Origin: Bosea sp. 685 | GTDB taxonomy: Bacteria; Pseudomonadota; Alphaproteobacteria; Rhizobiales; Beijerinckiaceae | DNA: 64,000 bases | Assembly: GCF_031884435.1 (NCBI RefSeq) | Contig: NZ_CP134779.1 | Coordinates: forward strand, 6,420,001 to 6,484,000 | Reading direction: 5' to 3' | Part shown: positions 1 to 64,000 of the stretch, one piece after another | Position numbering within the stretch: the first letter of the stretch is position 1 | Layout of the letters: each line of letters starts with the position of its first letter | Made by a program: the position numbers and the translations under genes | Notes under the pieces: generated by a model | Databases searched by the model: none | Told to the model about the DNA's origin: nothing | The model's input: the letters and a program-made list of their open reading frames with translations, nothing else

Positions 1-2
1 TC

Positions 3-869
3 GACCTCAAATACGACAGCGTGCCCGGCTGGTCGCAGGAGGCCGAGGAGGCCATGCCGCATGGCTGGAAGCCCGGCCGGCAGACGCAGTTGATCCGCGA
101 GAGGCTCGACGCGGTGCCAGATGGCGGCACCATCGTGATGATCGCCCCGCCCAACCCCTATCGCTGCCCACCCGGCCCCTATGAGCGCGCCTCGATGTTC
201 GCGCATGTGCTGACGCGGACGGGCCGCAGCAAGGCCCGTATCGTCATCCTCGACCCCAAGGAGAGCTTTTCCAAGCAGGGCGTCTTCATGCCCGACTGGG
301 AGAAGCGCTATGGCGCGATGATCGAATGGCTCGGCCCGAAGGTGCATGACGGCATCAGATCGGTCGATCCGAAGACCAGCACCGTGGTGACCGGCTTCGA
401 GACCTACGCGAACTGCGCCTTCGTCAACGTCATCCCGGCCCAGATGGCGGGCGCGATCGCGCGCGATGCGGGGCTGGCGCCGACTGGGGGCTATTGCGCC
501 ATCGACCCGGCGACGATGAAGTCCGTCGTCGACGCAAACATCGTCGTGCTCGGCGATGCCTGCAATGCCGGCGACATGCCGAAATCGGCCTTCTCCGCCA
601 ACAACCAGGCCAAGGTCGCGGCGATGATCCTGCGCGGCGAACTGGCCGGCGGGCAAACCTTCCCGGCGCGCTACCTCAACACCTGCTGGAGCCTGGTCGA
701 TACCGACGACGCCATCAAGGTCGGCGGCCGCTATGAGCCCAAGGACGGCCGCATCGCCGCAGTGGAGAGCTTCATCTCGCAGCCGGGCGAGAGCGCCGAT
801 ATCCGCCGGCAGACGCAGGCCGAGAATATCGCCTGGTACGACGCCATCTGCGCCGACATGTTCGCCTGA
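3..869 (+). CDS. fccB: Flavocytochrome c sulfide dehydrogenase, flavoprotein subunit (3' part)
   Basis: The gene is cut by the left edge of the window; the reading frame is open from base 3, so about 288 C-terminal residues are seen of a family that is usually near 420-430. FccB (SoxF when in sox clusters) is a periplasmic FAD protein that oxidises sulfide and passes electrons to a c-type cytochrome. The two short segments that carry the redox-active cysteines in this family are visible: NPYRCPPGPYERA early in the fragment and GGYCAID in the middle. A typical FAD segment, VLGDACNAGDMPKSAFSANN, follows, then a C-terminal FCSD flavin-binding region. A cytochrome c gene follows 89 nt downstream, and a soxXYZA operon converges on the pair, which supports a sulfur-oxidation role. 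A general pyridine nucleotide-disulfide oxidoreductase is the only real alternative. Confidence 0.85.
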   Translation, partial: DLKYDSVPGWSQEAEEAMPHGWKPGRQTQLIRERLDAVPDGGTIVMIAPPNPYRCPPGPYERASMFAHVLTRTGRSKARIVILDPKESFSKQGVFMPDWEKRYGAMIEWLGPKVHDGIRSVDPKTSTVVTGFETYANCAFVNVIPAQMAGAIARDAGLAPTGGYCAIDPATMKSVVDANIVVLGDACNAGDMPKSAFSANNQAKVAAMILRGELAGGQTFPARYLNTCWSLVDTDDAIKVGGRYEPKDGRIAAVESFISQPGESADIRRQTQAENIAWYDAICADMFA

Positions 870-958
870 TGGATGTCACGCGACGCCGGAACCGTTCATT
901 CAAAAGCGGATCGACTGCCACGCGGTATTTTACGGCTCAACCCACCGACAAGGAAAAG

Positions 959-1357
959 ATGATGATGAAAGCCCTCTATGCCAGCGCCTCGATCTTGACC
1001 GCAGCGATGCTGCTCGGGACGTCCGCCCATGCCCAGGACATCGCCGCCGGCGAACGCTCCTTCGCCAAGTGCCGTGCCTGTCACCAGCTTGGCGAGACGG
1101 CGAAGAACACGATCGGGCCGGTGCTCAATGGCCTGTTCGGTCGGCAGTCGGGCTCCGTCGAGGGCTACAGCTATTCAGCCGCCAACAAGGCGGCCGGCCT
1201 GACCTGGGATGACGCGGTCTTCGCCGACTACATCAAGGACCCGAAGGCCAAGATTCCCGGCACCAAGATGATCTTCGCCGGCATCAAGAACGAGGAGGAG
1301 GTCAAGAACCTAACCGCCTATCTCAAGCAGTTCGACAAGGACGGCAAGAAGCTCTGA
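959..1357 (+). CDS. Monoheme class I cytochrome c, probable electron acceptor of the sulfide dehydrogenase
   Basis: This 132-residue protein starts with a signal peptide (cleavage probably after SAHA, about residue 25). It has one heme attachment site, CRACH at residues 38-42, and a likely axial methionine, M104, in GTKM. Size and layout match class I cytochromes of the c2/c550 kind. I chose the ATG at 959 because AAGGAAAAG lies just upstream and the signal peptide begins there; the longer open frame upstream is not signal-like. It follows fccB by 89 nt on the same strand, so it probably accepts electrons from that flavoprotein or from SoxAX and carries them to a terminal oxidase. FccA and SoxE proteins are often diheme, so this is not a standard FccA by sequence, and I give no symbol. 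Confidence 0.85.
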   Translation: MMMKALYASASILTAAMLLGTSAHAQDIAAGERSFAKCRACHQLGETAKNTIGPVLNGLFGRQSGSVEGYSYSAANKAAGLTWDDAVFADYIKDPKAKIPGTKMIFAGIKNEEEVKNLTAYLKQFDKDGKKL

Positions 1358-1420
1358 GGCCGGCAGGTCTTACGGCCCCACAGGCACCTAGACTTGCACA
1401 GAGCCTGAATCGTGACGCGG

Positions 1421-1532
1421 GTCGTCCCGGACAAGCCACATAGCGGCGCCGATCCGGGATGCATGCCGGAACTTTTGCCTGATAGGCTCAGGCATCGGCC
1501 CCGGATCTCCGCTGCGCTCCGTCCCGGACGAC
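1421..1532. repeat. Imperfect inverted repeat between convergent genes (GTCGTCCCGGAC arms)
   Basis: The segment begins GTCGTCCCGGAC and ends with its reverse complement, GTCCCGGACGAC. Inside are GATCCGGGAT and a partial match on the other side. It fills the space between the cytochrome gene and the 3' end of soxA, which converge. It resembles the dispersed 'cccgggat' palindromes elsewhere in the window and may end transcription from both sides. Confidence 0.6.
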
Positions 1533-1558
1533 ACCGTGGCAGGCCTCAACCTGGCAAC

Positions 1559-2332
1559 CTAACGCCGCATGCCCGGCGTCTCCACGGGCAGGCCCTTGGC
1601 CCGTCCGGCGAGGTAAAGCTCCAGCGCAAGATATTCCGGCGAACCGTAATCGAACTGCGTCGCGCGCACGCCGAGCGAGCAGGCCCGCAGGCGCCGGTGC
1701 AGCGAGCCGACATCGTTCCATTCCAGCCGATAGGCTGGATAGCCCGTGCCAGCCCCGTGGCTGATCGTATCGCCGCGCAGCTTCTGCCCGACCATGCCGT
1801 CATGGCATTGCTGGCAGGAGAGATTGAGCTGGCCCTGCCGGCGCTCGAAGAAGGCCTTGCCCGCCTCGAAATAAGGCTTGGCCGCGCCATCGGTTTTCAC
1901 CTCGACCGGCACGCCGCGCGATAGTGAGGCGACATAGGCCGTCATCGCTAGCAACTCGGGGCTCTCATAGCCGAAGGCCGGCTGCCCTTGCCGCTCACCC
2001 CTGCATTGCTCGATGCGGCCTTCCAGGTTGAGCAGCTTGCCGGACGCGGCATCGACCTGCGGATAATGCGCAGCAGTGCCGCGCAGGCTCTGCTGCGGAT
2101 CGGCATGGCAGCCGCTGCACGCCTGCCCGTCCGGGGCGGGCTTGCGGCTGAACAGCTCGCGGCCCTGCTCGACCCAGAAGAAGGCGGGGTTGCGGTTCTC
2201 GTCCGCCTGCTGGCGACGCATGTCGGGAGAGAGGAAATCTGTGCCGGATTTGATCTCAGACAGAGCCGGAGCGGCGGCCAACGTCGCCAGCACGAGCACA
2301 ACGGTTCCTGGGCTCAGTCGCCGCCCACTCAC
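1559..2332 (-). CDS. soxA: Sulfur oxidation diheme c-type cytochrome SoxA
   Basis: SoxA with SoxX forms the periplasmic SoxAX heterodimer, which attaches thiosulfate to the carrier protein SoxYZ. The 257-residue protein shows a signal peptide (about residues 1-25), two heme sites, CSGCH at 72-76 and CQQCH at 173-177, and the family hallmark cysteine C218 in RACSLGVRA, the residue that becomes a persulfide heme ligand. I place the start at GTG 2332 because it overlaps the soxZ stop (GTGA) and begins the signal peptide directly; an in-frame ATG further upstream would add 18 residues inside soxZ. It is the last gene of a leftward operon iorA-iorB-soxX-soxY-soxZ-soxA. The gene order X-Y-Z-A is usual; soxB does not follow it here. 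Confidence 0.93.
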   Translation of the reverse strand: MSGRRLSPGTVVLVLATLAAAPALSEIKSGTDFLSPDMRRQQADENRNPAFFWVEQGRELFSRKPAPDGQACSGCHADPQQSLRGTAAHYPQVDAASGKLLNLEGRIEQCRGERQGQPAFGYESPELLAMTAYVASLSRGVPVEVKTDGAAKPYFEAGKAFFERRQGQLNLSCQQCHDGMVGQKLRGDTISHGAGTGYPAYRLEWNDVGSLHRRLRACSLGVRATQFDYGSPEYLALELYLAGRAKGLPVETPGMRR

Positions 2333-2652
2333 GTCACGGTCAGCCTTGCCGTGCGGGTATAGGTCGCGCCGCCGTCCTCGCGCCATTCGAAGACGATATC
2401 TCCGGTCGCCACCGCCCTGGTTGTGAACGAGACGAAAGGGTTTGCGGCGACACCGGTGTGCATGTCGATCCGGAAGATCGGCTCGCCGGCATAGATCGCG
2501 GTCAGACGGTTCAGGATCTTGCGCGGTACGGTACCGCCCTTGCCGTCGGACTGGCCGCCCCGGTCCATCGGATGGCGCGTCAGCACGCGGATTTCGACGA
2601 TGTCGCCAGTGCGCGCCTCGGCCGGCATGGTGATACGGGCATTGAAGGTCAT
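2329..2652 (-). CDS. soxZ: Thiosulfate oxidation carrier complex protein SoxZ
   Basis: This is a 107-residue protein of the SoxZ family, which pairs with SoxY to form the carrier of sulfur intermediates in the periplasm. Recognisable segments are the N-terminal ARITMPAEARTGDIVEIR, HPMDRGGQ, and the C-terminal GDIVFEWREDGG. As expected for SoxZ there is no signal peptide; it is exported bound to Tat-targeted SoxY. The gene starts 10 nt after the soxY stop, and its TGA overlaps the GTG of soxA, so the three genes are very likely translated together. Confidence 0.93.
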   Translation of the reverse strand: MTFNARITMPAEARTGDIVEIRVLTRHPMDRGGQSDGKGGTVPRKILNRLTAIYAGEPIFRIDMHTGVAANPFVSFTTRAVATGDIVFEWREDGGATYTRTARLTVT

Positions 2653-2662
2653 GACGCTCTCC

Positions 2663-3178
2663 TCAGCCGCCGTCGATGCAGGCGCTCAGCGTCACGACGA
2701 TGTCCGCATCGGTCATGACGAAGCGGCCACTACTGAGTGCGGCCACCACGGTGACCTTTTGCGACTGCGCAAATCTGAGCGTAGTCGAGACCTCGGCGCG
2801 CCCGGCCCGTGGGCCGAGATGGAAACGCGCCATGTCAGGAAACGGGTTTTTCTCGGCGATCAGGTGAATCCAGCGGACATGCTCTGCATCGGTCATCGCG
2901 CTCTCGACGCTGATACGGGTGTCGACGGAATTGCCGTTCTCGACCAGGGCCGGAATGTCGAGCGTGATGCGCGCCCGCTCGGGCACCGCGCCTTCCGTGA
3001 CGCGCGCGATCAATTGGGCGAGCTCGGGCGACGGCTCCGCCGCGGCAAGCCCTGTTTGCGCTGCCGCAGCTCCTGGGAAGGCGGCGATCGCAAGACCGGC
3101 CGCTGCGCCGGTGACGACGCTGCGGCGGTCGAGACCGGCCTCAGGGCGTCCTGAGCGAGGCGAGATAGCTGACGACAT
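2663..3178 (-). CDS. soxY: Thiosulfate oxidation carrier protein SoxY
   Basis: SoxY carries the sulfur substrate as an adduct on a C-terminal cysteine. The 171-residue product begins with a twin-arginine signal (LDRRSVVTG, arginines 18-19) and a hydrophobic stretch ending in AAAAQ, consistent with folded export together with SoxZ. The only cysteine near the end is C167 in SACIDGG. Most SoxY proteins end in GGCGG, so the swinging arm here is unusual (see findings). The start at ATG 3178 lies inside soxX and gives a 38-nt overlap; no good start exists after the soxX stop that would keep the Tat signal. Identity as SoxY rests on the Tat signal, size, position before soxZ and the terminal cysteine. 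Confidence 0.88.
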   Translation of the reverse strand: MSSAISPRSGRPEAGLDRRSVVTGAAAGLAIAAFPGAAAAQTGLAAAEPSPELAQLIARVTEGAVPERARITLDIPALVENGNSVDTRISVESAMTDAEHVRWIHLIAEKNPFPDMARFHLGPRAGRAEVSTTLRFAQSQKVTVVAALSSGRFVMTDADIVVTLSACIDGG

Positions 3179-3605
3179 CCTCGATCTCCTGGGCCGACAG
3201 GGCCGGCTTGCCCCGATAGGACGGGGCGACATCATGCAGATCTTCCGTCCGGAAATAGGGCGGCATCACCGTCTGCGGGTTGAGCGTCGAGGCATCGACC
3301 AGCCTGAGGCGGATCTGGCCTGCGTCGAGGCGGCTCCCGACACCGGCTAGCGACGGGCCGATCGTGCCCTGGAAGGGCTCCGACGGATCCGCCCCCTGGT
3401 GGCAGATGAGGCAGTTGCCACGCTCGCGATCGCGCAGGACGGCGTTGCCGCGCGCGGGGTTGCCGGCGAGCCCGCCGATCGGACGCGGGATGGCGTCGCC
3501 GACGATCGCATAGGGCTCCAGCGCCGAAGCGGTCAAAGCGCCGCCGCTCGCCAGTACGGCCCCGGCGAGCGCCAAGCGCGCCATCACTCCGACTGCCGTG
3601 CTCAC
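3141..3605 (-). CDS. soxX: Sulfur oxidation c-type cytochrome SoxX
   Basis: This is the small monoheme subunit of SoxAX. The 154-residue product has an N-terminal signal peptide (residues 1 to about 29), one heme motif, CLICH at 65-69, preceded by RGN, then IGPSLAGVG and NPQTVMPPYF with M114 as the likely axial ligand. These are all typical of SoxX. The start is GTG 3605, which overlaps the stop of the molybdopterin-binding subunit gene (GTGA); an ATG eight codons later is an alternative. The coupling to the upstream iorB-like gene is unusual for soxX and means the molybdoenzyme and SoxX are made from one message. Confidence 0.92.
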   Translation of the reverse strand: MSTAVGVMARLALAGAVLASGGALTASALEPYAIVGDAIPRPIGGLAGNPARGNAVLRDRERGNCLICHQGADPSEPFQGTIGPSLAGVGSRLDAGQIRLRLVDASTLNPQTVMPPYFRTEDLHDVAPSYRGKPALSAQEIEDVVSYLASLRTP

Positions 3606-5806
3606 GCCTTCTTGAGATCGGCGTTCTTCAGCGGCAGATTGCGGATACGCTTGCCGGTCGCGGCGAAGATTGCGTTCAGCACGGCTGGCGCCGCGACCGC
3701 GATCGTCGGCTCGCCGACACCGCCCCAGAAGCCGCCCGAAGGCACGATGACGGTTTCGACCGCCGGCATGGCCTCCAGCCGCATCACCTCGTAAGTGTCG
3801 AAGTTCTCCTGCTCGACGCGGCCGTCCTTGATGGTGATCTCGCCATAGAGCGAGGCCGAGAGGCCATAGACGAAGGAGCCCTCGACCTGGCGCTCGATCT
3901 GCGCCGGATTGACCGCGTAGCCCGGATCGGTCGCAGCCACGATGCGGTGGATCTTGAGCTTGCCCTCAGCGCTGACCGAAACCTCGGCCACGGCCGCGAC
4001 ATAAGAGCCAAAGCCCATGGTCTGGCAGATGCCGCGGAAGACGCCCTCAGGCAGCGGTTTGCCCCAACCGGCCTTCTCGGCGACGGCATTGAGCACCGCG
4101 AGGTGCTTGGGATGGTTCTTCATCAGGGCGCGGCGGAATTCGAGCGGATCCTTGCCCACGGAATGGGCCAGCTCGTCCATGAAGGATTCAAGATAGATCG
4201 TGTTCTGGTTCAGGTTGACGCCGCGCCAGAAGCCCGGCGGCACATGCGGGTTGCGCATGGCGTGGTCGACCAGCAGATTGGGCACGCCATAGCCGATCGA
4301 GGCCTCTGGGCCGGGTGCGTTGAGACCCTGGAAGACGGCGGGATCACGCCCGTTCTGGATCGTCTGCGGAAACAGGCCCGCAACGATCGACTGGCCGGAG
4401 ATGCGGATGTGCAGCCCGGTCAGGTTGTTGTCCTTGTCGAAGGCTCCGACCATCTTGCACTGCGTGACCGGGTGGTAGCGGCCATGCGTCATGTCCTCTT
4501 CGCGCGACCAGATCAGCTTCACCGGCGTGCCGGGAATCTGCTTGGCGATGGCAACGACCTGACGGACCCAATCCTGCGAAGCTCCGCGCCGGCCAAAGCC
4601 GCCGCCCAGGTCAATCTTGTAGGCCTCGCATTTCGCCAATGGCAGGCCGGCTGCCTCGGCAGTCGCCGCCAGTGCGGCCTCGCCGTTCTGCGTCGGCGTC
4701 CAGACCTCACATTTCTCCGGCGTCCAGAGCGCCGTCGCGTTCATCGTCTCCATCGTGGCGTGGTTCTGGTAGGGGTAGCTGTAGACCGCCTCGACGGTTT
4801 TGGCGGCGGCTGCGATCGCCGCCTTCACGTCGCCGTTCTGGTTGCCGACGACAGCGCTGGGCGCATCAAGCCCCTCCTTCAGCCAGGCCGCGATGCTTTC
4901 GCTCGAGACCTTGGCATGCTCGCCCTCGTCCCAGACGATCGGCAGCGCGTCGAGCGCCGACTTGGCCTGCCACCAAGTCTCAGCGACGACGGCGACGGCA
5001 CTGTCGCCGACGGCCAAGACATGCTTGACGCCCGCCATGCCCTTGATCGGGGCGGCCTCAAAACTCTTCACCTTGCCCCCAAAAACAGGGCAGTCCTTGA
5101 TCGCGGCGTTGAGCATGCCCGGCATCTTCAGATCCATCCCGTAGATCTTCTTGCCGTTGGTCTTGTCGACGGTGTCGAGGCGCGGCAGCGGCTTGCCGGC
5201 GATGATCCAGTCCTTGGGATCCTTGAGCGCGACGTCCTTTGGCGCTTCGAGCTTGGCAGCCGTTGCCGCCACCTGGCCGTAGCGGATCGACTTGCCCGAG
5301 GCCTTGTGCGTGATCACGCTCTTTTCGGCGCTGCATTCGCCGGCCGGCACCTTCCACTCATTGGCGGCGGCCTGGATCAGCATCATGCGCGCCGCCGCGC
5401 CGCCCTTGCGGACATATTCGTTGGATTCGCGGATGCCGCGGCTGCCGCCGGTCGAGAAATTGCCCCAGACCCGGTTGCGGGCGACACTCTGGCCAGGCGT
5501 CGGATACTCGGTCGTGACTTTGGACCAGTCGCAGTTCAGCTCTTCTGCGACGAGCTGGGCGAGGCCGGTCAGCGTGCCCTGGCCCATCTCGGACCGGACG
5601 ATGCGGATCACCACCTTGTCGTCGGGATGAACCACGACCCATGCGTTGATCTCGGGGATAGTACCTTGCGCCTGTGCCTGCGCCTCGCTCCCGAACGGGA
5701 TCGCGAAGCCGAAGCTGAAAGCGCCGGCCGCGGCGGCCGAGCCGGCGAGCAGGCTCCGGCGGGAAAGGCGGGTCTTGTCGGCAATCACGGTCGAGGCGGA
5801 TGTCAT
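3602..5806 (-). CDS. Isoquinoline 1-oxidoreductase/aldehyde dehydrogenase-type molybdopterin-binding subunit (iorB-like), Tat-exported
   Basis: This 734-residue protein belongs to the xanthine oxidase (molybdenum hydroxylase) family, subgroup with separate large subunit and no FAD subunit. It has a twin-arginine signal (LSRRSLLAG, arginines 16-17), so the enzyme acts in the periplasm. Family segments seen include SEMGQGTLTGL, the molybdopterin-contact GGGFGRRG, and GFWRGVN. The start at ATG 5806 has a strong GGAGGA site and begins the Tat signal; the open frame continues upstream but overlaps the small-subunit gene. The partner is the 2Fe-2S subunit immediately upstream. Members oxidise aldehydes or N-heterocycles and pass electrons to cytochrome c. 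Its stop overlaps the soxX start, which suggests that a cytochrome or substrate of sulfur oxidation is shared, but the substrate cannot be read from sequence. Confidence 0.88.
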   Translation of the reverse strand: MTSASTVIADKTRLSRRSLLAGSAAAAGAFSFGFAIPFGSEAQAQAQGTIPEINAWVVVHPDDKVVIRIVRSEMGQGTLTGLAQLVAEELNCDWSKVTTEYPTPGQSVARNRVWGNFSTGGSRGIRESNEYVRKGGAAARMMLIQAAANEWKVPAGECSAEKSVITHKASGKSIRYGQVAATAAKLEAPKDVALKDPKDWIIAGKPLPRLDTVDKTNGKKIYGMDLKMPGMLNAAIKDCPVFGGKVKSFEAAPIKGMAGVKHVLAVGDSAVAVVAETWWQAKSALDALPIVWDEGEHAKVSSESIAAWLKEGLDAPSAVVGNQNGDVKAAIAAAAKTVEAVYSYPYQNHATMETMNATALWTPEKCEVWTPTQNGEAALAATAEAAGLPLAKCEAYKIDLGGGFGRRGASQDWVRQVVAIAKQIPGTPVKLIWSREEDMTHGRYHPVTQCKMVGAFDKDNNLTGLHIRISGQSIVAGLFPQTIQNGRDPAVFQGLNAPGPEASIGYGVPNLLVDHAMRNPHVPPGFWRGVNLNQNTIYLESFMDELAHSVGKDPLEFRRALMKNHPKHLAVLNAVAEKAGWGKPLPEGVFRGICQTMGFGSYVAAVAEVSVSAEGKLKIHRIVAATDPGYAVNPAQIERQVEGSFVYGLSASLYGEITIKDGRVEQENFDTYEVMRLEAMPAVETVIVPSGGFWGGVGEPTIAVAAPAVLNAIFAATGKRIRNLPLKNADLKKA

Positions 5807-5901
5807 GTCGTCCTCCGGATATCGGGATGGACGCGAGGGAGGCGCAAGTCCTTCGACCTGCCGCGCTCGACCTCGCGCTGGGAATGGCCAGGCATGTCGG
5901 T

Positions 5902-6369
5902 TCAGCCGCGGCCCAGCGTGCCGCTGGCGACAACGTCGAGGATCGCCGTCTTGACGCGCGCATAGGTGCCGCAGCGGCAGATATTGGTGATCTCGCTGGC
6001 GATGTCGGCTTCCGTCGCCTTGGGATTGGCCTGGAGCAGCGCCGCGGTCGCCATGATCATGCCGCTTTGGCAGAAGCCGCATTGCGGCACGTCGTGCTTG
6101 ATCCAGGCCTGCTGCACCGGATGCGTGCCGTCGGGCGAGAGGCCCTCGATCGTGACGATCTTCTGCTCCGCCGTTACGGCGCTGATCGGCATCGAGCAGC
6201 TGCGCGTCGCAACTCCGTCGATATGCACGGTGCAGGCGCCGCATTGGGCGACGCCGCAGCCATATTTCGTTCCCGTCAGTCCGATCTGCTCGCGTATGAC
6301 CCAGAGCAGCGGCGTATCGTCCGCCGCCGCCACATCCAGCATCTTGCCATTCACATTAAGCTTCGCCAC
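5902..6369 (-). CDS. [2Fe-2S] subunit of a molybdenum hydroxylase (iorA-like)
   Basis: This 155-residue protein carries two [2Fe-2S] clusters. The plant-type ferredoxin site is C38, C43, C46 and C58 ([10 protein letters not shown]...SC). The second, C97, C100, C131 and C133, is in QCGFCQSG and ICRCGTYAR. It transfers electrons from the Mo centre of the large subunit encoded next. The start is GTG 6369 with GGGAGG seven bases before it. It has no signal peptide, so it is presumably co-exported with the Tat-targeted large subunit. It is the first gene of the operon that continues through soxA; the gap to the large subunit is 95 nt. Confidence 0.9.
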
Positions 6370-6669
6370 CGTAAACCTCCCGGTTTTCGATCGAAAAAGA
6401 CGGCGAGAGAGCCAACGCGCCTCGCCGCAAGGCCGGCACGCCGCGCGGCATGCCAGTCAGAGTTGAATTGGAACCAATTGAAACTCAGTTGTGCCGATGA
6501 GCCAATGCCCGATGATCGGCTGATCACGCGGCGTGATGGGCCACAGGGGACGAGGTTTCCTGGACCGGAACGGCTGATTTGGCCGGGAAGCAGCCATGTT
6601 CGAGCCCAACTCTTCCCGATCTTGGCGAGATGAGACGTCGGAAAGGCATCACGGCAACGTGATAAGACC
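6370..6669. other. Intergenic region upstream of the ior-sox operon
   Basis: Apart from the dyad at 6463-6482 and the ribosome site before the iorA-like gene, I see no convincing gene or RNA here. It should contain the promoter of the six-gene leftward operon. Confidence 0.5.
6463..6482. promoter_or_regulatory. Candidate operator (dyad TTGAATTGG/CCAATTGAA) upstream of the ior-sox operon
   Basis: TTGAATTGG, AA, CCAATTGAA forms a near-perfect dyad (8 of 9 pairs) about 95 nt upstream of the first gene of the leftward operon. It is AT-rich in GC-rich surroundings. Position and symmetry suit a repressor or activator site such as that of an ArsR-type SoxR, but no regulator gene is adjacent. Confidence 0.35.
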
Positions 6670-6921
6670 TTGGCCATAACGACCCCTCTCGGTTGTTTTT
6701 TCGATGGCCAGCGTTTCCGCTTTTTGGGACTAAACATCGAGATCGGCGGCAAGCGATCTCTCAGTCGGCGCGAGAAAACGCAGCCGCCGCAAAAGAACCT
6801 TGATGCGCTCCCCGTAGAGGTGACGCCGGACGACGTCGCGGAGATCGAGGGCACTTCGTCCGACTTCGAGGTCCAGGGCGCTCGCTATTCCGACTTCCAG
6901 ATGAAGCTCGCAGGGCTCTGA
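6670..6921 (+). CDS. Small hypothetical protein, doubtful
   Basis: An open frame of 83 residues lies between the ior-sox operon promoter region and the small secreted protein gene. The C-terminal half (VEVTPDDVAEIEGTSSDFEVQ) reads like ordinary protein, acidic and without rare composition, but I do not recognise a family and see no clear ribosome site. The overlapping frame on the other strand is arginine-rich and looks like a shadow. It could be a decayed gene or chance. Confidence 0.25.
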   Translation: MAITTPLGCFFDGQRFRFLGLNIEIGGKRSLSRREKTQPPQKNLDALPVEVTPDDVAEIEGTSSDFEVQGARYSDFQMKLAGL

Positions 6922-7088
6922 GGGCATTTCGGAACGCGACCGAAGCGCCGCGCATCGTGCGGCGCCATGGTGTTCATGAGCCCGTCTCATAAGCTCTATC
7001 GAGCGACAGCGGCTAATGGCCCGGGCTGAACCTCCGTATCGTCGAGAGGCCATGCCTTTCATGGTTCAACAAGGTGAGGATACAGATC

Positions 7089-7283
7089 ATGAAGATCGCT
7101 ATCGTGCTTTGCGCCGCTCTCGCCCTCTCCGCCACTTCCGCAATGGCCTGCTCACTCAGCAAGACCGATACGCAGGCTTCGTTTCGCAGCGACCGCGAGC
7201 AGACGGCCGCTGCTTCCCAGGCCGATCAGGCGACCGTTGTCGCCCGGAATGCCGCCGATACCGCTGCGACCGCGACGGAGTAG
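7089..7283 (+). CDS. Small secreted protein, 64 residues
   Basis: The product starts MKIAIVLCAALALSATSAMA, a clear signal peptide of about 20 residues. The mature part of roughly 44 residues is rich in Ala, Thr, Gln and Ser, with one cysteine near its N-terminus. AAGGTGAGG about ten bases upstream supports the ATG at 7089 over the in-frame GTG at 7074. A good intrinsic terminator follows at 7306-7332, so it is probably a single-gene unit. I do not recognise a family. A lipoprotein is unlikely because the cysteine context (AMACS) is only a weak lipobox. Confidence 0.6.
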   Translation: MKIAIVLCAALALSATSAMACSLSKTDTQASFRSDREQTAAASQADQATVVARNAADTAATATE

Positions 7284-7305
7284 ACGCTATCGCTGCCTGA
7301 GAGGA

Positions 7306-7332
7306 GGGGCCGCCTGGTCGGCGGCCCCTTTT
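7306..7332 (+). terminator. Intrinsic terminator after the small secreted protein gene
   Basis: GGGGCCGCC pairs with GGCGGCCCC (9 bp) around a 5-nt loop and is followed by TTTT. It lies 23 nt after the stop codon and also sits just beyond the end of the convergent carboxypeptidase gene. Confidence 0.85.
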
Positions 7333-7348
7333 CAACGACCGCGTCGCC

Positions 7349-8896
7349 TCAAAGGCCTCGCCGCGCTTCGATCATCATGCGGACGGCTTCGCGCAGGTTC
7401 TGGCGCGAGGCTTCGCGTGAGTAGAACATGTGGCCGCCGCCGAAGAGTTCCAGCTTGACCCGCGCCTCGTTGCCGAGAGGCGGCAGCTGATCGAGCAGAA
7501 GCTTGCTTTCGAAATAGGGCGTGACGAGATCGGTCATGCCGTGCGCCACGATGACCTGCAGATGCGGATCGAGCGCCAGCGCGCTGCGCAGGTCCCGCAT
7601 CGACTCCCGGTCACCCCGGCCTTGCCCGTAGCTCCAGCGCCGGGAGGTGTCTTCGTTGAGTAGGAAATAGCGGCCTTCAGGCCGCCATTTCAGATCGTCG
7701 GCGTAGAGGCGAAGCATTGCGCCGGTGAGCGGGGCGGTGATCGCCTCCAGCACGGCGTCGGGCGCCTGGGTTCGGGCCGCGTCGGGATCGGGGTCGAGAG
7801 CAAACACCGCCCCGTCATAGGGGCTGCCGACGACCTGTCGATCGCGGCCGATCTCCCGGAGAAACGTGCCCGTGTCGATTTTTCCGCCGAGCCGCTCAAC
7901 AAGCATCCGATCGAGCCCAGTCAGCGCCGTAACTTTCTCGACGATCCGCTGCACGGCCGCCTTGTCGCGCGGTCCCTTCAACAGATCCGTGAGATAATCG
8001 CCGGCGGCATAGACTTCGGCCTCCTGAAGCGCCTGGCGCGACAGGCGGCCTTCGCGTTCGAGCCGGGTCGCGGCCAGCGACGGGAGCTGAACTGCCCAGC
8101 GCAGCGGCGATCCGCGGGCGTCGCGCTGATAGGTGAAGTCCAGTACGGGCGACAGCAGCAGCATGCCCGACAGCCCGACTCCGTCGGATGTCTGCAGCTC
8201 GCTGACGATCTTGGGCGTGCGGAAGCCGCCATAGCTTTCACCGACGATGAACTTGGGCGAGCCGAGGCGATCGTTCAGCCGCAGCCAGTTCGCGATGAAT
8301 CGGGCGAGCGACTTGTAGTCGCCCTCGACCGACCAGAGCAGGCCGCGCGCATCATCATTGCCAGACGCGAAGCGGCTGAAGCCCGTCCCGACAGGATCGA
8401 TGAAGACGAGATCGGTGAAATCCAGCCAGGTCTCGGCATTAGCGACGAGGTCGGTCGGAGAGGAGGGCGTGTCGCCCTGCCGGCCGAACGGCAGGCGCCT
8501 GGGACCCATGAGACCGAGATGGAGATATGCCGACGCCGCTCCCGGTCCACCGTTGACGGCAAAGGTGACGGGACGATCGGCCGTGACACCTGCGCCTTCA
8601 CGGTCGAGCGCGTAGGCAACATAGGCGATCTCCGCCAGGAGACGGCCCGACTGGTCGCGCACCGGCAGAGCGCCGGCCGTCGCTGTATAGCGAAGGCTGC
8701 GGCCAGGCAGGTCAATTGTGTGACGGGTCACGGAGGGGGGCGGCAAGGTCGAGCCCACAACACCTGACGACGCCTGCGATTGGCCGCCGCTTCCGCGAGC
8801 AGGCGCGCCCTCTTGCGCGGAGGGGCAGCTCGGCGGCGCCCAGGCGAGAACGGCGATCAGGGCGGTCAATGCGAGACGACGGAGAAAAACTGTCAT
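7349..8896 (-). CDS. Secreted serine carboxypeptidase-like protein (peptidase family S10)
   Basis: This is a 515-residue alpha/beta-hydrolase of the S10 family. It has an N-terminal signal peptide (about residues 1-27) and a low-complexity linker to residue 55. The oxyanion segment is NGGPGA at 115-120, the nucleophile elbow GESYGG has S221, and the other triad residues are D456 in GMTDLVTPY and H489 in GGGHMFY. Family members cleave C-terminal residues, usually at acidic pH, and here the enzyme should act in the periplasm or outside. It stands alone: the 64-residue secreted protein gene converges on it, and a LysR gene lies nearly 400 nt upstream. Bacterial S10 proteins are often annotated only as peptidase S10; the substrate is unknown. 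Confidence 0.88.
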   Translation of the reverse strand: MTVFLRRLALTALIAVLAWAPPSCPSAQEGAPARGSGGQSQASSGVVGSTLPPPSVTRHTIDLPGRSLRYTATAGALPVRDQSGRLLAEIAYVAYALDREGAGVTADRPVTFAVNGGPGAASAYLHLGLMGPRRLPFGRQGDTPSSPTDLVANAETWLDFTDLVFIDPVGTGFSRFASGNDDARGLLWSVEGDYKSLARFIANWLRLNDRLGSPKFIVGESYGGFRTPKIVSELQTSDGVGLSGMLLLSPVLDFTYQRDARGSPLRWAVQLPSLAATRLEREGRLSRQALQEAEVYAAGDYLTDLLKGPRDKAAVQRIVEKVTALTGLDRMLVERLGGKIDTGTFLREIGRDRQVVGSPYDGAVFALDPDPDAARTQAPDAVLEAITAPLTGAMLRLYADDLKWRPEGRYFLLNEDTSRRWSYGQGRGDRESMRDLRSALALDPHLQVIVAHGMTDLVTPYFESKLLLDQLPPLGNEARVKLELFGGGHMFYSREASRQNLREAVRMMIEARRGL

Positions 8897-9282
8897 GCTG
8901 GACCTCGATGAGGAGTCACAATCGTAACGGATGAATCCGAAGGTCGGGCGAGGATGTGATTCACGAAGCCGTCAGCTGGCGATGGGCCGTCACTCGCGGA
9001 GATCTCGCAGAGATGCCCGATGGGGTGCCGCGTGCACATTTCCGTTTAGACGATTTGACGTAGGCGCTTGGGCTGACGCGCCGTGCGGTTGAGCCGACGA
9101 GTTGCCGGTTGCTGCCCGCAAATTGGCATTGCCCGGAGTCTGGCCTTGAAAGCCTACGCGATAAGGCTCAGCGCCGAGGTTTCAAGCATAGCAGCGTAAA
9201 CGCAGCCGATATCATTCATGATCGCAGTCGCCAGACCTTATGTATGAGCGCCTGCTAGGGTTAGCGCTCATCGCGGACCCGT
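8897..9282. other. Noncoding interval, nothing recognised
   Basis: About 385 nt lie between the start of the carboxypeptidase gene and the end of the LysR gene. I see no reading frame with coding character, no clear hairpin with a T tract and no match to the repeat families of this window. It should hold the carboxypeptidase promoter. Confidence 0.5.
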
Positions 9283-10176
9283 TCATGTGCGGTAGCGCAA
9301 TGCGTCCACGAGCGCAGCCAGCGCTGGCGGCGTCTGCCTGCGGGTCGGATAATACAGGAAGTATCCGGGGAAGGGCTGGCACCAATCGTCGAGAACGCTG
9401 ATCAGGCGCCCGGCGGCGACATGCTCCGAGACCTGGGTAGCGAAGACCGGCGCAAGGCCTCGACCGTCGATGGCAGCCTGTACGACGAGATCGGAGTCGT
9501 TGAACACCAGGGAACCTTCCACGCGAACAGTCAGTTCCTGCCCGTCCTTCTCGAACTCGCACGCATACAAGCCTCCCGAAGTTTTCTGGCGATAGTTGAT
9601 GCAGTCATGCTTGCTCAATTCATGAGGGGTATTCGGTACAGGATGACGGGCGAAGTATGCCGGCGAGCCCACGACGGCTAATCGTATGTCCGGACTTATC
9701 CGAACAGCGATCATGTCGTTATCCACGCGCTCCCCAAGACGGACCCCAGCATCGAAATTTCCCGCGACGATGTCGATCAGCCCCTCATCGACGGAAAGTT
9801 CGACTTTGACGTCGACATACTCGCCCATGAATGTGCGCAATTTCGGCCATAGCACAGCGATCGCAGCATGCTTGGCGGCAGTAATGCGAAGCGTTCCTGC
9901 CGGCTTGTCCCTGAACTCGCTCAGCCTGGAGATTTCCGTGGTGATGTCGGCGAGCGCCGGCCGCAACGTCCCCAGTAAGCGTCGTCCCGCTTCCGTGGGC
10001 GAGACGCTGCGGGTGGTCCGCGCCAGAAGGCGAATGCCGAGCCTTTCCTCGAGCTGCCGGATGGCGTGGCTGAGGGCAGACTGCGACATGTGGAGCTGAG
10101 CTGCCGCCCGCGTGAAGCTTCCGGCGTCCGCGACCGCGACGAAGGCGGCCAGATCGTTAAGTTCGTTTCGTTTCAT
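9283..10176 (-). CDS. LysR-family transcriptional regulator
   Basis: A 297-residue LysR protein. The winged helix-turn-helix is at the N-terminus (LAAFVAVADAGSFTRAAAQL, then SQSALSHAIRQLEERLGIRL), followed by the C-terminal effector-binding domain (from about residue 90). The ATG at 10176 starts the domain directly (MKRNELNDLAAF); an upstream ATG would add 12 poorly conserved residues. It is divergent from the second iorA/iorB pair, 547 nt away, which suggests, but does not prove, that it controls those genes. LysR proteins of this CrgA-like type often regulate oxidoreductases. Confidence 0.9.
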   Translation of the reverse strand: MKRNELNDLAAFVAVADAGSFTRAAAQLHMSQSALSHAIRQLEERLGIRLLARTTRSVSPTEAGRRLLGTLRPALADITTEISRLSEFRDKPAGTLRITAAKHAAIAVLWPKLRTFMGEYVDVKVELSVDEGLIDIVAGNFDAGVRLGERVDNDMIAVRISPDIRLAVVGSPAYFARHPVPNTPHELSKHDCINYRQKTSGGLYACEFEKDGQELTVRVEGSLVFNDSDLVVQAAIDGRGLAPVFATQVSEHVAAGRLISVLDDWCQPFPGYFLYYPTRRQTPPALAALVDALRYRT

Positions 10177-10723
10177 TGATGCACAGAATCGATAGAACTG
10201 CCCCGTTGGCAAGTCACGTCAATTGGGCCGGTGAAAACGATGTCGTGATTACGCTAGGCGCCAATCTCCCGTTGTGGGTGGGTCCACCGGGACGTGCATG
10301 CCGGCGGGCGCTCGGGGGCATCCAATCCATACTCGCCTCTGAATCGTGGCGTCTTTTTGCCGGCAGCGCGAAACTTGCGGCGAGGCAGGGTGTGTCCTGC
10401 TCGGCAAGATCCGGATATGGAGACAATTAAGGCGTCACCGCTTCCCCGGCCTTCGTTCGTGGGATCGCCCCGAGCCGAGTTTCTGTGCCTAGAAACTGCC
10501 AGGCCCCGGCCGGAGCGCGGATAGCGGCGCGAGCGGATTAATTAATGCAGCGCATAAGCCTCATCACGAAACCCTAGCTAGTCGCCAGATTGAGCCGGTT
10601 CTAAACAGGAGGATAGCAAATCGGGATAGATGCGGATCGTGTTCCGCCGCTCGGTGCCGGGTTCGTTTTTGGACGATCGCGGTTCATCAGCGCCGATGCG
10701 AGCAACCATTGAGGATCAAGACG
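10177..10723. other. Long divergent intergenic region between lysR and the second ior pair
   Basis: Nearly 550 nt without a convincing gene. It must hold the promoters of the LysR gene and of the rightward ior operon. There is an AT-rich patch, TTAATTAATG, near 10538, but I could not identify a clear LysR box or a hairpin. Small open frames here have the arginine-rich look of shadows. Confidence 0.5.
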
Positions 10724-11194
<471 letters not shown>

Positions 11195-11205
11195 AGGACG
11201 CCGTC

Positions 11206-13443
11206 ATGTTGCACAACATCGACCCCGCCGATCTGCCGCGCGCGCTTCAGCGCCTTGTTGCACAAGCCAAGGGCAAGCCCGCCACGCTGCCGCGCCGCAG
11301 CTTCCTCAAGCTCGCGGGCGCGAGCGGGCTGGCGCTCGGGGCGTTCCCGCATGTCGCGCTCGGCCAAGCGGCCGGCGCAGCCGCAACGGCGCTCAAGCCG
11401 GCGCAGCAGCCCTCGGCCTTCGTGCAGATCGCCCGCAACGGCGAGGTCACGGTGACCATCAACCGGTTGGAGTTCGGCCAGGGCGTGAACACCGGCCTGC
11501 CGATGATCCTGGCCGAGGAGCTCGACGCCGACTGGAAACTGGTCCGCAGCAAACACGGCACCAACGACATGGCCTATGCCGATCCGGTGTTCGGCATCCA
11601 TCTCACCGGCGGCTCAAACACGATCAAGAACAGCTACACGCAGTACCGTGAGCTCGGCGCACGCGCTCGGGCGATGCTGCTGAACGCGGCCGCAGCGAAA
11701 TGGAAGGTCGATGTCGCGACCCTGCGCACGCAGGCCGGCACGGTGCTTGGACCGCGCGGCCTCAAGGCAAGCTATGGCGAGCTGGCGGATGCCGCGATGG
11801 CGCTGCCCGTGCCGGAAAAGGTCACGCTGAAGGATCCCAAGGATTTCCGCATCATCGGTCGTCCGACGCAGCGGCTCGACGCGCAGGCCAAGACGAGCGG
11901 CAAGCAGGATTTCGGCATCGACATGCGACTGGCGGGTCAGTTGACCGCCGTGGTGGCCCGTCCGCCGGTGTTCGGCGGCCGGCTGACGTCGGTTGACGAC
12001 AGCGCGGCGCGCGCCGTCAAAGGCGTCAAGGCCGTGCTGCGGGTGCCGCTCGACGGTGGTGCAGAGGGCATCGCGGTGGTGGCCGACGGCTACTGGCAGG
12101 CGACGCAGGGCCGCGATGCCCTGAAGCTGGAATGGGACAGCTCCAAGGTCGAGAAGGTCGATAGCGAAAAGCAGCTCGCGCAGTATCGCGAGTTGGCCAG
12201 CCAGCCTGGGCCGCGCAAGCACGACGCCGACATGGCCCCGCTCGCGACCGCACCTCGGCAACTCGAAGCCGAATTCGTCTTTCCCTATCTCGCTCATGCT
12301 GCGATGGAGCCGCTGAACTGCACCGTCCAACTGACGGATGATCGGGCCGTGATCTGGATGGGCAGCCAAAGCGCCGGGCTCGATGCAGCCGCGGCGGCGA
12401 CCGCGCTTGGCCTCAAGCCTGAGCAAGTCGTGGTCAATGTGCTGATGGCGGGTGGTGGCTTTGGCCGACGCTTCTCCAGCACCAGCGACATCGCCGTCGA
12501 GGCCTGCGTGATCGCCAAGGCGGCCCGCGCTGCGGGGCTCGACGTGCCGGTACGGACGGTGTGGAGCCGCGAGGACGATATGAAGGGCGGTTACTACCGC
12601 CCCATGCATCTGCACCGTGCCAAGATCGGCTTCGACGATCAGGGCAAGGTGCTGGCTTGGGATCATGTCATCGTTGGCCAGTCCATCCTGACCGGGACTG
12701 TGTTCGCCGCTTTCCAGATCAAGGACGGCATTGACGGCACGGCAACGGAAGGCATGCGCGACCCGTACCCGCTGCCGATGCGCCTGACCGTGCACCATCC
12801 CAAGCTCAACGTGCCCGTGCTCTGGTGGCGCAGCGTCGGCTCGACCCACACCGCCTTCGTGATGGAGACGCTGCTCGACGAGATCGCCCGTGCGACGAAG
12901 CAGGATCCGGTCGCCTACCGGATGGCGCTCTTCGGCGACAAGCACCCGCGCCATCGCGCCGCGCTGCAGCTCGCGGTCGACAAGAGCGGCTATGGCAAGA
13001 CGAAACTCGCGACCGGACGGGCCTGGGGCGTCGCGGTGCATGAATCGTTCGAGACCGTCGTCGCCTATGTGGTCGAAGCCTCGGTCAAGGACGGCCAACC
13101 CGTCCTGCACAAGGTCACGTCCGGCGTTCACTGCAATCTCGCCATCAACCCGCGCAGCATCGAGGCGCAGGTCCAGGGCGCGGCCGTGATGGGCTTGTCG
13201 ACGTGCCTGCCTGGCTCGGCGATCACGCTCAAGGACGGCATCGTCGAGCAGAGCAATTTCGGCGACTTCACCGTGGCGCGGATTACCGACATGCCGGAGT
13301 TCGCCGTCCACATCGTGCCCAGCGCCGATCCGCCGACCGGCATGGGCGAGCCCGGTCTGCCGCCACTCGCTCCAGCCTTCGCCAATGCGATCGCACAGCT
13401 AACCGGCAAGCCGATGCGCCAGATGCCCTTCGCCCTCGCCTGA
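11206..13443 (+). CDS. Second isoquinoline 1-oxidoreductase/aldehyde dehydrogenase-type molybdopterin-binding subunit (iorB-like), Tat-exported
   Basis: A 745-residue large subunit of the xanthine oxidase family. It has a twin-arginine signal, LPRRSFLKLAG, with arginines 30-31, so the holoenzyme is periplasmic. Molybdopterin-binding segments are visible: EFGQGVNTGLPM near residue 92, GGGFGRRFSS near 420, and VLWWRSVGSTHT near 540. ATG 11206 is chosen because it follows the small-subunit stop by 11 nt; the open frame reading back into that gene is a shadow. A diheme cytochrome gene downstream completes the usual three-part set of periplasmic aldehyde-oxidising enzymes. The true substrate is not deducible. 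A perfect 17-bp hairpin follows the stop. Confidence 0.88.
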   Translation: MLHNIDPADLPRALQRLVAQAKGKPATLPRRSFLKLAGASGLALGAFPHVALGQAAGAAATALKPAQQPSAFVQIARNGEVTVTINRLEFGQGVNTGLPMILAEELDADWKLVRSKHGTNDMAYADPVFGIHLTGGSNTIKNSYTQYRELGARARAMLLNAAAAKWKVDVATLRTQAGTVLGPRGLKASYGELADAAMALPVPEKVTLKDPKDFRIIGRPTQRLDAQAKTSGKQDFGIDMRLAGQLTAVVARPPVFGGRLTSVDDSAARAVKGVKAVLRVPLDGGAEGIAVVADGYWQATQGRDALKLEWDSSKVEKVDSEKQLAQYRELASQPGPRKHDADMAPLATAPRQLEAEFVFPYLAHAAMEPLNCTVQLTDDRAVIWMGSQSAGLDAAAAATALGLKPEQVVVNVLMAGGGFGRRFSSTSDIAVEACVIAKAARAAGLDVPVRTVWSREDDMKGGYYRPMHLHRAKIGFDDQGKVLAWDHVIVGQSILTGTVFAAFQIKDGIDGTATEGMRDPYPLPMRLTVHHPKLNVPVLWWRSVGSTHTAFVMETLLDEIARATKQDPVAYRMALFGDKHPRHRAALQLAVDKSGYGKTKLATGRAWGVAVHESFETVVAYVVEASVKDGQPVLHKVTSGVHCNLAINPRSIEAQVQGAAVMGLSTCLPGSAITLKDGIVEQSNFGDFTVARITDMPEFAVHIVPSADPPTGMGEPGLPPLAPAFANAIAQLTGKPMRQMPFALA

Positions 13444-13450
13444 GACACAT

Positions 13451-13487
13451 CTGCATCGCAGACCGGGCGGCCCGGTCTGCGATGCAG
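13451..13487 (+). terminator. Perfect 17-bp hairpin directly after the second iorB-like gene
   Basis: CTGCATCGCAGACCGGG pairs perfectly with CCCGGTCTGCGATGCAG across a 3-nt loop, starting 8 nt after the stop. There is no T tract, so it may protect the 3' end of the mRNA or attenuate expression of the downstream cytochrome gene rather than act as a standard terminator. Confidence 0.6.
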
Positions 13488-13774
13488 CAATTGGCAATGA
13501 GTAGAGTCCAAGTCGTCACTGCTGGCCGGCATCGGTCGCCGCTCGATGACTGCCAGAACAGCGTCCAGCTCAGTGGCTGCGTCCTTGCCTAGGGTTCGAT
13601 GTCGGCAAAGCGCCGCGCCGGCTATCGGCATGGGGCGGAACCGTCCGACCAAGACGACCCTTTTGCGCAATTGCCCCAGCCTCTTCGATCGGTGGGCAGC
13701 ATTTAGCATTCTGTCTCTCTTGCAGTCCGGAGCGTGGCCGCGTCATGCTGTGGAGTCGACGGAGCACGGAGCAG
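13488..13774. other. Interval between the second iorB-like gene and the diheme cytochrome
   Basis: Nothing recognised after the hairpin at 13451-13487. No convincing reading frame. It may hold a separate promoter for the cytochrome gene. Confidence 0.4.
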
Positions 13775-14359
13775 ATGACGAGCTATGTCTCGATCTTGAT
13801 GCTGACTGCGGCTGCAGCGACCATTGCAGCCAGCTCCGGAACCGGTCGGCCGCAGCCTCGCGCGCAGATCGGCAGCCCGCCCGAAGCCAATCTCTTCATG
13901 GCGATAGCGCCGGTCTTCGAGCATCGCAGGTGCATGAACTGTCACGTCCTTTCCCCATTTCCGCGACAAGGCGAAAACGGACGACGGCATATCATGGGCA
14001 TTGTGGCCGGTGAGGGGGGGCGCGGATCGCCCGGACTGCCCTGCGCCGCATGCCATCGCAGCAGCAATTCGGGTTCTGGCGTCCCAGGAGCGGAAGGCTG
14101 GCATCTGGCCCCGTTGAAAATGGGCTGGGAGGGGATGAGCGCCGGAGAGATCTGCCGCGCGCTGCGCGATCCCGCCAAGAGTGGCATGACGCCGGACCAA
14201 CTCGTCCAGCATCTCACCAACGACAAACTGGTCTTGTGGGCCTGGCAGAGCGGCCGCGATGTTGCGGGAAATGCGCGCTCGACACCGCCCCTGTCACACG
14301 CAGCCTTTCTGGATGGCGTCAAGCGCTGGCTGGCAGCGGGCGGCGAGTGTCCGCACTAG
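13775..14359 (+). CDS. Secreted diheme c-type cytochrome
   Basis: A 194-residue protein with an N-terminal hydrophobic signal (residues 1-20) and two heme attachment sites, CMNCH at 53-57 and CAACH at 90-94. The layout, with both hemes in the first half and no obvious oxygenase or peroxidase domain, resembles the small cytochromes that accept electrons from periplasmic Mo hydroxylases or alcohol dehydrogenases. The start at 13775 gives the signal peptide at the very N-terminus; an ATG ten codons upstream is possible. It follows the second ior pair on the same strand by 331 nt with a hairpin between, so it may have its own promoter. Confidence 0.75.
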   Translation: MTSYVSILMLTAAAATIAASSGTGRPQPRAQIGSPPEANLFMAIAPVFEHRRCMNCHVLSPFPRQGENGRRHIMGIVAGEGGRGSPGLPCAACHRSSNSGSGVPGAEGWHLAPLKMGWEGMSAGEICRALRDPAKSGMTPDQLVQHLTNDKLVLWAWQSGRDVAGNARSTPPLSHAAFLDGVKRWLAAGGECPH

Positions 14360-15850
<1,491 letters not shown>

Positions 15851-16063
15851 TTGCCATGAGGTAGGCGGCCATGAGGTTGCCTGCCTCTTCTCTCACCGAG
15901 CAGGGAAGCAGAAAGTGCTGACATTCGAAGGGGTGGTGCGGTCTCGCCAGTCGTACCGCGATCCATCCGACCGCTGTGCCTGATGCCTTGCTGCGCGAGC
16001 ACGGGCAAGGATCAGATGCTGGCAATAATGTTCAGCCAGACCGTACCCCCAAAGGACAAAACC

Positions 16064-16471
16064 ATGGAAATTTCCCGCGCAGGATCGCAACCGTCTGCCA
16101 AGGGCCCGTCCGACTGGTTCTCGGGCATCGTCCGTATCGATCCGCTTTTTGCAGTGTTGGAGCCGTCTAAAGCTGCAGCGAACGCTGTCACCTTCGAGCC
16201 TGGTGCGCGCACCGCATGGCACACGCATCCCCTCGGGCAAATGCTGATCGTGACTGCGGGGTGCGGCCGCGTGCAGCGCGAGGGCGGGCCGGTTGAGGAA
16301 ATCCGCCCGGGAGATGTCGTGCGCTTTGCTCCCGGGGAGAAGCACTGGCACGGCGCGGCGCCGACGACCGCCATGACCCACATCGCGATCCAAGAGTCGT
16401 TTGAGGGCAAGCCTGTCGACTGGTTGGAACATGTCAGCGACGCTGATTACGGCTCGCCTCTGGGCACATAG
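16064..16471 (+). CDS. Cupin-domain protein
   Basis: A 135-residue single-domain cupin. The two cupin motifs are evident: [20 protein letters not shown], with metal-binding histidines and a glutamine in the usual glutamate position, and [19 protein letters not shown] with a third histidine. This kind is often annotated as a quercetin dioxygenase-like or carboxymuconolactone decarboxylase-associated cupin and frequently sits next to aldo/keto reductases, as here. The start at ATG 16064 follows AAAGGA; longer frames upstream look non-coding. A terminator follows at 16500-16522. The reaction is unknown. Confidence 0.8.
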
Positions 16472-16499
16472 ACCGCCGAGATAACGCCAAGACCGACCG

Positions 16500-16522
16500 G
16501 CCGCCCCGAAAGGGCGGCTTTT
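16500..16522 (+). terminator. Intrinsic terminator after the cupin gene
   Basis: GCCGCCC pairs with GGGCGGC (7 bp, loop CGAAA) and is followed by TTTT, 29 nt after the cupin stop. Confidence 0.85.
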
Positions 16523-16729
16523 CGCGTTCAGGGCTCGCGTCCATGATTGCTTGCCTGCATCCATCCCGGTCGCGCTCCTGACACAACCGGGCGCTCTCCT
16601 CCGCCATTGAAAGAACGCGCCCCGTGCGGCGTGGAAACGGGTGGCTCCGACCGCCCCAAGCGGGAATAATCCACGCCGACGAGCCCGTTTGAAACCCAGG
16701 CGCGCCGCTCGTAACCGCGAGGACAAGAC

Positions 16730-17578
16730 ATGCCTACCAATCAAGACATGGCTCCCAATCAAGACATGGCTCCCAATTCTGGCAAGATCCATATCGGCAC
16801 GGGCGGCTGGGTGTTCGAGCCCTGGCGCGGCGCGTTCTATCCCGATGGCTTGTCGCAGAAGCGCGAGCTCGAATATGCCGGCAGCAAGCTGACCTCGATC
16901 GAGATCAACGGCACCTATTACGGCTCGCAGAAGCCTGAAAGCTTTGCCAAATGGCGTGCGGAGACGCCCGACGGCTTCGTCTTCTCGCTCAAGGGCTCGC
17001 GCTATATTACGAACCGGCGCATCCTCGCGGAAGCGGCGCCCTCGATCGAGAAATTCATCACCGGCGGCGTGCTCGAGCTGAAGGAGAAGCTCGGGCCGAT
17101 CAACTGGCAGTTCATGCCGACGAAGCGTTTCGATCCAGCCGATTTCGAGGCTTTCCTGAAGCTTTTGCCGCATCAGGTCGATGGCCAGGCGATCCGGCAT
17201 GCGGTCGAGGTCCGGCATGACAGCTTCCGCTCGCCCGATTTCATCGCCCTTCTCAGGGAATACAAGGTCGCCGTCGTGGTGGCGGGCGATTCCGATTACA
17301 CCCAGATCGCGGATGTGACCGCGCCCTTCGTCTATGCCCGGATCATGGGTACGAAAGAGGCGCAGCCGAAGGGCTATTCCGAAAGCGATCTCGACGCCTG
17401 GACGAAACGGGCGCGCGACTGGGCCGGAGGCGGGGCGCCGACGGATCTGCAGGCGGTCGCCTCAGTGAGGCCGACTGCTGCGCCACGCGACGTCTTTCTC
17501 TATGTCATCAGCGGCGACAAGGTCCGCAATCCCGCCGCTGCCATGGCGCTGATCGAGCGCGTCGACGCGAAGGGCTGA
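16730..17578 (+). CDS. DUF72 (YecE-like) TIM-barrel protein
   Basis: A 282-residue DUF72 protein of unknown biochemical role. Family signatures are IHIGTGGWVFEPWRGAFYP near the N-terminus, the segment EINGTYYG, then FVFSLKGSRYITN, and AVEVRHDSF. The protein begins with a short tandem repeat, NQDMAP repeated after MPT, made by 18-bp DNA repeats between 16738 and about 16780; each repeat carries an ATG, so translation could also begin at an internal copy. The family is thought to adopt a TIM-barrel fold related to Xyl-isomerase-like enzymes. It stands alone, about 210 nt past the cupin terminator. Confidence 0.85.
   Translation: MPTNQDMAPNQDMAPNSGKIHIGTGGWVFEPWRGAFYPDGLSQKRELEYAGSKLTSIEINGTYYGSQKPESFAKWRAETPDGFVFSLKGSRYITNRRILAEAAPSIEKFITGGVLELKEKLGPINWQFMPTKRFDPADFEAFLKLLPHQVDGQAIRHAVEVRHDSFRSPDFIALLREYKVAVVVAGDSDYTQIADVTAPFVYARIMGTKEAQPKGYSESDLDAWTKRARDWAGGGAPTDLQAVASVRPTAAPRDVFLYVISGDKVRNPAAAMALIERVDAKG
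16738..16781 (+). repeat. 18-bp tandem repeat at the start of the DUF72 gene
   Basis: The unit AATCAAGACATGGCTCCC occurs twice in tandem with a further partial copy, in frame, encoding repeated NQDMAP. It is probably a replication-slippage product and could vary between strains. Confidence 0.8.
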
Positions 17579-17646
17579 CGCCTGGCCTCAGGACGCATAG
17601 CGTCGGAACGCTCGGCCTTCTGCGCCGACCGATGGCGTTGCCCTCC

Positions 17647-17798
17647 GCCGTCATTCCGGGGCAGGCCGCAGGCCTGAGCCCGGAACCCAGAACCGCTGAG
17701 TGTCCTCGCGAAGCGACCCGGCTGCCCGTGCCTTCTCAAGCAGCGGCATCGGTTCTGGGTTCCGGGCTCGATCCTGCGGATCGCCCCGGAATGACGGC
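17647..17798. repeat. Palindromic intergenic repeat, family A (GCCGTCATTCCGG ends)
   Basis: The segment starts GCCGTCATTCCGGGG and ends CCCCGGAATGACGGC, with GAGCCCGGAACCCAGAACC and its reverse complement inside. The whole folds on itself as a long imperfect hairpin between two convergent genes. It shares the CGTCAT...ATGACG ends with other copies in the window. Confidence 0.8.
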
Positions 17799-17837
17799 GC
17801 AGCCTCAGCCATAAGTCGGCGTCAAAGGCCGTCAGTA

Positions 17838-18305
17838 TCAGACGATGTCCTGACAGACATCGACCCATTGCGCCTGGGTCAGGGCCGCCATCCGCTCCGG
17901 ATTGATCCGCAGGGCGCTCTGGGGCGAGCCTGCCGCCGGCACGACCTCGTCGAAGGCCTTGAGCGAGAGGTCGCAATAGACCGGCAGCGGCGTTGCCAGG
18001 CCGAAGGGGCAGACGCCGCCGACGGGATGGCCGGTGATCGCCGCGACCTCCTCGGCCTCGAGCATGCGCGGCTTGCCGCCGAGCGCTGCCTTGACCTTCT
18101 TGTTGTCGAGCCTGGCGTCGCCGCGCGCGACGACGAGCACGACGCGCTCGCCGATGCGCAGCGACAAGGTCTTGGCGATACGGGCAGGCTCGACGCCATG
18201 CGCCGCCGCCGCGAGCGCGACCGTTGCACTGCTCTGCGGCGTCTCGATGATGGTGATGTCGGGGGCGTGTTCGGAAAAGAAGGCGCGTACGGAAGCGAGG
18301 CTCAT
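17838..18305 (-). CDS. YbaK/EbsC family protein (aminoacyl-tRNA deacylase-like)
   Basis: A 155-residue stand-alone editing-domain protein. Family features include TVALAAAAHGVEPARIAKTL near the N-terminus, VLVVARGDARLDNKKVK, and GHPVGGVCPFGL, the conserved loop of the YbaK fold. Such proteins hydrolyse mischarged tRNA (for example Cys- or Ala-tRNAPro). The ATG overlaps the stop of the 92-residue membrane protein gene (ATGA), so it is the last gene of an ltrA-DUF-ybaK unit. Confidence 0.88.
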   Translation of the reverse strand: MSLASVRAFFSEHAPDITIIETPQSSATVALAAAAHGVEPARIAKTLSLRIGERVVLVVARGDARLDNKKVKAALGGKPRMLEAEEVAAITGHPVGGVCPFGLATPLPVYCDLSLKAFDEVVPAAGSPQSALRINPERMAALTQAQWVDVCQDIV

Positions 18306-18580
18306 CCCATCATCCTACCGAACATCCAGGCGATGACCAGAGCCGCCAGCGCCGGCACGCCGAAGACGACGAGCCCGATCGGCAACTCCTCCATCACGCT
18401 GTAGCCGGCGCGACTGACGCCGATCCAGAGATTGACCAGCGCGGCGACGAGCCAGAGCGGGATGAACAGCTTGACCGCGAAGGCGATCGGATTGCCCCCG
18501 GAGATGCCGAGCCGCGGCGCCAGGACAAGCAGGAAGCCGAGCAAGGCGAAGCCGCCGGCAATGACCTTGATGGTATGCAT
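18302..18580 (-). CDS. Small membrane protein of unknown function
   Basis: A 92-residue protein with three predicted membrane segments (about residues 5-22, 33-53 and 66-88). It has no motif I recognise. It is 4 nt from the ltrA stop and overlaps the ybaK-like start, so it is certainly co-transcribed. The overlapping arrangement makes it very likely a real gene. Confidence 0.75.
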   Translation of the reverse strand: MHTIKVIAGGFALLGFLLVLAPRLGISGGNPIAFAVKLFIPLWLVAALVNLWIGVSRAGYSVMEELPIGLVVFGVPALAALVIAWMFGRMMG

Positions 18581-18584
18581 GGGC

Positions 18585-19763
18585 TCAGGCCTCCTTCGGT
18601 CGCAGGGACAGTGCTTCCCAGGCCGCGACGAGCACGAGAATGGCGGTCGCCGTCAGGCTGAAGGCCAGCGGCGGCAGAAAACCCGGGAACAGCGCCAGCA
18701 AGGCGAGCAGGCCGAGCCCGACCAGATGCGAGAGCGGATACCAGCCGGCCGTGACCTTCTTGAACAGCAGATTGCCGAGCAAATAGAAGCCGGGCCCGGC
18801 AATGACGGCAATAGTGACCTTCGCCTCGGTGTGCCCGCCGGGATGGGCCAGCACGAACTCGTCGCCGACGGCGACCAGGATGATGCCGGCGACCAGCAGC
18901 AGATGGATATAGGTGTAGGCGATGCGGGCGATCGCGCCTGGGTCGTCGGAATGGGCGATCCGCTCGCTGCCGCGCTCGGCGCCGATATGGAAATAGATCC
19001 ACCACATCGCGATCGAGCTCAGAAAGGCGTTGGCGAAGGCCAGCATGTTGGCCGGGGTCGCGGCGAGCTTCGCTGCGGTTGCGCCGGTCACCAGGATGGA
19101 TTCCCCGAGCGCGATGATGATGAACAGGGCGCAGCGCTCGGCCAGATGGGCCCCCTCGACATCCCAGTCGCGGGTCGTCGAACGGCCGAGGCCGGGAACG
19201 CGGAAGCCGAGCGCGGGGCCGGCATATTCGATGGCCAGGGCCAGCGCCCAGAGCCCGAAGCGCATCTCGCTATGCGCCAATCCGCCTGTGACCCAGAACA
19301 GCCCGGACAGGCTAAGCCAGAGCGTGATGCGCTGAAAATTGCGGAAATTCGCCGGGCTATGGGCTCTCAGGCTCAGCATGGTGAAGATGCTGCGCCCGAG
19401 CTGCATCGCCACATAGGCGCAGGCGAAGATCAGGCCGCGTCCCTCGAAGGCTTCCGGCAGGGAGGTCGAGAGAATGAGGCCAGCGAACATCAATGCGAAC
19501 AGCATCAACCGCACCGGCGTCGTCTCGGGGTCGAGCCAGTTGGTCACCCAGCTCGTATAGACCCAGACCCACCAGACCGCGCCGAGCAGCAGCATCGCCT
19601 GGGCGAGGCCGAGCGGTGAAAAATGCTCCAGCAGCGTGTGCGAGATCTGGGTGATCGCGAAGACGAAGACGAGATCGAAGAACAGCTCGACGAACGAGAC
19701 CTTGTTGTGCTGCTGCGCGACGCGTTCGCGCAGCAGCGTCCGTCCCCCATGGTCCTGTGTCAT
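18585..19763 (-). CDS. Low temperature requirement protein A (LtrA) family membrane protein
   Basis: A 392-residue polytopic membrane protein with about ten hydrophobic segments. The signature at the N-terminus, VSFVELFFDLVFVFAITQIS, and the middle segment AERCALFIIIALGESILV are typical of LtrA, a family named for a Listeria cold-growth gene with no established biochemical role. It opens the three-gene leftward unit. A short family-A palindrome lies upstream at 19836-19874. Confidence 0.9.
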   Translation of the reverse strand: MTQDHGGRTLLRERVAQQHNKVSFVELFFDLVFVFAITQISHTLLEHFSPLGLAQAMLLLGAVWWVWVYTSWVTNWLDPETTPVRLMLFALMFAGLILSTSLPEAFEGRGLIFACAYVAMQLGRSIFTMLSLRAHSPANFRNFQRITLWLSLSGLFWVTGGLAHSEMRFGLWALALAIEYAGPALGFRVPGLGRSTTRDWDVEGAHLAERCALFIIIALGESILVTGATAAKLAATPANMLAFANAFLSSIAMWWIYFHIGAERGSERIAHSDDPGAIARIAYTYIHLLLVAGIILVAVGDEFVLAHPGGHTEAKVTIAVIAGPGFYLLGNLLFKKVTAGWYPLSHLVGLGLLALLALFPGFLPPLAFSLTATAILVLVAAWEALSLRPKEA

Positions 19764-19835
19764 GCCGCCCTCATCCCCTCGGGGTAGAGTAAGGCCCTGT
19801 TGGGGAAAACGTCGACCCCCTCGTCAAGAACGCAC

Positions 19836-19874
19836 CGTCATTCCGAGACGACCGTAGGTCGTCCCGGGATGACG
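19836..19874. repeat. Short palindrome of repeat family A
   Basis: CGTCATTCCGAGACGACC and GGTCGTCCCGGGATGACG form an imperfect hairpin with a GTA loop. It lies between the end of purH and the start of ltrA, where it could end purH transcription. Confidence 0.7.
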
Positions 19875-19899
19875 TGGAGGGAGAAGCAGGTGTGCTGCC

Positions 19900-21492
19900 T
19901 CAGTGCCGGAAGTGGCGGTGTCCGGTGAAGACCATGGCGAGGCCGGCCTCATCAGCGGCCTTGATGACCTCGTCATCGCGCAGCGAGCCGCCGGGCTGGA
20001 TCACCGCCGTCGCGCCGGCCTCAGCTGCCGCCAGCAGGCCGTCGGCGAAGGGGAAGAAGGCGTCGGAGGCGACGACCGAGCCCTTGGCCAGGCTCTCGGT
20101 CGAACCCAGCGCCTTGGCGGCCTCGCCCGCTTTCCACGCCGCGATGCGCGAGGAATCGACCCGGCTCATCTGGCCGGCGCCGATGCCGACGGTCGCGCCA
20201 TCCTTGACGTAGACGATGGCGTTCGACTTGACATGCTTGGCGACGCGGAAGGCGAAGCGCAGATCGGCGAGTTCGGCCTCGCTCGGCTGGCGCTTGGTGA
20301 CGACCTTGAGTTCCATGTCGTCGACGACGGCGTTGTCGCGGGCCTGGGCGAGGAAGCCGCCCGAGACGGTGCGCAGGGACAGGCCGGTGGCCCGCGGGTT
20401 CGACAAGCCGTCCGTCAGCAGCAAGCGTAGGTTCTTCTTCCCGGCGATGACCGCGATCGCCTCCGCATCGGCGTCGGGCGCGATGATCACTTCGGTGAGG
20501 ATCTTGACGATCTCGCGGGCGGTCGCCCCGTCCAGCGTGCGATTGAAGGCGATGATCCCGCCAAAGGCCGAGACGGGGTCGCAGGCCAGAGCGCGGGCAT
20601 AGGCCTCACCGAGCGTGGCGCCGGTCGCGACGCCGCAAGGATTGGCGTGCTTGATGATGGCGCAGGCGGCCGAGATCGCCGGGTCGAATTCCGAGACGCA
20701 TTCGAAGGCGGCGTCGGTGTCGTTGATGTTGTTGTAGGAGAGCTGCTTGCCCTGGAGCTGGCGTGCGGTCGCGACGCCGGGACGATGTTCGGGGGTGCGG
20801 TAGAACGCCGCCCATTGATGCGGGTTCTCGCCATAGCGCATGGTCTCGGCAAGCACGCCGCCGAGTGCGCGATAGGCCGGCGCCGTGTCGCCGAGCTCAT
20901 TGGCGAACCAGTTCGAGATCGCCGCGTCATAGGCGCCGGTGCAGGCATAGGCCTTCTGAGCGAGCTTGCGGCGCAGCGTCAGCGTGGTCGCGCCCTTATG
21001 CGCCTCGAGGTCGCTCAGCACGGCGGCGTAATCGGCCGGCTCGACCACCACAGCGACGTCGTTGTGGTTCTTGGCGGCGGCGCGGATCATCGCCGGCCCG
21101 CCGATATCGATGTTCTCGATGCAGTCGTCATAAGGCTTGCCGGCCGCGACCGTCGCCTCGAAGGGGTAGAGATTGACGACGAGCAGGTCGATCGGCGCAA
21201 TGCCGTGGCCGAGCATCGAGGCCTGGTGCTCGGGATGGGAGCGAATGGCGAGCAGGCCGCCATGTACCTTGGGGTGCAGCGTCTTGACGCGCCCGTCCAT
21301 CATCTCGGGAAAGCCGGTCAGGTCCGAGACGTCGGTCACGGGCAGGCCGGCTTCGGCGATCGCCTTGGCGGTGCCGCCGGTTGAGACCAGGGCGATGCCG
21401 AGGCGGTTCAGGGCGCGGGCGAAATCGACCAGCCCGCTTTTGTCGGAGACGGAAAGGAGGGCGCGTTCGACGCGGCGAAGCTCTGTCGGCAT
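19900..21492 (-). CDS. purH: Bifunctional AICAR formyltransferase/IMP cyclohydrolase
   Basis: PurH catalyses the last two steps of IMP synthesis in the cytoplasm. The 530-residue length is standard. The N-terminal cyclohydrolase part (MGS-like fold, about residues 1-150) shows [26 protein letters not shown] sequence ([12 protein letters not shown]), and [18 protein letters not shown]. The C-terminal transformylase has RYGENPHQ, the catalytic [19 protein letters not shown] and the final [11 protein letters not shown] start it at ATG 21492 ([18 protein letters not shown]), since the frame upstream is arginine/alanine-rich shadow. It is 88 nt downstream of the heparinase-like gene on the same strand. 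Confidence 0.97.
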
Positions 21493-21580
21493 CTGGGTTA
21501 AGTCCGGTGCTGGCTTAAAAACTGTTGCGCGCGAGCTATCATGCTGCAGCGCGCAAAGCAAAGTTCGCTGCTGTGAAGGC

Positions 21581-23326
21581 TCAGGCCTCGGCCGGCGGGT
21601 CGAGCGGCAATTCGACCGGAGCCGGCTCGCTGCGGGCGCGCGCGCTGCGCGGCGGGGCGGCGCTGACGCGGCTGAAGCGCCAGATGATCTGCGGCGTCGC
21701 CACGGCATCGAAATCGATGCAGAGTTGTTCGGTGCGGCGCCCGCCATCGGCCGAGGCGAGGAAGATGCTCTCCTCGATCGTCACGCGCAGGCCGCCGGCA
21801 TCGAAGGCCCAGACCTCGCCGGAGGGCAGCGCCAGCAGCGCGCCCTCACCCTCGCGGATCAGGCTCGGCTTGACGCCGGGGTGGAGATGGAAGCGCACTA
21901 CGGCCGGCAGCGTGTCGCGCTCGGCGGACAAAGCGATCTCGTCCTCGCCGGTGAGTGAGGCGCCGTCCTTGGCGAGCATCAACCGGCGCGTATGCACGGC
22001 GCCCAGGCTGCGGCGATAACCGTCATGGCTTGCAACCCATTCCGGGCCGGCTGCTGTGTCCTGGCGCGCGACCCGCACATCCTGCGGACCGGCGATGATC
22101 CGCCGTTCGCCGAGCACCAAGCCGAAGGTCGCGCTGGAGCGCTCATCGAGCGTGAGAGTCGAATGCGCCGCGGTGCTGCGCATGGCGAGGCGCAATTCCG
22201 GCGGGCCGAAGCGGCTCGTGCCGCAATTCACGATGATGCGCTGACCGGCGCTGGAGAACTCGAAGGCGAGACAGCCGGCATGCGCCTCGATCGACTGCGC
22301 GCCGCGTGGCGCCGCGCCGGCATCGACCACGACGATGCTGCGGTCTCCCGACAGCCGGCTGTAGCCGGAATAGGCCGCCTGCTCGATCGGCCGGGCGCGG
22401 GCGTCGTCATAGGCGGCAAGCGTCGCCATCAGATCGGGCGGCGTCGTGCCCATGCCGTTGAACAAGGCAAGTGCGCCGTCACCATGCCGGAATAGCCGCA
22501 GATGCGGCATCATCCGCTCGATCGCCATCAGCACGCCGCGCGGCGGCTCCAGCCCGCGCGCCGCGAAGGTCTCGCGCAGCGGCAGGAGATCGAGCAGAAG
22601 CTCGATCAATTGCCGGGGATTGCGGCTGAGATGGCCGCCATCGGGCAGGATCTGGTGGTCGAGTTCGTCGGAGAGCGCCAGATCATAGCGCCGGCGGCGC
22701 GCATCCTGCCCATCCAGGCAGATCGTGGCGAAGGAGACCGCGGTCAGGCATTGCAGCCTGGCCACCCCGTCGACCGCGCCGGCCAGCGCCAAAGTCAGCC
22801 GGTCGGTCAGGCGCGAGATATGGCGCAGGAAGCGCTCATAGAAGGCGTGGTCGGCGCCTTCGAGCAGCAGCGGCGAATGCGACAGGAAGGAGATCAATCG
22901 CCTCGCCGCGACATGGGGGCGGCGCGAGACCTCGTTGCGGTCGCGCTTCCTGGCAATGAAATCCTCGACCAAGGCGCGCGCATTGGCGCGTGCGATCGCG
23001 GTGTCGGCGGAGCGCATATGGCGCAGCCAGCCGAAGCCGTGCAGCGCCTCGGCCCAGGCATCGCTCGGCGGGGCGCTGTCGAAGGGCGATTCGCCATGGG
23101 TGCGCAAGGTGCGGCCGGCGAAGGCGTAATAGCCGGAATAGATGTCGCCTGCCGTCGTCGGGTCGGCGGTGCGCAGATCATGCGGCGCAAACAAAAGCCG
23201 CGTCGCGGGGGCTCTGCCGAACGGCCAAGCCTTGCGCGCCGCGCCGACGAGGTGGCCACGGGTCCGCCGCGCCGCCCGTCCGATCGCAGCCCGGGCAAGT
23301 CCTCGTCGCTCAGACCAGCCGCTCAA
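21581..23326 (-). CDS. Heparinase II/III family protein
   Basis: A 581-residue protein of the heparinase II/III-like family found upstream of purH in many alphaproteobacteria. There is a mostly alpha-helical N-terminal half (to about residue 300, including [11 protein letters not shown] and [13 protein letters not shown]) and a beta-rich C-terminal half with [31 protein letters not shown] and [10 protein letters not shown]. These match the lyase-type layout, but the substrate is not known and it may act on a cell-surface glycan. The N-terminus is positively charged without a clear cleavable signal. It lies 164 nt downstream of rsmB, with a family-B repeat between. Confidence 0.85.
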
Positions 23327-23386
23327 TGCCCACGCACGCCCCGTACCCGCGCATGGCGTCCCACCATGCGAATCCCGGTTTCGTCA

Positions 23387-23439
23387 TAGAGCATGATGCC
23401 GAAAAGGGGAAACCGGTCTTCGGCCGGCATCATGCTCTA
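23387..23439. repeat. Palindromic repeat, family B (TAGAGCATGATGCC arms)
   Basis: TAGAGCATGATGCC and GGCATCATGCTCTA are perfect 14-bp arms; the interior has GAAAAGGGG and CCGGTCTTCGG. The core resembles the other 'agagcat ... gcgaaaa ... accggt' copies. It lies between rsmB and the heparinase-like gene. Confidence 0.85.
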
Positions 23440-23490
23440 AGCTTTTGATAAAAAGCGGATTCAGGCATCAAATAGAATTGCTTGGCGTTT

Positions 23491-24870
23491 CTATTTGATG
23501 TCATCCGGCTCTCGCCTGATCAGGCGGCATGCGTAAAATCCCGCCCATCCCGACAGACGTGGACCGTCATGTTTCAACTGGTGCGGCAGGGTCCGCAGAT
23601 CGCCGTGGCGGTCGATCGCGCCGTCCACACCGCCGATCTCGTCGGCTGTGATGGGTGAGCGCTTGAAATCCGGATTCTCCGCCAGGAAAATCTCGATCTG
23701 CTGTTCGCCCTCCTGCGGCTCGAGCGAGCAGGTGCAGTAGATCAGGCGTCCGCCGGGCTTGGTCAGGCGCGCGGCGGCTTCCAGCAGGCGCGCCTGCAAT
23801 GCGGCGAGCTTGTCGCGGTCTTCCGGCGTCTTGGTCCAGGCGACGTCGGGATGGCGGCGGATCGTGCCGGTGGCGCTGCAGGGTGCATCGAGCAGGACGG
23901 CGTCGAAAGGCTCCGCCTGCCAGAGTGCTGCGTCCTTGGTGACGATCTCGGCCGAGAGCCCGAGCCGCTCCAGATTGGCCCTGAGGCGGCGCAGGCGTGG
24001 CCCCGAACGATCGACGGCGGTGACATGGGCGCCGGCCGCGGCGAGCTGGGCGGTCTTGCCGCCAGGTGCGGCGCAGAGATCGGCGATGCGCTCGCCGGGC
24101 TTGGGCGCCAGCAGGCGAACCGGCAGGGCGGCCGCGGCGTCCTGCACCCACCAGGCGCCTTCATCGAAGCCGGGCAGGCCGGTGATGCTCTGGCGTTCGC
24201 GCAGGCGGACCGAGCCGGTCGGCAGCAGGAGTCCATCGAGCTTCCCGGCCCAGCCGGCCGCGTCGTCCTTGACGCTGATGTCGAGCGGCGGTTCGTCGCG
24301 ATGGCTGGCGGCGATGGCGGCGGCGGTCTCTTCGCCATAGCTCTCGATCCAGCTCTCGGCGAGCCATTCCGGCGTGTCGAGGAAAGGGTCGAGCGCCTCG
24401 CTGAGGATGGCGTCGCGCTCGCGGGCGAGCCGGCGCAGCAGAGCATTGCCGAGCGAGACATAGCGCGAGGAGCGCGCATCCTCATGGAGATGGCGGATGG
24501 CGAGATCGACGGCGGCATGGTCGGGCACGTCGAGGAAGAGGATTTGGGCTGCCGCTGCGACGAGGATCGGCTCGAAGGGGCCGGAATTGCGCGGGCTGCC
24601 GCGTTCGAGCCTGGCATTGATCGCATGCTGGATCGTGCCGAGGCGGCGGAAGGCGGTGATCGCGATGGCGCGCGCCAGCGCGGCGTCGGCAGCATCGAGC
24701 CCGAATGTCGGCGCGAGCCGCTCATAGGTCTCGTCCAGCGCCAGCCGGGCTTTTAGCACCTCGTCGATCAGCGTCGCGGCGAGGCGGCGCGCCGGCAGGC
24801 CCGGCACGGGCTCGCCTGTCTGCGCCGTGGTCTCGTTCAGTTCCGGGCTCAGATCTGCTTGCTTGACCAT
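23491..24870 (-). CDS. rsmB: 16S rRNA (cytosine-967-C5)-methyltransferase, RsmB type
   Basis: A 459-residue RNA methyltransferase. The N-terminal NusB-like RNA-binding domain (about residues 25-150) precedes the SAM-dependent domain: motif I LCAAPGGKTAQL, the DAPCSATG motif with one cysteine, and the nucleophile region IYCTCSLEPQEGE. ATG 24870 lies a single base after the htpX stop, so the two are an operon; this arrangement is common in Rhizobiales. It should methylate C967 of 16S rRNA in the cytoplasm. Confidence 0.92.
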   Translation of the reverse strand: MVKQADLSPELNETTAQTGEPVPGLPARRLAATLIDEVLKARLALDETYERLAPTFGLDAADAALARAIAITAFRRLGTIQHAINARLERGSPRNSGPFEPILVAAAAQILFLDVPDHAAVDLAIRHLHEDARSSRYVSLGNALLRRLARERDAILSEALDPFLDTPEWLAESWIESYGEETAAAIAASHRDEPPLDISVKDDAAGWAGKLDGLLLPTGSVRLRERQSITGLPGFDEGAWWVQDAAAALPVRLLAPKPGERIADLCAAPGGKTAQLAAAGAHVTAVDRSGPRLRRLRANLERLGLSAEIVTKDAALWQAEPFDAVLLDAPCSATGTIRRHPDVAWTKTPEDRDKLAALQARLLEAAARLTKPGGRLIYCTCSLEPQEGEQQIEIFLAENPDFKRSPITADEIGGVDGAIDRHGDLRTLPHQLKHDGPRLSGWAGFYACRLIRREPDDIK

Positions 24871-24871
24871 G

Positions 24872-25804
24872 TCAGCCCCAGGGACCGGGTGTGCGGTCGC
24901 TGTTCCAGGGGCTCTGGCTGGCCTGGCTGGTGAAGCCACTGGTGGCGCCGACGCCCATTGTGCCGAGGCCTTTGGCGCGGGCCTGCTCCATCAGAGCGGC
25001 AATGCGATTGCCGGTGTCGGGGTGGGTCGAAAAGAGGGAATCCATGCCGCGTCCGCTCAGGGGATTGATGATGAACATGTGCGCCGTAGCAGGCTTCGCC
25101 TCCGCCGTCTCGTTGGGAATATGCGCGACGCCGCCCGCGATCTTGGCCAGAGCGTCCGCCAGCCAGGTCGGATTACCGGCGATTTCGCCGCCGAGCCGGT
25201 CGGCCTCGTATTCGCGCGAGCGCGAGATCGCCATCTGGATCACCATGGCGGCAAGCGGTGCGAGCACTGAAATCAGGATCTGGACGAGCAAGCCTGGGCG
25301 GTTCTCGCGCGAGCCGAAGAACATGCCGAGGGTGGTGAGCGAGGAGATCGCGCCGGCCATGGTCGCGGTGATCGTCATGGTCAGCGTGTCGTGATTCTTG
25401 ATGTGGGCGAGCTCATGCGCCATCACGCCGGCCAGCTCCTCATAGCTCAGCGCGCGCAGGATCCCGGTCGTCGCGGCGACGGCGGCGTTTTGCGGATTGC
25501 GGCCGGTGGCGAAGGCGTTGGGCTGGTCTTCCTGGATCAGATAGACGCGCGGCATCGGCATGTCGGCGCGGGCGGCGAGGTCGCGGACCATGCCATAGAG
25601 CTCGGGCGCACTCGCCTCATCGACCTCCTGCGCATTATGGGCGGCGAGCGCCAGCCTGTCGGAATTCCAGTAGCTGAAGAGATTGGTCGCAGCCGCGACG
25701 GCGAGCGCCACCAGCATGCCGCCCGGGCCGCCCAGCAGATAGCCGACCACGGCGAAGAGCGCGGTGAGGCCAGCCATCAGCATGAAGGTGCGGACGTAGT
25801 TCAT
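24872..25804 (-). CDS. htpX: Membrane zinc metalloprotease HtpX
   Basis: HtpX degrades misfolded membrane proteins. The 310-residue product has two N-terminal membrane segments, a zinc-binding HELAHIKNH (HEXXH), two further membrane segments after it, and the third zinc ligand region [12 protein letters not shown] chose ATG 25804 because AAGGGAG is at the right distance; the codon before it is also ATG. The C-terminal [18 protein letters not shown] sequence is typical. It is followed by rsmB with 1 nt between. Heat or envelope-stress control is usual for the family but not visible here. Confidence 0.94.
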
Positions 25805-25931
25805 CATGGCTCCCTTGCGGATCATGCGGGCCAGAGGCGCGGCGCCCCTCCCGCGATGCGGATTTCCGCCTTATGTGGTGAAGTGGATGCCGATCCTGCA
25901 AGAGTTGATGCCGTAAGAGATGATGCCGCCA

Positions 25932-26162
25932 ATGACCGAAAAGCCCGTCGACCAGCTCCCCGCCGCTGCGCAGGAAGCCGCGCCAGCCAAGCCGCTTTCG
26001 CCGGCGGCGCAGCGCGCCCTTACTGAGGCTGAGGCGCGGCGCGCCGCGATCGACGCCCATGCGGCCGAAGTCGCGGGGGACAAGGAGATCAATGGCCGCG
26101 GCGGCCTGGAGCCGGCGCGCTACAATGATTGGGAGGTGAAGGGGATCGCGAGCGATTTCTGA
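25932..26162 (+). CDS. DUF1674 protein, succinate dehydrogenase assembly factor 4 homologue
   Basis: A 76- to 80-residue protein with the conserved C-terminal motif of DUF1674/SDHAF4, NGRGGLEPARYNDWEVKG followed by a terminal DF. In mitochondria SDHAF4 (Sdh8) binds the flavinated SdhA subunit and helps SdhB assembly. The start is unclear among ATG 25920, 25923 and 25932; I use the last. The N-terminal half is rich in Ala, Pro and Glu and probably disordered. It is divergent from htpX, and the sdhCDAB genes that it should serve are in the same window at 42-46 kb. Confidence 0.85.
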   Translation: MTEKPVDQLPAAAQEAAPAKPLSPAAQRALTEAEARRAAIDAHAAEVAGDKEINGRGGLEPARYNDWEVKGIASDF

Positions 26163-26234
26163 GGCAACGCCGGACAGCGTCCTCATGACGCATGGTTGCC
26201 AATTCGCGCCGCTGCGGCCAAAGACGAAGTCCAT

Positions 26235-27557
26235 ATGTCACGGATTTCTCGGATGAACAGCGACGACAAGCGCCTCGCCGCGTTGCGGCGGCTTTTGACC
26301 GAGGCGCATCAGAAACTCGGGCTCAAGCTCGGCTTCCGGCTCTGGGATGGCTCGCATGTGCCGGCCGACTGGCCGCAGAGCGGGCTGGGAATCGGTATCC
26401 GCGACCCTGGCGTCGTCGCCGCTCTGCTGCGCAAGCCCAAGCTCGACACGCTGCTGAACCTCCACGTCACTGACCGGATTTCGCTGCTCAACGGCTCGAT
26501 CTTCGATCTCGCCGCTGCTCGCCCAGAGGGCAAGGTCGGCAGGCTGGCGCGCGGCATTTCGAAGGCGGCCGCCTTCGACGTCGTCCGCCGCTTCCTGTTT
26601 GCGCCGGGTGAAGCGCCGAGCGCCGTGGCCCATATCAAGGGCGATGAGATCGCCCGCGATGGCGCGCCCGCCACCAACAAGGCCAATATCGCCTATCACT
26701 ACGACGTCTCGAATGCCTTCTACCGGCTCTTCCTCGATGAGGAGATGGTCTACACCTGCGCCTATTTCACGGAGGATCATGGCGATCTCGACCGCGCCCA
26801 GCGCGACAAGCTCGACATGATCTGCCGCAAGCTGCGGCTGAAACCCGGCGACCGCCTGCTCGATATCGGCTGCGGCTGGGGCGCGCTGATCTGCCATGCC
26901 GCGCAGCATTACGGTGTCGAGGCGCATGGCGTGACGCTGGCCGAGGAGCAATTGGCCCTGGCGCGCGAGAAGGTGGCGCGGCTCGGCCTCGAGGGGAAGG
27001 TCACGCTCCATCTCAAGGATTTCACAGAGATGGAGGGCGAGTTCGACAAGATCTCGTCGATCGGTATGTTCGAGCATGTCGGCATCGCCAACCACCCGGC
27101 CTATTTCAAGGCGGTGAACCGGCTCCTGCGCCCGCGCGGCTTGTATCTGCACCACACCATCTCGCGCCGCGCCAAGAAGACCGAGAAGGCCTTCAACAAG
27201 ATGCCGGCGGAATACCGCGCTCTGGTGCGCTACATCTTCCCCGGCGGTGAGCTCGACCATCTCGGCATGTCGATCGCCAATCTCGAGCGTAACGGCTTCG
27301 AGGTGCATGATGTCGAGGGCTGGCGCGAGCACTACCAGCGCACGACGCGGCTCTGGTGGGAACGGCTGGAGGCCCGCAAGGCCGAGGCCGAGGCCGAGAT
27401 CGGTCCTGAGCGCACCCGGATGTGGCTGCTTTATCTCGCCGGCTGCTCGCTGGCATTCGAGCGCGGCGGCGCGCTGGTCAACCAGACGCTGGTCTCCAAA
27501 CGCCGCAAGGGCGCCTCGGGACTGCCGTTGACGCGTGAGGATCTGTATAGGCAGTAG
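26235..27557 (+). CDS. Cyclopropane-fatty-acyl-phospholipid synthase family methyltransferase
   Basis: A 440-residue enzyme that adds a methylene from SAM to unsaturated acyl chains of membrane phospholipids. The N-terminal part (residues 1-135) is the lipid-binding region. The methyltransferase core shows NKANIAYHYDVSNAFYRLFL, the SAM motif LLDIGCGWGAL, GVTLAEEQ, and SIGMFEHVG. C-terminal segments such as YIFPGGEL and HYQRTTRLWW complete the family pattern. The ATG at 26235 is chosen over an upstream start that extends into poor sequence; the ribosome site is weak. It stands alone and is followed by a convergent DUF2853 gene. Confidence 0.9.
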   Translation: MSRISRMNSDDKRLAALRRLLTEAHQKLGLKLGFRLWDGSHVPADWPQSGLGIGIRDPGVVAALLRKPKLDTLLNLHVTDRISLLNGSIFDLAAARPEGKVGRLARGISKAAAFDVVRRFLFAPGEAPSAVAHIKGDEIARDGAPATNKANIAYHYDVSNAFYRLFLDEEMVYTCAYFTEDHGDLDRAQRDKLDMICRKLRLKPGDRLLDIGCGWGALICHAAQHYGVEAHGVTLAEEQLALAREKVARLGLEGKVTLHLKDFTEMEGEFDKISSIGMFEHVGIANHPAYFKAVNRLLRPRGLYLHHTISRRAKKTEKAFNKMPAEYRALVRYIFPGGELDHLGMSIANLERNGFEVHDVEGWREHYQRTTRLWWERLEARKAEAEAEIGPERTRMWLLYLAGCSLAFERGGALVNQTLVSKRRKGASGLPLTREDLYRQ

Positions 27558-27620
27558 GTCGTGGGCAATAGGCAGTCAGGTCTCACGACCGCCGACTGCC
27601 CAGTTCCGACTGCCGTCGTT

Positions 27621-27938
27621 TTACTTCTTCACGAAGAGATCCAGCTTTCCGTAATGCTCGGCCAGCAGATAGTAGAAGGTCAGGCGCGACTTGGTCTTGT
27701 CGGCCTTCATGTGCTCGCATGTCGCCTTGATCGAGGCATCGAGATCGGCGGTCTTCAGGCCGAGCTTCTTCTTCAGGAAATTCTCGCGAACGCGATCCAG
27801 CTCGGCTGGGTCGGAGCAGGCGACGTAGCGCGTGTCGGGCTTGCCCATGACGAGGGCGTAGGATTTCGACATTCCGGCAAAGGCCGCCTCATTGAGCGGC
27901 TTCTTGGCGAATTTCTTGACGTCAGCGAGATGATCCAT
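27621..27938 (-). CDS. DUF2853 family protein
   Basis: A 105-residue small cytosolic protein. The sequence MDHLADVKKFAKKPLNEAAF, the central GMSKSYALVMGKPDTRYVAC and the end RLTFYYLLAEHYGKL are those of DUF2853, a widespread Rhizobiales family with a solved structure but no known function. The start at 27938 has AAGGGG at a normal distance; in-frame upstream residues are not family-like. Confidence 0.85.
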   Translation of the reverse strand: MDHLADVKKFAKKPLNEAAFAGMSKSYALVMGKPDTRYVACSDPAELDRVRENFLKKKLGLKTADLDASIKATCEHMKADKTKSRLTFYYLLAEHYGKLDLFVKK

Positions 27939-28189
27939 CTGTAGCCCCTTGTGAGCCCGGCGCTTGCGCGCTTGGCGTGTCTGATGTCGAGCAAGCAAAC
28001 GTTAACGCGCTTTTTTGTCGCAGGCGAGGGGCGAAAAAGCCGGGATTCGGCTTTTTCAATGTTGCGCCGCAACAATCGGACACATCCTGTTCTGCGCGAG
28101 CGATATGTCGGCTCCCGCTCCAGGACGGGTTGAGAAGCGGCGCAGGGAATGCTGCGATGCAATGCGAGTGAACTGGAGACGGAAGACCG

Positions 28190-29137
28190 ATGAAACCGAC
28201 GATCCTGATGGCGCCGCGCATGCCCGCGCGCCTCGTCGAGCGCTTGCAGGAGCGTTATGTGCTGCTGGGCCCGATGGAGCATTCCACGCCCGACGCCTTG
28301 CCGGAGGGCGCCGAGGCCGCGCAGGCGCTGCTCACCATGGGATCGCTGACCACCGACGCCACGCTGATCGATGCGCTGCCGAAGCTCGGACTGATCTCCT
28401 GTTACGGCACCGGCATCGAGGGCGTGGACCGGGCCTGTGCGAAGGCGCGCGGCATCAAGCTGAGCAACGCCGCCGACGCCAATGCGACGAGCGTCGCCGA
28501 ATTCGCCATGGGCCTGCTGCTGGCCTCCGCTCGCCGGATCGGCGCCGCAGAGCGTTTCGTGCGGGCCGGGCGCTGGCAGGGCAATTCGGTCCAGCGCATG
28601 GCCAATGTGCCGGGTTTGGCCGGGCGCAAGCTCGGGATCTATGGGCTGGGAGCCATCGGCGCCCGCGTCGCCAGCCGCGCGGCCGCCTTCGACATGACGA
28701 TCGGCTATCACAACCGCTCGCAGCGGCGCGAGCTGCCCTATCTCTATCACGACAGCCTGCTTGGGCTCGCAAGCTGGGCCGATGTCCTGATCGTTGCGGT
28801 GCGCGCCAGCATCGAGACCCGCCACGCCATCAATGCGCAGGTGCTGCGCGCGCTTGGGCCGGAGGGCCATCTCATCAACATCTCGCGCGGTATCGCGGTC
28901 GATGAGGAGGCTCTGTGCGAGGCCCTGGAGACCAATCTGATCGCGGGTGCGGCGCTGGATGTCTATGAGCACGAGCCGCAGGTGCCCGACCGGCTCAAGG
29001 TGCTCGAGAACGTCGTGCTGACGCCGCATATCGCCGCCAATGCGGAATCGGCGCAGATCGCCCAGCAGGATCTGCTGCTTGGCAATCTGGAGGCCTATTT
29101 CGCGGGCAAGCCGCTGCTCTCGCCGGTCGTGCTGTAA
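28190..29137 (+). CDS. D-isomer-specific 2-hydroxyacid dehydrogenase (hydroxypyruvate/glyoxylate reductase type)
   Basis: A 315-residue NAD(P)H-dependent reductase. The nucleotide-binding motif is GLAGRKLGIYGLGAIGARVA (about residues 142-161). The catalytic set is the Arg in ISRG, the Glu in DVYEHEP and the His in TPHIAANAE. The SCYGTGIEGVD segment after residue 66 is common in glyoxylate/hydroxypyruvate reductases. It is monocistronic; repeats at 29146-29253 separate it from the convergent L,D-transpeptidase gene. Substrate within the family cannot be fixed from sequence. Confidence 0.88.
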   Translation: MKPTILMAPRMPARLVERLQERYVLLGPMEHSTPDALPEGAEAAQALLTMGSLTTDATLIDALPKLGLISCYGTGIEGVDRACAKARGIKLSNAADANATSVAEFAMGLLLASARRIGAAERFVRAGRWQGNSVQRMANVPGLAGRKLGIYGLGAIGARVASRAAAFDMTIGYHNRSQRRELPYLYHDSLLGLASWADVLIVAVRASIETRHAINAQVLRALGPEGHLINISRGIAVDEEALCEALETNLIAGAALDVYEHEPQVPDRLKVLENVVLTPHIAANAESAQIAQQDLLLGNLEAYFAGKPLLSPVVL

Positions 29138-29145
29138 GGCGTTTT

Positions 29146-29196
29146 AGAGCATCGCGCGAAAAAGTGGGTACCGGTTTTTCGCAAGAGCGATGCTCT
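29146..29196. repeat. Palindromic repeat, family B
   Basis: The ends AGAGCATCGC and GCGATGCTCT pair, as do inner GCGAAAAA and TTTTTCGC around GTGGGTACCG. It lies 9 nt past the hydroxyacid dehydrogenase stop and probably ends its transcript. Confidence 0.85.
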
Positions 29197-29209
29197 TGCC
29201 TTTGGAAAC

Positions 29210-29253
29210 GATCACGTCGCATTCGGACGGAGCCGTCCGAATGCGACGTGATC
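29210..29253. repeat. Perfect 21-bp hairpin between convergent genes
   Basis: GATCACGTCGCATTCGGACGG and its exact reverse complement are separated by AG. It runs to the stop codon of the L,D-transpeptidase gene. A diverged copy is at 49102-49149. A bidirectional terminator role is likely. Confidence 0.9.
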
Positions 29254-29783
29254 TACGGCAGGACGACGACGGGCGTGCCCATGCGGACGCGCTGGTAGAG
29301 ATCGACGACATCCTCGTTATGCATGCGAAAGCAGCCATAGGAGGCGAAGGTGCCGATCGTCTTGGGCATGTTGGTGCCGTGGATTGCATATTCGCCGCCC
29401 GGCCCGAGCCCGATGACGCGCGCGCCCATCGGGTTGCGTGGCGAGCCGCCGGGGATGACGTCGGGCAGGCGCGGATTGTCGTGCTTGACCGAGGCGGGCG
29501 GGCTCCAGGCCGGATCGACCTGCAATTCCTCGACATATTTGACGCCGCGCCATTGCTTGCCGGCCTTGCCGACGGCGATCTGGTAGCGGATCGCGGTGCC
29601 CGGCGCGTTGACGAAATAGAGCCGGCGCTCGGCCGTGTGGATCACGATCGTGCCGGGCAGATAGCGCGCATCGGGCGCCTCGACGAGCTCGCGCGCCAGC
29701 GCGGACCGGCTGGCGAAGGCGATGAAGAGCAGCGACATCGCCGCCGCAAAGAGCAGGCCGATCGGAGTATGGCGTCTGGTCAC
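29253..29783 (-). CDS. L,D-transpeptidase (ErfK/YbiS/YnhG family)
   Basis: A 176-residue periplasmic enzyme that makes 3-3 peptidoglycan crosslinks or attaches proteins to peptidoglycan. A signal peptide or anchor spans residues 10-30. The YkuD domain follows, with HGTNMPKTIGTFASYGCFRM holding the catalytic H135 and C151. It has no LysM or other extra domain. The gene is single and leftward. Hyphomicrobiales carry many paralogues of this kind, so a specific symbol would be unsafe. Confidence 0.9.
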   Translation of the reverse strand: MTRRHTPIGLLFAAAMSLLFIAFASRSALARELVEAPDARYLPGTIVIHTAERRLYFVNAPGTAIRYQIAVGKAGKQWRGVKYVEELQVDPAWSPPASVKHDNPRLPDVIPGGSPRNPMGARVIGLGPGGEYAIHGTNMPKTIGTFASYGCFRMHNEDVVDLYQRVRMGTPVVVLP

Positions 29784-29928
29784 GATTGAACCTCCCGCAA
29801 TCCAGGTTGCGGCAGATCTCGCGCGGTGCCGGTGAATCAGCGGTTGAGCGATATGGTGAAGCCTGGATTCAGGATGAATCGCGGGTGAATTGCCTGGATC
29901 CCGCGACTTGCAAGCCGACTGGAATCTC

Positions 29929-30049
29929 AGCCCTCATCCTGAGGAGCCGCGAAGCGGCGTCTCGAAGGATGCTCCAGATATCTCCGGAGCCTCCTGGAGC
30001 ATCCTTCGAGACGCCATTCCCAGCGGAATGGCTCCTCAGGATGAGGGCT
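29929..30049. repeat. 121-nt inverted repeat between L,D-transpeptidase and kynU
   Basis: The outer arms AGCCCTCATCCTGAGGAGCC and its reverse complement are perfect (20 bp). After a diverged stretch that forms small side hairpins, inner arms GGCGTCTCGAAGGATGCTCC also pair perfectly. The folded element is a long cruciform-like hairpin of a type known from many Hyphomicrobiales genomes. Confidence 0.85.
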
Positions 30050-30071
30050 CATGGTAGTCCTGGGCAGTCTT

Positions 30072-31256
30072 TCAGCTCCGCAGCACCTTCATCCGCTCCA
30101 GCGCGGCGTCGATGTCGCTTTCCGACAGCGCCAGGCCGAAGCCGAAACGCAGCACGTCGCCTCGGTGGTCGGTGGCGATGCCGAGCTTCGCCAATGCGGC
30201 CTCAAATGCGCCGGCGGCTGGCGTCCTGAAGGCCAGGAAATTGCCGTGACCGGCGGGGTCATGCAGCGGCGTGATGATCGCGTCGCGGGCGAGCCCGGGG
30301 AGGTCCAGCGCATCGAGCCCGGCGAGGAAGCGCTGCATCAGGGCAATCGCATGCTCGTGGATGCGCTGGGCGTCGAGAGCCTCTCCTTCCATCCAGTCGA
30401 GCACGGCGCGCATGCGGTAGAGGCCAGACGGGTCGAAGGTCGCGCCGAGGAAGCGCCCGCCGTCAGTGGGGTAGCCGACGGTGCTGCCGGCCGGCGCTGC
30501 GAGCGCTCCGAAAGCTGCGAACCAGCCGGTGTCGCGTGGGCGCGGACCGAAGCCCGGCGGGCAGTGCATGAAGCAGCTGCCCTCGCCGGCCATGGCGTAT
30601 TTGTAGCCGCCGGCGATGTAGAAGGCGCGCTCAGTGATGGCGGAGAGCTCTGTCGGCAGCGCGAGATAGCCATGATAGCCGTCGATGGCGATGAATGTCT
30701 CGGGTGAAGGCACGGCACCGACGAGGGCTGCGAGATCGCCGCTGGTCGCGCCGGAATTGAACAGCACCTGGCTGAGATAGATCAGGTCGTGCCCGCCGGC
30801 TGCGATCGCCGTCTTGAGCCGCTCATGCAGGCTCGCCAGGGGCTCGGCCGGGATGTCGTCCAGCACGATCAGCCCCTCTTCGGCCAGCCGCGATAGCTGC
30901 CGCCGCGCGGTGTGGAACTCCGCTCCGGTGGTCAATATGCGGGGCAGCCCGTCCTCCGGCAGGCAGGAGAGCAGGCGGCACAGGAATTCATGCGTGTTGG
31001 GCGCAAAGGCGATCGTCGCCGGATCGGGCAAAGCAAGATGCCGGGCGATGCCGGCCTGGACTGCCGGAATGACCTCGCCGAAGACGACATCCCATTTATC
31101 GCCGGCACGCTGTGCCGCATCCAGCCACGCCATCCCCTGCGCCGCGAAGGTGACGTCAGGCCAGTCATGATGGCTGTGCGCGGCGAGGTTGATGCGTTCA
31201 GGAGCGGCGCCGCGAAAGCGCGAGAAGTGGCGCGTCCAGTTCCCGGTTCCTGCCAT
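30072..31256 (-). CDS. kynU: Kynureninase (class V aminotransferase fold)
   Basis: A 394-residue PLP enzyme that should cleave kynurenine to anthranilate and alanine. Recognised parts: NLAAHSHHDWPD near the N-terminus, SQVLFNSGATSG, the conserved Asp in IDGYHGY, and the PLP lysine in IAGGYKYAMAGEG. These fit kynureninase-type members of the class V family, though the sequence is shorter and more diverged than the classic enzyme, so an atypical aminotransferase is possible. Its ATG overlaps the kynA stop (TGATG). The pair forms the tryptophan-degrading part of the kynurenine pathway; the formamidase (kynB) is not adjacent. Confidence 0.78.
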   Translation of the reverse strand: MAGTGNWTRHFSRFRGAAPERINLAAHSHHDWPDVTFAAQGMAWLDAAQRAGDKWDVVFGEVIPAVQAGIARHLALPDPATIAFAPNTHEFLCRLLSCLPEDGLPRILTTGAEFHTARRQLSRLAEEGLIVLDDIPAEPLASLHERLKTAIAAGGHDLIYLSQVLFNSGATSGDLAALVGAVPSPETFIAIDGYHGYLALPTELSAITERAFYIAGGYKYAMAGEGSCFMHCPPGFGPRPRDTGWFAAFGALAAPAGSTVGYPTDGGRFLGATFDPSGLYRMRAVLDWMEGEALDAQRIHEHAIALMQRFLAGLDALDLPGLARDAIITPLHDPAGHGNFLAFRTPAAGAFEAALAKLGIATDHRGDVLRFGFGLALSESDIDAALERMKVLRS

Positions 31257-32332
31257 CAGGCCGCCCCGTAGCTGAAGCCCATGCGCTGCCGCAAGGCGTC
31301 GGGCAGGGCCGGCAGGTCGCGCGGGCCGAGCAGATAGGTCGAGAGGTGGAAGAGATCGATGAAGATGCGGTGCTTCTCCGCCGTCGCCTTGAGATAGCCG
31401 GAGCCCGACGAGCCGCCGGTGCCGGGCCTGACGCCGATCATGCGCTCGACCATCAAAGCATGGCGCAGGCGCCAGAGCGTCAGGCTCTCGTCGATGTCCA
31501 TCAGCGCCTGCAGCAGCCGGAAGGGCAGTTGCAGCACCGGCATGTCGCGATAGAGCGAGATGAACAGGGCCGCTTCGATGGCGCGGGCCGACATCCGCCA
31601 GGTCGACGTCGTGGCGTCGGGCTCGAACAGGGCCCGGAAGCGCGCGAGAGCCTGCTCGATCGCGGCCGCGTCGGCCTGCCGCTGCGGCTCGGGCAAAGCA
31701 GGGTCTGCGCTGATGCTGCTGGCGTCGCGCTGCAACGCGGCGATCACCGCGGCCCGGTAGCTCTCGCGAAAGCTGTAGTCGCCCAGCGCCACGAAGGGCG
31801 TGCGCGCCAGCCAGGCGTCGAGCTGGGAGAGCAGCGAGGGATTTGTGTCCGCGCTCAGCTTGTCGCGGTCTTCCGGCGCGAGCCGCTCGCGCATGCTCTG
31901 CTCGTCGATGCGGATGCGGGCGTCGTCATGCAAGCCGAGCCGCGCCTCGATTAATCGAAACTGCACCGACTGGAAGCCCGAGGCCGGCGTCAGCAGGTCG
32001 CGGAATTCGAGGAAGCCCGCCGGCGTCATCGTCTCCAGCACGTCGAGCTGCCCGACCAGCAGCTTCAGGATCTCGTGGATACGGCTGAGCCCGGCATTGA
32101 TGCGGCCGAGATGCTCGTCGGCGACCGTGCGCGCCGCGAAATCGGCCTGGATCCGGTCGAGCTCGTGCAGGATCTGCCGAAACCAGAGCTCATAGGCCTG
32201 GTGGACGATGATGAAGAGCATCTCGTCATGAGCCGGCACGCCGGTCTTCAGGCTTTCCGGCTCCTGGCAGGAGAGCAGCCGGTCGACCTGGAGATAGCTG
32301 CCATAGGACAGTCTGCGGGGCGTTTCCGACAT
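31256..32332 (-). CDS. kynA: Tryptophan 2,3-dioxygenase
   Basis: A 358-residue heme enzyme that opens the indole ring of tryptophan to give N-formylkynurenine. Family segments are LSYGSYLQVDRLLSCQ, HDEMLFIIVHQAYELWF, GFQSVQFRLIEARLG, and the heme and substrate region WRLRHALMVERMIG followed by GTGGSSGSGYLK. It is longer than many bacterial homologues (about 280-300) through a helical segment between residues 150 and 250, more like the eukaryotic length. Translation is coupled to kynU. A perfect AT-rich palindrome lies 21 nt upstream of the start, so the operon is probably repressed or induced through it. Confidence 0.94.
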   Translation of the reverse strand: MSETPRRLSYGSYLQVDRLLSCQEPESLKTGVPAHDEMLFIIVHQAYELWFRQILHELDRIQADFAARTVADEHLGRINAGLSRIHEILKLLVGQLDVLETMTPAGFLEFRDLLTPASGFQSVQFRLIEARLGLHDDARIRIDEQSMRERLAPEDRDKLSADTNPSLLSQLDAWLARTPFVALGDYSFRESYRAAVIAALQRDASSISADPALPEPQRQADAAAIEQALARFRALFEPDATTSTWRMSARAIEAALFISLYRDMPVLQLPFRLLQALMDIDESLTLWRLRHALMVERMIGVRPGTGGSSGSGYLKATAEKHRIFIDLFHLSTYLLGPRDLPALPDALRQRMGFSYGAA

Positions 32333-32352
32333 GATCTCAGTCCCGATTCCAG

Positions 32353-32386
32353 AGCTCCATTATTTTAAGCTTAAAATAATGGAGCT
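32353..32386. promoter_or_regulatory. 34-bp perfect palindrome upstream of kynA, candidate operator
   Basis: AGCTCCATTATTTTAAG and its exact reverse complement meet at AAGCTT without a loop, between -21 and -54 from the kynA ATG. It is strongly AT-rich inside a GC-rich sequence. The lack of a loop and its place before the gene favour a protein-binding operator over a terminator. Confidence 0.6.
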
Positions 32387-32616
32387 GCGCGATCAAGGCG
32401 GACTCGACGGCGCAATCGCGTCCGCCTCGCGGATTCGTGACAGCCGTCATCGGGCTGCGTCATGGGGCCGAGCGCGACCCCATCCTGCCCGCTGACAGGT
32501 TCTGGCAGCGCCGGGGATTAAACCTCGCGCAAGGCTGTCTCATGGAACGGGCGCGCCGTGTCGGCGTTGCCTGCTGGAGACGCGAAGCCCGCGAGGATTT
32601 GCCGGGAGGATTTGTG

Positions 32617-33282
32617 ATGACTGCACGCGCCATGGCTTTGTCCGCTCCCGCTCCTTCCGTGGCTGATTTCACGCGCTTCAGCACGCTGCAGGATTGGCGG
32701 CGGCAGATCGCCGATCTCTATGCGGCGATACGGACGCTGCCGCCGCAGACCGGCTGGCGGCAGTGGCGGGCGGTGCGCGACAGGCTGTTTCGCGAGCATC
32801 CGCAATCGCCCCTGACGGCGAAGGGCCGTGCCGAATTCACCGGCATCGCCTGCTTTCCCTACGATCCGGCCCTGCGTTTCGAGGTTGGCCTCGTGCCTGC
32901 CGTCGATGGCGAGACGATTCCGGTCGAGGCCGGCAAGGATGGGGCGATGGGGCTCGTTCCCTATGCGCTGACCGACGGTTTGGCGGGGCCGCTCGGCCGG
33001 GAGCTGACGCTGTATTGGATTGCGGGCTATGGCGGCGGCACCTTCCTGCCCTTTGGCGATGCGAGCAATGGCTGCGACACATTTACTGGCGGTCGCTATC
33101 TGCTCGACACGATCAAGAGCGCCGATCTTGGCGCGATGCCGGACGGCCGGCTGATCCTCGATTTCAATTTCGCCTACTACCCGTCCTGCGCCTATTCGGA
33201 AGCCTGGGTCTGTCCGCTCTCTCCGCGCGAGAACCGCCTTGCCGTGCCGATTCGCGGGGGCGAGCGCGATCGTATCGATTGA
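32617..33282 (+). CDS. DUF1684 family protein
   Basis: A 221-residue protein with the DUF1684 pattern: DWRRQIADLYAAIR near the N-terminus, LFREHPQSPL, YWIAGYGGGTFLPFGDASNG, GGRYLLDTIKSADLG, and near the end LDFNFAYYPSCAYSEAWVCP. The function is unknown; the family is found in many bacteria and archaea. GGGAGGA six bases before ATG 32617 fixes the start. No signal peptide is present. It is divergent from kynA. Confidence 0.88.
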   Translation: MTARAMALSAPAPSVADFTRFSTLQDWRRQIADLYAAIRTLPPQTGWRQWRAVRDRLFREHPQSPLTAKGRAEFTGIACFPYDPALRFEVGLVPAVDGETIPVEAGKDGAMGLVPYALTDGLAGPLGRELTLYWIAGYGGGTFLPFGDASNGCDTFTGGRYLLDTIKSADLGAMPDGRLILDFNFAYYPSCAYSEAWVCPLSPRENRLAVPIRGGERDRID

Positions 33283-33334
33283 ATCGGTCTTGAAAGCCGG
33301 GTGCGGATCAGGCCTCCGACGTCGGCACAGGAGG

Positions 33335-33353
33335 GGCGGCAAGTTGGGCCGCC
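33335..33353 (+). terminator. Weak hairpin after the DUF1684 gene
   Basis: GGCGGC and GCCGCC pair (6 bp, loop AAGTTGG), then GCGTTTCC. It lies 52 nt after the stop; the T run is short. Confidence 0.35.
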
Positions 33354-33575
33354 GCGTTTCCGGAGCGTTGTGACGCTAGGGAAGAGTTTGCCAAATTTCG
33401 CTCTGGAATCTGCGTTTTCTGGAGCTTTTCCAAATAGAATTGGGCAATTTTCCCTTACCAAGCGTCAAATTTCGCCATTTTTTGGCCACGGACTTGACGG
33501 AGAGCGCTGTTCTCTCCGAGGCGTGCTCCGTGGTCATTCGCCCGCATAAGAATTCGTTAACCATGAAGGCGCACC
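33354..33575. other. AT-richer upstream region of the flippase-like gene
   Basis: The interval is noticeably AT-richer than its surroundings (several runs of A or T, for example AAATTTCG twice) and has no coding character. It probably holds the promoter of the membrane protein gene. Confidence 0.45.
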
Positions 33576-35051
33576 GTGTCTCGGGCAGAGCTGTGTTCCG
33601 TGATCAGAACTCCTGATCCGTTGGCAGCTGCGTCCTCTCGTCGTGACCTCCGGGAAGCCAGCGGCGATGACCTGTCCGATATCCCGAGCATGGACGTGGA
33701 TATGGCCGCGCATCTGATCCTCGAGCGGACGGCGTTCCCGGTCGGCGTCGCGCCGTCGGCGCCGGTTACGCCTGCCGAGGAGATCGCGGCCGAAGGCTCG
33801 GCGGCCTCCCGGGCCGGATTGGCCTCGGGGCTGATGCTGGCCCTGCGCTTTGTCCAGGCGCGCTTTCTCTCCGTCTGGGGCCTGCTTGCGGCTGCGGCCT
33901 TGTGCCCGGCGCAGGTTTTCGCCGATTTCGCAATGTTTTCGGCGCTCGCCAATTTCATCTCGATCGCGACGCTGCTGCGTTTCGAGGCGGTGTTCTTCCA
34001 GAGCAGCGACCAGGACAGGCTGGCGCGGGCGTTCCGGCTGGCGCTTGCGGCAGGGGTAGCCTTCCTCACTGTGGCCGCGCTGGCCATCACTGTTGCGGGC
34101 GCGGCCGGCTGGGTGGTCGCGACTTACGGGGCCTTGTTCCTGGTGTCGCTTGCCGGGCGGGCGGTGATCCGGCTGGTCTCTTCGGAGGCGACGGCGGAAG
34201 GGGATTTCGCCGCGATCGGCAACAGCAATGTCGTTCAGGCGCTGGTCCAGCCCGGCATGATGGTTCTGCTGATCTGGCCGCTGGGCGCGACCTCGGTCGC
34301 GCTGTTTGCTGCAGACGCGATCGGCCATGTCGTCTCGGCCTGCTATCTGGTCTGGCGCCGGCGCGCGGCGCTGGCGGGTCTGGTGCGGCGCGAAGCCTGG
34401 TCGCGGCTTGAACTGAGGGCATCGGCGAGCCGCTGGCGCACCGCGCCGCGTTTCCTCTTGCCCTCGGCGCTGCTGTCCTTCGGCTTCATGGTAGCGCCGC
34501 TGCTCGCCTTGCCCTATGCGAGCAACCCGCTGCTGGCGGCCCATGTCGCGCTGGCGATGCGCCTGCTCGAGGTGCCGACCCAGATGTTCTCCGCGGTCTC
34601 GGTGCCGCTCGTGCTGTCGAGCCTGCGCGCGCGCACTGCCGAGAGCCGGCAATCCTGGGTCCGTTTCGTGACGCTTGGCCTGATGGTCGCGGCGGCGGCG
34701 CTGTTTGCCGCCATCGCTCTCGTCGCCATCGGCGCCGATGCGGTGTTGCTGGACGGCACGCAATGGGAAGGCGTCGGCGAGACCGTCGCGATCATGGCGC
34801 TGTTCTATGGCGGCATCGCGCTGGTCACGCCCTTGCACGAGATCGCTTCGCTCTCGCGCTATCCGCGCCGCCAAGTCCTCACCAACGCGGTCGCGCTCCT
34901 GACCGCGGGGCTCGTCATGGCCTGGTTCGGTACTTTGTCGCTGGCGCTGCTCGGCGCGATCGGCCTGGTCTCGCTGGCGCGGATGCTGGCGCATGTCCAG
35001 TTTGCCTGGACGCGCTTCGGCGTGGACGGGTTTGCCGTCGCGCGGGGATGA
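33576..35051 (+). CDS. Polytopic membrane protein, polysaccharide flippase-like
   Basis: A 491-residue membrane protein with about twelve hydrophobic segments from residue 85 on, after a cytosolic N-terminal tail of roughly 80 residues. Overall layout, and segments such as FADFAMFSALANFISIATLLRF and PLLAAHVALAMRLLEVPTQMF, resemble Wzx/MATE-type lipopolysaccharide flippases, but no decisive motif is present. GTG 33576 has GAAGG at a suitable distance; an internal ATG at 33690 would shorten the tail. No glycan biosynthesis genes are adjacent, so the substrate is open. A family-B palindrome follows. Confidence 0.6.
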   Translation: MSRAELCSVIRTPDPLAAASSRRDLREASGDDLSDIPSMDVDMAAHLILERTAFPVGVAPSAPVTPAEEIAAEGSAASRAGLASGLMLALRFVQARFLSVWGLLAAAALCPAQVFADFAMFSALANFISIATLLRFEAVFFQSSDQDRLARAFRLALAAGVAFLTVAALAITVAGAAGWVVATYGALFLVSLAGRAVIRLVSSEATAEGDFAAIGNSNVVQALVQPGMMVLLIWPLGATSVALFAADAIGHVVSACYLVWRRRAALAGLVRREAWSRLELRASASRWRTAPRFLLPSALLSFGFMVAPLLALPYASNPLLAAHVALAMRLLEVPTQMFSAVSVPLVLSSLRARTAESRQSWVRFVTLGLMVAAAALFAAIALVAIGADAVLLDGTQWEGVGETVAIMALFYGGIALVTPLHEIASLSRYPRRQVLTNAVALLTAGLVMAWFGTLSLALLGAIGLVSLARMLAHVQFAWTRFGVDGFAVARG

Positions 35052-35067
35052 GCGATTCCAAGAGTCG

Positions 35068-35120
35068 AGAGCGTTGCTCCTAGCGAAAAAGCGGGTACCC
35101 GCTTTTTCGCGCAGTACTCT
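35068..35120. repeat. Palindromic repeat, family B, between convergent genes
   Basis: The core GCGAAAAAGCGGGT and its exact reverse complement form a perfect 28-nt palindrome within AGAGC...ACTCT. It sits between the convergent flippase-like and phosphatase-like genes, with T runs on both strands, so it probably works as a bidirectional terminator. Confidence 0.85.
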
Positions 35121-35128
35121 AGCCCCGG

Positions 35129-35947
35129 CTATTCCCGCCGGATCAGCCTGTCGGCGATCAGCGAGGACAGGAAGCCCGGCTTGAAGTCGCGCTCCAGCCG
35201 CTCGGGGTCATAGTCTTTCGCGACCCAGTCGAGGAAGGGCATAGCCTTGGCGTGGCCCTCGCGGCGATAGGCCTCGAAGAAGGCGTCGAGAATCCCGGTC
35301 TTGGCGAAGCGGAAATGGCCGTAGCGCAGCGAGAGCTGCTTCATGGCCTCGTCGAGCGGCCGTTCCTCATGGATCAGCAGGTAGAGTGCCGCGAAGAAGC
35401 CGGCACGGTCGGCGCCGGACTTGCAGTGCACCAGCGCCGGTTCCTGCAGCGAGGCGAAGAAGGCCTTGGCGCCCAGGATGGTTTCGCGTTCGGGCGCGCC
35501 GCGCGAGCGCAGGACGAAGTCGACGAGGGCGATGCCGTGGCGCTCGCAGGCCTCGCGCTGCAACGGCCAGGAGCCGTGCTCGCGCCCGCCGCGCAGATTG
35601 ACGATGGTCTTGACGCCTTCGCGGGCGAATTTCGCGATCTGGCCCGGCGCGGGCTGGGCCGCGCGCCAGAGCTGTGGCGTGACGCGATGGGCATTGAGAT
35701 AGGCGAGCCGGAAGATGCCGTGATCGACCAGCAGCATATTGGCCCAGGCGCGCAGGCGGTCGGCCTTGCCGCCGATCGGCCGGTCCCAGCGCGCGATGCG
35801 AGCCATGCGGCGCGCATAACGGTCCTCGTCGGGGCGCAGGCGGTTCAGCAAGGACGGGTCTCGCGGGAGCTGGTTTGATCCAAGGTCATAACGCGCCCGA
35901 TACCAGTGCCGGGCGCGCGGTGCAAATTTGCGGATCCGCAGCGACAT
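35129..35947 (-). CDS. Tyrosine/dual-specificity phosphatase-like protein
   Basis: A 272-residue cytosolic protein with the phosphatase loop HCKSGADRAG at 174-183 (nucleophile C175, R181), preceded by KTIVNLRGGREHGSW. This matches bacterial DSP/Siw14-like phosphatases often named 'tyrosine protein phosphatase' or 'protein tyrosine phosphatase family'. The substrate could be a phosphoprotein, inositol phosphate or lipid. It lies next to a flippase-like gene but converges on it. The N-terminal 30 residues are very basic and may bind membrane. Confidence 0.82.
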   Translation of the reverse strand: MSLRIRKFAPRARHWYRARYDLGSNQLPRDPSLLNRLRPDEDRYARRMARIARWDRPIGGKADRLRAWANMLLVDHGIFRLAYLNAHRVTPQLWRAAQPAPGQIAKFAREGVKTIVNLRGGREHGSWPLQREACERHGIALVDFVLRSRGAPERETILGAKAFFASLQEPALVHCKSGADRAGFFAALYLLIHEERPLDEAMKQLSLRYGHFRFAKTGILDAFFEAYRREGHAKAMPFLDWVAKDYDPERLERDFKPGFLSSLIADRLIRRE

Positions 35948-36007
35948 GCGGCTCGGCTGCGGATCGCGGATCGCGGTGCGCGGGCCTTGGGCATATGGGG
36001 CGATTCG

Positions 36008-36052
36008 GCGACTGTATCAGCCCGAATAGGATATTCAGGCTGATACAGTCGC
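36008..36052. promoter_or_regulatory. Perfect 15-bp dyad between divergent genes
   Basis: GCGACTGTATCAGCC pairs exactly with GGCTGATACAGTCGC; inside, GAATA pairs with TATTC. It lies between two divergently transcribed genes where a terminator is not needed, so a regulatory site or another repeat type is possible. Confidence 0.45.
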
Positions 36053-36063
36053 GCTTTGATCTT

Positions 36064-36112
36064 GCATCGGCCTGTTCCGAAAACCGGTTCCCACTTTTCG
36101 AACCGATGCTCT
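36064..36112. repeat. Palindromic repeat, family B, diverged
   Basis: GCATCGG and CCGATGC ends, with CCGAAAACCGGTTCCCACTT inside, resemble the other family-B cores. It ends 12 nt before the pentapeptide-repeat gene start. Confidence 0.7.
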
Positions 36113-36123
36113 AGGGATGGGGC

Positions 36124-36813
36124 ATGGACACACCCTCGCCCACACGATCGATCGCCGAGGTGGCGCTGACCCGCCCGGCCGTCCAGGCGCTGGCGACGGA
36201 AGGGCCGGCGCTGCTCGTCGGCTGCGATATCGAGGGCGTCGATCTCGCTGGTCTCGGGCTGGCTGGCTGGGTTTTTGAGCGCTGCCTGCTGCGCCGGACC
36301 AGCTTCAAGGGTGCGCGCCTCGACGGCTCGCGCTGGTCGGGCTGTCGGGGGGCTTTCGCCGATTTCAGCGGGAGCACCCTGACCGAAGCGGTCTTGCAGG
36401 CGAGCGACTTCAACAATGCGAGCTTTCGGCGCTCGCTGCTGGCCTCCGCGGCTTTCCGAGGTTGCAAGCTGACGGGCGCAGATGTGTCCGAGGCCAAGAC
36501 ATTGGGGGCCAGCTTCGAGGAGACGCTGCTGGTTGCCGCGAAGCTGCCGGGTTTTTCCTTCCGGAAGATGCGGCTGCAGCGGCTCGATCTCGGCCAGGCC
36601 GATCTCAGGAAAGCCGATTTTCGCGAAGCGGTGCTGGAGGATTGCAGCCTGCGCGACGCCAACCTGACCGGCGCCCGTTTTGAGGGGGCCGATTTGCGCG
36701 GCGCGGATCTCGGCGGCTTGCGGCTCGGCGATGCCGCGTTGTTCCGGGGCGCGACGATTTCACGGCAGCAGGCCGGGCAGATGTTGGCCGAACTCGGCCT
36801 CAAGGTGAGCTGA
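36124..36813 (+). CDS. Pentapeptide-repeat protein
   Basis: A 229-residue protein made largely of A(D/N)LXX-like pentapeptides from about residue 34 to 214 (for example [20 protein letters not shown] and [10 protein letters not shown]). Such repeats fold into a right-handed quadrilateral beta-helix. Some family members mimic DNA and bind gyrase, but most have no known role. There is no signal peptide or extra domain. It lies 88 nt before ppa on the same strand. Confidence 0.88.
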
Positions 36814-36901
36814 GCCGGACCCGGCTTTTAATCTCAGCTTGGACTTTTGCGGCCAAACACGCATAAGACCCGCCAGTTTCCATCTCCACAGGTCAAGACT
36901 T

Positions 36902-37441
36902 ATGCGCCTCGACGCGATCTCCATCGGCAAGAACCCTCCCGACGAAGTCAATGTCGTCATCGAAGTGGCCATCGGCGGGGAGCCGATCAAATACGAGATG
37001 GACAAGGAGGCCGGCACGCTCTTCGTCGACCGTTTCCTCTATACGCCGATGCGCTATCCCGGGAATTACGGCTTCATTCCGCATACGCTGTCCGAGGATG
37101 GCGACCCTTGCGACGTGCTGGTCGCCAACACCCGCCCGCTGATCCCCGGCTCCTATATCGCCGTGCGGCCGATCGGCGTGATGATGATGGAGGACGAGGG
37201 CGGCGGCGACGAGAAGATCATCGCCGTGCCGGTGCCCAAGCTGACCAAGCGCTACGAGAACGTGCACAACTATACCGATCTGCCGAAGATCACGCTCGAC
37301 CAGATCCAGCACTTTTTCGAGCACTACAAGGATCTCGAGCCCGGCAAATGGGTGAAGCTCTCCGGCTGGGGCGACGCCGCCAAGGCCAAGCAGCTCATCC
37401 TCGAGGCGATGGATCGCGCCAAAGCGGCGAAGACGGGCTGA
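36902..37441 (+). CDS. ppa: Inorganic pyrophosphatase (family I)
   Basis: A 179-residue soluble pyrophosphatase that hydrolyses PPi from biosynthesis. The signature [10 protein letters not shown] at 65-74 supplies metal-binding aspartates, and [12 protein letters not shown] and the later [10 protein letters not shown] are typical. The ATG at 36902 gives the standard N-terminus [13 protein letters not shown]. It is followed by a family-A repeat that probably ends the transcript. Confidence 0.97.
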
Positions 37442-37443
37442 CA

Positions 37444-37538
37444 CGTCATTCTCGGGCTTGACCCGAGAATCTCGCGCAAGCTGAGGCTCCTGCTGGCCTC
37501 ATCGTCCGGAGATGGTCGGGTCAAGCCCGACCATGACG
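37444..37538. repeat. Palindromic intergenic repeat, family A
   Basis: The ends CGTCAT and ATGACG pair, and each half contains its own hairpin (TTCTCGGGCTTGACCCGAGAA and GGTCGGGTCAAGCCCGACC). It fills the space between ppa and the convergent lyase gene. Confidence 0.8.
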
Positions 37539-37548
37539 AGTGTTTCCG

Positions 37549-38424
37549 TCAGACTCCGATCGACTCACCCAGCGCCACCACGCGCTTGGCCATCTCGGCA
37601 TGCAGTCGCTCGACCATGCGGCCGTCGAGTTGGATCGCGCCCTTGTCGGCGTTCTCCGGCTGGTCGAAGGCGGCGATGATCGCCCTCGCCCGCGAGAGTT
37701 CGAGGTCGTCGGGCGCGAAGACCGCGTTGGCGGTCGCGACCTGGCCGGGATGGATCAGCGTCTTGCCGTCGAAGCCGAGATCGCGGCCCTGCTCGCATTC
37801 CGCTGTGAAGCCGGCCTCGTCCTTGAGGTCGTTATAGACGCCGTCGACGATGTCGATGCCATAGGCGCGGGCAGCCAGGATCGCCGTCGTCAGCCAGGGC
37901 AGCATCGGCGCGCGGCCGGGCACGAAGCGGGCGCGCGTTTCCTTGGCGAGGTCGTTGGTGCCCATCACGAAACAGGCCAGCCGCGTCCGGCGGTCCTGCA
38001 CCGCGCGCGCAATGCGCTCGGCGTCGAGGACGGCGAGCGGCGTCTCGATCATCGCCCAGATTCGGATCTCGGGGGCGGCCCAAAGGCCGTCGAGCAAGGT
38101 GCCTATCTGCTGCAGGGTTTCGGGCGAGGAGACCTTCGGGATCAGGATGGCGTCGGGCTTGGCCTCTGCGGCGGCGGCAAGATCGGCGGCAAACCAGGGC
38201 GTGTCGAGGCCGTTGGTGCGGATCACGAGCTCGCGCCGGCCAAAGCCGCCGGCCTTCACGGCGGCGCAGACCTGGGCGCGAGCCATCTCCTTGGCGTCGG
38301 GCGCGACGGCGTCTTCGAGGTCGAGGATCAAGGCGTCGGCGGCGATCTCGCGGGCCTTTTCGAGCGCGCGGGCGTTTGAGCCGGGCATGTAGAGGACGCT
38401 GCGGCGTGGGCGGATTGTGGTCAT
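37549..38424 (-). CDS. CitE-like HpcH/HpaI aldolase family lyase (malyl-CoA lyase/thioesterase type)
   Basis: A 291-residue TIM-barrel lyase of the CitE/Mcl superfamily. Seen are RSVLYMPGSNARALEKAREI, the metal site regions LDLEDAVAPDAK and MIETPLAVLDAERIA, and IHPGQVATANAVFAP near the C-terminus. These proteins cleave or hydrolyse (S)-malyl-CoA, beta-methylmalyl-CoA or citramalyl-CoA. A mesaconyl-CoA hydratase-like gene 2.3 kb away suggests a role in the ethylmalonyl-CoA pathway, perhaps the (S)-malyl-CoA thioesterase (Mcl2), but this cannot be told apart from other CitE-like enzymes by eye. Confidence 0.85.
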   Translation of the reverse strand: MTTIRPRRSVLYMPGSNARALEKAREIAADALILDLEDAVAPDAKEMARAQVCAAVKAGGFGRRELVIRTNGLDTPWFAADLAAAAEAKPDAILIPKVSSPETLQQIGTLLDGLWAAPEIRIWAMIETPLAVLDAERIARAVQDRRTRLACFVMGTNDLAKETRARFVPGRAPMLPWLTTAILAARAYGIDIVDGVYNDLKDEAGFTAECEQGRDLGFDGKTLIHPGQVATANAVFAPDDLELSRARAIIAAFDQPENADKGAIQLDGRMVERLHAEMAKRVVALGESIGV

Positions 38425-38587
38425 GGCAATCTCTCAAATCTAACGCGGGACTCACGCGAAAGGCCGGTTATCGCTGTTTCGCATCCAGCTCGGGCGGCAT
38501 CGCTGCCACTCTTCGCTGCACTGCACACTAGACGCGACGCACTTGCAACGTCAGTTCTGCAAAAGGCGGATGCGGGAGGGCGCAGGG

Positions 38588-39337
38588 ATGGCGTGGATCG
38601 CGGGGGTGGATGGCTGCAAGGCGGGCTGGATCGCGGCGCTCATCGACACTGCCGCCCAAGAGCCCCCCTCGCTGCGCGTGATTCCGAAACTGGCCGATCT
38701 GCTTGCCAGCGAACACCCGCCAGCGATCCTGGCCGTGGACATGCCGATCGGGCTGCCGGACCGGGTTTCCGGCGTGGGGCGTGGGCCTGAGCGCCTCGTC
38801 AGGCCGCTGCTGGGCGAGCGGCAATCCTCGGTGTTCTCGATTCCGGCGCGGTCTGCCGTCTATTGCGTGGATTATCGCGAGGCCTGCCGGTTGGCGCTCG
38901 AAACCTCCGAGCCGCCGCGAAAGGTCTCCAAGCAGGGCTTCCATCTGTTTCCGCGGATCCGCGAGATCGACACCCTGCTCAGGACGGAGCCCGCGCTGCG
39001 GGAGCGCCTGTTCGAGGTCCATCCCGAACTCGCCTTCCGCACCATGCGCGGCGCGCCGCTGACGCAGCCCAAGAAGATCAAGGGCGTGATCAATCCCCTC
39101 GGCATGGCCGAGCGCCGGGCGCTTTTGATCGCGGCGGGGCTGCCGGCTGAGATCGTCGAGGCCCGCCCGCCGAAAGGCGCTGGCGCCGATGACGCCCTCG
39201 ATGCGCTTGCCGCCCTGGTCGTCGCCCAGCACATCCTGGCCGGGCGTGGAGCGCCCTTTCCCGATCCGCCGGGACGCGATAGCCATGGGCTTCCCATCGC
39301 GATCTGGACCTTTGCGCCCGAGCGCCTGCCTTCATAG
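38588..39337 (+). CDS. DUF429 family protein
   Basis: A 249-residue protein with the DUF429 (predicted RNase H-like nuclease) features: IAGVDGCKAGWIAAL at the N-terminus with a first acidic residue, AVDMPIGLP with a second, VHPELAFRTMRG-like sequence (EVHPELAFRTM), and ADDALDALAALV near the C-terminus. The role is unknown. The ATG at 38588 has a GGGAGGG upstream. It is 9 nt from the dehydratase gene, so the two are probably co-transcribed. Confidence 0.85.
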   Translation: MAWIAGVDGCKAGWIAALIDTAAQEPPSLRVIPKLADLLASEHPPAILAVDMPIGLPDRVSGVGRGPERLVRPLLGERQSSVFSIPARSAVYCVDYREACRLALETSEPPRKVSKQGFHLFPRIREIDTLLRTEPALRERLFEVHPELAFRTMRGAPLTQPKKIKGVINPLGMAERRALLIAAGLPAEIVEARPPKGAGADDALDALAALVVAQHILAGRGAPFPDPPGRDSHGLPIAIWTFAPERLPS

Positions 39338-39346
39338 GATTCCGTC

Positions 39347-40300
39347 ATGACCGATCGACCCGTGCCGCGCCCGATGATCGAGGCGGCTGCAGAACGCATT
39401 GCCGGCCATGCCCGCGTCACGCCGGTGATGCGGCTCGGGGCCGGCGCTTTCGGCTCGCCGGCGGCGATCTCGCTGAAGCTCGAATGCCTGCAGCATGCCG
39501 GCTCGTTCAAGACGCGCGGCGCCTTCAACAACCTGCTCTCGCTACCGGTGCCGGTTGCGGGTGTCGCTGCCGCCTCGGGCGGCAATCACGGGGCGGCGGT
39601 CGCCTATGCGGCGCGCGCGCGCGGCGTCAAGGCGACGATCTTCGTGCCCGAGATCTCGCCTGCGGCCAAGATCGAGGCGATCCGTCGCTTCGGTGCCGAA
39701 GTCGTCATCGGTGGGGCGCAATATGACGACGCGCAGGCAGCCTGCGATCGCTTCGTCGCGGAAACCGGCGCGCTCAAGATCCATCCCTTCGCGGCGAAGG
39801 AAACCATCGCCGGCCAGGGCACGCTCGGGCGCGAATGGCAGCTCCAGGAGCCCGATCTCGACACCGTGCTGGTCGCGGTCGGCGGCGGTGGTTTGATTTC
39901 GGGCATCGCCGCCTGGTTCGCTGGGAGCAAGGTCAAGGTCGTTGGTGTCGAGCCTGCCGGCTCGCGCGCCTTGCAGGCGGCGCTGGAGGCGAAGGGGCCG
40001 GTCGAGGTCAAAGTCGCCTCGGTTGCAGCCGATTCGCTCGGCGCGCGCAATGTCGGCCCTCTGGTCTATGAGGTCTGCAAGGATACGGTCGACCATGTCG
40101 CGCTGGTGCCCGACGAGGCGATCACCCAGGCGCAGGGCACGCTCTGGCGCGATTTCCGGCTGGCAGTGGAGCCCGGCGGCGCGGCCGCGCTGGGTGCGCT
40201 GCTCTGCGGGGCCTACAAGCCGGCGCCCGGCGAGCGGCTCGGCGTGCTGGTCTGCGGGGCGAATGTCGATCTGGGCAAGCTTGGTGCGTTGGTGGGGTGA
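39347..40300 (+). CDS. Threonine/serine dehydratase-like PLP enzyme
   Basis: A 317-residue fold-type II PLP protein. K55 in HAGSFKTRGA binds PLP; SGGNHGAAVAYAAR binds the substrate carboxylate and GGGGLISGIA binds the phosphate. There is no ACT domain, so it corresponds to catabolic threonine dehydratase or serine racemase-like members. It starts 9 nt after the DUF429 gene, and is followed by a large inverted repeat that may end the transcript. Confidence 0.88.
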   Translation: MTDRPVPRPMIEAAAERIAGHARVTPVMRLGAGAFGSPAAISLKLECLQHAGSFKTRGAFNNLLSLPVPVAGVAAASGGNHGAAVAYAARARGVKATIFVPEISPAAKIEAIRRFGAEVVIGGAQYDDAQAACDRFVAETGALKIHPFAAKETIAGQGTLGREWQLQEPDLDTVLVAVGGGGLISGIAAWFAGSKVKVVGVEPAGSRALQAALEAKGPVEVKVASVAADSLGARNVGPLVYEVCKDTVDHVALVPDEAITQAQGTLWRDFRLAVEPGGAAALGALLCGAYKPAPGERLGVLVCGANVDLGKLGALVG

Positions 40301-40377
40301 GATGTCGGCCCCTGGACCAGTGGTGCGGAAACCTTTGCCTTTGCGAGCGTTGCGGTAGCGGCGAAGGGCGCGGAAAA

Positions 40378-40533
40378 CCCTTCTCCCCTCGCGGGAGAAG
40401 GTGGCTCGGCGAAGCCGAGACGGATGAGGGGGCGCTCGACGATTGCCGTTTTGCCTTGCGACGCCAGCCGGAAAGGGCACGGCGCCCCCTCATCCGGCGC
40501 TGCGCGCCACCTTCTCCCGCGAGGGGAGAAGGG
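40378..40533. repeat. Large inverted repeat with perfect 27-bp arms
   Basis: The outer arms start CCCTTCTCCCCTCGCGGGAG and end with the exact reverse complement (27 bp). A second pair inside, CGGATGAGGGGGCG and CGCCCCCTCATCCG, also matches. It occupies most of the interval between the dehydratase and the MaoC-type gene. Confidence 0.9.
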
Positions 40534-40681
40534 AAGAAGGTCGCGCAGATCGCGAATGGCGAAACGGCCGCCTCCTCACCCTAAACTCTCCTGCCCGGAC
40601 GGCTTGGGGCTGGACGCCTCGCCATATGGCGGCGCACATTCTTTCCGACTGAACGCGTGTGAGCCCAACGAGTGTGAGCTG

Positions 40682-41743
40682 ATGTCAGAGCCCGTCGCGA
40701 AAACCAATCCTGGCCGCTTCTTCGAGGATTTCAACCTCGGCGAGACCATCGTGCATGCGACGCCGCGCACGGTCACAACAGGCGACGTCTCGCTCTACAC
40801 CGCGCTTTATGGCCCGCGTTTCGCGGTGCAATCCTCCGACGCCTTCGCCAAGGCGCTGGGCTATCCCGCCGCTCCCATCGACGACCTGCTCGTCTTTCAC
40901 ATCGTCTTCGGCAAGACGGTGCCCGACATCTCGCTGAACGCGATCGCCAATCTCGGCTATGCCGATGGACGCTTCCTGAGGCCGGTCTTTCCCGGCGACA
41001 CGCTCTCGACCACCTCGGAGGTGATCGGGCTGAAGCAGACCTCGGCCGGCGACAGCGGTATCGTCTATGTCCGCTCCATCGGACGCAATCAGCGGGCTGA
41101 AATCGTGCTGAGCTATGCGCGCTGGGTCCTGGTGCGCAAGCGCCAGCCGGGCACGCCGGCCCATGCCGAGCAGGTGCCGGACCTGCCCAAGGCCGTGCTG
41201 CCGGAGGAGCTCGGCCAGGGCTGCCCGGCGATCGAGCTCTCGGCCTATGACGACGCGCTGGCGGGCTCGTCCTTTCGCTGGGGGGCTTATGGCGCCGGTG
41301 AGCAGATCGACCATGTCGACGGCGTGACGGTGGAGGAGGCCGAGCACCAGATCGCGACCCGGCTCTACCAGAACACCGCGAAGGTGCATTTCGACGCCTA
41401 TGGCGCGCGCGAGACCCGCTTCGGCAAGCGCCTGATCTATGGCGGCCATGTCATCAGCCTGGCGCGGGCCCTGTCCTTCAACGGCCTGGGCAACGCCTTC
41501 CACATCGCCGCGATCAATGGCGGGCGCCATGTCTCGCCGCTCTTCGCCGGCGACACCGTCTTCGCCTGGAGCCAGGTGCTGGAAGCCGCCGAATTGCCCG
41601 GTCGTAGCGATGTCGGCGCGCTGCGGCTGCGCCTGATCGCGACGAAAAACCGGCCCTGCGGCGAATTTCCGCTCAGGCATGGCGACCAATATGATGACGG
41701 CGTCATCCTCGACTTCGATTATTGGGCTCTGCTGCCGCGCTGA
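40682..41743 (+). CDS. MaoC-family dehydratase, mesaconyl-CoA hydratase type
   Basis: A 353-residue protein with two hot-dog (MaoC-like) halves, as in mesaconyl-CoA hydratase (Mch/MeaC) of the ethylmalonyl-CoA pathway. N-terminal FFEDFNLGETIVHATPRTVT and GDVSLYTALYGPRFAVQSS are typical of that family, as are FRRPVFPGDTL-like (FLRPVFPGDTLST) and GGHVISLARALSFNGL. It would hydrate mesaconyl-CoA to beta-methylmalyl-CoA, which a Mcl-type lyase then splits; a CitE-like lyase is encoded 2.3 kb upstream on the other strand. The ATG at 40682 begins the conserved sequence; the frame upstream lies in the repeat. Confidence 0.82.
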   Translation: MSEPVAKTNPGRFFEDFNLGETIVHATPRTVTTGDVSLYTALYGPRFAVQSSDAFAKALGYPAAPIDDLLVFHIVFGKTVPDISLNAIANLGYADGRFLRPVFPGDTLSTTSEVIGLKQTSAGDSGIVYVRSIGRNQRAEIVLSYARWVLVRKRQPGTPAHAEQVPDLPKAVLPEELGQGCPAIELSAYDDALAGSSFRWGAYGAGEQIDHVDGVTVEEAEHQIATRLYQNTAKVHFDAYGARETRFGKRLIYGGHVISLARALSFNGLGNAFHIAAINGGRHVSPLFAGDTVFAWSQVLEAAELPGRSDVGALRLRLIATKNRPCGEFPLRHGDQYDDGVILDFDYWALLPR

Positions 41744-41833
41744 GGCTTGGGTCCATTGGGCTTGGGTCCGTGCAGGCTTTACGGCTCCACAGAATGAGAG
41801 CTAGGAGAGTTGCAGCGCGTCGCGCCGAACAAA

Positions 41834-41861
41834 AAGTTACAGATTTCGATTTCTGTAACTT
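41834..41861. promoter_or_regulatory. Dyad AAGTTACAGA/TCTGTAACTT upstream of sdhC
   Basis: Perfect 10-bp arms are separated by 8 nt (TTTCGATT), about 120 nt before sdhC. The site is AT-rich and lacks a T tract. It could be an operator or an attenuator of the sdh operon. Confidence 0.45.
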
Positions 41862-41977
41862 CGTATCCCGCATGCCGCATTGCAGCGCGGGACCGGTTTC
41901 GTTACAGAGCCAATCACTCTAGAACGATCCCAAATGGATAAATGCCCGCTGATGGGCGGCAGAGTCGGAGAGTGATT

Positions 41978-42373
41978 TTGGCCGAGGTCAAACAGGCGGC
42001 GCGCCCGCTTTCGCCGCATCTGCAGATTTACCGCTGGTCCTGGACCATGGCGATGTCGGTCGTCCATCGCGGCACCGGCTGCGCGCTTTATGCCGGCACC
42101 GTGCTGATCGCCGCCTGGCTCGTGGCCGCCGCCTCTGGTCCTGCCGCCTTCGAGACCGCCCAGGCGATCGCCGGTTCGATCCTCGGGCGGCTGGTGCTGT
42201 TCGGCTATTCCTTCGCGCTGCTGCACCACATGGTCGGGGGCCTCAGGCATTTCGTCTGGGACATGGGCTATGGCTATGAGCCGGAAACCCGGATGAACCT
42301 GGCGAAGTACAGCGTCGTCGTCTCAGGCGGGCTCACTCTGCTCGTCTGGATCCTCGCCTACGCTTTGCGCTGA
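41978..42373 (+). CDS. sdhC: Succinate dehydrogenase cytochrome b556 subunit
   Basis: A 131-residue membrane subunit with three transmembrane helices. RPLSPHLQIYRWSWTMAMSVVHRGTG holds the conserved quinone-site region (written here in part: SPHLQIYRW, SVVHRGTG), and a heme-ligand histidine is in ALLHHMVGGLRHFVWD. The start is probably TTG 41978, because GGAG lies seven bases upstream and this gives the usual short N-terminus; GTG 41972 is too close to that site. It opens sdhC-D-A-x-y-B and ends 11 nt before sdhD. Confidence 0.92.
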   Translation: MAEVKQAARPLSPHLQIYRWSWTMAMSVVHRGTGCALYAGTVLIAAWLVAAASGPAAFETAQAIAGSILGRLVLFGYSFALLHHMVGGLRHFVWDMGYGYEPETRMNLAKYSVVVSGGLTLLVWILAYALR

Positions 42374-42384
42374 GGAGCATCATC

Positions 42385-42777
42385 ATGCAGTCCAACTCCT
42401 CCATGCGTACCCCGCTCGGCCGCGTTCGTGGTCTGGGTTCCGCCAAATCCGGCACCGGGCATTTCTGGCTCCAGCGCGTCACGGCGGTGGCCAATGTCGT
42501 GCTGACGGTGATCTTCCTCGGCATCGTGATCTCGCTCTTCGGCAAGCCCTATCCGGCGGCGATGGCGACGCTGTCGCATCCGCTGGTCGCGATCCTGATG
42601 CTGCTCTTCATCATCTCGGGCGCGGTGCATATGCGGCTCGGCATGCAGGTCGTCATCGAGGATTACATCCATGGCGAGGGCCTCAAGATCGCTGCCGTGA
42701 TGGCCAACACCTTCTTCGCGATCGCGATCGGCGCTGCTTGCGTCTTCGCGGTGCTGAAGCTCTCGTTTGGAGGCTGA
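42385..42777 (+). CDS. sdhD: Succinate dehydrogenase hydrophobic membrane anchor subunit
   Basis: A 130-residue subunit with three membrane helices. The N-terminal [20 protein letters not shown] and the segment [18 protein letters not shown] (heme-ligand His and the quinone-site Asp-Tyr) are typical of alphaproteobacterial SdhD. GAGGAG lies before ATG 42385. It ends 4 nt before sdhA. Confidence 0.94.
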
Positions 42778-42781
42778 TCCG

Positions 42782-44614
42782 ATGGCGATCACCAAAGCCC
42801 GTTCGACCGCGACCTATGCCGGTCAGGCCTATCCGATCACCGACCACACCTTCGACGTCGTCGTGGTGGGCGCCGGCGGCGCCGGCCTTCGCGCCACCGT
42901 CGGCTGCTCGCAGGCCGGCCTGCGCACGGCCTGCATCTCAAAAGTGTTCCCGACGCGCTCGCACACCGTCGCGGCCCAGGGCGGCGTCGCCGCCTCGCTC
43001 GGCAATATGGGCAAGGACACCTGGCAGTGGCACATGTACGACACCGTCAAGGGGTCGGACTGGCTCGGCGACCAGGACGCCATCGAATATCTCGTCCGCA
43101 ACGCGCCGGCCGCCGTCTATGAGCTCGAGCATTGGGGCGTGCCGTTCTCGCGCACCGAGAGCGGCAAGATCTATCAGCGGCCTTTCGGCGGCATGACCAC
43201 CGAATTCGGCGAGGGCCCGCCGGCCCAGCGCACCTGCGCCGCCGCCGACCGCACCGGCCACGCCATGCTGCACACGCTCTATGGTCAGGCGCTGCGCTAC
43301 AACACCGAGTTCTTCATCGAATACTTCGCCATCGACCTGATCATGGACGAGGACGGCCATTGCCGTGGCGTGATCGCGCTGAAGCTCGATGACGGCACGA
43401 TCCATCGCTTCCGCTCGCAGCAGACGATCCTGGCGACGGGCGGCTATGGCCGCGCCTATTTCTCGGCGACCTCAGCCCATACCTGCACCGGCGACGGCGG
43501 CGGCATGGTGCTGCGCGCCGGCCTGCCCCTGCAGGACATGGAGTTCGTGCAGTTCCACCCGACCGGCATCTATGGCGCCGGCTGCCTGATCACCGAAGGC
43601 GCGCGCGGCGAGGGCGGCTACCTGACCAATTCCGAGGGCGAGCGCTTCATGGAGCGCTACGCTCCTTCAGCCAAGGATCTTGCCTCGCGCGACGTCGTCT
43701 CACGCTCGATGACCATGGAGATCCGTGGCGGGCGCGGCGTCGGCAAGAACAAGGACCACATCTACCTGCATCTCGACCATCTCGACCCGAAGATCCTGCA
43801 TGAGCGCCTGCCGGGCATCTCCGAGAGCGCCAAGATCTTCGCCGGCGTCGATGTGACGCGCGAGCCGATCCCGGTCCTGCCGACGGTGCATTACAACATG
43901 GGCGGCATCCCGACGAACTTCCACGGCGAGGTTCTGACCAAGGTCGACGGCAATCCCGACACTGTGGTGCCGGGCCTGATGGCGATCGGCGAGGCGGCCT
44001 GCGTCTCCGTGCACGGCGCCAACCGCCTGGGCTCGAACTCGCTGATCGACCTCGTCGTCTTCGGCCGCGCCGCGGGCCTGCGCTGTGCAGAGACTGTGAC
44101 GGCAGGCGAGAAGCAGCCGGAATTGCCGAAGAACTCGGCCGATCTCGCGCTGATCCGCCTGGACAAGTACCGCAACGCCTCGGGCGGCACCTCGACCGCC
44201 GAACTGCGCGGGCGCATGCAGAAGACCATGCAGGACAACTGCGCGGTGTACCGCACCGGCGAGACACTGGAAGAGGGCCACAAGCTGATCCACGAGGTCT
44301 GGGGCGGCATCACCGACATCGCCACCACCGACCGTTCGCTGATCTGGAATTCCGATCTCGTCGAGACGCTGGAGTTCGACAACCTGATCACCCAGGCGGT
44401 CGTCACCATGGATTCGGCGCTGAACCGTCCGGAAAGCCGCGGCGCGCATGCCCGCGAGGATTATCCCAACCGCGACGACAAGGACTGGATGAAGCACACC
44501 CTGTCCTGGATCGACGACGAGAAGCGCAGCGTCACGCTCGATGACCGGCCGGTGCACACCTACACGCTCTCGAACGACATCGAGTACATCAAGCCCAAGG
44601 CGCGGGTGTATTGA
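42782..44614 (+). CDS. sdhA: Succinate dehydrogenase flavoprotein subunit
   Basis: This 610-residue catalytic subunit oxidises succinate to fumarate. [13 protein letters not shown] binds FAD, H61 in [10 protein letters not shown] is the covalent FAD attachment site, and [21 protein letters not shown] and RGEGGYL line the active site. C-terminal KHTLSWID and [13 protein letters not shown] are characteristic. GGAGG precedes ATG 42782. Unlike the usual order, sdhB does not follow directly; two unrelated small genes intervene. A DUF1674 (SDHAF4-like) assembly factor for this subunit is encoded at 25.9 kb. Confidence 0.97.
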
Positions 44615-44637
44615 GGATGGTCCCCGGCTACCCATGC

Positions 44638-45150
44638 ATGACATCGCAGGCGACAGTGGCTGCGGTTGGAGTCTTGGCGCTGGGGCTAAGCTCCTGCTCT
44701 TTCCTGCATCGCTCAGGTTTGAAGGGGCAAATAGCGGCTACAGGGCAACCCGTTTTGGGGTCTGTCTCCTATTCCGATGGCACTTACCGGTCTTCACACG
44801 TTGAGATAACTGATACGCGAAGGGATCTTTATTGTTCTGGCTCGATGCGGTTGGAGCGGCAACCCATTCGCATTGGAATGCTGGCTTTCACCAATGCTGA
44901 GTATGGTGGCGAGCTCTTATGCTCCACGGGCGAGGTGGCAAAGCTTCGCTTCGTGTCGAGCGATTCCGGCGCGAACGGAGTCGATGGCCGCGGCTCAGGC
45001 ACTATAGGCGCGCGCGAGTTCTCGTTCGAGTTAGCCGATGATGCCGGCTGTCAAAGCGAGGGCTGCCGGGCAATAGACGGAGCGACGGCAAGTGCTGGCA
45101 TGGTCCGGCTCAGGAAAGCTCATGGATTACCGCCCGTGGGGAAGCAGTGA
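44638..45150 (+). CDS. Putative lipoprotein inserted between sdhA and sdhB
   Basis: About 170 residues starting with a hydrophobic signal that ends in a lipobox-like LGLSSC, so the mature protein is probably lipid-anchored. The rest (SYSDGTYRSSHVEITDT, GAREFSFELADD) is soluble, with several cysteines that could pair, and no family I recognise. The start is uncertain: ATG 44638 gives the tidiest signal, ATG 44617 lies 2 nt after the sdhA stop, and neither has a good ribosome site. The DNA is visibly less GC-rich than the sdh genes, which suggests later acquisition. The stop overlaps the next gene (TGATG). Confidence 0.65.
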   Translation: MTSQATVAAVGVLALGLSSCSFLHRSGLKGQIAATGQPVLGSVSYSDGTYRSSHVEITDTRRDLYCSGSMRLERQPIRIGMLAFTNAEYGGELLCSTGEVAKLRFVSSDSGANGVDGRGSGTIGAREFSFELADDAGCQSEGCRAIDGATASAGMVRLRKAHGLPPVGKQ

Positions 45151-45515
45151 TGGTGCGGCTCGGCGGCTTCGATACGCTTGGGTGGGTTCTGCTAGGTCAA
45201 CTGACCGTTAGTCCTGCTTATGCGGCTGGCGGCGAAATGCCAGCGCTTGTCAGTGTCATTCCGCTTGCCGTTCTATTTCTAACTGGCTGGGCGCTTAGCA
45301 CTGTTGCGCCCAAGCGCTTGGTGCTGTTCGTGGCTGCGTTTTGGATCGCCGCGCTGGCTTTTATGATCGTCGAGTATGGTGTTGCAGGCGCATGGGACAG
45401 GTCTGTGAAGTTTGCGGTGCTGATGCTGGTTCTCACCTTGCCGTTCGCGGCTGGGTGTGTGTTGGGACCGGTCGCACGTAAGCGTTTTTCTGGAATCGGA
45501 ACGCGTCATGGCTGA
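45150..45515 (+). CDS. Small membrane protein overlapping the sdhB start
   Basis: A 121-residue protein with about four hydrophobic segments (near residues 8-26, 33-50, 56-78 and 86-105). I recognise no family. ATG 45150 overlaps the lipoprotein stop and has GGGGAAG upstream. Its TGA lies at 45513-45515, inside sdhB, so it overlaps the sdhB start by 8 nt and translation of sdhB is probably coupled to it. Base composition is lower in GC than sdhA or sdhB. Confidence 0.6.
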
Positions 45516-46305
45516 ATTCAATCTTCCCCAAAACTCCCGTCTGACCGAGGGCAAGGCCTGGCCGAAGCCGGCCGGGGCCGCGAAGCTGACCGAGTTCAAG
45601 GTCTATCGCTGGAACCCCGACACCGGCGAGAACCCGCGCACCGACACCTATTTCGTCGACCGCGAGGATTGCGGGCCGATGGTTCTGGACGCGCTGATCT
45701 GGATCAAGTCCAAGATCGACCCGACGCTGACCTTCCGCCGCTCCTGCCGCGAGGGCATCTGCGGTTCCTGCGCCATGAACATGGACGGCAAGAACGGCCT
45801 CGCCTGCACCACCGGCATCGACGAATGCACCGGCCATGGCAAGAGCGCCGGCCGGGTCGCGATCTACCCGCTGCCGCATATGCCGGTGATCAAGGACCTC
45901 GTCCCTGATCTGACCCGCTTCTACGCCCAGCACGCCTCGATCGAGCCCTGGCTCAAGACGACGACGCCGGCGCCGGAAAAGGAATGGGCGCAAGGCAAGG
46001 ATGACCGCGAGAAGCTCGACGGGCTCTATGAGTGCATCCTCTGCGCCTGCTGCTCGACCTCCTGCCCGAGCTATTGGTGGAATGGCGACCGCTATCTCGG
46101 CCCCGCCGCCCTGCTGCAGGCCTATCGCTGGCTGATCGATTCGCGCGACGAATCGACCGGCGAGCGCCTCGACAATCTGGAAGACCCCTTCCGGCTCTAT
46201 CGCTGCCACACCATCATGAACTGCGCCAATGCCTGCCCGAAGGGCCTGAACCCGGCCAAGGCGATTGCGGAAGTGAAGAAGATGATGGTGGCGCGCCAGG
46301 TCTGA
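45508..46305 (+). CDS. sdhB: Succinate dehydrogenase iron-sulfur subunit
   Basis: A 265-residue subunit with three Fe-S clusters. The [2Fe-2S] ligands are in [12 protein letters not shown], the [4Fe-4S] in [12 protein letters not shown], and the [3Fe-4S] in [14 protein letters not shown]. It carries electrons from FAD in SdhA to the quinone site in SdhCD. ATG 45508 starts the usual [10 protein letters not shown]. It overlaps the upstream membrane protein gene by 8 nt; its own ribosome site (GGAAC) is weak, which fits translational coupling. A family-A repeat follows. Confidence 0.97.
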
Positions 46306-46465
46306 GGTGCGCAAATCCGCGAGCGCGGCCGTCTGACGCGATCGGCTGCGCTTCCGGTGCTCACGGACAAAAGTCCGCTGCGCTCCGGTTCTCGCCAATC
46401 ACGCCAGCCGACTCACGCTGGCGAATTTTCGCAGCAGCCAATGCTGCGACGATCTACGAGCTTCC

Positions 46466-46556
46466 CGTCATGGTCGGCCTTGTGCCGACCATCCACGTCT
46501 TCCTTCGTCGAGGGCGGTGTTCAAGGCGTGGATGCTCGCCACAAGGCGAGCTGACG
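46466..46556. repeat. Palindromic intergenic repeat, family A
   Basis: CGTCATGGTCGGCCTTGTGC begins the element and its other end reads GCTCGCCACAAGGCGAGCTGACG; ends CGTCA and TGACG pair. A closely related copy in the opposite orientation is at 61918-62010. It lies after sdhB, before a convergent gene. Confidence 0.8.
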
Positions 46557-46594
46557 GCAGTACGCGTCAGTGCTGGGCGGGAGCGCCGTAACGC

Positions 46595-46906
46595 TCAGCT
46601 TTGGGAGTCCTCGGCAGGGCGCACGCTGGGCAGATCCAGATCGACGTTGCCAAGCCAGGTCAATCCCTCAGCTAGTGTCTCGGGTGCGTTGGTGAGTTCC
46701 GCCTGCACGTTCTTCATCGCAAGCAACAACGCTTGCACGCTATCGACGCCAAAAGCTCTGTGGCTTCTCGTGCGATCCGGCCATTCGATCCGATACTCGC
46801 AGCGCCAATCATTGCCATCTGCCATCGGCGCAAAGAAACTGACTTCGACGCGTCCGCTCTGACTGAGTTCAAATGTTCGCTTCGCGATTGCCGCGGGTGC
46901 ATCCAT
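46595..46906 (-). CDS. Small protein of unknown function, third gene of a GATase-dehydrogenase operon
   Basis: A 103-residue cytosolic protein with AKRTFELSQSGRVEVSFFAP and CEYRIEWPDRTRSHRAFGVDSVQALLLAM. The layout, a short beta-rich start and then a helix, recalls small DUF6968-like proteins, but I am not sure of the family. Its ATG directly follows the stop of the dehydrogenase gene, so it is co-translated with it. Base composition is somewhat lower in GC. Confidence 0.65.
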   Translation of the reverse strand: MDAPAAIAKRTFELSQSGRVEVSFFAPMADGNDWRCEYRIEWPDRTRSHRAFGVDSVQALLLAMKNVQAELTNAPETLAEGLTWLGNVDLDLPSVRPAEDSQS

Positions 46907-48145
46907 TCAAAGATACCGCCCCGGCGCGAACGGTTTCGGATCAGCCGGCGGCGTCTCGCCGCAGATCATGCTGGCGATGATCTCGCCCGTGATCGGACCG
47001 GTGGAGAAGCCGATATGCTGGTTGCCGAAGGCGAGCCAGAGGCCGGGGTTGCGCGGCGCTTCGCCGATCATCGGCAATGAATCCGGCAGCGTCGGCCGGC
47101 AGCCGCGCCAGGTCTCGCCGACGACCTCCTCGAGCGGAAAAGCCTCGCGGGCGCTCGCCGTCGCCTGGTCGATCTGGCGGTGGTTGTCGGGCGCGTCGCG
47201 CAGGCTGAGATCGACGCCGCTGGTGACGCGGTAGCCCTGCTCCATCGGCGCCATGAAATAGGCTCCGTCGACATCAAAGACCGGCCGCGACAGGGCGGCG
47301 CCCGCCTCGGGCCGCAGATGGCGGTGATAGCCGCGCTCGACATCGAGCCTGGAGTTCAAGCCAAGCGGCGCGAGCAGGTCGCTGCTCCAGGGCCCGAGCG
47401 CAAGGATGGCGAGATCGGCCTCGTAGAGCCCCTTGTCGGTCTCAACCCGCCAGCCATCGCCGTTGCGCTTGAGCGTGCGGATTTCGGCCTGCTCGATCCT
47501 GCCGCCGCGCTGGGCGAAGAGTGCGGCATAGGCGGCGGTGACGGCGCCGGGCGAATCGACCGAGGCGTTGGAGGGTGTCAGCAAACCGGCCGGGAAGATC
47601 GGCTTTAGCGCGGGCTCGAGCGCCGAGATGCCCTGGCGGTCGAGCACCTCCGAGGCGATGCCGTGTTGCTTGAGGAAATCCTGCTCGGCCTGGGCTGCGG
47701 CGTGGCCGTCCTCGCCGCGCCAGAGTTTCAGCGTGCCGGTCTCGCGCAGGCGGTGCGAGACGCCCGCCGCCGCCATCAATTCGCGATGGCGGGTGACCGT
47801 GCTCGCCGTCAGCGAATCCAGCGCGGCGATGCGGGCGGCGGCCTGCGAGGGCCTGGATTCCCAGAGGAAGCGCAGCAGCCAGCCGGGCCGCGTCAATGCA
47901 CGGCGCCAGTCGAGGTTGAGCGCCGGATGGGTATTGCCGAGATAGCTCGTCAGCTTCGACCAGAGGCCGGGATTGTTCAGCGGCACGATCGAGGAGCGCG
48001 CCAGCACGCCGGCATTGCCGTAGGAGGTCTCCTGGCCAGGCGCACGCCGGTCGAGCAGCGTCACGGTGAAGCCGCGCTTCTGCAAAGCGAGCGCGCAGGA
48101 GACGCCGACCATGCCGGCGCCGAGGACGACGATACTGCGATTCAT
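46907..48145 (-). CDS. FAD-dependent D-amino-acid dehydrogenase-like oxidoreductase (DadA/DAO family)
   Basis: A 412-residue flavoprotein. The Rossmann FAD motif is VVLGAGMVGVSCALAL at the N-terminus (G9, G11, G14). ETSYGNAGVLARSSIVPLNNPG is typical of DadA, and near the end GCRPTLPDSLPMIGEAPRNPGLW and GFSTGPITGEIIA fit as well. It probably oxidises D-amino acids and passes electrons to quinone at the membrane. ATG 48145 overlaps the amidotransferase stop (ATGA). The amidotransferase partner hints at amino-acid or amine catabolism. A sarcosine oxidase-like member is an alternative. Confidence 0.85.
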   Translation of the reverse strand: MNRSIVVLGAGMVGVSCALALQKRGFTVTLLDRRAPGQETSYGNAGVLARSSIVPLNNPGLWSKLTSYLGNTHPALNLDWRRALTRPGWLLRFLWESRPSQAAARIAALDSLTASTVTRHRELMAAAGVSHRLRETGTLKLWRGEDGHAAAQAEQDFLKQHGIASEVLDRQGISALEPALKPIFPAGLLTPSNASVDSPGAVTAAYAALFAQRGGRIEQAEIRTLKRNGDGWRVETDKGLYEADLAILALGPWSSDLLAPLGLNSRLDVERGYHRHLRPEAGAALSRPVFDVDGAYFMAPMEQGYRVTSGVDLSLRDAPDNHRQIDQATASAREAFPLEEVVGETWRGCRPTLPDSLPMIGEAPRNPGLWLAFGNQHIGFSTGPITGEIIASMICGETPPADPKPFAPGRYL

Positions 48146-48936
48146 GACAGGGTTGGCGCCGTCTCTGCAGGCTGTTTCAGCCAATGGTCGAGGAAGCCGT
48201 CGAGCCAGGCCCGGATGGCGGGATCGTATTGATACCAGCCTTCGAGATGCAAATGGCGCAACTGCGCGCCGGGCATCAGCGTGCGCTCATGGCCGCGGAT
48301 CGACCAGCGGCACATCATCGCAGGCGTAACCTCGGGGTGGAACTGGATGCCGTAGACCTTGCTCCCGGCCCGGATCGCCTGAACCGGGAAATCGCCGCCG
48401 GTGGCAAGGCATTGTGCCCCGCTGGGACAATCGAAGCCGTCGCGGTGCCATTGATAGACGGTGGAAGGCCAGGCGAAGCCGGCCTCATTCGCATGGCAGC
48501 GCCCGGCCTCGGTCTGGTCGAGCCGGTAATAGCCCACCTCGGCGCGGCCCTCGCCATGGGTATAGACCCTGGCCCCGAGATGGCGCGCCATCATCTGGGC
48601 GCCCAAGCAGATGCCGAGGAAGGGTGCATCCTCCTTCAGGCAGGTGCCGATCCAGTCGATCTCGGTCTTGATGAAGTCGTCGGAATCATTGGCCCCCATC
48701 GGCCCGCCGAAAATCACTGCGCCGGCATGGCCGCGCATGGTTTGCGGCAGCGGGTCGCTATAGCGCGGCTTGCGGATGTCGAGCGCATGGCCGCGCGCCT
48801 GCAGCAGGCGGCCGACGCGACCGGGCGTCGAATGCTCCTGATGCAGCACGATGAGCACAGGCTTGCGTGCCGGCTGAGCCGCGAGCGGCGAACGTGTGGG
48901 GCGGGCGGCACGGAAACGAAGGGAGTGATCGTTCAT
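48142..48936 (-). CDS. Class I glutamine amidotransferase domain protein
   Basis: A 264-residue stand-alone GATase1 protein. The catalytic triad is C110 in FLGICLGAQ, then H200 and E202 in QFHPEVT. There is no synthetase domain, so it resembles the GuaA-like glutaminase or gamma-glutamyl hydrolase types such as YfeJ or PuuD. ATG 48936 is the best start by conserved-domain position, though no clear ribosome site is seen. It is the first of three overlapping genes with the DadA-like dehydrogenase. Hydrolysis of gamma-glutamyl compounds is plausible. Confidence 0.82.
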   Translation of the reverse strand: MNDHSLRFRAARPTRSPLAAQPARKPVLIVLHQEHSTPGRVGRLLQARGHALDIRKPRYSDPLPQTMRGHAGAVIFGGPMGANDSDDFIKTEIDWIGTCLKEDAPFLGICLGAQMMARHLGARVYTHGEGRAEVGYYRLDQTEAGRCHANEAGFAWPSTVYQWHRDGFDCPSGAQCLATGGDFPVQAIRAGSKVYGIQFHPEVTPAMMCRWSIRGHERTLMPGAQLRHLHLEGWYQYDPAIRAWLDGFLDHWLKQPAETAPTLS

Positions 48937-49101
48937 CGCGAGGTTTTCGGTCGCTGGCGCGCGGTCAGGGGAGGGAAATGCGCGCGCCGCCATGCCATAT
49001 CCGGAGAATGCGGTTCCAATCGGGACGAGGCAAGCAAATTGTAAGCCATGATCGGCATGGGACGGTGGCGACAAGGGCATGACGCCGGCTGGTTGCGGCT
49101 A

Positions 49102-49149
49102 GATCACGTCGCATTCGGACGGAATCGTCCGAATGCGAAAAACGTGACC
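49102..49149. repeat. Diverged copy of the GATCACGTCGCATTCGGAC hairpin
   Basis: GATCACGTCGCATTCGGACG pairs with CGTCCGAATGCG...ACGTGACC around GAAT; four extra A's interrupt the right arm. The left arm is identical to that at 29210-29230. Confidence 0.8.
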
Positions 49150-49163
49150 GATTCTAAAAGTTT

Positions 49164-49213
49164 AGAGCATTGCTCACGCGAAAACCGGTACCCACTTTTT
49201 CGCGCAAGGCTCT
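49164..49213. repeat. Palindromic repeat, family B
   Basis: AGAGCATTGCTCACGCGAAA to GCGCAAGGCTCT, with ACCGGTACCC in the middle. As at 29.2 kb, a family-B copy lies beside the GATCACG hairpin, so the two may travel together. Confidence 0.8.
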
Positions 49214-49229
49214 GTCGATGTAAATGGGC

Positions 49230-49258
49230 TTGACATTGCGGGTGCCGTTGGGCAAATG
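49230..49258 (+). promoter_or_regulatory. Candidate promoter of the tetR-RND operon
   Basis: TTGACA at 49230-49235 is a perfect -35 box. The -10 region, 17-18 nt later, would fall on CAAATGA at the start of the operator, so a bound repressor would block RNA polymerase. Confidence 0.5.
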
Positions 49259-49282
49259 AGAATGAACGTTCATTCTCATTTG
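49253..49282. promoter_or_regulatory. 30-bp perfect palindromic operator for the TetR regulator
   Basis: CAAATGAGAATGAAC is followed directly by its exact reverse complement GTTCATTCTCATTTG, 11 nt before the tetR start. The core GAATGAACGTTCATTC resembles operators of AcrR/TetR regulators of efflux pumps, so the regulator very likely represses its own operon here. Confidence 0.8.
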
Positions 49283-49293
49283 ATCGACATAAC

Positions 49294-49932
49294 GTGACAT
49301 CAATCGCTGCGCCATCTCCCGATAGCTCCCTTTCGGAGCGCCATATCCGTATTCTCGACGCTGCCGAGAGCGTTTTTGCGCGCGCGGGCTTCCATGCCGC
49401 GACGATGCATGACGTCGCGGTCGAAGCCGGGATGAGCCAGGGCAACCTCTATCGCTATTTCGCCTCCAAGGACGCGATCATCGCCGGCATGGCCGAGCGC
49501 GACCGGGCCCAGATCGCGGCCGACTTCACCCAGCTCGACCCCGCCAAGGGCGCGGTACTCGACCAGCTCGAGGAACTCGGCCGGCGCCATATGACCCAGA
49601 AGCCGCGCGAGAAGGCAGTCATCGCCCTGCAGATCTGGGCCGAGGCCGCACGCAATCCCGCAATGGCCAATATGTGCGCCGATATCGACGAGGCGGTGAT
49701 CGGCGGGCTCGTCGCCGCCATCACTGGGGCCAAGGCGAGCGGCGAATTGCCTGCCAATCTCGACGATGCCCGCTTCCTGCAGGCGATCTTCATGATGGCC
49801 GACGGCTTCTTCTGTCGGCGCGCCGTGGATCCGCAATTCGACGCGGCTGCGGGGGCGGACACGCTGTTTGCCGCCATGCGCGGGCTGGCGCAGGTGCTGC
49901 TGCTGCCCGAGCCGGACGAGGCCCGGCCATGA
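49294..49932 (+). CDS. TetR-family transcriptional repressor of the RND efflux operon
   Basis: A 212-residue regulator. The N-terminal helix-turn-helix domain is clear (RILDAAESVFARAGFHAATM, VAVEAGMSQGNLYRYFASKD, about residues 18-63), followed by a helical ligand-binding domain. The start is GTG 49294. The stop overlaps the start of the adaptor gene (ATGA), so repressor and pump are one operon, preceded by a perfect operator. Loss of repression on drug or metabolite binding is the usual mode for such regulators. Confidence 0.92.
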   Translation: MTSIAAPSPDSSLSERHIRILDAAESVFARAGFHAATMHDVAVEAGMSQGNLYRYFASKDAIIAGMAERDRAQIAADFTQLDPAKGAVLDQLEELGRRHMTQKPREKAVIALQIWAEAARNPAMANMCADIDEAVIGGLVAAITGAKASGELPANLDDARFLQAIFMMADGFFCRRAVDPQFDAAAGADTLFAAMRGLAQVLLLPEPDEARP

Positions 49933-51158
49933 TCGCCGCTTCCGCCATGATCAAACCCGTTTCCGCTGCGAAAGTCCGCCCGATGTCACGTCTTCTCTCC
50001 GTTTCGCTGCTGGCGCTCGCTCTCGGCTGGGCTGCGCCGCTGCAGGCGCAGGCACAGGCCCAGACTTCGGCCCAGCCGGCGCCTGGCGCCGGACCGTCCG
50101 TCACGATCACCAAGGCGAAGATCAGCGAGATCGTGCAGAGCGTCGTCGTCTCCGGCTCGATGATCGCGCGCGACGAGGTTCTGGTCTCGCCCGAGGTCGA
50201 CGGGATCGCCATCGTCGAATTGCTGGCCGAGGAGGGTGACAAGGTCGCTGCCGGGCAGGTTCTGGCGCGCCTGTCACGGACGACGCTTGAGGTACAGAAG
50301 GCCCAGAACGATGCGCAGGTCGCGCGCGCCGAGGCGGCGATCGCCCAGTCCAACGCGCAGATTGTCGAGGCCGAGGCCAATCTCGTCCAGGCCCGCAACG
50401 CCTTCGACCGCACCAAGGCCCTGCGCGAGAGCGGCAATGCCAGCAACGAGACCTACGATCAGCGCGACGCGGCCGCCCGCTCGGCCAGCGCGCGGCTGAA
50501 CTCGTCGCGGCAGGCGCTGGCGATCTCGACCGCCGATCTGGCCTTGGCCAAGGCCCAGGGGCGCGATATCGAGGTCAAGCTCGCACGCACCGAGATCAAG
50601 GCCCCGGCCGCAGGCCTGATCAGCCGCCGCAACGCCAGGCTCGGCGCGATCGTGGCCCTGGCCGCGGCCGACCCGCTGTTCCGCATCATCGCCGATGGCG
50701 CAATCGAGCTTCAGGCGGATGTCGCCGAGGTCGAATTGCCGGGCCTCAAGCTCGGCCAGTCGGTCGCGGTGACGCCGGCGGGCGCGAGCGTGGCCTTGGC
50801 GGGCGAAATCCGGCTGATCGCGCCCGAGGTCGACAAGCAGTCGCGGCTCGGCCGCGTGCGCGTCGCGCTCAAGGGCAATCCGCCAGTCGCGATCGGCTCC
50901 TTCGCGCGCGGTTTGATCGAGACCGGCCGCAAGAACGCGGTGACGCTGCCCTTGTCGGCGATCACCTATGCCCGCTCGGGCGCGACGGTGCAGAGCGTCA
51001 GCGACGGCAAGGTGACGACGAAGAAGGTCCAGCTCGGCCTGGCCGGCGATGGCCGCGCCGAGATCGTCTCCGGCGTTGCCGAGGGTGAGAGCGTCGTGGC
51101 GCGGGCGGGCACCTTCGTGCGTGACGGCGACGTCATCACGCCGGTCGCGACGAACTGA
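49929..51158 (+). CDS. RND efflux periplasmic adaptor (membrane fusion protein)
   Basis: A 409-residue HlyD/AcrA-type adaptor. A signal peptide precedes residue 42. The barrel-sandwich half-motifs are VLVSPEVDGIAIVELLAEEGDKVAAGQVLARL and, after a coiled-coil hairpin (about residues 110-215), EIKAPAAGLISRRNARLGAIV (quoted in separate short parts: SPEVDGIA, KVAAGQVLARL, APAAGLISRR). Beta-barrel and membrane-proximal parts follow. The ATG at 49929 overlaps the tetR stop; later in-frame ATGs at 49947 and 49983 would shorten the signal region. It joins the RND pump encoded next with an outer-membrane factor that is not in the operon. Confidence 0.92.
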   Translation: MIAASAMIKPVSAAKVRPMSRLLSVSLLALALGWAAPLQAQAQAQTSAQPAPGAGPSVTITKAKISEIVQSVVVSGSMIARDEVLVSPEVDGIAIVELLAEEGDKVAAGQVLARLSRTTLEVQKAQNDAQVARAEAAIAQSNAQIVEAEANLVQARNAFDRTKALRESGNASNETYDQRDAAARSASARLNSSRQALAISTADLALAKAQGRDIEVKLARTEIKAPAAGLISRRNARLGAIVALAAADPLFRIIADGAIELQADVAEVELPGLKLGQSVAVTPAGASVALAGEIRLIAPEVDKQSRLGRVRVALKGNPPVAIGSFARGLIETGRKNAVTLPLSAITYARSGATVQSVSDGKVTTKKVQLGLAGDGRAEIVSGVAEGESVVARAGTFVRDGDVITPVATN

Positions 51159-51172
51159 CGGAGCCAGCTCTC

Positions 51173-54100
51173 GTGGACATCAATTTCTCCGCCTGGTCGA
51201 TCCGGAAGCCGGTTCCCGCGATCCTGCTCTTCGTCGTGCTCTGCGTGCTCGGGCTGCTCTCCTTCTCGAAGCTGCCGGTGACGCGTTTTCCCAATATCGA
51301 CGTGCCGCTGGTCTCGGTCACGGTGACCCAGTCGGGCGCCGCGCCCGCCGAGCTGGAAAGCCAGATCAGCAAGCGCGTCGAGGACGCGGTCGCCAACATC
51401 ACCGGCGTCAAGCATGTGATGTCGACGCTGACCGACGGCTCCTCGGTGACGTCGATCGAGTTCCGGCTAGAGACCAACACCGACCGCGCCGTCAACGACG
51501 TCAAGGACGCCATCGCCAAGATCAGGGCCGATCTGCCGCGCACGATCGACGAGCCGATCATTCAGCGCATCGATGTCGAGGGCCAGTCGATCATGACCTT
51601 CGGCGCCTCTTCGCCGGGCATGACGCTGGAGCAGATCTCCTGGCATGTCGACGATGTCGTCGCGCGCGAATTGCAGGGCCTCAAGGGCGTCGGCCGGATC
51701 GACCGCTTCGGCGGCGTCGATCGCGAGATCCGCATCTCGCTAGATCCCGACCGTTTGCTCGCGCTGGGCACCACGGCGGGCGAGGTCAATCGCCAGATCC
51801 GCGCCACCAATGTCGATCTCGCCGGCGGGCGCGGCGAGGTCGGCGGGCAGGAACAAGCGATCCGCACGCTCGCCAGCGCGCGCACCGTAGCCGAGCTGGC
51901 GGATTCCAAGATCACGCTGACCGGCGGCCGCGAGGTGCGGTTGAAGGAACTCGGCCGGGTCGAGGATTCGAATTCCGAGCCGCGCTCCTTCGGCCGGCTC
52001 GACAAGGTGCCGGTCGTCTCCTTCGCGGTGTTCCGCTCGAAGGGTTCGAGCGAGTTGTCGGTCAAGGATGTCGTTGCGGCGCGCATCGCCGAGCTCAACA
52101 AGCGCTACCCCGACATCGTGATCAAGCCGATCGACGACGCCGTCGCCTATACCTACGGCAACTACAAGGCGGCGATGGAAACGCTGATCGAGGGCGCGGC
52201 GCTGGCCGTGCTCGTCGTCTTCCTGTTCCTGCGCAACTGGCGCGCCACGCTGATCACGGCGATCGCGTTGCCGCTCTCGGCCATCCCGACCTTCTGGGCG
52301 ATGGAGCTGATGGGCTTTTCGCTCAACCTCGTCAGCCTGCTCGGCATCACGCTGGTCACCGGCATCCTGGTCGATGACGCCATCGTCGAGATCGAGAACA
52401 TTGTCCGGCATATGAAGATGGGCAAATCGCCCTATCGCGCCGCAATGGAGGCCGCCGACGAGATCGGGCTCGCCGTCATCGCGATCACGCTGACGATCGT
52501 GGCGATCTTTGCGCCGGTCTCCTTCATGGGGGGCGTGGCGGGCCAGTATTTCCGCCAGTTCGGCCTGACTGTCGCGGTCGCGGTGCTGTTTTCGCTGCTT
52601 GTCGCGCGTCTGATCACGCCGATGATGGCGGCCTATCTGATGAAGCCGGTGAAGCACGCCGACGCCAAGGACGGCGTCGTGATGGGCGCCTATGTCGGCC
52701 TGCTGCGCGGCACGCTGGCGCGACGCGAAATCCCGCTATTGCCGCGCTTCGACGGTTCGGGCCGCTGGCGCAAACTGCCGCTCAACATGGCCTATGTCAC
52801 GCTGCTGATCGGCTTCGGTTTCCTCTTCGCCTCGATTCAGGCGACGGCGCTGCTGCCGACCGGCTTCATTCCCGACGAGGACACCTCGCGTGTCGTGGCC
52901 TCGGTCGAATTGCCGCCGGGCTCGACATTGGAGGACACCCGCGTCGCGACCGACCTGATCGTCGATCGCCTGCGCACGATCCCCGAGGTGACGCAGGTCT
53001 TCGTGCTCGGCGGCTCCTCGCCGACCGGCCAGCGCGAGGTGCGCCGCGCCGCGGTGACGATCAAGCTCCTGCCCAAGGCCGAGCGCAAGGCGCGCCAAAA
53101 AGACCTCAAGGTCGTCATTGCCCAGAAACTCGCCGGCGTGCCCGATACCCGCGCCTGGTACGTCAATGAGCGTGGCGAGCGCGAAATGGCCTTCTCGATC
53201 CTGTCCAAGGACGGCGCGGCGCTCGACGAGGCCGTGGCGCGGATCGAAAGCCGCATGCGCAAGATCGACGGCTATCTCAATGTCGCGACCTCGGGCTCGC
53301 TCAGCCGGCCGGAACTGCGCGTCACGCCCAAGCTCGAACAGGCCGCCAATCTCGGCGTCACGCCGGAATCGATCTCGGAGGCTGTGCGCGTCGCCACCAT
53401 CGGCGATGTCGGGGCCAATCTCGCCAAGTTCAACGCCGGCGACCGTCTGGTGCCGATCCGCGTCCAGCTCGACGAGGCCGCCCGCGCCGATATCCGCAAC
53501 ATCGCGGCCTTGCGCGTCACCAATGCCAATGGCGTCTCGATCCCGCTGACGGCGGTGGCCGAGATCGGCTTCGGCGAGGGGCCGAGCTCGATCGACCGCT
53601 ATGACCGCGTCCGCCGGGCCGCGATCGGCGCCGATCTCAAGCGCGGCTTCGAACTGGGCACCGCGCAGGACACCTTCAAGGAGATCGTCAGGCAAGTCGG
53701 CCTGCCCGCGGGCGTGCGCATCGCCGCGACCGGCGACGCCGAGATCCAGGGCGAGGTGGTGCAGGGCTTCATCACCGCGATGGCGACCGGCCTGATGCTG
53801 GTGCTGGCGGTGCTGATCCTGCTCTTCGGCTCGGTCTTCCAGCCGATCACGATCCTGCTCTCGCTGCCGCTCTCCTTCGGCGGCGTGGTCATCGCCCTGC
53901 TCGCCACCGACAAGCCGGTCTCGATGCCGGTCTATATCGGCCTGCTCATGCTGATGGGCATCGTCACCAAGAACGCGATCATGCTGGTCGATTTCGCGGT
54001 CGAGGAGATGGCGCGCGGCAAGGACCGCCGCACCGCGCTGCTCGAAGCCGGCCGCAAGCGCGCTCGGCCGATCGTGATGACGACGATTGCGATGGCGGCG

Positions 54101-54394
54101 GGCATGATGCCCTCGGCCTATGGTGTCGGCGACGGCGGCGAATTCCGCGCGCCGATGGCGATCGCGGTGATCGGCGGCCTGATCGTCTCGACCGTGCTCT
54201 CGCTCGTCTTCGTGCCGTCCTTCTACGCGGTGATGGATGATCTCTCGCGCCTGACGAGCTGGATCTTCGGCCGCTTCTTCAGCAAGCCCGAGGATGAGAG
54301 CGCCTGGGAGACCATCGACGAACACGCGACGCCGGGCGAAGCGAGCGCCAAGGCAATGGCCAAGCTGCCGCCGCCGCGGTTGGCGGCGGAGTGA
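51173..54394 (+). CDS. RND-family efflux permease (hydrophobe/amphiphile type)
   Basis: A 1073-residue proton-driven pump of the AcrB/MdtB class. The N-terminal helix DINFSAWSIRKPVPAILLF, the porter-domain GSSVTSIEFR and RVEDAVANI segments, and the membrane motif GILVDDAIVEIENIVRHM with the proton-relay aspartate pair are visible. The second half repeats the fold, with GLLMLMGIVTKNAIMLVDFA and RARPIVMTTIAMAAGMMP. GTG 51173 has GGAG nine bases before it and lies 14 nt after the adaptor stop. Substrates are not deducible; the TetR operator suggests a drug- or metabolite-inducible pump. A GC hairpin follows. Confidence 0.95.
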   Translation: MDINFSAWSIRKPVPAILLFVVLCVLGLLSFSKLPVTRFPNIDVPLVSVTVTQSGAAPAELESQISKRVEDAVANITGVKHVMSTLTDGSSVTSIEFRLETNTDRAVNDVKDAIAKIRADLPRTIDEPIIQRIDVEGQSIMTFGASSPGMTLEQISWHVDDVVARELQGLKGVGRIDRFGGVDREIRISLDPDRLLALGTTAGEVNRQIRATNVDLAGGRGEVGGQEQAIRTLASARTVAELADSKITLTGGREVRLKELGRVEDSNSEPRSFGRLDKVPVVSFAVFRSKGSSELSVKDVVAARIAELNKRYPDIVIKPIDDAVAYTYGNYKAAMETLIEGAALAVLVVFLFLRNWRATLITAIALPLSAIPTFWAMELMGFSLNLVSLLGITLVTGILVDDAIVEIENIVRHMKMGKSPYRAAMEAADEIGLAVIAITLTIVAIFAPVSFMGGVAGQYFRQFGLTVAVAVLFSLLVARLITPMMAAYLMKPVKHADAKDGVVMGAYVGLLRGTLARREIPLLPRFDGSGRWRKLPLNMAYVTLLIGFGFLFASIQATALLPTGFIPDEDTSRVVASVELPPGSTLEDTRVATDLIVDRLRTIPEVTQVFVLGGSSPTGQREVRRAAVTIKLLPKAERKARQKDLKVVIAQKLAGVPDTRAWYVNERGEREMAFSILSKDGAALDEAVARIESRMRKIDGYLNVATSGSLSRPELRVTPKLEQAANLGVTPESISEAVRVATIGDVGANLAKFNAGDRLVPIRVQLDEAARADIRNIAALRVTNANGVSIPLTAVAEIGFGEGPSSIDRYDRVRRAAIGADLKRGFELGTAQDTFKEIVRQVGLPAGVRIAATGDAEIQGEVVQGFITAMATGLMLVLAVLILLFGSVFQPITILLSLPLSFGGVVIALLATDKPVSMPVYIGLLMLMGIVTKNAIMLVDFAVEEMARGKDRRTALLEAGRKRARPIVMTTIAMAAGMMPSAYGVGDGGEFRAPMAIAVIGGLIVSTVLSLVFVPSFYAVMDDLSRLTSWIFGRFFSKPEDESAWETIDEHATPGEASAKAMAKLPPPRLAAE

Positions 54395-54397
54395 AGG

Positions 54398-54415
54398 GGC
54401 GGGCTTTCGCCCGCC
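54398..54415 (+). terminator. GC-rich hairpin after the RND permease gene
   Basis: GGCGGGC and GCCCGCC pair with a TTTC loop, 3 nt after the stop. There is no T tract, so termination may be factor-dependent. Confidence 0.5.
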
Positions 54416-54466
54416 TCGCGACTAGCGCCTGCTGTCTTGGCCCTGTTGTCCTGGCTCGGAACCAGG

Positions 54467-54500
54467 CCGTCATCCTGGGCTTCGCGTAGCGAAGTCCCGG
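54467..54500. repeat. Left half of a family-A palindrome interrupted by the IS110 element
   Basis: The half begins CCGTCATCCTGGG and ends AAGTCCCGG at the insertion point. Its partner half is at 55611-55688. Confidence 0.85.
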
Positions 54501-54520
54501 CAACTGTGTTGTTTGGAGTG

Positions 54521-55447
54521 TCATGGTTGGAAGGCGGTGTCAGTTTTGAGCATGGCGTTGAGGGTTACGAGGAGCTTTCTTGCGACGGCGATGATGGCGA
54601 CTTTTGCGGCTGCGCTTCTTGCGCGGACGGCGTCGTAGAAGGTCTTGAAGCGCGCAGATGTCCGGATGGCAGCCAGCGCGGCCATGTAGAGGGCTTTGCG
54701 GACGCGTCGCCTTCCGCCCCTGATCATGCGCTGTCCGCGCCTGCGCCCGCTGTCATTGTTGAAGGGCGCGAGACCGGCGAGCGCGGCGATGGCCTTTGGC
54801 GAGACGTGGCCGAGTTCGGGCATCAGGGCGATGAGAGTGACGGCTGTGACGGGCCCGATGCCGGGCGCCGAGCGCAGCAGAGCTTGCGTCCTGGCCAAGG
54901 TCTCATCTGCCCGCAAGGCCTCGCTGACGAGGTGCTCGAGCGTGGCGATCTCCGCATCGAGCCAGGCGAGATGGCGGGCGAGGCTGCCGGTGGGATCTTG
55001 CCCCTCGCTGTCGCGGACGCGCTCGGCGGCGCGCATCTCGACGAGCTGATCGCGGCGTTTGTGCAGCTGTGCCAAGGCGTTGCGAGCGGGATCGGAGGCT
55101 GCGTCGGGCATGAGCGCCAGCATGCGCGCCATCGCAGCCAGCATCTCGGCGTCGATCGCATCGGTCTTGGCCAGGCGGCCGGTGGCGCGGGCGAAGTCGC
55201 GGGCGCGCGCCGGATTGATCCGGGCGAAGCGGCAGCCGGCCTGCTCCAGGGTCTGGCGCAGCGTGTGGTCATAGGGGCCGGTTGCCTCGAAGGCGACGAA
55301 GCTGGCCTGGCAGTCGAGCGACGACAGCCAGGTCGCGATCGCCTCGCTCGTATTGGCGATCCGAAGGCTCGTCCCGCTCGTCTCCTCGAACAGGTCGAGA
55401 TGGCTCTTGGCGATATCGCAACCGATGAAGCAGGGGTGTATGGTCAT
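54521..55447 (-). CDS. IS110-family transposase (DEDD recombinase)
   Basis: A 308-residue transposase. The N-terminal RuvC-like DEDD domain shows the first Asp in FIGCDIAKSHLDL, the Glu in FVAFEATGPYD, and the acidic pair in LAKTDAIDAEMLA. A helical region follows, then the C-terminal transposase-20 domain with SAPGIGPVTAVTLIALMPELG and the serine-bearing LAGLAPFNNDSGRRRGQ. IS110 enzymes use a noncoding 'bridge' RNA from the element to choose target and donor sites. ATG 55447 gives the standard N-terminus; the frame upstream lies in the noncoding end. Confidence 0.95.
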   Translation of the reverse strand: MTIHPCFIGCDIAKSHLDLFEETSGTSLRIANTSEAIATWLSSLDCQASFVAFEATGPYDHTLRQTLEQAGCRFARINPARARDFARATGRLAKTDAIDAEMLAAMARMLALMPDAASDPARNALAQLHKRRDQLVEMRAAERVRDSEGQDPTGSLARHLAWLDAEIATLEHLVSEALRADETLARTQALLRSAPGIGPVTAVTLIALMPELGHVSPKAIAALAGLAPFNNDSGRRRGQRMIRGGRRRVRKALYMAALAAIRTSARFKTFYDAVRARSAAAKVAIIAVARKLLVTLNAMLKTDTAFQP

Positions 55448-55610
55448 GGTGCCTGTCCCTGTGCTGCGAGGTCCGGTGCAAGCGGCCTCGGTCAACTGTT
55501 CAGGATGGGGTCTTCGAACGCGGGCGGGAACCGAGCCGGAACGCGGTGTTTGCCACCCGGGATCCAACGGCTTCCCGCCCGCACCAATCATGACACCAAT
55601 CAAACACACA
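55448..55610 (-). ncRNA. Candidate bridge RNA region of the IS110 element
   Basis: This 163-nt segment upstream of the transposase is where IS110-group elements encode their bridge RNA. At 55556-55566 it contains CCCGGGATCCA, identical to 11 nt of the restored target site across the insertion point. On the RNA strand the matching TGGATCCC would serve as the left target guide plus core. I could not fold the full RNA by eye. Confidence 0.5.
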
Positions 55611-55688
55611 GGGATCCATCGTAGAGCGTCGGAGCCCTCCGATGGATCCCGGAGCTGCGCCGCTTACGCGGCTTGTCCAGGATGACGG
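55611..55688. repeat. Right half of the family-A palindrome interrupted by the IS110 element
   Basis: From GGGATCCATCG at the insertion point to CCAGGATGACGG, the reverse complement of the left end. It also contains an inner palindrome, ATCCATCG with CGATGGAT. Confidence 0.85.
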
Positions 55689-55718
55689 TGTGGTTCCGGC
55701 CACAAATGTGGGCGAGGT

Positions 55719-56642
55719 CTAAAGCGTCGGCGAAATGGAGGGCGATGACCCGCTCGACGGCGCCGCCGGTGGCTGGTTCCGGCGGTTGAGCATCTCGCCG
55801 CGCGAGCGGATGATCTGCGCCATGACGACATCCTGGACGCGTTGCTCGGCGGCGCGGCGGATGGCCTCCCTGTCCGCCGGGCGCGCGCCGTCGAGTTCGA
55901 TGATCTCGACGGTCGCCTGCACCAGTGCATCGACATCCGCCTTGCAGAAGATCATCGCGGCCTTGGCGACGACCTCGGCCTTCTCGTCGGTCAGCAGCAT
56001 CGGCCCGCCTTCCCGCCCGATGCAGGCAAGCGCCCTGGCGCGGATCAGGTCGCGGGTCTTTTCGAGGACCGCCTTCTTCTCCGCCTTAGCCTGCGCGTCG
56101 GCCTCCGCTGGCCGGGGCGCGTTCTGGCCGGGCGACGAGGTCACCGGCCCGCGAATGCTGGCGCTCTGGCGGGCGCATTCGACCAGTGCGGGCAGCATCT
56201 CCGAGGTCGAGGTCAGGGCGAAGGCCAGGCGCTGGTCGTTTGCGACCAGCTCCAGATAGCCGCCATGGCGGAAGGCGTTGATCAGTTGCGAATCTGCGGG
56301 CATCGCGATCGTCATCAGGACCGGCGTCTTGACGTCTGCCGTGACATCGATGCGCGATCTGCGGTCGAAGACGAGCTGCAGCGCCAGTCTCTCGCCCGGC
56401 TTGAGCTTCCAATTGGCGTGCGAGAACCCGATCAGCCATTTGAAATCGGCCGTGATCGAGGTGAGCATGCGCGTGCCGTTCTTGTAGGCAGCGTTCACGG
56501 CGCAATGCGAAAAGGCGCCCGTCGCGTCGTTGGTGAAGGCGCCGCCCGACCAGTTTCCGACGACGATCTTGCCATAGGGGCCCGCAGCCTGCGCCATCGG
56601 CGCCAGCAGCAAGGTCGAAGCCAGGAGAACGCCACGTATCAT
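55719..56642 (-). CDS. Secreted protein of unknown function
   Basis: A 307-residue protein with a signal peptide (about residues 1-20, ending QAAG). The first part (GKIVVGNWSGGAFTNDATGAFSHCAVNAAYKNG) looks like the N-terminal half of a secreted beta-rich domain seen in other Hyphomicrobiales proteins (here given only as GNWSGGAF and FSHCAVNAAY). The second part, from residue 190, is helical, charged and rich in Ala, Lys, Glu and Arg, and the C-terminus is rich in Pro and Ser. I recognise no enzyme motif. It is leftward and alone, 30 nt beyond the interrupted repeat. Confidence 0.7.
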   Translation of the reverse strand: MIRGVLLASTLLLAPMAQAAGPYGKIVVGNWSGGAFTNDATGAFSHCAVNAAYKNGTRMLTSITADFKWLIGFSHANWKLKPGERLALQLVFDRRSRIDVTADVKTPVLMTIAMPADSQLINAFRHGGYLELVANDQRLAFALTSTSEMLPALVECARQSASIRGPVTSSPGQNAPRPAEADAQAKAEKKAVLEKTRDLIRARALACIGREGGPMLLTDEKAEVVAKAAMIFCKADVDALVQATVEIIELDGARPADREAIRRAAEQRVQDVVMAQIIRSRGEMLNRRNQPPAAPSSGSSPSISPTL

Positions 56643-56738
56643 GCTCGCCTCGGCAGATAGGGGCTGCAAGGATGAAGGCTGGCGCGGCTTATCGCAATCC
56701 CGCAGGGGGGCGAATGTGGAGTGGGGCGGCTGCAGTGA

Positions 56739-56924
56739 AAAGGAGAGGGGTAGGGGTGAGGCGTAGGCCCCTGGACCAGTTCGCAGCCAACTTCACAGCA
56801 GGCAGCGGTGAGGTCGTAGCCCAAGCGTCAAACGGCCGACCCCTCACCCTGCCCTCTCCCACCAATCTCGGGCTTGCCCGAGATTGGCACGGATAGTGTT
56901 CCAAGTCGGAAACACCCGACTTGG
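56739..56924. repeat. Composite inverted-repeat region
   Basis: Three nested parts: outer imperfect arms GGAGAGGGGTAGGGGTGAGG and CCCCTCACCCTGCCCTCTCC; a perfect 11-bp hairpin CCAATCTCGGG/CCCGAGATTGG at 56862-56887; and a 9-bp hairpin CCAAGTCGG/CCGACTTGG at 56901-56924. It lies in the 507-nt space between two genes transcribed away from each other. Confidence 0.75.
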
Positions 56925-57149
56925 ATTGGAGAGGGTTCCCCGCGCCTCAGACTTCTCATTCATCTGCGGCGTGGACGCTATTTTCTCCCGAGCAGAGAAG
57001 GAAAGCGCATCCGTTCACCGCCGGATGCAGACCACCCATTCAAGGGCCTGCCGCTTGCGGGATTTACTATGCGAAGATAGCGTCCCTGCAGAGTTCATCT
57101 GTATCCAGGCAGATGATTTGCACGGGTTCGCGCCGACAGGAGCCGCGAT
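56925..57149. other. Upstream region of the Cys-rich secreted protein gene
   Basis: No gene recognised. It should carry the promoter of the small secreted protein. Sequence is a little less GC-rich near 57060-57120. Confidence 0.4.
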
Positions 57150-57416
57150 ATGATGAGACGACTTACGATCGCAGTCTTCTCGTCCGCAGCCCTGTCAGGA
57201 TTATTGTTCTTTGCTCCGGCGAGCGCGTCCGCGGCAGAGACATGCGCCAGCTTCCAGTCGCTCTGTGCGGCACGCTGCAAGCAGCGGGCGCCGCAGGACG
57301 CCAATTGCGTCTCCGACCATTGCACGCCGAAGCTGAACGAGTGCCGCAAGACCGGATGCTGGCAGGAGGGACAACTTTATGGCGGGAAGCTCTCCTGCGG
57401 GCTGAGGAAGACGTAA
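57150..57416 (+). CDS. Small secreted cysteine-rich protein
   Basis: An 88-residue protein with a clear signal peptide (ending ASASAAE, about residue 29) and a mature part of about 59 residues holding eight cysteines (CASF, LCAARCKQR, NCVSDHC, ECRKTGCW, SCG). The spacing suggests several disulfides, so it is a stable periplasmic or secreted protein. GGAG seven bases before ATG 57150 supports the start. I do not recognise a family. It precedes the molybdoenzyme gene, but a pseudogene fragment lies between. Confidence 0.7.
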   Translation: MMRRLTIAVFSSAALSGLLFFAPASASAAETCASFQSLCAARCKQRAPQDANCVSDHCTPKLNECRKTGCWQEGQLYGGKLSCGLRKT

Positions 57417-57435
57417 GCGGGTCCTCCCGGGTCTG

Positions 57436-57545
57436 TCCTCGTCGCACCAGCAGCACCGCAGCCAAAGGCTTGCGCGGGCGAGGGCTGCCCGCCGAAGAAT
57501 GCTCGGGCGGCGTATGCGCCGACCAGCGCCCAGACCAACGCCGGA
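57436..57545 (-). pseudogene. Decayed 3' fragment of an EamA transporter gene
   Basis: This stretch aligns with the 3' end of the EamA gene at 59996-60907. Shared runs include GCACCAGCAGCACCG and GCGGGCGAGGGCTGC, with a small deletion and many changes. Read on the minus strand it gives PALVWALVGAYAARAFFGGQ then PSPAQAFG, matching PALVSVLAAWAIFGEQPSPAQAFG of the intact gene. It has no start and no remaining frame for the rest, so it is a remnant of a duplication or of a replaced neighbour. Confidence 0.75.
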
Positions 57546-57634
57546 CGCATTCCCCCCTTTCGCCACGGCTCTCGTTCTCCCAGCGAAGATGCCCTAGGCT
57601 CCCCGTCACCTGTCCGGCAGCTGGAAGCACCACG

Positions 57635-59968
57635 ATGACGACGTTGACCGCCCCAATCTCTGAGGCTCCGCTGGATGAGGGTTTCCGGCCGCACACCTCG
57701 CATTGGGGCGTGTTTTCGGCGCGGATGAAGGATGGCGAGCTGGAGGTCAGGCCCCATGCCGGCGATCCCGATCCCAACGAGATCATCCAGAATTTTCCCG
57801 CCGCGCTGCGTCACCGCGCCCGGATCGCGCAACCCATGGTGCGCCGGGGCTGGCTGGAGAACGGCCCGGGCCCCGATGAGCGCCGCGGCCGCGACGACTA
57901 TGTGCCGATGTCGTGGAGCGCCGTGCTCGACAAGCTCGCGGGCGAACTCAGGCGGGTGCGCGATGATTTCGGCCCGGGCGCGATCTTCGGCGGGTCCTAT
58001 GGCTGGTCCAGCGCCGGGCGCTTCCACCATGCGCAAAGCCAGGTCCATCGCTTCCTCAACACCTCGACCGGCGGCTATGTGAAGTCGGTCAACAGCTACT
58101 CCTCGGGCGCTTCCTCCGTCCTCGTGCCGCATATCATCGGCGACTATGAGGACCTGGTGAAGCGCAATGTCTCCTGGGAGCAGATCGCGCAGCATAGCGA
58201 GATCGTGCTCGCCTTTGGCGGCATGGCGCTGAAGAACAGCATGGTCACCGGCGGCGGCAGCAGCAAGCATGTCGAGCGCGGCGCGATGCAGCGCGCCCAT
58301 CAGCGCGGCTGCGATTTCGTGCTGGTCGGCCCCTTGCGCGGCGACCTGCCCGAGGAGGCCGGCGCCGAATGGCTCTCCAGCATCCCCGGCACCGACACGG
58401 CGCTGATGATGGCGCTGGTCCACAGCCTCGTCGTCGCCGGGCTGCATGACCGCGATTTCCTGGAGCGCTACACCGTCGGCTGGCCGGTCTTCGAACGCTA
58501 TTTGCTGGGGGAGACCGACGGGCAGCCCAAGGATGCCGCCTGGGCCGCCGCCATCACCGGCGTGCCGGCGCAGGCGATCACGGCATTGGCCAGGCGGCTG
58601 CATGGCAAGCGAGCGCTGATCGTCGTGGCGCATGCGCTGCAGCGGGCCGAGCATGGCGAGCAGCCGGTCTGGATGGGCATGGTGCTGGCGGCCGCGCTCG
58701 GCCAGATCGGCCTGCCGGGCGGCGGCTATGGCTATGCGCTGGGTGCGATCGGCTATTATGGCCGGCGCTACAACGCCGTGCCGATGCCGACCCTGCCGCA
58801 GGGGCGCAACGCCGTCACCGACTTCATTCCGGTGGCGCGCATCTCGGACATGCTGCTGAACCCCGGCACGAGCTACCGCTATAACGGCCAGACCCGGACC
58901 TATCCGCAGATCAAGCTGGTCTACTGGGCCGGCGGCAATCCGTTCCATCATCACCAGGACTTGAACCGGCTGAAGCAGGCTTTCGCCAGGCTCGACACGC
59001 TCGTCGTCCACGAGCTGGCCTGGACGGCGACGGCCCGCCACGCCGACATCGTCCTGCCCTGCACGATGACGCTGGAGCGCGAGGACATCGGCGGCAATGC
59101 CAATGATCCGCTGCTCGTGCCGATGCGACCCGTGATCGCCCCCTATGGCGAGGCGCGCGACGATTACGCGATCTTCGCCGATCTCGCCGAGCGGCTGGGC
59201 ACGGCACAGGCCTTCACCGAGGGCCGTTCAGTCCGGCAATGGCTCGAGCATCTCTATGAGCCGACACGGGCCGCACTCGCGCAGGCTGGCCTGCCGGCGC
59301 CGAGCTTCGCCGAGTTCCAGGCGAGCGAGGGCTACGACATGCCCCAGCAGGATGATGATGGCGGGCGCCTGCGGGCCTTTCGCACCGACCCGGTGGCGCA
59401 TCCGCTGCCGACGCCGAGCGGCAAGCTCGAGATCTTCTCGGAGAGGATCGCGAGCTTCGGCGAGGCGGATTGCCCCGGCCATCCGACCTGGCTGGGGGAA
59501 ACCAATGTGCCCGACGCGGCCTCGCCCTTCGTCCTCGTCGCCAACCAGCCGCGTACGCGGCTGCACAGCCAGTTCGACTTCGGCGGCCACAGCAGCGGGG
59601 CCAAGCATCGCGGCCGCGAGGTCGCGCGCATGCACCCCGACGATGCGGCGGAGCGCGGCATCGCTGATGGGGACATCATCCGTATCTACAACGAGCGCGG
59701 CGCTTGCCTCGCCGGCGTCCATGTCACCGACGGCATCCGCCAGGGCGTGGTCCAGCTGCCGACCGGCGCCTGGTACGATCCGGTCGATCCCGAGGAGGAC
59801 AAGCCGCTCTGCGTCCACGGCAATCCCAACGTCCTGACCCGGGATGTCGGCACCTCGGCGCTGGCGCAGGGCTGCACGGGGCAATTGACCACCGTCCAGG
59901 TCGAGCGCTTCGACGGCAATCTGCCGCCGATCCAGGCTTATGATCCTCCGGTTCGGAAGGCTTCTTGA
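57635..59968 (+). CDS. Molybdopterin-dependent S/N-oxide reductase, BisC/TorA type
   Basis: A 777-residue member of the DMSO reductase family. It lacks the N-terminal Fe-S cysteine motif, as in biotin sulfoxide, DMSO and TMAO reductases, and the Mo-ligand serine is probably S126 in YGWSSAGRFHHAQSQ. Further segments are WGGNPFHHHQDLNRL-like (AGGNPFHHHQDLNRL), HELAWTATARHADIVLP and the C-terminal QPRTRLHSQFD. There is no Tat or Sec signal, which suggests a cytoplasmic enzyme like BisC that reduces biotin sulfoxide, methionine sulfoxide or similar. The ATG at 57635 is preceded by GGAAG; the open frame upstream is shadow. A convergent EamA gene follows. Confidence 0.9.
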   Translation: MTTLTAPISEAPLDEGFRPHTSHWGVFSARMKDGELEVRPHAGDPDPNEIIQNFPAALRHRARIAQPMVRRGWLENGPGPDERRGRDDYVPMSWSAVLDKLAGELRRVRDDFGPGAIFGGSYGWSSAGRFHHAQSQVHRFLNTSTGGYVKSVNSYSSGASSVLVPHIIGDYEDLVKRNVSWEQIAQHSEIVLAFGGMALKNSMVTGGGSSKHVERGAMQRAHQRGCDFVLVGPLRGDLPEEAGAEWLSSIPGTDTALMMALVHSLVVAGLHDRDFLERYTVGWPVFERYLLGETDGQPKDAAWAAAITGVPAQAITALARRLHGKRALIVVAHALQRAEHGEQPVWMGMVLAAALGQIGLPGGGYGYALGAIGYYGRRYNAVPMPTLPQGRNAVTDFIPVARISDMLLNPGTSYRYNGQTRTYPQIKLVYWAGGNPFHHHQDLNRLKQAFARLDTLVVHELAWTATARHADIVLPCTMTLEREDIGGNANDPLLVPMRPVIAPYGEARDDYAIFADLAERLGTAQAFTEGRSVRQWLEHLYEPTRAALAQAGLPAPSFAEFQASEGYDMPQQDDDGGRLRAFRTDPVAHPLPTPSGKLEIFSERIASFGEADCPGHPTWLGETNVPDAASPFVLVANQPRTRLHSQFDFGGHSSGAKHRGREVARMHPDDAAERGIADGDIIRIYNERGACLAGVHVTDGIRQGVVQLPTGAWYDPVDPEEDKPLCVHGNPNVLTRDVGTSALAQGCTGQLTTVQVERFDGNLPPIQAYDPPVRKAS

Positions 59969-59995
59969 GCAGCTGAGCGGCGAAGCGGGCGCGGC

Positions 59996-60907
59996 TCAGC
60001 CGCGCCGCACCAGCAGCACCGCCGCCAGGATCGCCACGCCGCCAAATGCCTGAGCGGGCGAGGGCTGCTCGCCGAAGATCGCCCAGGCGGCAAGCACGCT
60101 GACCAGCGCCGGCCAGACCATGACGAGCGAGGCAGCGCTGGCACCGTAGCTGCCGAGCGAGAGTGTGATCAGGCCCTGGCCGAGCGCATGCGAGACCAGG
60201 CCTAGCGCGATCACCGCAAGCCAGCCCTGCAGGCTCGCCGGGATGATGGTCTCGCCGAGTGCGAGCGCGGCTGCGAGGCAGAAGACGGCGCAGAGCGCGC
60301 TGGAGATCAGGCCGATCCGGCCGGCATCGGCCCGCTCGCGGGCGCGGCGCACGGCCAGGATGTAACCCGCATAGGAGAAGGCCGCGCCGGTCGCCAGCAT
60401 GTCGCCGAGAAGCCCACTGGGCGAGGCGGCACTGGGGGCGCCGATGAATTTCGGCAGCACCAGCATCAGCGCGCCGCCAAGTGCCAGCGCAAGCGCGCCG
60501 AGGATGCGCTGCGTCGGCTTCTCCCCGAGCAGGAGCCAGCCGCCGAGCACGACCGCGACGGGTGAGAGATTGCCGAGCAGCGAGGCGTTGGCGATCGTGG
60601 TGTGGCCAAGCGCTGCATTGTAGAGCACCACGTCGATCGCGAAGGTAAGACCGGCGAGCGCGATCGGGATGAGCGCGCCGGGACGGACCGTGCCCGAGGC
60701 CGCCTTGCGCTGCTCCATAGCGGTCCAGAGCGCGAGCACGGGCAATGCGAACAGCATGCGCCAGAAGCCGGCGGCGGCCGGGCCGACATCGGCCAGGCGC
60801 ATGAACACACCGGAAAAGCCGATGCAGGTCGCGCCGGTGAGCAGCGCGACGAACATCGCCAGCGCCGGGGTGGCGGGGCGGGGCATGACGAGGGCAGGCG
60901 TGGACAT
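59996..60907 (-). CDS. EamA/DMT-superfamily transporter
   Basis: A 303-residue membrane protein with ten predicted helices in two EamA repeats; FAIDVVLYNAALGHTTIANA with SLLGNLSPV lies in the first repeat and AGYILAVRRARE opens the second. Family members export metabolites such as amino acids. The ATG at 60907 gives the normal N-terminus. The gene is divergent from a LysR gene with 126 nt between, a classic arrangement for a regulated exporter. A decayed copy of its 3' end lies at 57436-57545. Confidence 0.92.
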   Translation of the reverse strand: MSTPALVMPRPATPALAMFVALLTGATCIGFSGVFMRLADVGPAAAGFWRMLFALPVLALWTAMEQRKAASGTVRPGALIPIALAGLTFAIDVVLYNAALGHTTIANASLLGNLSPVAVVLGGWLLLGEKPTQRILGALALALGGALMLVLPKFIGAPSAASPSGLLGDMLATGAAFSYAGYILAVRRARERADAGRIGLISSALCAVFCLAAALALGETIIPASLQGWLAVIALGLVSHALGQGLITLSLGSYGASAASLVMVWPALVSVLAAWAIFGEQPSPAQAFGGVAILAAVLLVRRG

Positions 60908-60983
60908 CTGGCGACTTCCTGAGCAATAGCCTGCGATATAGCCAACTTCCATCAATCGGAAAAACGGATTATTCTGATTTAGC

Positions 60984-61019
60984 CATTCTTAAAATCGATC
61001 GCATTCTTAAAATCGATCG
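60984..61019. repeat. Two tandem 18-bp repeats in the eamA-lysR promoter region
   Basis: CATTCTTAAAATCGATCG occurs twice in direct succession, 15 nt before the LysR start and 76 nt before the EamA start. Each unit contains the palindrome ATCGAT. It may be a duplicated binding site or a slippage product next to the ribosome site. Confidence 0.75.
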
Positions 61020-61033
61020 AAGGAGATTGCCTC

Positions 61034-61900
61034 ATGGCGGCGCATTTCGATCTTGCCGCGCTCGACATGTTGGTCGCGGTCGCCGAGACCGGCGGCTTCA
61101 CTGCCGCGAGCGCCAGGCTCGGCCGAACGCAATCGGCGATCTCGGTGCGCATCCAGGATCTCGAGAGCCAGGTCGGCCATCGCCTGCTCGAACGCTCGCG
61201 CCGGGGCGTGACGCCGACCGATGCGGGCGAGCGCTTGATCGCGCATGCCCGCCGGCTTCTGACGATCGAGCGCGAGGCGCTGGCTGATCTCGGGGGTGAG
61301 ATGGCCTCGGGCCGGCTGCGCATCGGCATTCCCGACGATTACATGGACGCATATCTACGCCCGCTGATTGCGCGCTTCGCGGCAGAACACCCCAAGGTCG
61401 AGCTCGAATTGCACTGCGATCTCTCGAAGCGGATCGAGCCCGCCTTGGCGGCCGGCGAATTCGACCTCGCCGTGGTGACGCAGGATCCCAACCGGCCGAT
61501 CGGCGAGGTCTTGCGGCGCGAGGCGATGATCTGGGTCGCGGGGCGCGGCCATCGCCCGGAACTGCAGGAGGTGCTGCCGCTGGCGCTGTTCGCGGAGGGC
61601 TGCCGGGCGCGCCCGCGCATCCTCTCGGCGCTTGGCGCGGCAGGCAAGGCGCACCGGCTGGTGTTCTCCTGCTCGCACACCTCGGGCATGCTTTCGGCCG
61701 TCGAGGCGGGGTTTTGCGTCACGGCCCTGACCGAGAGCGCGATTCCGCCGAGCTTGCGGCGCCTGGGCCCGGCAGAGGATCTGCCTGCTTTGTTTGATCT
61801 CTCGGTCGGCCTGATCATCGGGCCGCAGCCGGGGCTCGCGGCAAGGCGCTTCGCCGACGCACTGCGCGATGAAATGGCCGCGCCGCGGCTGGCGGCGTGA
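61034..61900 (+). CDS. LysR-family transcriptional regulator
   Basis: A 288-residue LysR protein. The helix-turn-helix is at residues 7-65 (LDMLVAVAETGGFTAASARL, QSAISVRIQDLESQVGHRLL), and an effector-binding domain follows. AGGAG lies about nine bases before ATG 61034. It is divergent from the EamA transporter, which it probably controls. The N-terminal domain resembles regulators such as PecT or ArgP-like exporters' regulators only in general terms. Confidence 0.9.
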   Translation: MAAHFDLAALDMLVAVAETGGFTAASARLGRTQSAISVRIQDLESQVGHRLLERSRRGVTPTDAGERLIAHARRLLTIEREALADLGGEMASGRLRIGIPDDYMDAYLRPLIARFAAEHPKVELELHCDLSKRIEPALAAGEFDLAVVTQDPNRPIGEVLRREAMIWVAGRGHRPELQEVLPLALFAEGCRARPRILSALGAAGKAHRLVFSCSHTSGMLSAVEAGFCVTALTESAIPPSLRRLGPAEDLPALFDLSVGLIIGPQPGLAARRFADALRDEMAAPRLAA

Positions 61901-61917
61901 GCACCTGTGTCCCCTCC

Positions 61918-62010
61918 CGTCATGCTCGCCCTTGTGGCGAGCATCCCCGTCTTGAACACGACCCTCGACCAGCGAAGACGTGGATGGTCGGGACAAGCCC
62001 GACCATGACG
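61918..62010. repeat. Palindromic intergenic repeat, family A
   Basis: Starts CGTCATGCTCGCCCTTGTGG, ends GGACAAGCCCGACCATGACG. It carries the same two sub-hairpins (GCTCGCC and GGTCGG) as the copy at 46466-46556, in opposite orientation. Confidence 0.85.
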
Positions 62011-62096
62011 AAGGGCGCGACGGCCCCTATTCGTTGCCCCGCGAGGGGAGAAGGAATGAGAGCCGCATTGCCCTTCCGCGCCCGTCCCACTACTGA

Positions 62097-63146
<1,050 letters not shown>

Positions 63147-63151
63147 TGGCG

Positions 63152-63202
63152 AGAGCCAGATGCGAAAAAATGGGAACCGGTTTTTCGCATTGATCCTGCT
63201 CT
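63152..63202. repeat. Palindromic repeat, family B
   Basis: AGAGC and GCTCT ends, with ATGCGAAAAAATGGG and CCGGTTTTTCGCAT arms inside. It starts 5 nt after the obg stop and has T runs, so it may be the obg terminator. Confidence 0.85.
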
Positions 63203-63313
63203 AACCGGTGACAGGATTGCGAACCGCCGTTCCCAAGATGGCGGCGGCCCTTGCGCAAGGGCATGGCGTCGCGTCAATAGTGTTTCCAACGAAATCTCTG
63301 GAAACGCCGCGAC

Positions 63314-63901
63314 ATGAAGAAGCTCACTTCCCCGACCGTGTTGCTGGCCCTGATCTGCGCCGGCTCGGCCTTCGCCCAGGCGCAACGCAGCCCGGCGGCG
63401 GCCCAAGGGCAGCAGCGCCCGGCTGCAGCGGCTCCCGCGCCCGGCGGCGTTTCGCAGCCCGACAACACCACCGCGACCTATGGTGACTGGACGCATCGCT
63501 GCCAGCAGGGCGTCGGCACCCGCATCTGCGAGGTCGTGCAGACCTTGCAGGTCCAGGGCCAGCAGGGTCCGGTGGCGCTCGTCGCGGTCGGCCGACCGGT
63601 CAAGACCGAGCCCTATAAGCTCGTCGTGCAGGTTGCGCCGAATGTGACGCTGGGACCCAATGCCGGCGTGCGCGTCGCGCTGGGCGAGAAGGACGAGGGC
63701 ACGTTGGCTGCGTTCTCGCGCTGCATTCCCGGCGGCTGCTTCGCCGAGGTCGCGATGAGCGAGGATCTGCTGAAGCGCTGGCGCGGCTATTCGGAAGGCG
63801 GGCAATTGCGCTTCCAGGACGCGGCGAACCGGCCGGTGACGCTGCCCTTCTCCTTCCGCGGCTTCCAGGCGGCGGCCGATGCGTTGGCGCGGGAGCCTTG
63901 A
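63314..63901 (+). CDS. Invasion-associated locus B (IalB) family secreted protein
   Basis: A 195-residue secreted protein. The signal peptide covers about residues 1-22; a Pro/Ala/Gln-rich linker runs to residue 50. The IalB domain then shows YGDWTHRCQQ, a cysteine pair C63/C72, and FSRCIPGGCFAEV with a second pair. In Bartonella the namesake helps erythrocyte invasion, but the family is widespread in free-living Hyphomicrobiales with an unknown role. The ATG at 63314 starts the signal peptide directly. Confidence 0.88.
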   Translation: MKKLTSPTVLLALICAGSAFAQAQRSPAAAQGQQRPAAAAPAPGGVSQPDNTTATYGDWTHRCQQGVGTRICEVVQTLQVQGQQGPVALVAVGRPVKTEPYKLVVQVAPNVTLGPNAGVRVALGEKDEGTLAAFSRCIPGGCFAEVAMSEDLLKRWRGYSEGGQLRFQDAANRPVTLPFSFRGFQAAADALAREP

Positions 63902-63930
63902 GCAGTTCCTGACCACACACGGAAACACCG

Positions 63931-64000
63931 TGTCATCCCGGGCGACCGAAGGGAGACCCGGGATCCATTCCTGAACCTTTCCGAATAGCGCTCCGGAATG
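63931..64000. repeat. Family-A palindrome cut by the right edge
   Basis: Starts GTGTCATCCCGGGCGACC, contains ACCCGGGATCCATTC, and reaches CTCCGGAATG at the window edge. It is an uninterrupted copy of the sequence that the IS110 element has entered at 54500. Confidence 0.8.

Follow-up and report, generated by a model that had tools for sequence, protein, structure and literature searches.

How does an insertion sequence come to occupy one particular point of a repeat that is scattered over its host genome? The question is raised by an IS110-group element in the window, the whole 64,000-nt stretch analysed here (G000:C2:6420001-6484000 of a 6.8-Mb host genome). The element is intact, spans 54501-55610 and interrupts a palindromic repeat, all of which can be read directly from the window, as can the three features named in the preliminary description: an intact transposase, 163 noncoding nt upstream of it and GG on both edges. 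The recombinase ORF (tnp; 54521-55447, minus strand) encodes 308 aa from its ATG and contains the Pfam domains PF01548 (DEDD RuvC, 62 bits against a cut-off of 29) and PF02371 (82.5 bits against 21.3). The protein shows homology to IS621 and ISCro4, two recombinases of solved structure (E about 1e-34), and its residues D11, E54, D96, D99 and S233, counted by hand along the alignment to 8wt6, align with the catalytic residues D11, E60, D102, D105 and S241 of IS621, as named in the accessible part of the source (PMC11208158). The 163 nt of noncoding DNA upstream of tnp (55448-55610) and the 20 nt downstream of it give the layout of IS110 and not that of IS1111, in which the long end lies downstream.

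The core dinucleotide, CC in tnp sense and GG on the plus strand, is present at both edges of the element (54499..54500 on the right, 55611..55612 on the left) and is identical in all six full copies of the genome. The right end (RE; 54501..54520, minus strand) terminates in CAACACAGTTG, in which ACAGTTG beside the core is the left-donor sequence. Long terminal inverted repeats are absent, only ACA/TGT being inverted at the ends when these are read by eye, and a promoter/terminator consensus scan of 54400-55750 found none. By element, the closest named relatives belong to Bosea, with 97% identity over the matched part in Bosea sp. OK403. The window copy, the one checked in this respect, is bordered by two ORFs that converge on it with their 3' ends (51173-54394, plus strand; 55719-56669, minus strand); we infer that the site may be a 'safe' one for insertion.

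Deleting 54501-55610 together with one GG restores AGTCCCGGGATCCATCG, between CCGTCATCCTGG (at 54467) and CCAGGATGACGG (ending at 55688), so that direct reading bears out the proposal that excision would rebuild a palindrome. The right-flank part of the interrupted repeat occupies 54467..54500 and in tnp sense consists of the CC core followed by GGGACTTCGC and onward to CCAGGATGACGG; the left-flank part (55611..55688) includes a second, inverted target copy (TGGATCCCGG on the plus strand, 55643-55652). The repeat was described beforehand as abundant, which agrees with 217 exact target decamers TGGATCCCGG in the genome (104+113), as against 1 (0+1) for a reversed control. A stretch near 63957, pointed out earlier as an uninterrupted relative, does seem to be a single relative of the repeat, lying near the window's end.

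At least six full copies of the element are present in its own genome, along with a partial match of 106 nt (L007) and 34 further places with a strong match confined to the repeat flank (two of these overlap each other); 40 of 386 candidates were scored, which makes these counts lower bounds. The earlier account would have been contradicted by copies flanked by unrelated sequence, whereas all six full copies found and the one deleted remnant sit at the identical point of the identical repeat. In tnp sense the edges common to the six copies read ATGGATC-CC/TGTGTG ... ACAGTTG-CC-GG. The remnant L007 (G000:C2:4523262-4523367) retains 86 nt of the left end from the ATGGATC-CC edge and then runs straight into the right arm of the repeat; its target loop is kept, and the recombinase gene and the donor loop are gone. 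The recombinases of the copies are 95-100% identical while the flanking arms vary, and the identity of the copies suggests recent activity.

All own copies have the same repeat to either side, an arrangement that would also arise if the repeat were part of the element, as long inverted ends, and not its target. To this reading we assign next to no probability, since no part of the element was found in any of the 23 repeat-only loci of 3 kb that were inspected, the 217 decamers far exceed the copies, and the flanking arms differ between copies whose recombinases are nearly or fully identical. Sampling of 40 repeat regions, picked by coordinate from the listed places as far as 3.14 Mb, without the contig-1 site and places beside IS copies, yielded 71 decamers and 31 inverted pairs whose spacers measure 19-37 nt, and 31 of the 40 regions have outer GTCATCC-type arms on both sides. 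The host repeat is thus a double, REP-like palindrome with two outward-pointing targets, mostly in inverted pairs, and the target of the element, judged from sequence, is the 5' edge of this REP-like palindrome.

As a possible origin of the repeat, the genome carries two Y1_Tnp (RAYT-like) genes, 3 kb apart and convergent (G000:C2:4058244-4058567 and 4061288-4061623). The target decamer was not found in the loci around them, and one Y1_Tnp-neighbourhood locus (L250) holds one degenerate hairpin of similar style (GTCATCCCGG...ATGACGG). In the relative G297 (L253), the IS is absent from the gap between the orthologous flanking genes, and a different palindromic repeat, of GGGTTCC type, is found there, as if repeat families were replacing each other at this intergenic gap. 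An exact empty orthologous site was therefore not found in G297, where the neighbouring genes are 92-95% identical and the gap holds the different repeat. The corresponding gap in G316 measures 1.2 kb and is without a match to the element.

A bridge RNA encoded in the noncoding end would account for such precision, and the preliminary description had proposed, as a check, a fold with its 11-nt match to the target in a loop. In an alignment of 14 left ends from related elements, the consensus fold consists of a 13-pair stem closing a guide loop that holds this 11-mer, an inner hairpin and a second stem-loop, with covariation across the 14 relatives. In the window, the closing stem of the target loop (helix 1) is formed by a 5' arm at 55572..55582 and a 3' arm at 55520..55530, and the donor-loop stem-loop CGAGGCCG...CGGACCTCG (helix 3) lies at 55467..55490, all on the minus strand. 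In the named structure 95.8% of cells pair and 10 pairs have changed on both sides among the 14 relatives; doubly changed cells number 23 compared with 6.1 in shuffles, none of 500 shuffles reaching as high, and sliding the stem partners by 1-3 columns lowers pairing to 37-47%. Taken alone, the window RNA has only a modest folding advantage over shuffled sequences (z -1.9, with 10 of 200 shuffles doing as well), and a second folding test gives z -1.6 for the window RNA and +0.6 for Sphingomonas. According to the modelled consensus, the 163-nt region can fold like an IS110 bridge RNA with a target-binding and a donor-binding loop, and 55448..55610 on the minus strand is the predicted bridge RNA.

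Within this predicted RNA, four segments are candidate guides, all on the minus strand. The left target guide TGGATC with the core CC (55559..55566) is identical to the left target, whose bottom strand it would pair with; the right target guide (RTG) GUUCCGG (55536..55542) would pair with CCGG and R of the right target. On the donor side, the right donor guide CACAGG (55458..55463) would pair with the core CC and TGTG of the left end, and the left donor guide ACAGTTG (55493..55499) is identical to the right end beside the core. The window has two exact occurrences of the 11-mer CCCGGGATCCA singled out beforehand (55556-55566 and 63957-63967), compared with a mean of 0.07 in shuffles, none of 100 of which reaches two. 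As a guide match it stands for TGGATC plus the CC core, but not for the next three bases, which are free to vary in relatives; the earlier account had captured the left target guide, whereas the other half of the target guide (55536-55542) and the donor guides had escaped it.

The three post-core bases of the guide loop are GGG in the window element, CGG in the own-genome copy L061 and, among relatives, AGG, TGG, CGG or TGA; the target, by contrast, has GG behind the core in 12 of 14 lineages and CG in the remaining two. Because these three bases vary and form the foot of the inner hairpin (helix 2 of the consensus fold), the left part of the guide probably measures 6+2 nt and the right part 5-7 nt, lengths that fit the 8-9 and 4-7 nt given for relatives of IS621 in the accessible portion of the report (PMC11208160). 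Among the donor guides, ACAGTTG is present in 13 of the 14 lineages and deleted in one, and the right donor guide is fully paired in nine lineages and at 5 of 6 positions in the other five. On the left-donor side, the two bases after ACAGTTG are AC, CA, AA or AT and mismatch the core CC.

The same DNA could instead, or additionally, serve chiefly for the synthesis of an antisense regulatory RNA. The Rfam model RF02234 (sX15) matches its antisense strand (window 55443-55599, plus strand) with 33.4 bits, below the gathering cut-off of 55, and a search of the own genome at the search threshold gave no match. Among 398 genomes of the phylum, sX15 has 13 matches in 5 genomes, and six of the 13 (L187, L189, L190, L191, L193 and L195, in 4 genomes) have an IS110 recombinase match directly beside them on the opposite strand, the one at L191 covering only 53 residues (E 3e-4). 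In L187, for instance, sX15 scores 120 bits at 1501-1662 (plus strand) and tnp lies at 939-1481 (minus strand). The remaining seven matches are all in G709 at contig ends, with no recombinase match in the available flanking DNA. Thus, the sX15 family lies antisense on IS110 bridge-RNA loci in 6 of 13 matches. L190 additionally contains, at 9-111 (plus strand) and just past the 3' end of another IS110 recombinase gene, a match to Rfam TwoAYGGAY (RF01731) above its cut-off.

An antisense product has a precedent in ISPpu9, an IS110/IS492-family element residing in REPs, for which the antisense RNA Asr9 over the tnp leader was experimentally shown, according to the accessible text (PMC8450116), and the antisense strand has the lower folding z in 5 of the 14 relatives (G202, G146a, G121, OK403 and Sphingomonas). 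Against it as the main product, the Alifold consensus is more stable in sense than in antisense orientation (-49.8 versus -35.7), and G-U pairs outnumber A-C pairs in the stems by 6 to 2, although these stems are taken from the sense fold, which favours sense; the polarity of the guides also fits a sense RNA, beside which an antisense RNA could exist. We consider it unlikely that an sX15- or Asr9-like RNA is the chief product of the noncoding end, the consensus fold and the G-U counts disfavouring this candidate and the 5 of 14 single-sequence z-scores pointing the opposite way. A broader proposal, that IS110 elements commonly make antisense RNA over the bridge-RNA gene, as sX15 and Asr9 might exemplify, which could pair with the bridge RNA and switch the transcript between guide and mRNA leader and so control transposition, has a low probability and is put forward tentatively. 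In the literature on Xanthomonas sRNAs that was searched, one paper mentions sX15, in a table (PMC6337395). In a search that lay outside most subscription journals, no paper was found naming RF02234, nor one with both Bosea and IS110.

If the noncoding end makes a bridge RNA, its guides should follow the target wherever the target differs. Guide positions were set on the window element and read from the identical alignment columns elsewhere, the columns having been chosen after the families were seen and hence not blind. Over 14 lineages, Watson-Crick agreement between the left guide (six pre-core bases) and its own left flank is 0.969 compared with 0.635 for swapped targets, and that of the right guide (five post-core bases) is 0.824 compared with 0.520. 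Both differences give p<=1e-5 in 100,000 permutations, a test in which shared host-element ancestry stays, and restriction to the 11 distinct guide pairs gives p<=2e-5. Individual lineages illustrate the correspondence: G202 has target GTGGGCC-CC-GGCTC and guides TTGGGCC and GAGCC; G231 has ATGGGTC-CC-GGTCT with TTGGGTC and AGACC; a MAG relative (L032), whose left flank is only partial, has ..GATT-CC-CGATC with GATT and GATCG. In Devosia the core is CT instead of CC and the right guide has AG in place of GG, the guides being read from one copy with a deleted donor loop and the right flanks from two others. The right donor guide also tracks core and left end, as TACAAG in Devosia and CACGGG in Sphingomonas. 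The IS110 copy L045 of Devosia sp. Leaf420, with core CT, has a deletion that takes half of the donor loop.

The agreement is not complete. RTG pairing is imperfect, even with wobble, in 8 of 14 lineages (G000A, G316, G300, G235, G121, OK403, B. lathyri and Sphingomonas), and left-guide pairing is partial in three (G146a, G121 and Devosia). One of five G121 copies occupies a poor site (TTTGCCT); this copy, L133 on G121:C15, matches 3 of 6 left-guide bases and is an apparent natural off-target. The covariation test covered neither G320 (two copies, right end not recovered) nor Methylocystis (left end missing), nor G064, G117, G194, G207, G216, G040, G146b and G106.

A finer test is offered by a single base. 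Five genomes of the genus carry both sub-variants of the repeat, TGGATCCCGG and TGGATTCCGG, with counts of 217/77 in the own genome, 197/71 in G304, 371/61 in G302, 129/53 in G316 and 147/153 in G344, and the last guide base is C in the own genome, G302 and G316, whereas it is T in G304 and G344. The left flank could be read in 19 copies (six in the own genome, five in G302, two in G316 and three each in G304 and G344), and every one of them lies in the sub-variant specified by the guide, for which the chance probability is 9.4e-5. Left out of this count are G300 and G320, which have another repeat type, the own remnant L007, which matches, and two 70%-identical G316 fragments (L248 and L249) with no left end found. 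In G334, likewise outside the count, two of two left flanks match their own guide.

These results bear on whether specificity resides in the protein alone, the recombinase reading the repeat or its hairpin and the noncoding match being either fortuitous or left over from an ancestral insertion. Other transposases are known to recognise hairpins, the repeat targeted here can form one, and the proteins of close relatives are similar. Yet insertions follow the C or T of the guide in 19 of 19 cases, each of the five genomes offering both repeat variants, and two separate short segments (the left target guide, LTG, and the RTG) as well as the Devosia core follow the target across lineages, so that specificity by protein alone appears very improbable.

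A further reading makes the RTG a deliberately degenerate guide, matched through wobble pairing to the purine variation of the repeat. Its GUU pairs fully with AGC and GAC, and such sites occur in 5 of 6 own copies compared with 23 of 71 sampled sites. However, relatives with a GUU guide in ATC or GTC sites are fully paired in none of two cases in G316, none of three in OK403 and none of four in B. lathyri, and more of the sampled sites (38 of 71) would be within reach of UGG or UAG as guides. Good in its own genome (5/6) but at 0/9 in relatives, wobble degeneracy as an adaptation was set aside as improbable.

The same repeat hosts another element. A second IS110, whose recombinase is 35% identical, has five copies in the own genome (L064-L068; G000:C2:4048086, 4360447, 1368675, 3464236 and 3973753), all five of which interrupt the repeat of the window element after ATGGATCCCGG followed by G or A, 4-5 nt further in. 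Its noncoding end, 191 nt when measured to the point aligned with the start of the window protein, holds GATCCCGG, identical to 8 nt of its own left flank, and its junctions are CT on the right versus (G/A)T on the left.

Taken together, the window element is very probably a bridge-RNA-type IS110 insertion sequence programmed for the host repeat, as the preliminary description had proposed: its copies lie at one point, its noncoding end has the predicted fold, and swapping targets destroys the match. By analogy with published experiments on IS621 and ISEc21, the element would excise as a circle, the joined ends of which would drive transcription of the structured RNA; a recombinase-RNA complex would pair the circle junction ACAGTTG-CC-TGTG with the repeat ATGGATC-CC-GGR, and strands would be exchanged at CC. 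Small guide changes have probably redirected relatives to other repeats or to other sub-variants of this one. Within one genus, close relatives of the element thus offer a ready-made natural test of single-base specificity of bridge RNAs, and the deeper series (the host genus, Sphingomonas, Devosia and others) shows left guide, right guide and core being reprogrammed in nature and provides recombinases that have a CC or CT core and whose genomic targets are known. An orphan Rfam family would be filed anew through the sX15 link, which also poses a testable question, that of anti-guide RNAs.

Bridge RNAs have been known since 2024, a 2003 study reportedly described the targeting of REP by IS621, and IS insertion into REP is said to have been reported in a 2006 survey, so that neither the bridge RNA nor the insertion of IS110 elements into REPs is new as such. 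As far as the literature searched shows, the window element is new, and so are the natural single-base experiment within the genus and the re-reading of sX15. Rfam RF02234 covers the same 5' noncoding region of IS110 elements, but its model lies on the opposite strand, where the RNA may have been observed or to which the family may have been misassigned, and is named an sRNA of Xanthomonadaceae, in a description without a link to IS110. Compared with IS621 of E. coli, in which the core is CT, the element here has core CC, other guides and another repeat. The two are alike in a DEDD and Ser recombinase with the same catalytic residues and in an upstream bridge RNA with target loop followed by donor loop, as far as the available excerpts go (PMC11208160, PMC11208158), and also in a dinucleotide core and a REP-element target, as described in the first of these excerpts (PMC11208160). 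In ISPpu9 and ISPpu10, two dissimilar IS elements of P. putida, all copies likewise lie at one point of a host REP that both share, and they insert at the same base, according to the accessible part of that study (PMC1525189), whereas the second element here is shifted by 4-5 nt. An antisense RNA was shown for ISPpu9, again in the text available (PMC8450116), whereas it is only a possibility for the window element. ISEc21 and its relative ISMch6 resemble the present elements in an upstream noncoding region with both target halves and in natural redirection by guide change; their targets, in the portion of the source at hand (PMC11187229), are linear and lie in IS3-family transposase genes, whereas here redirection tracks the sub-variants of one host repeat within a genus.
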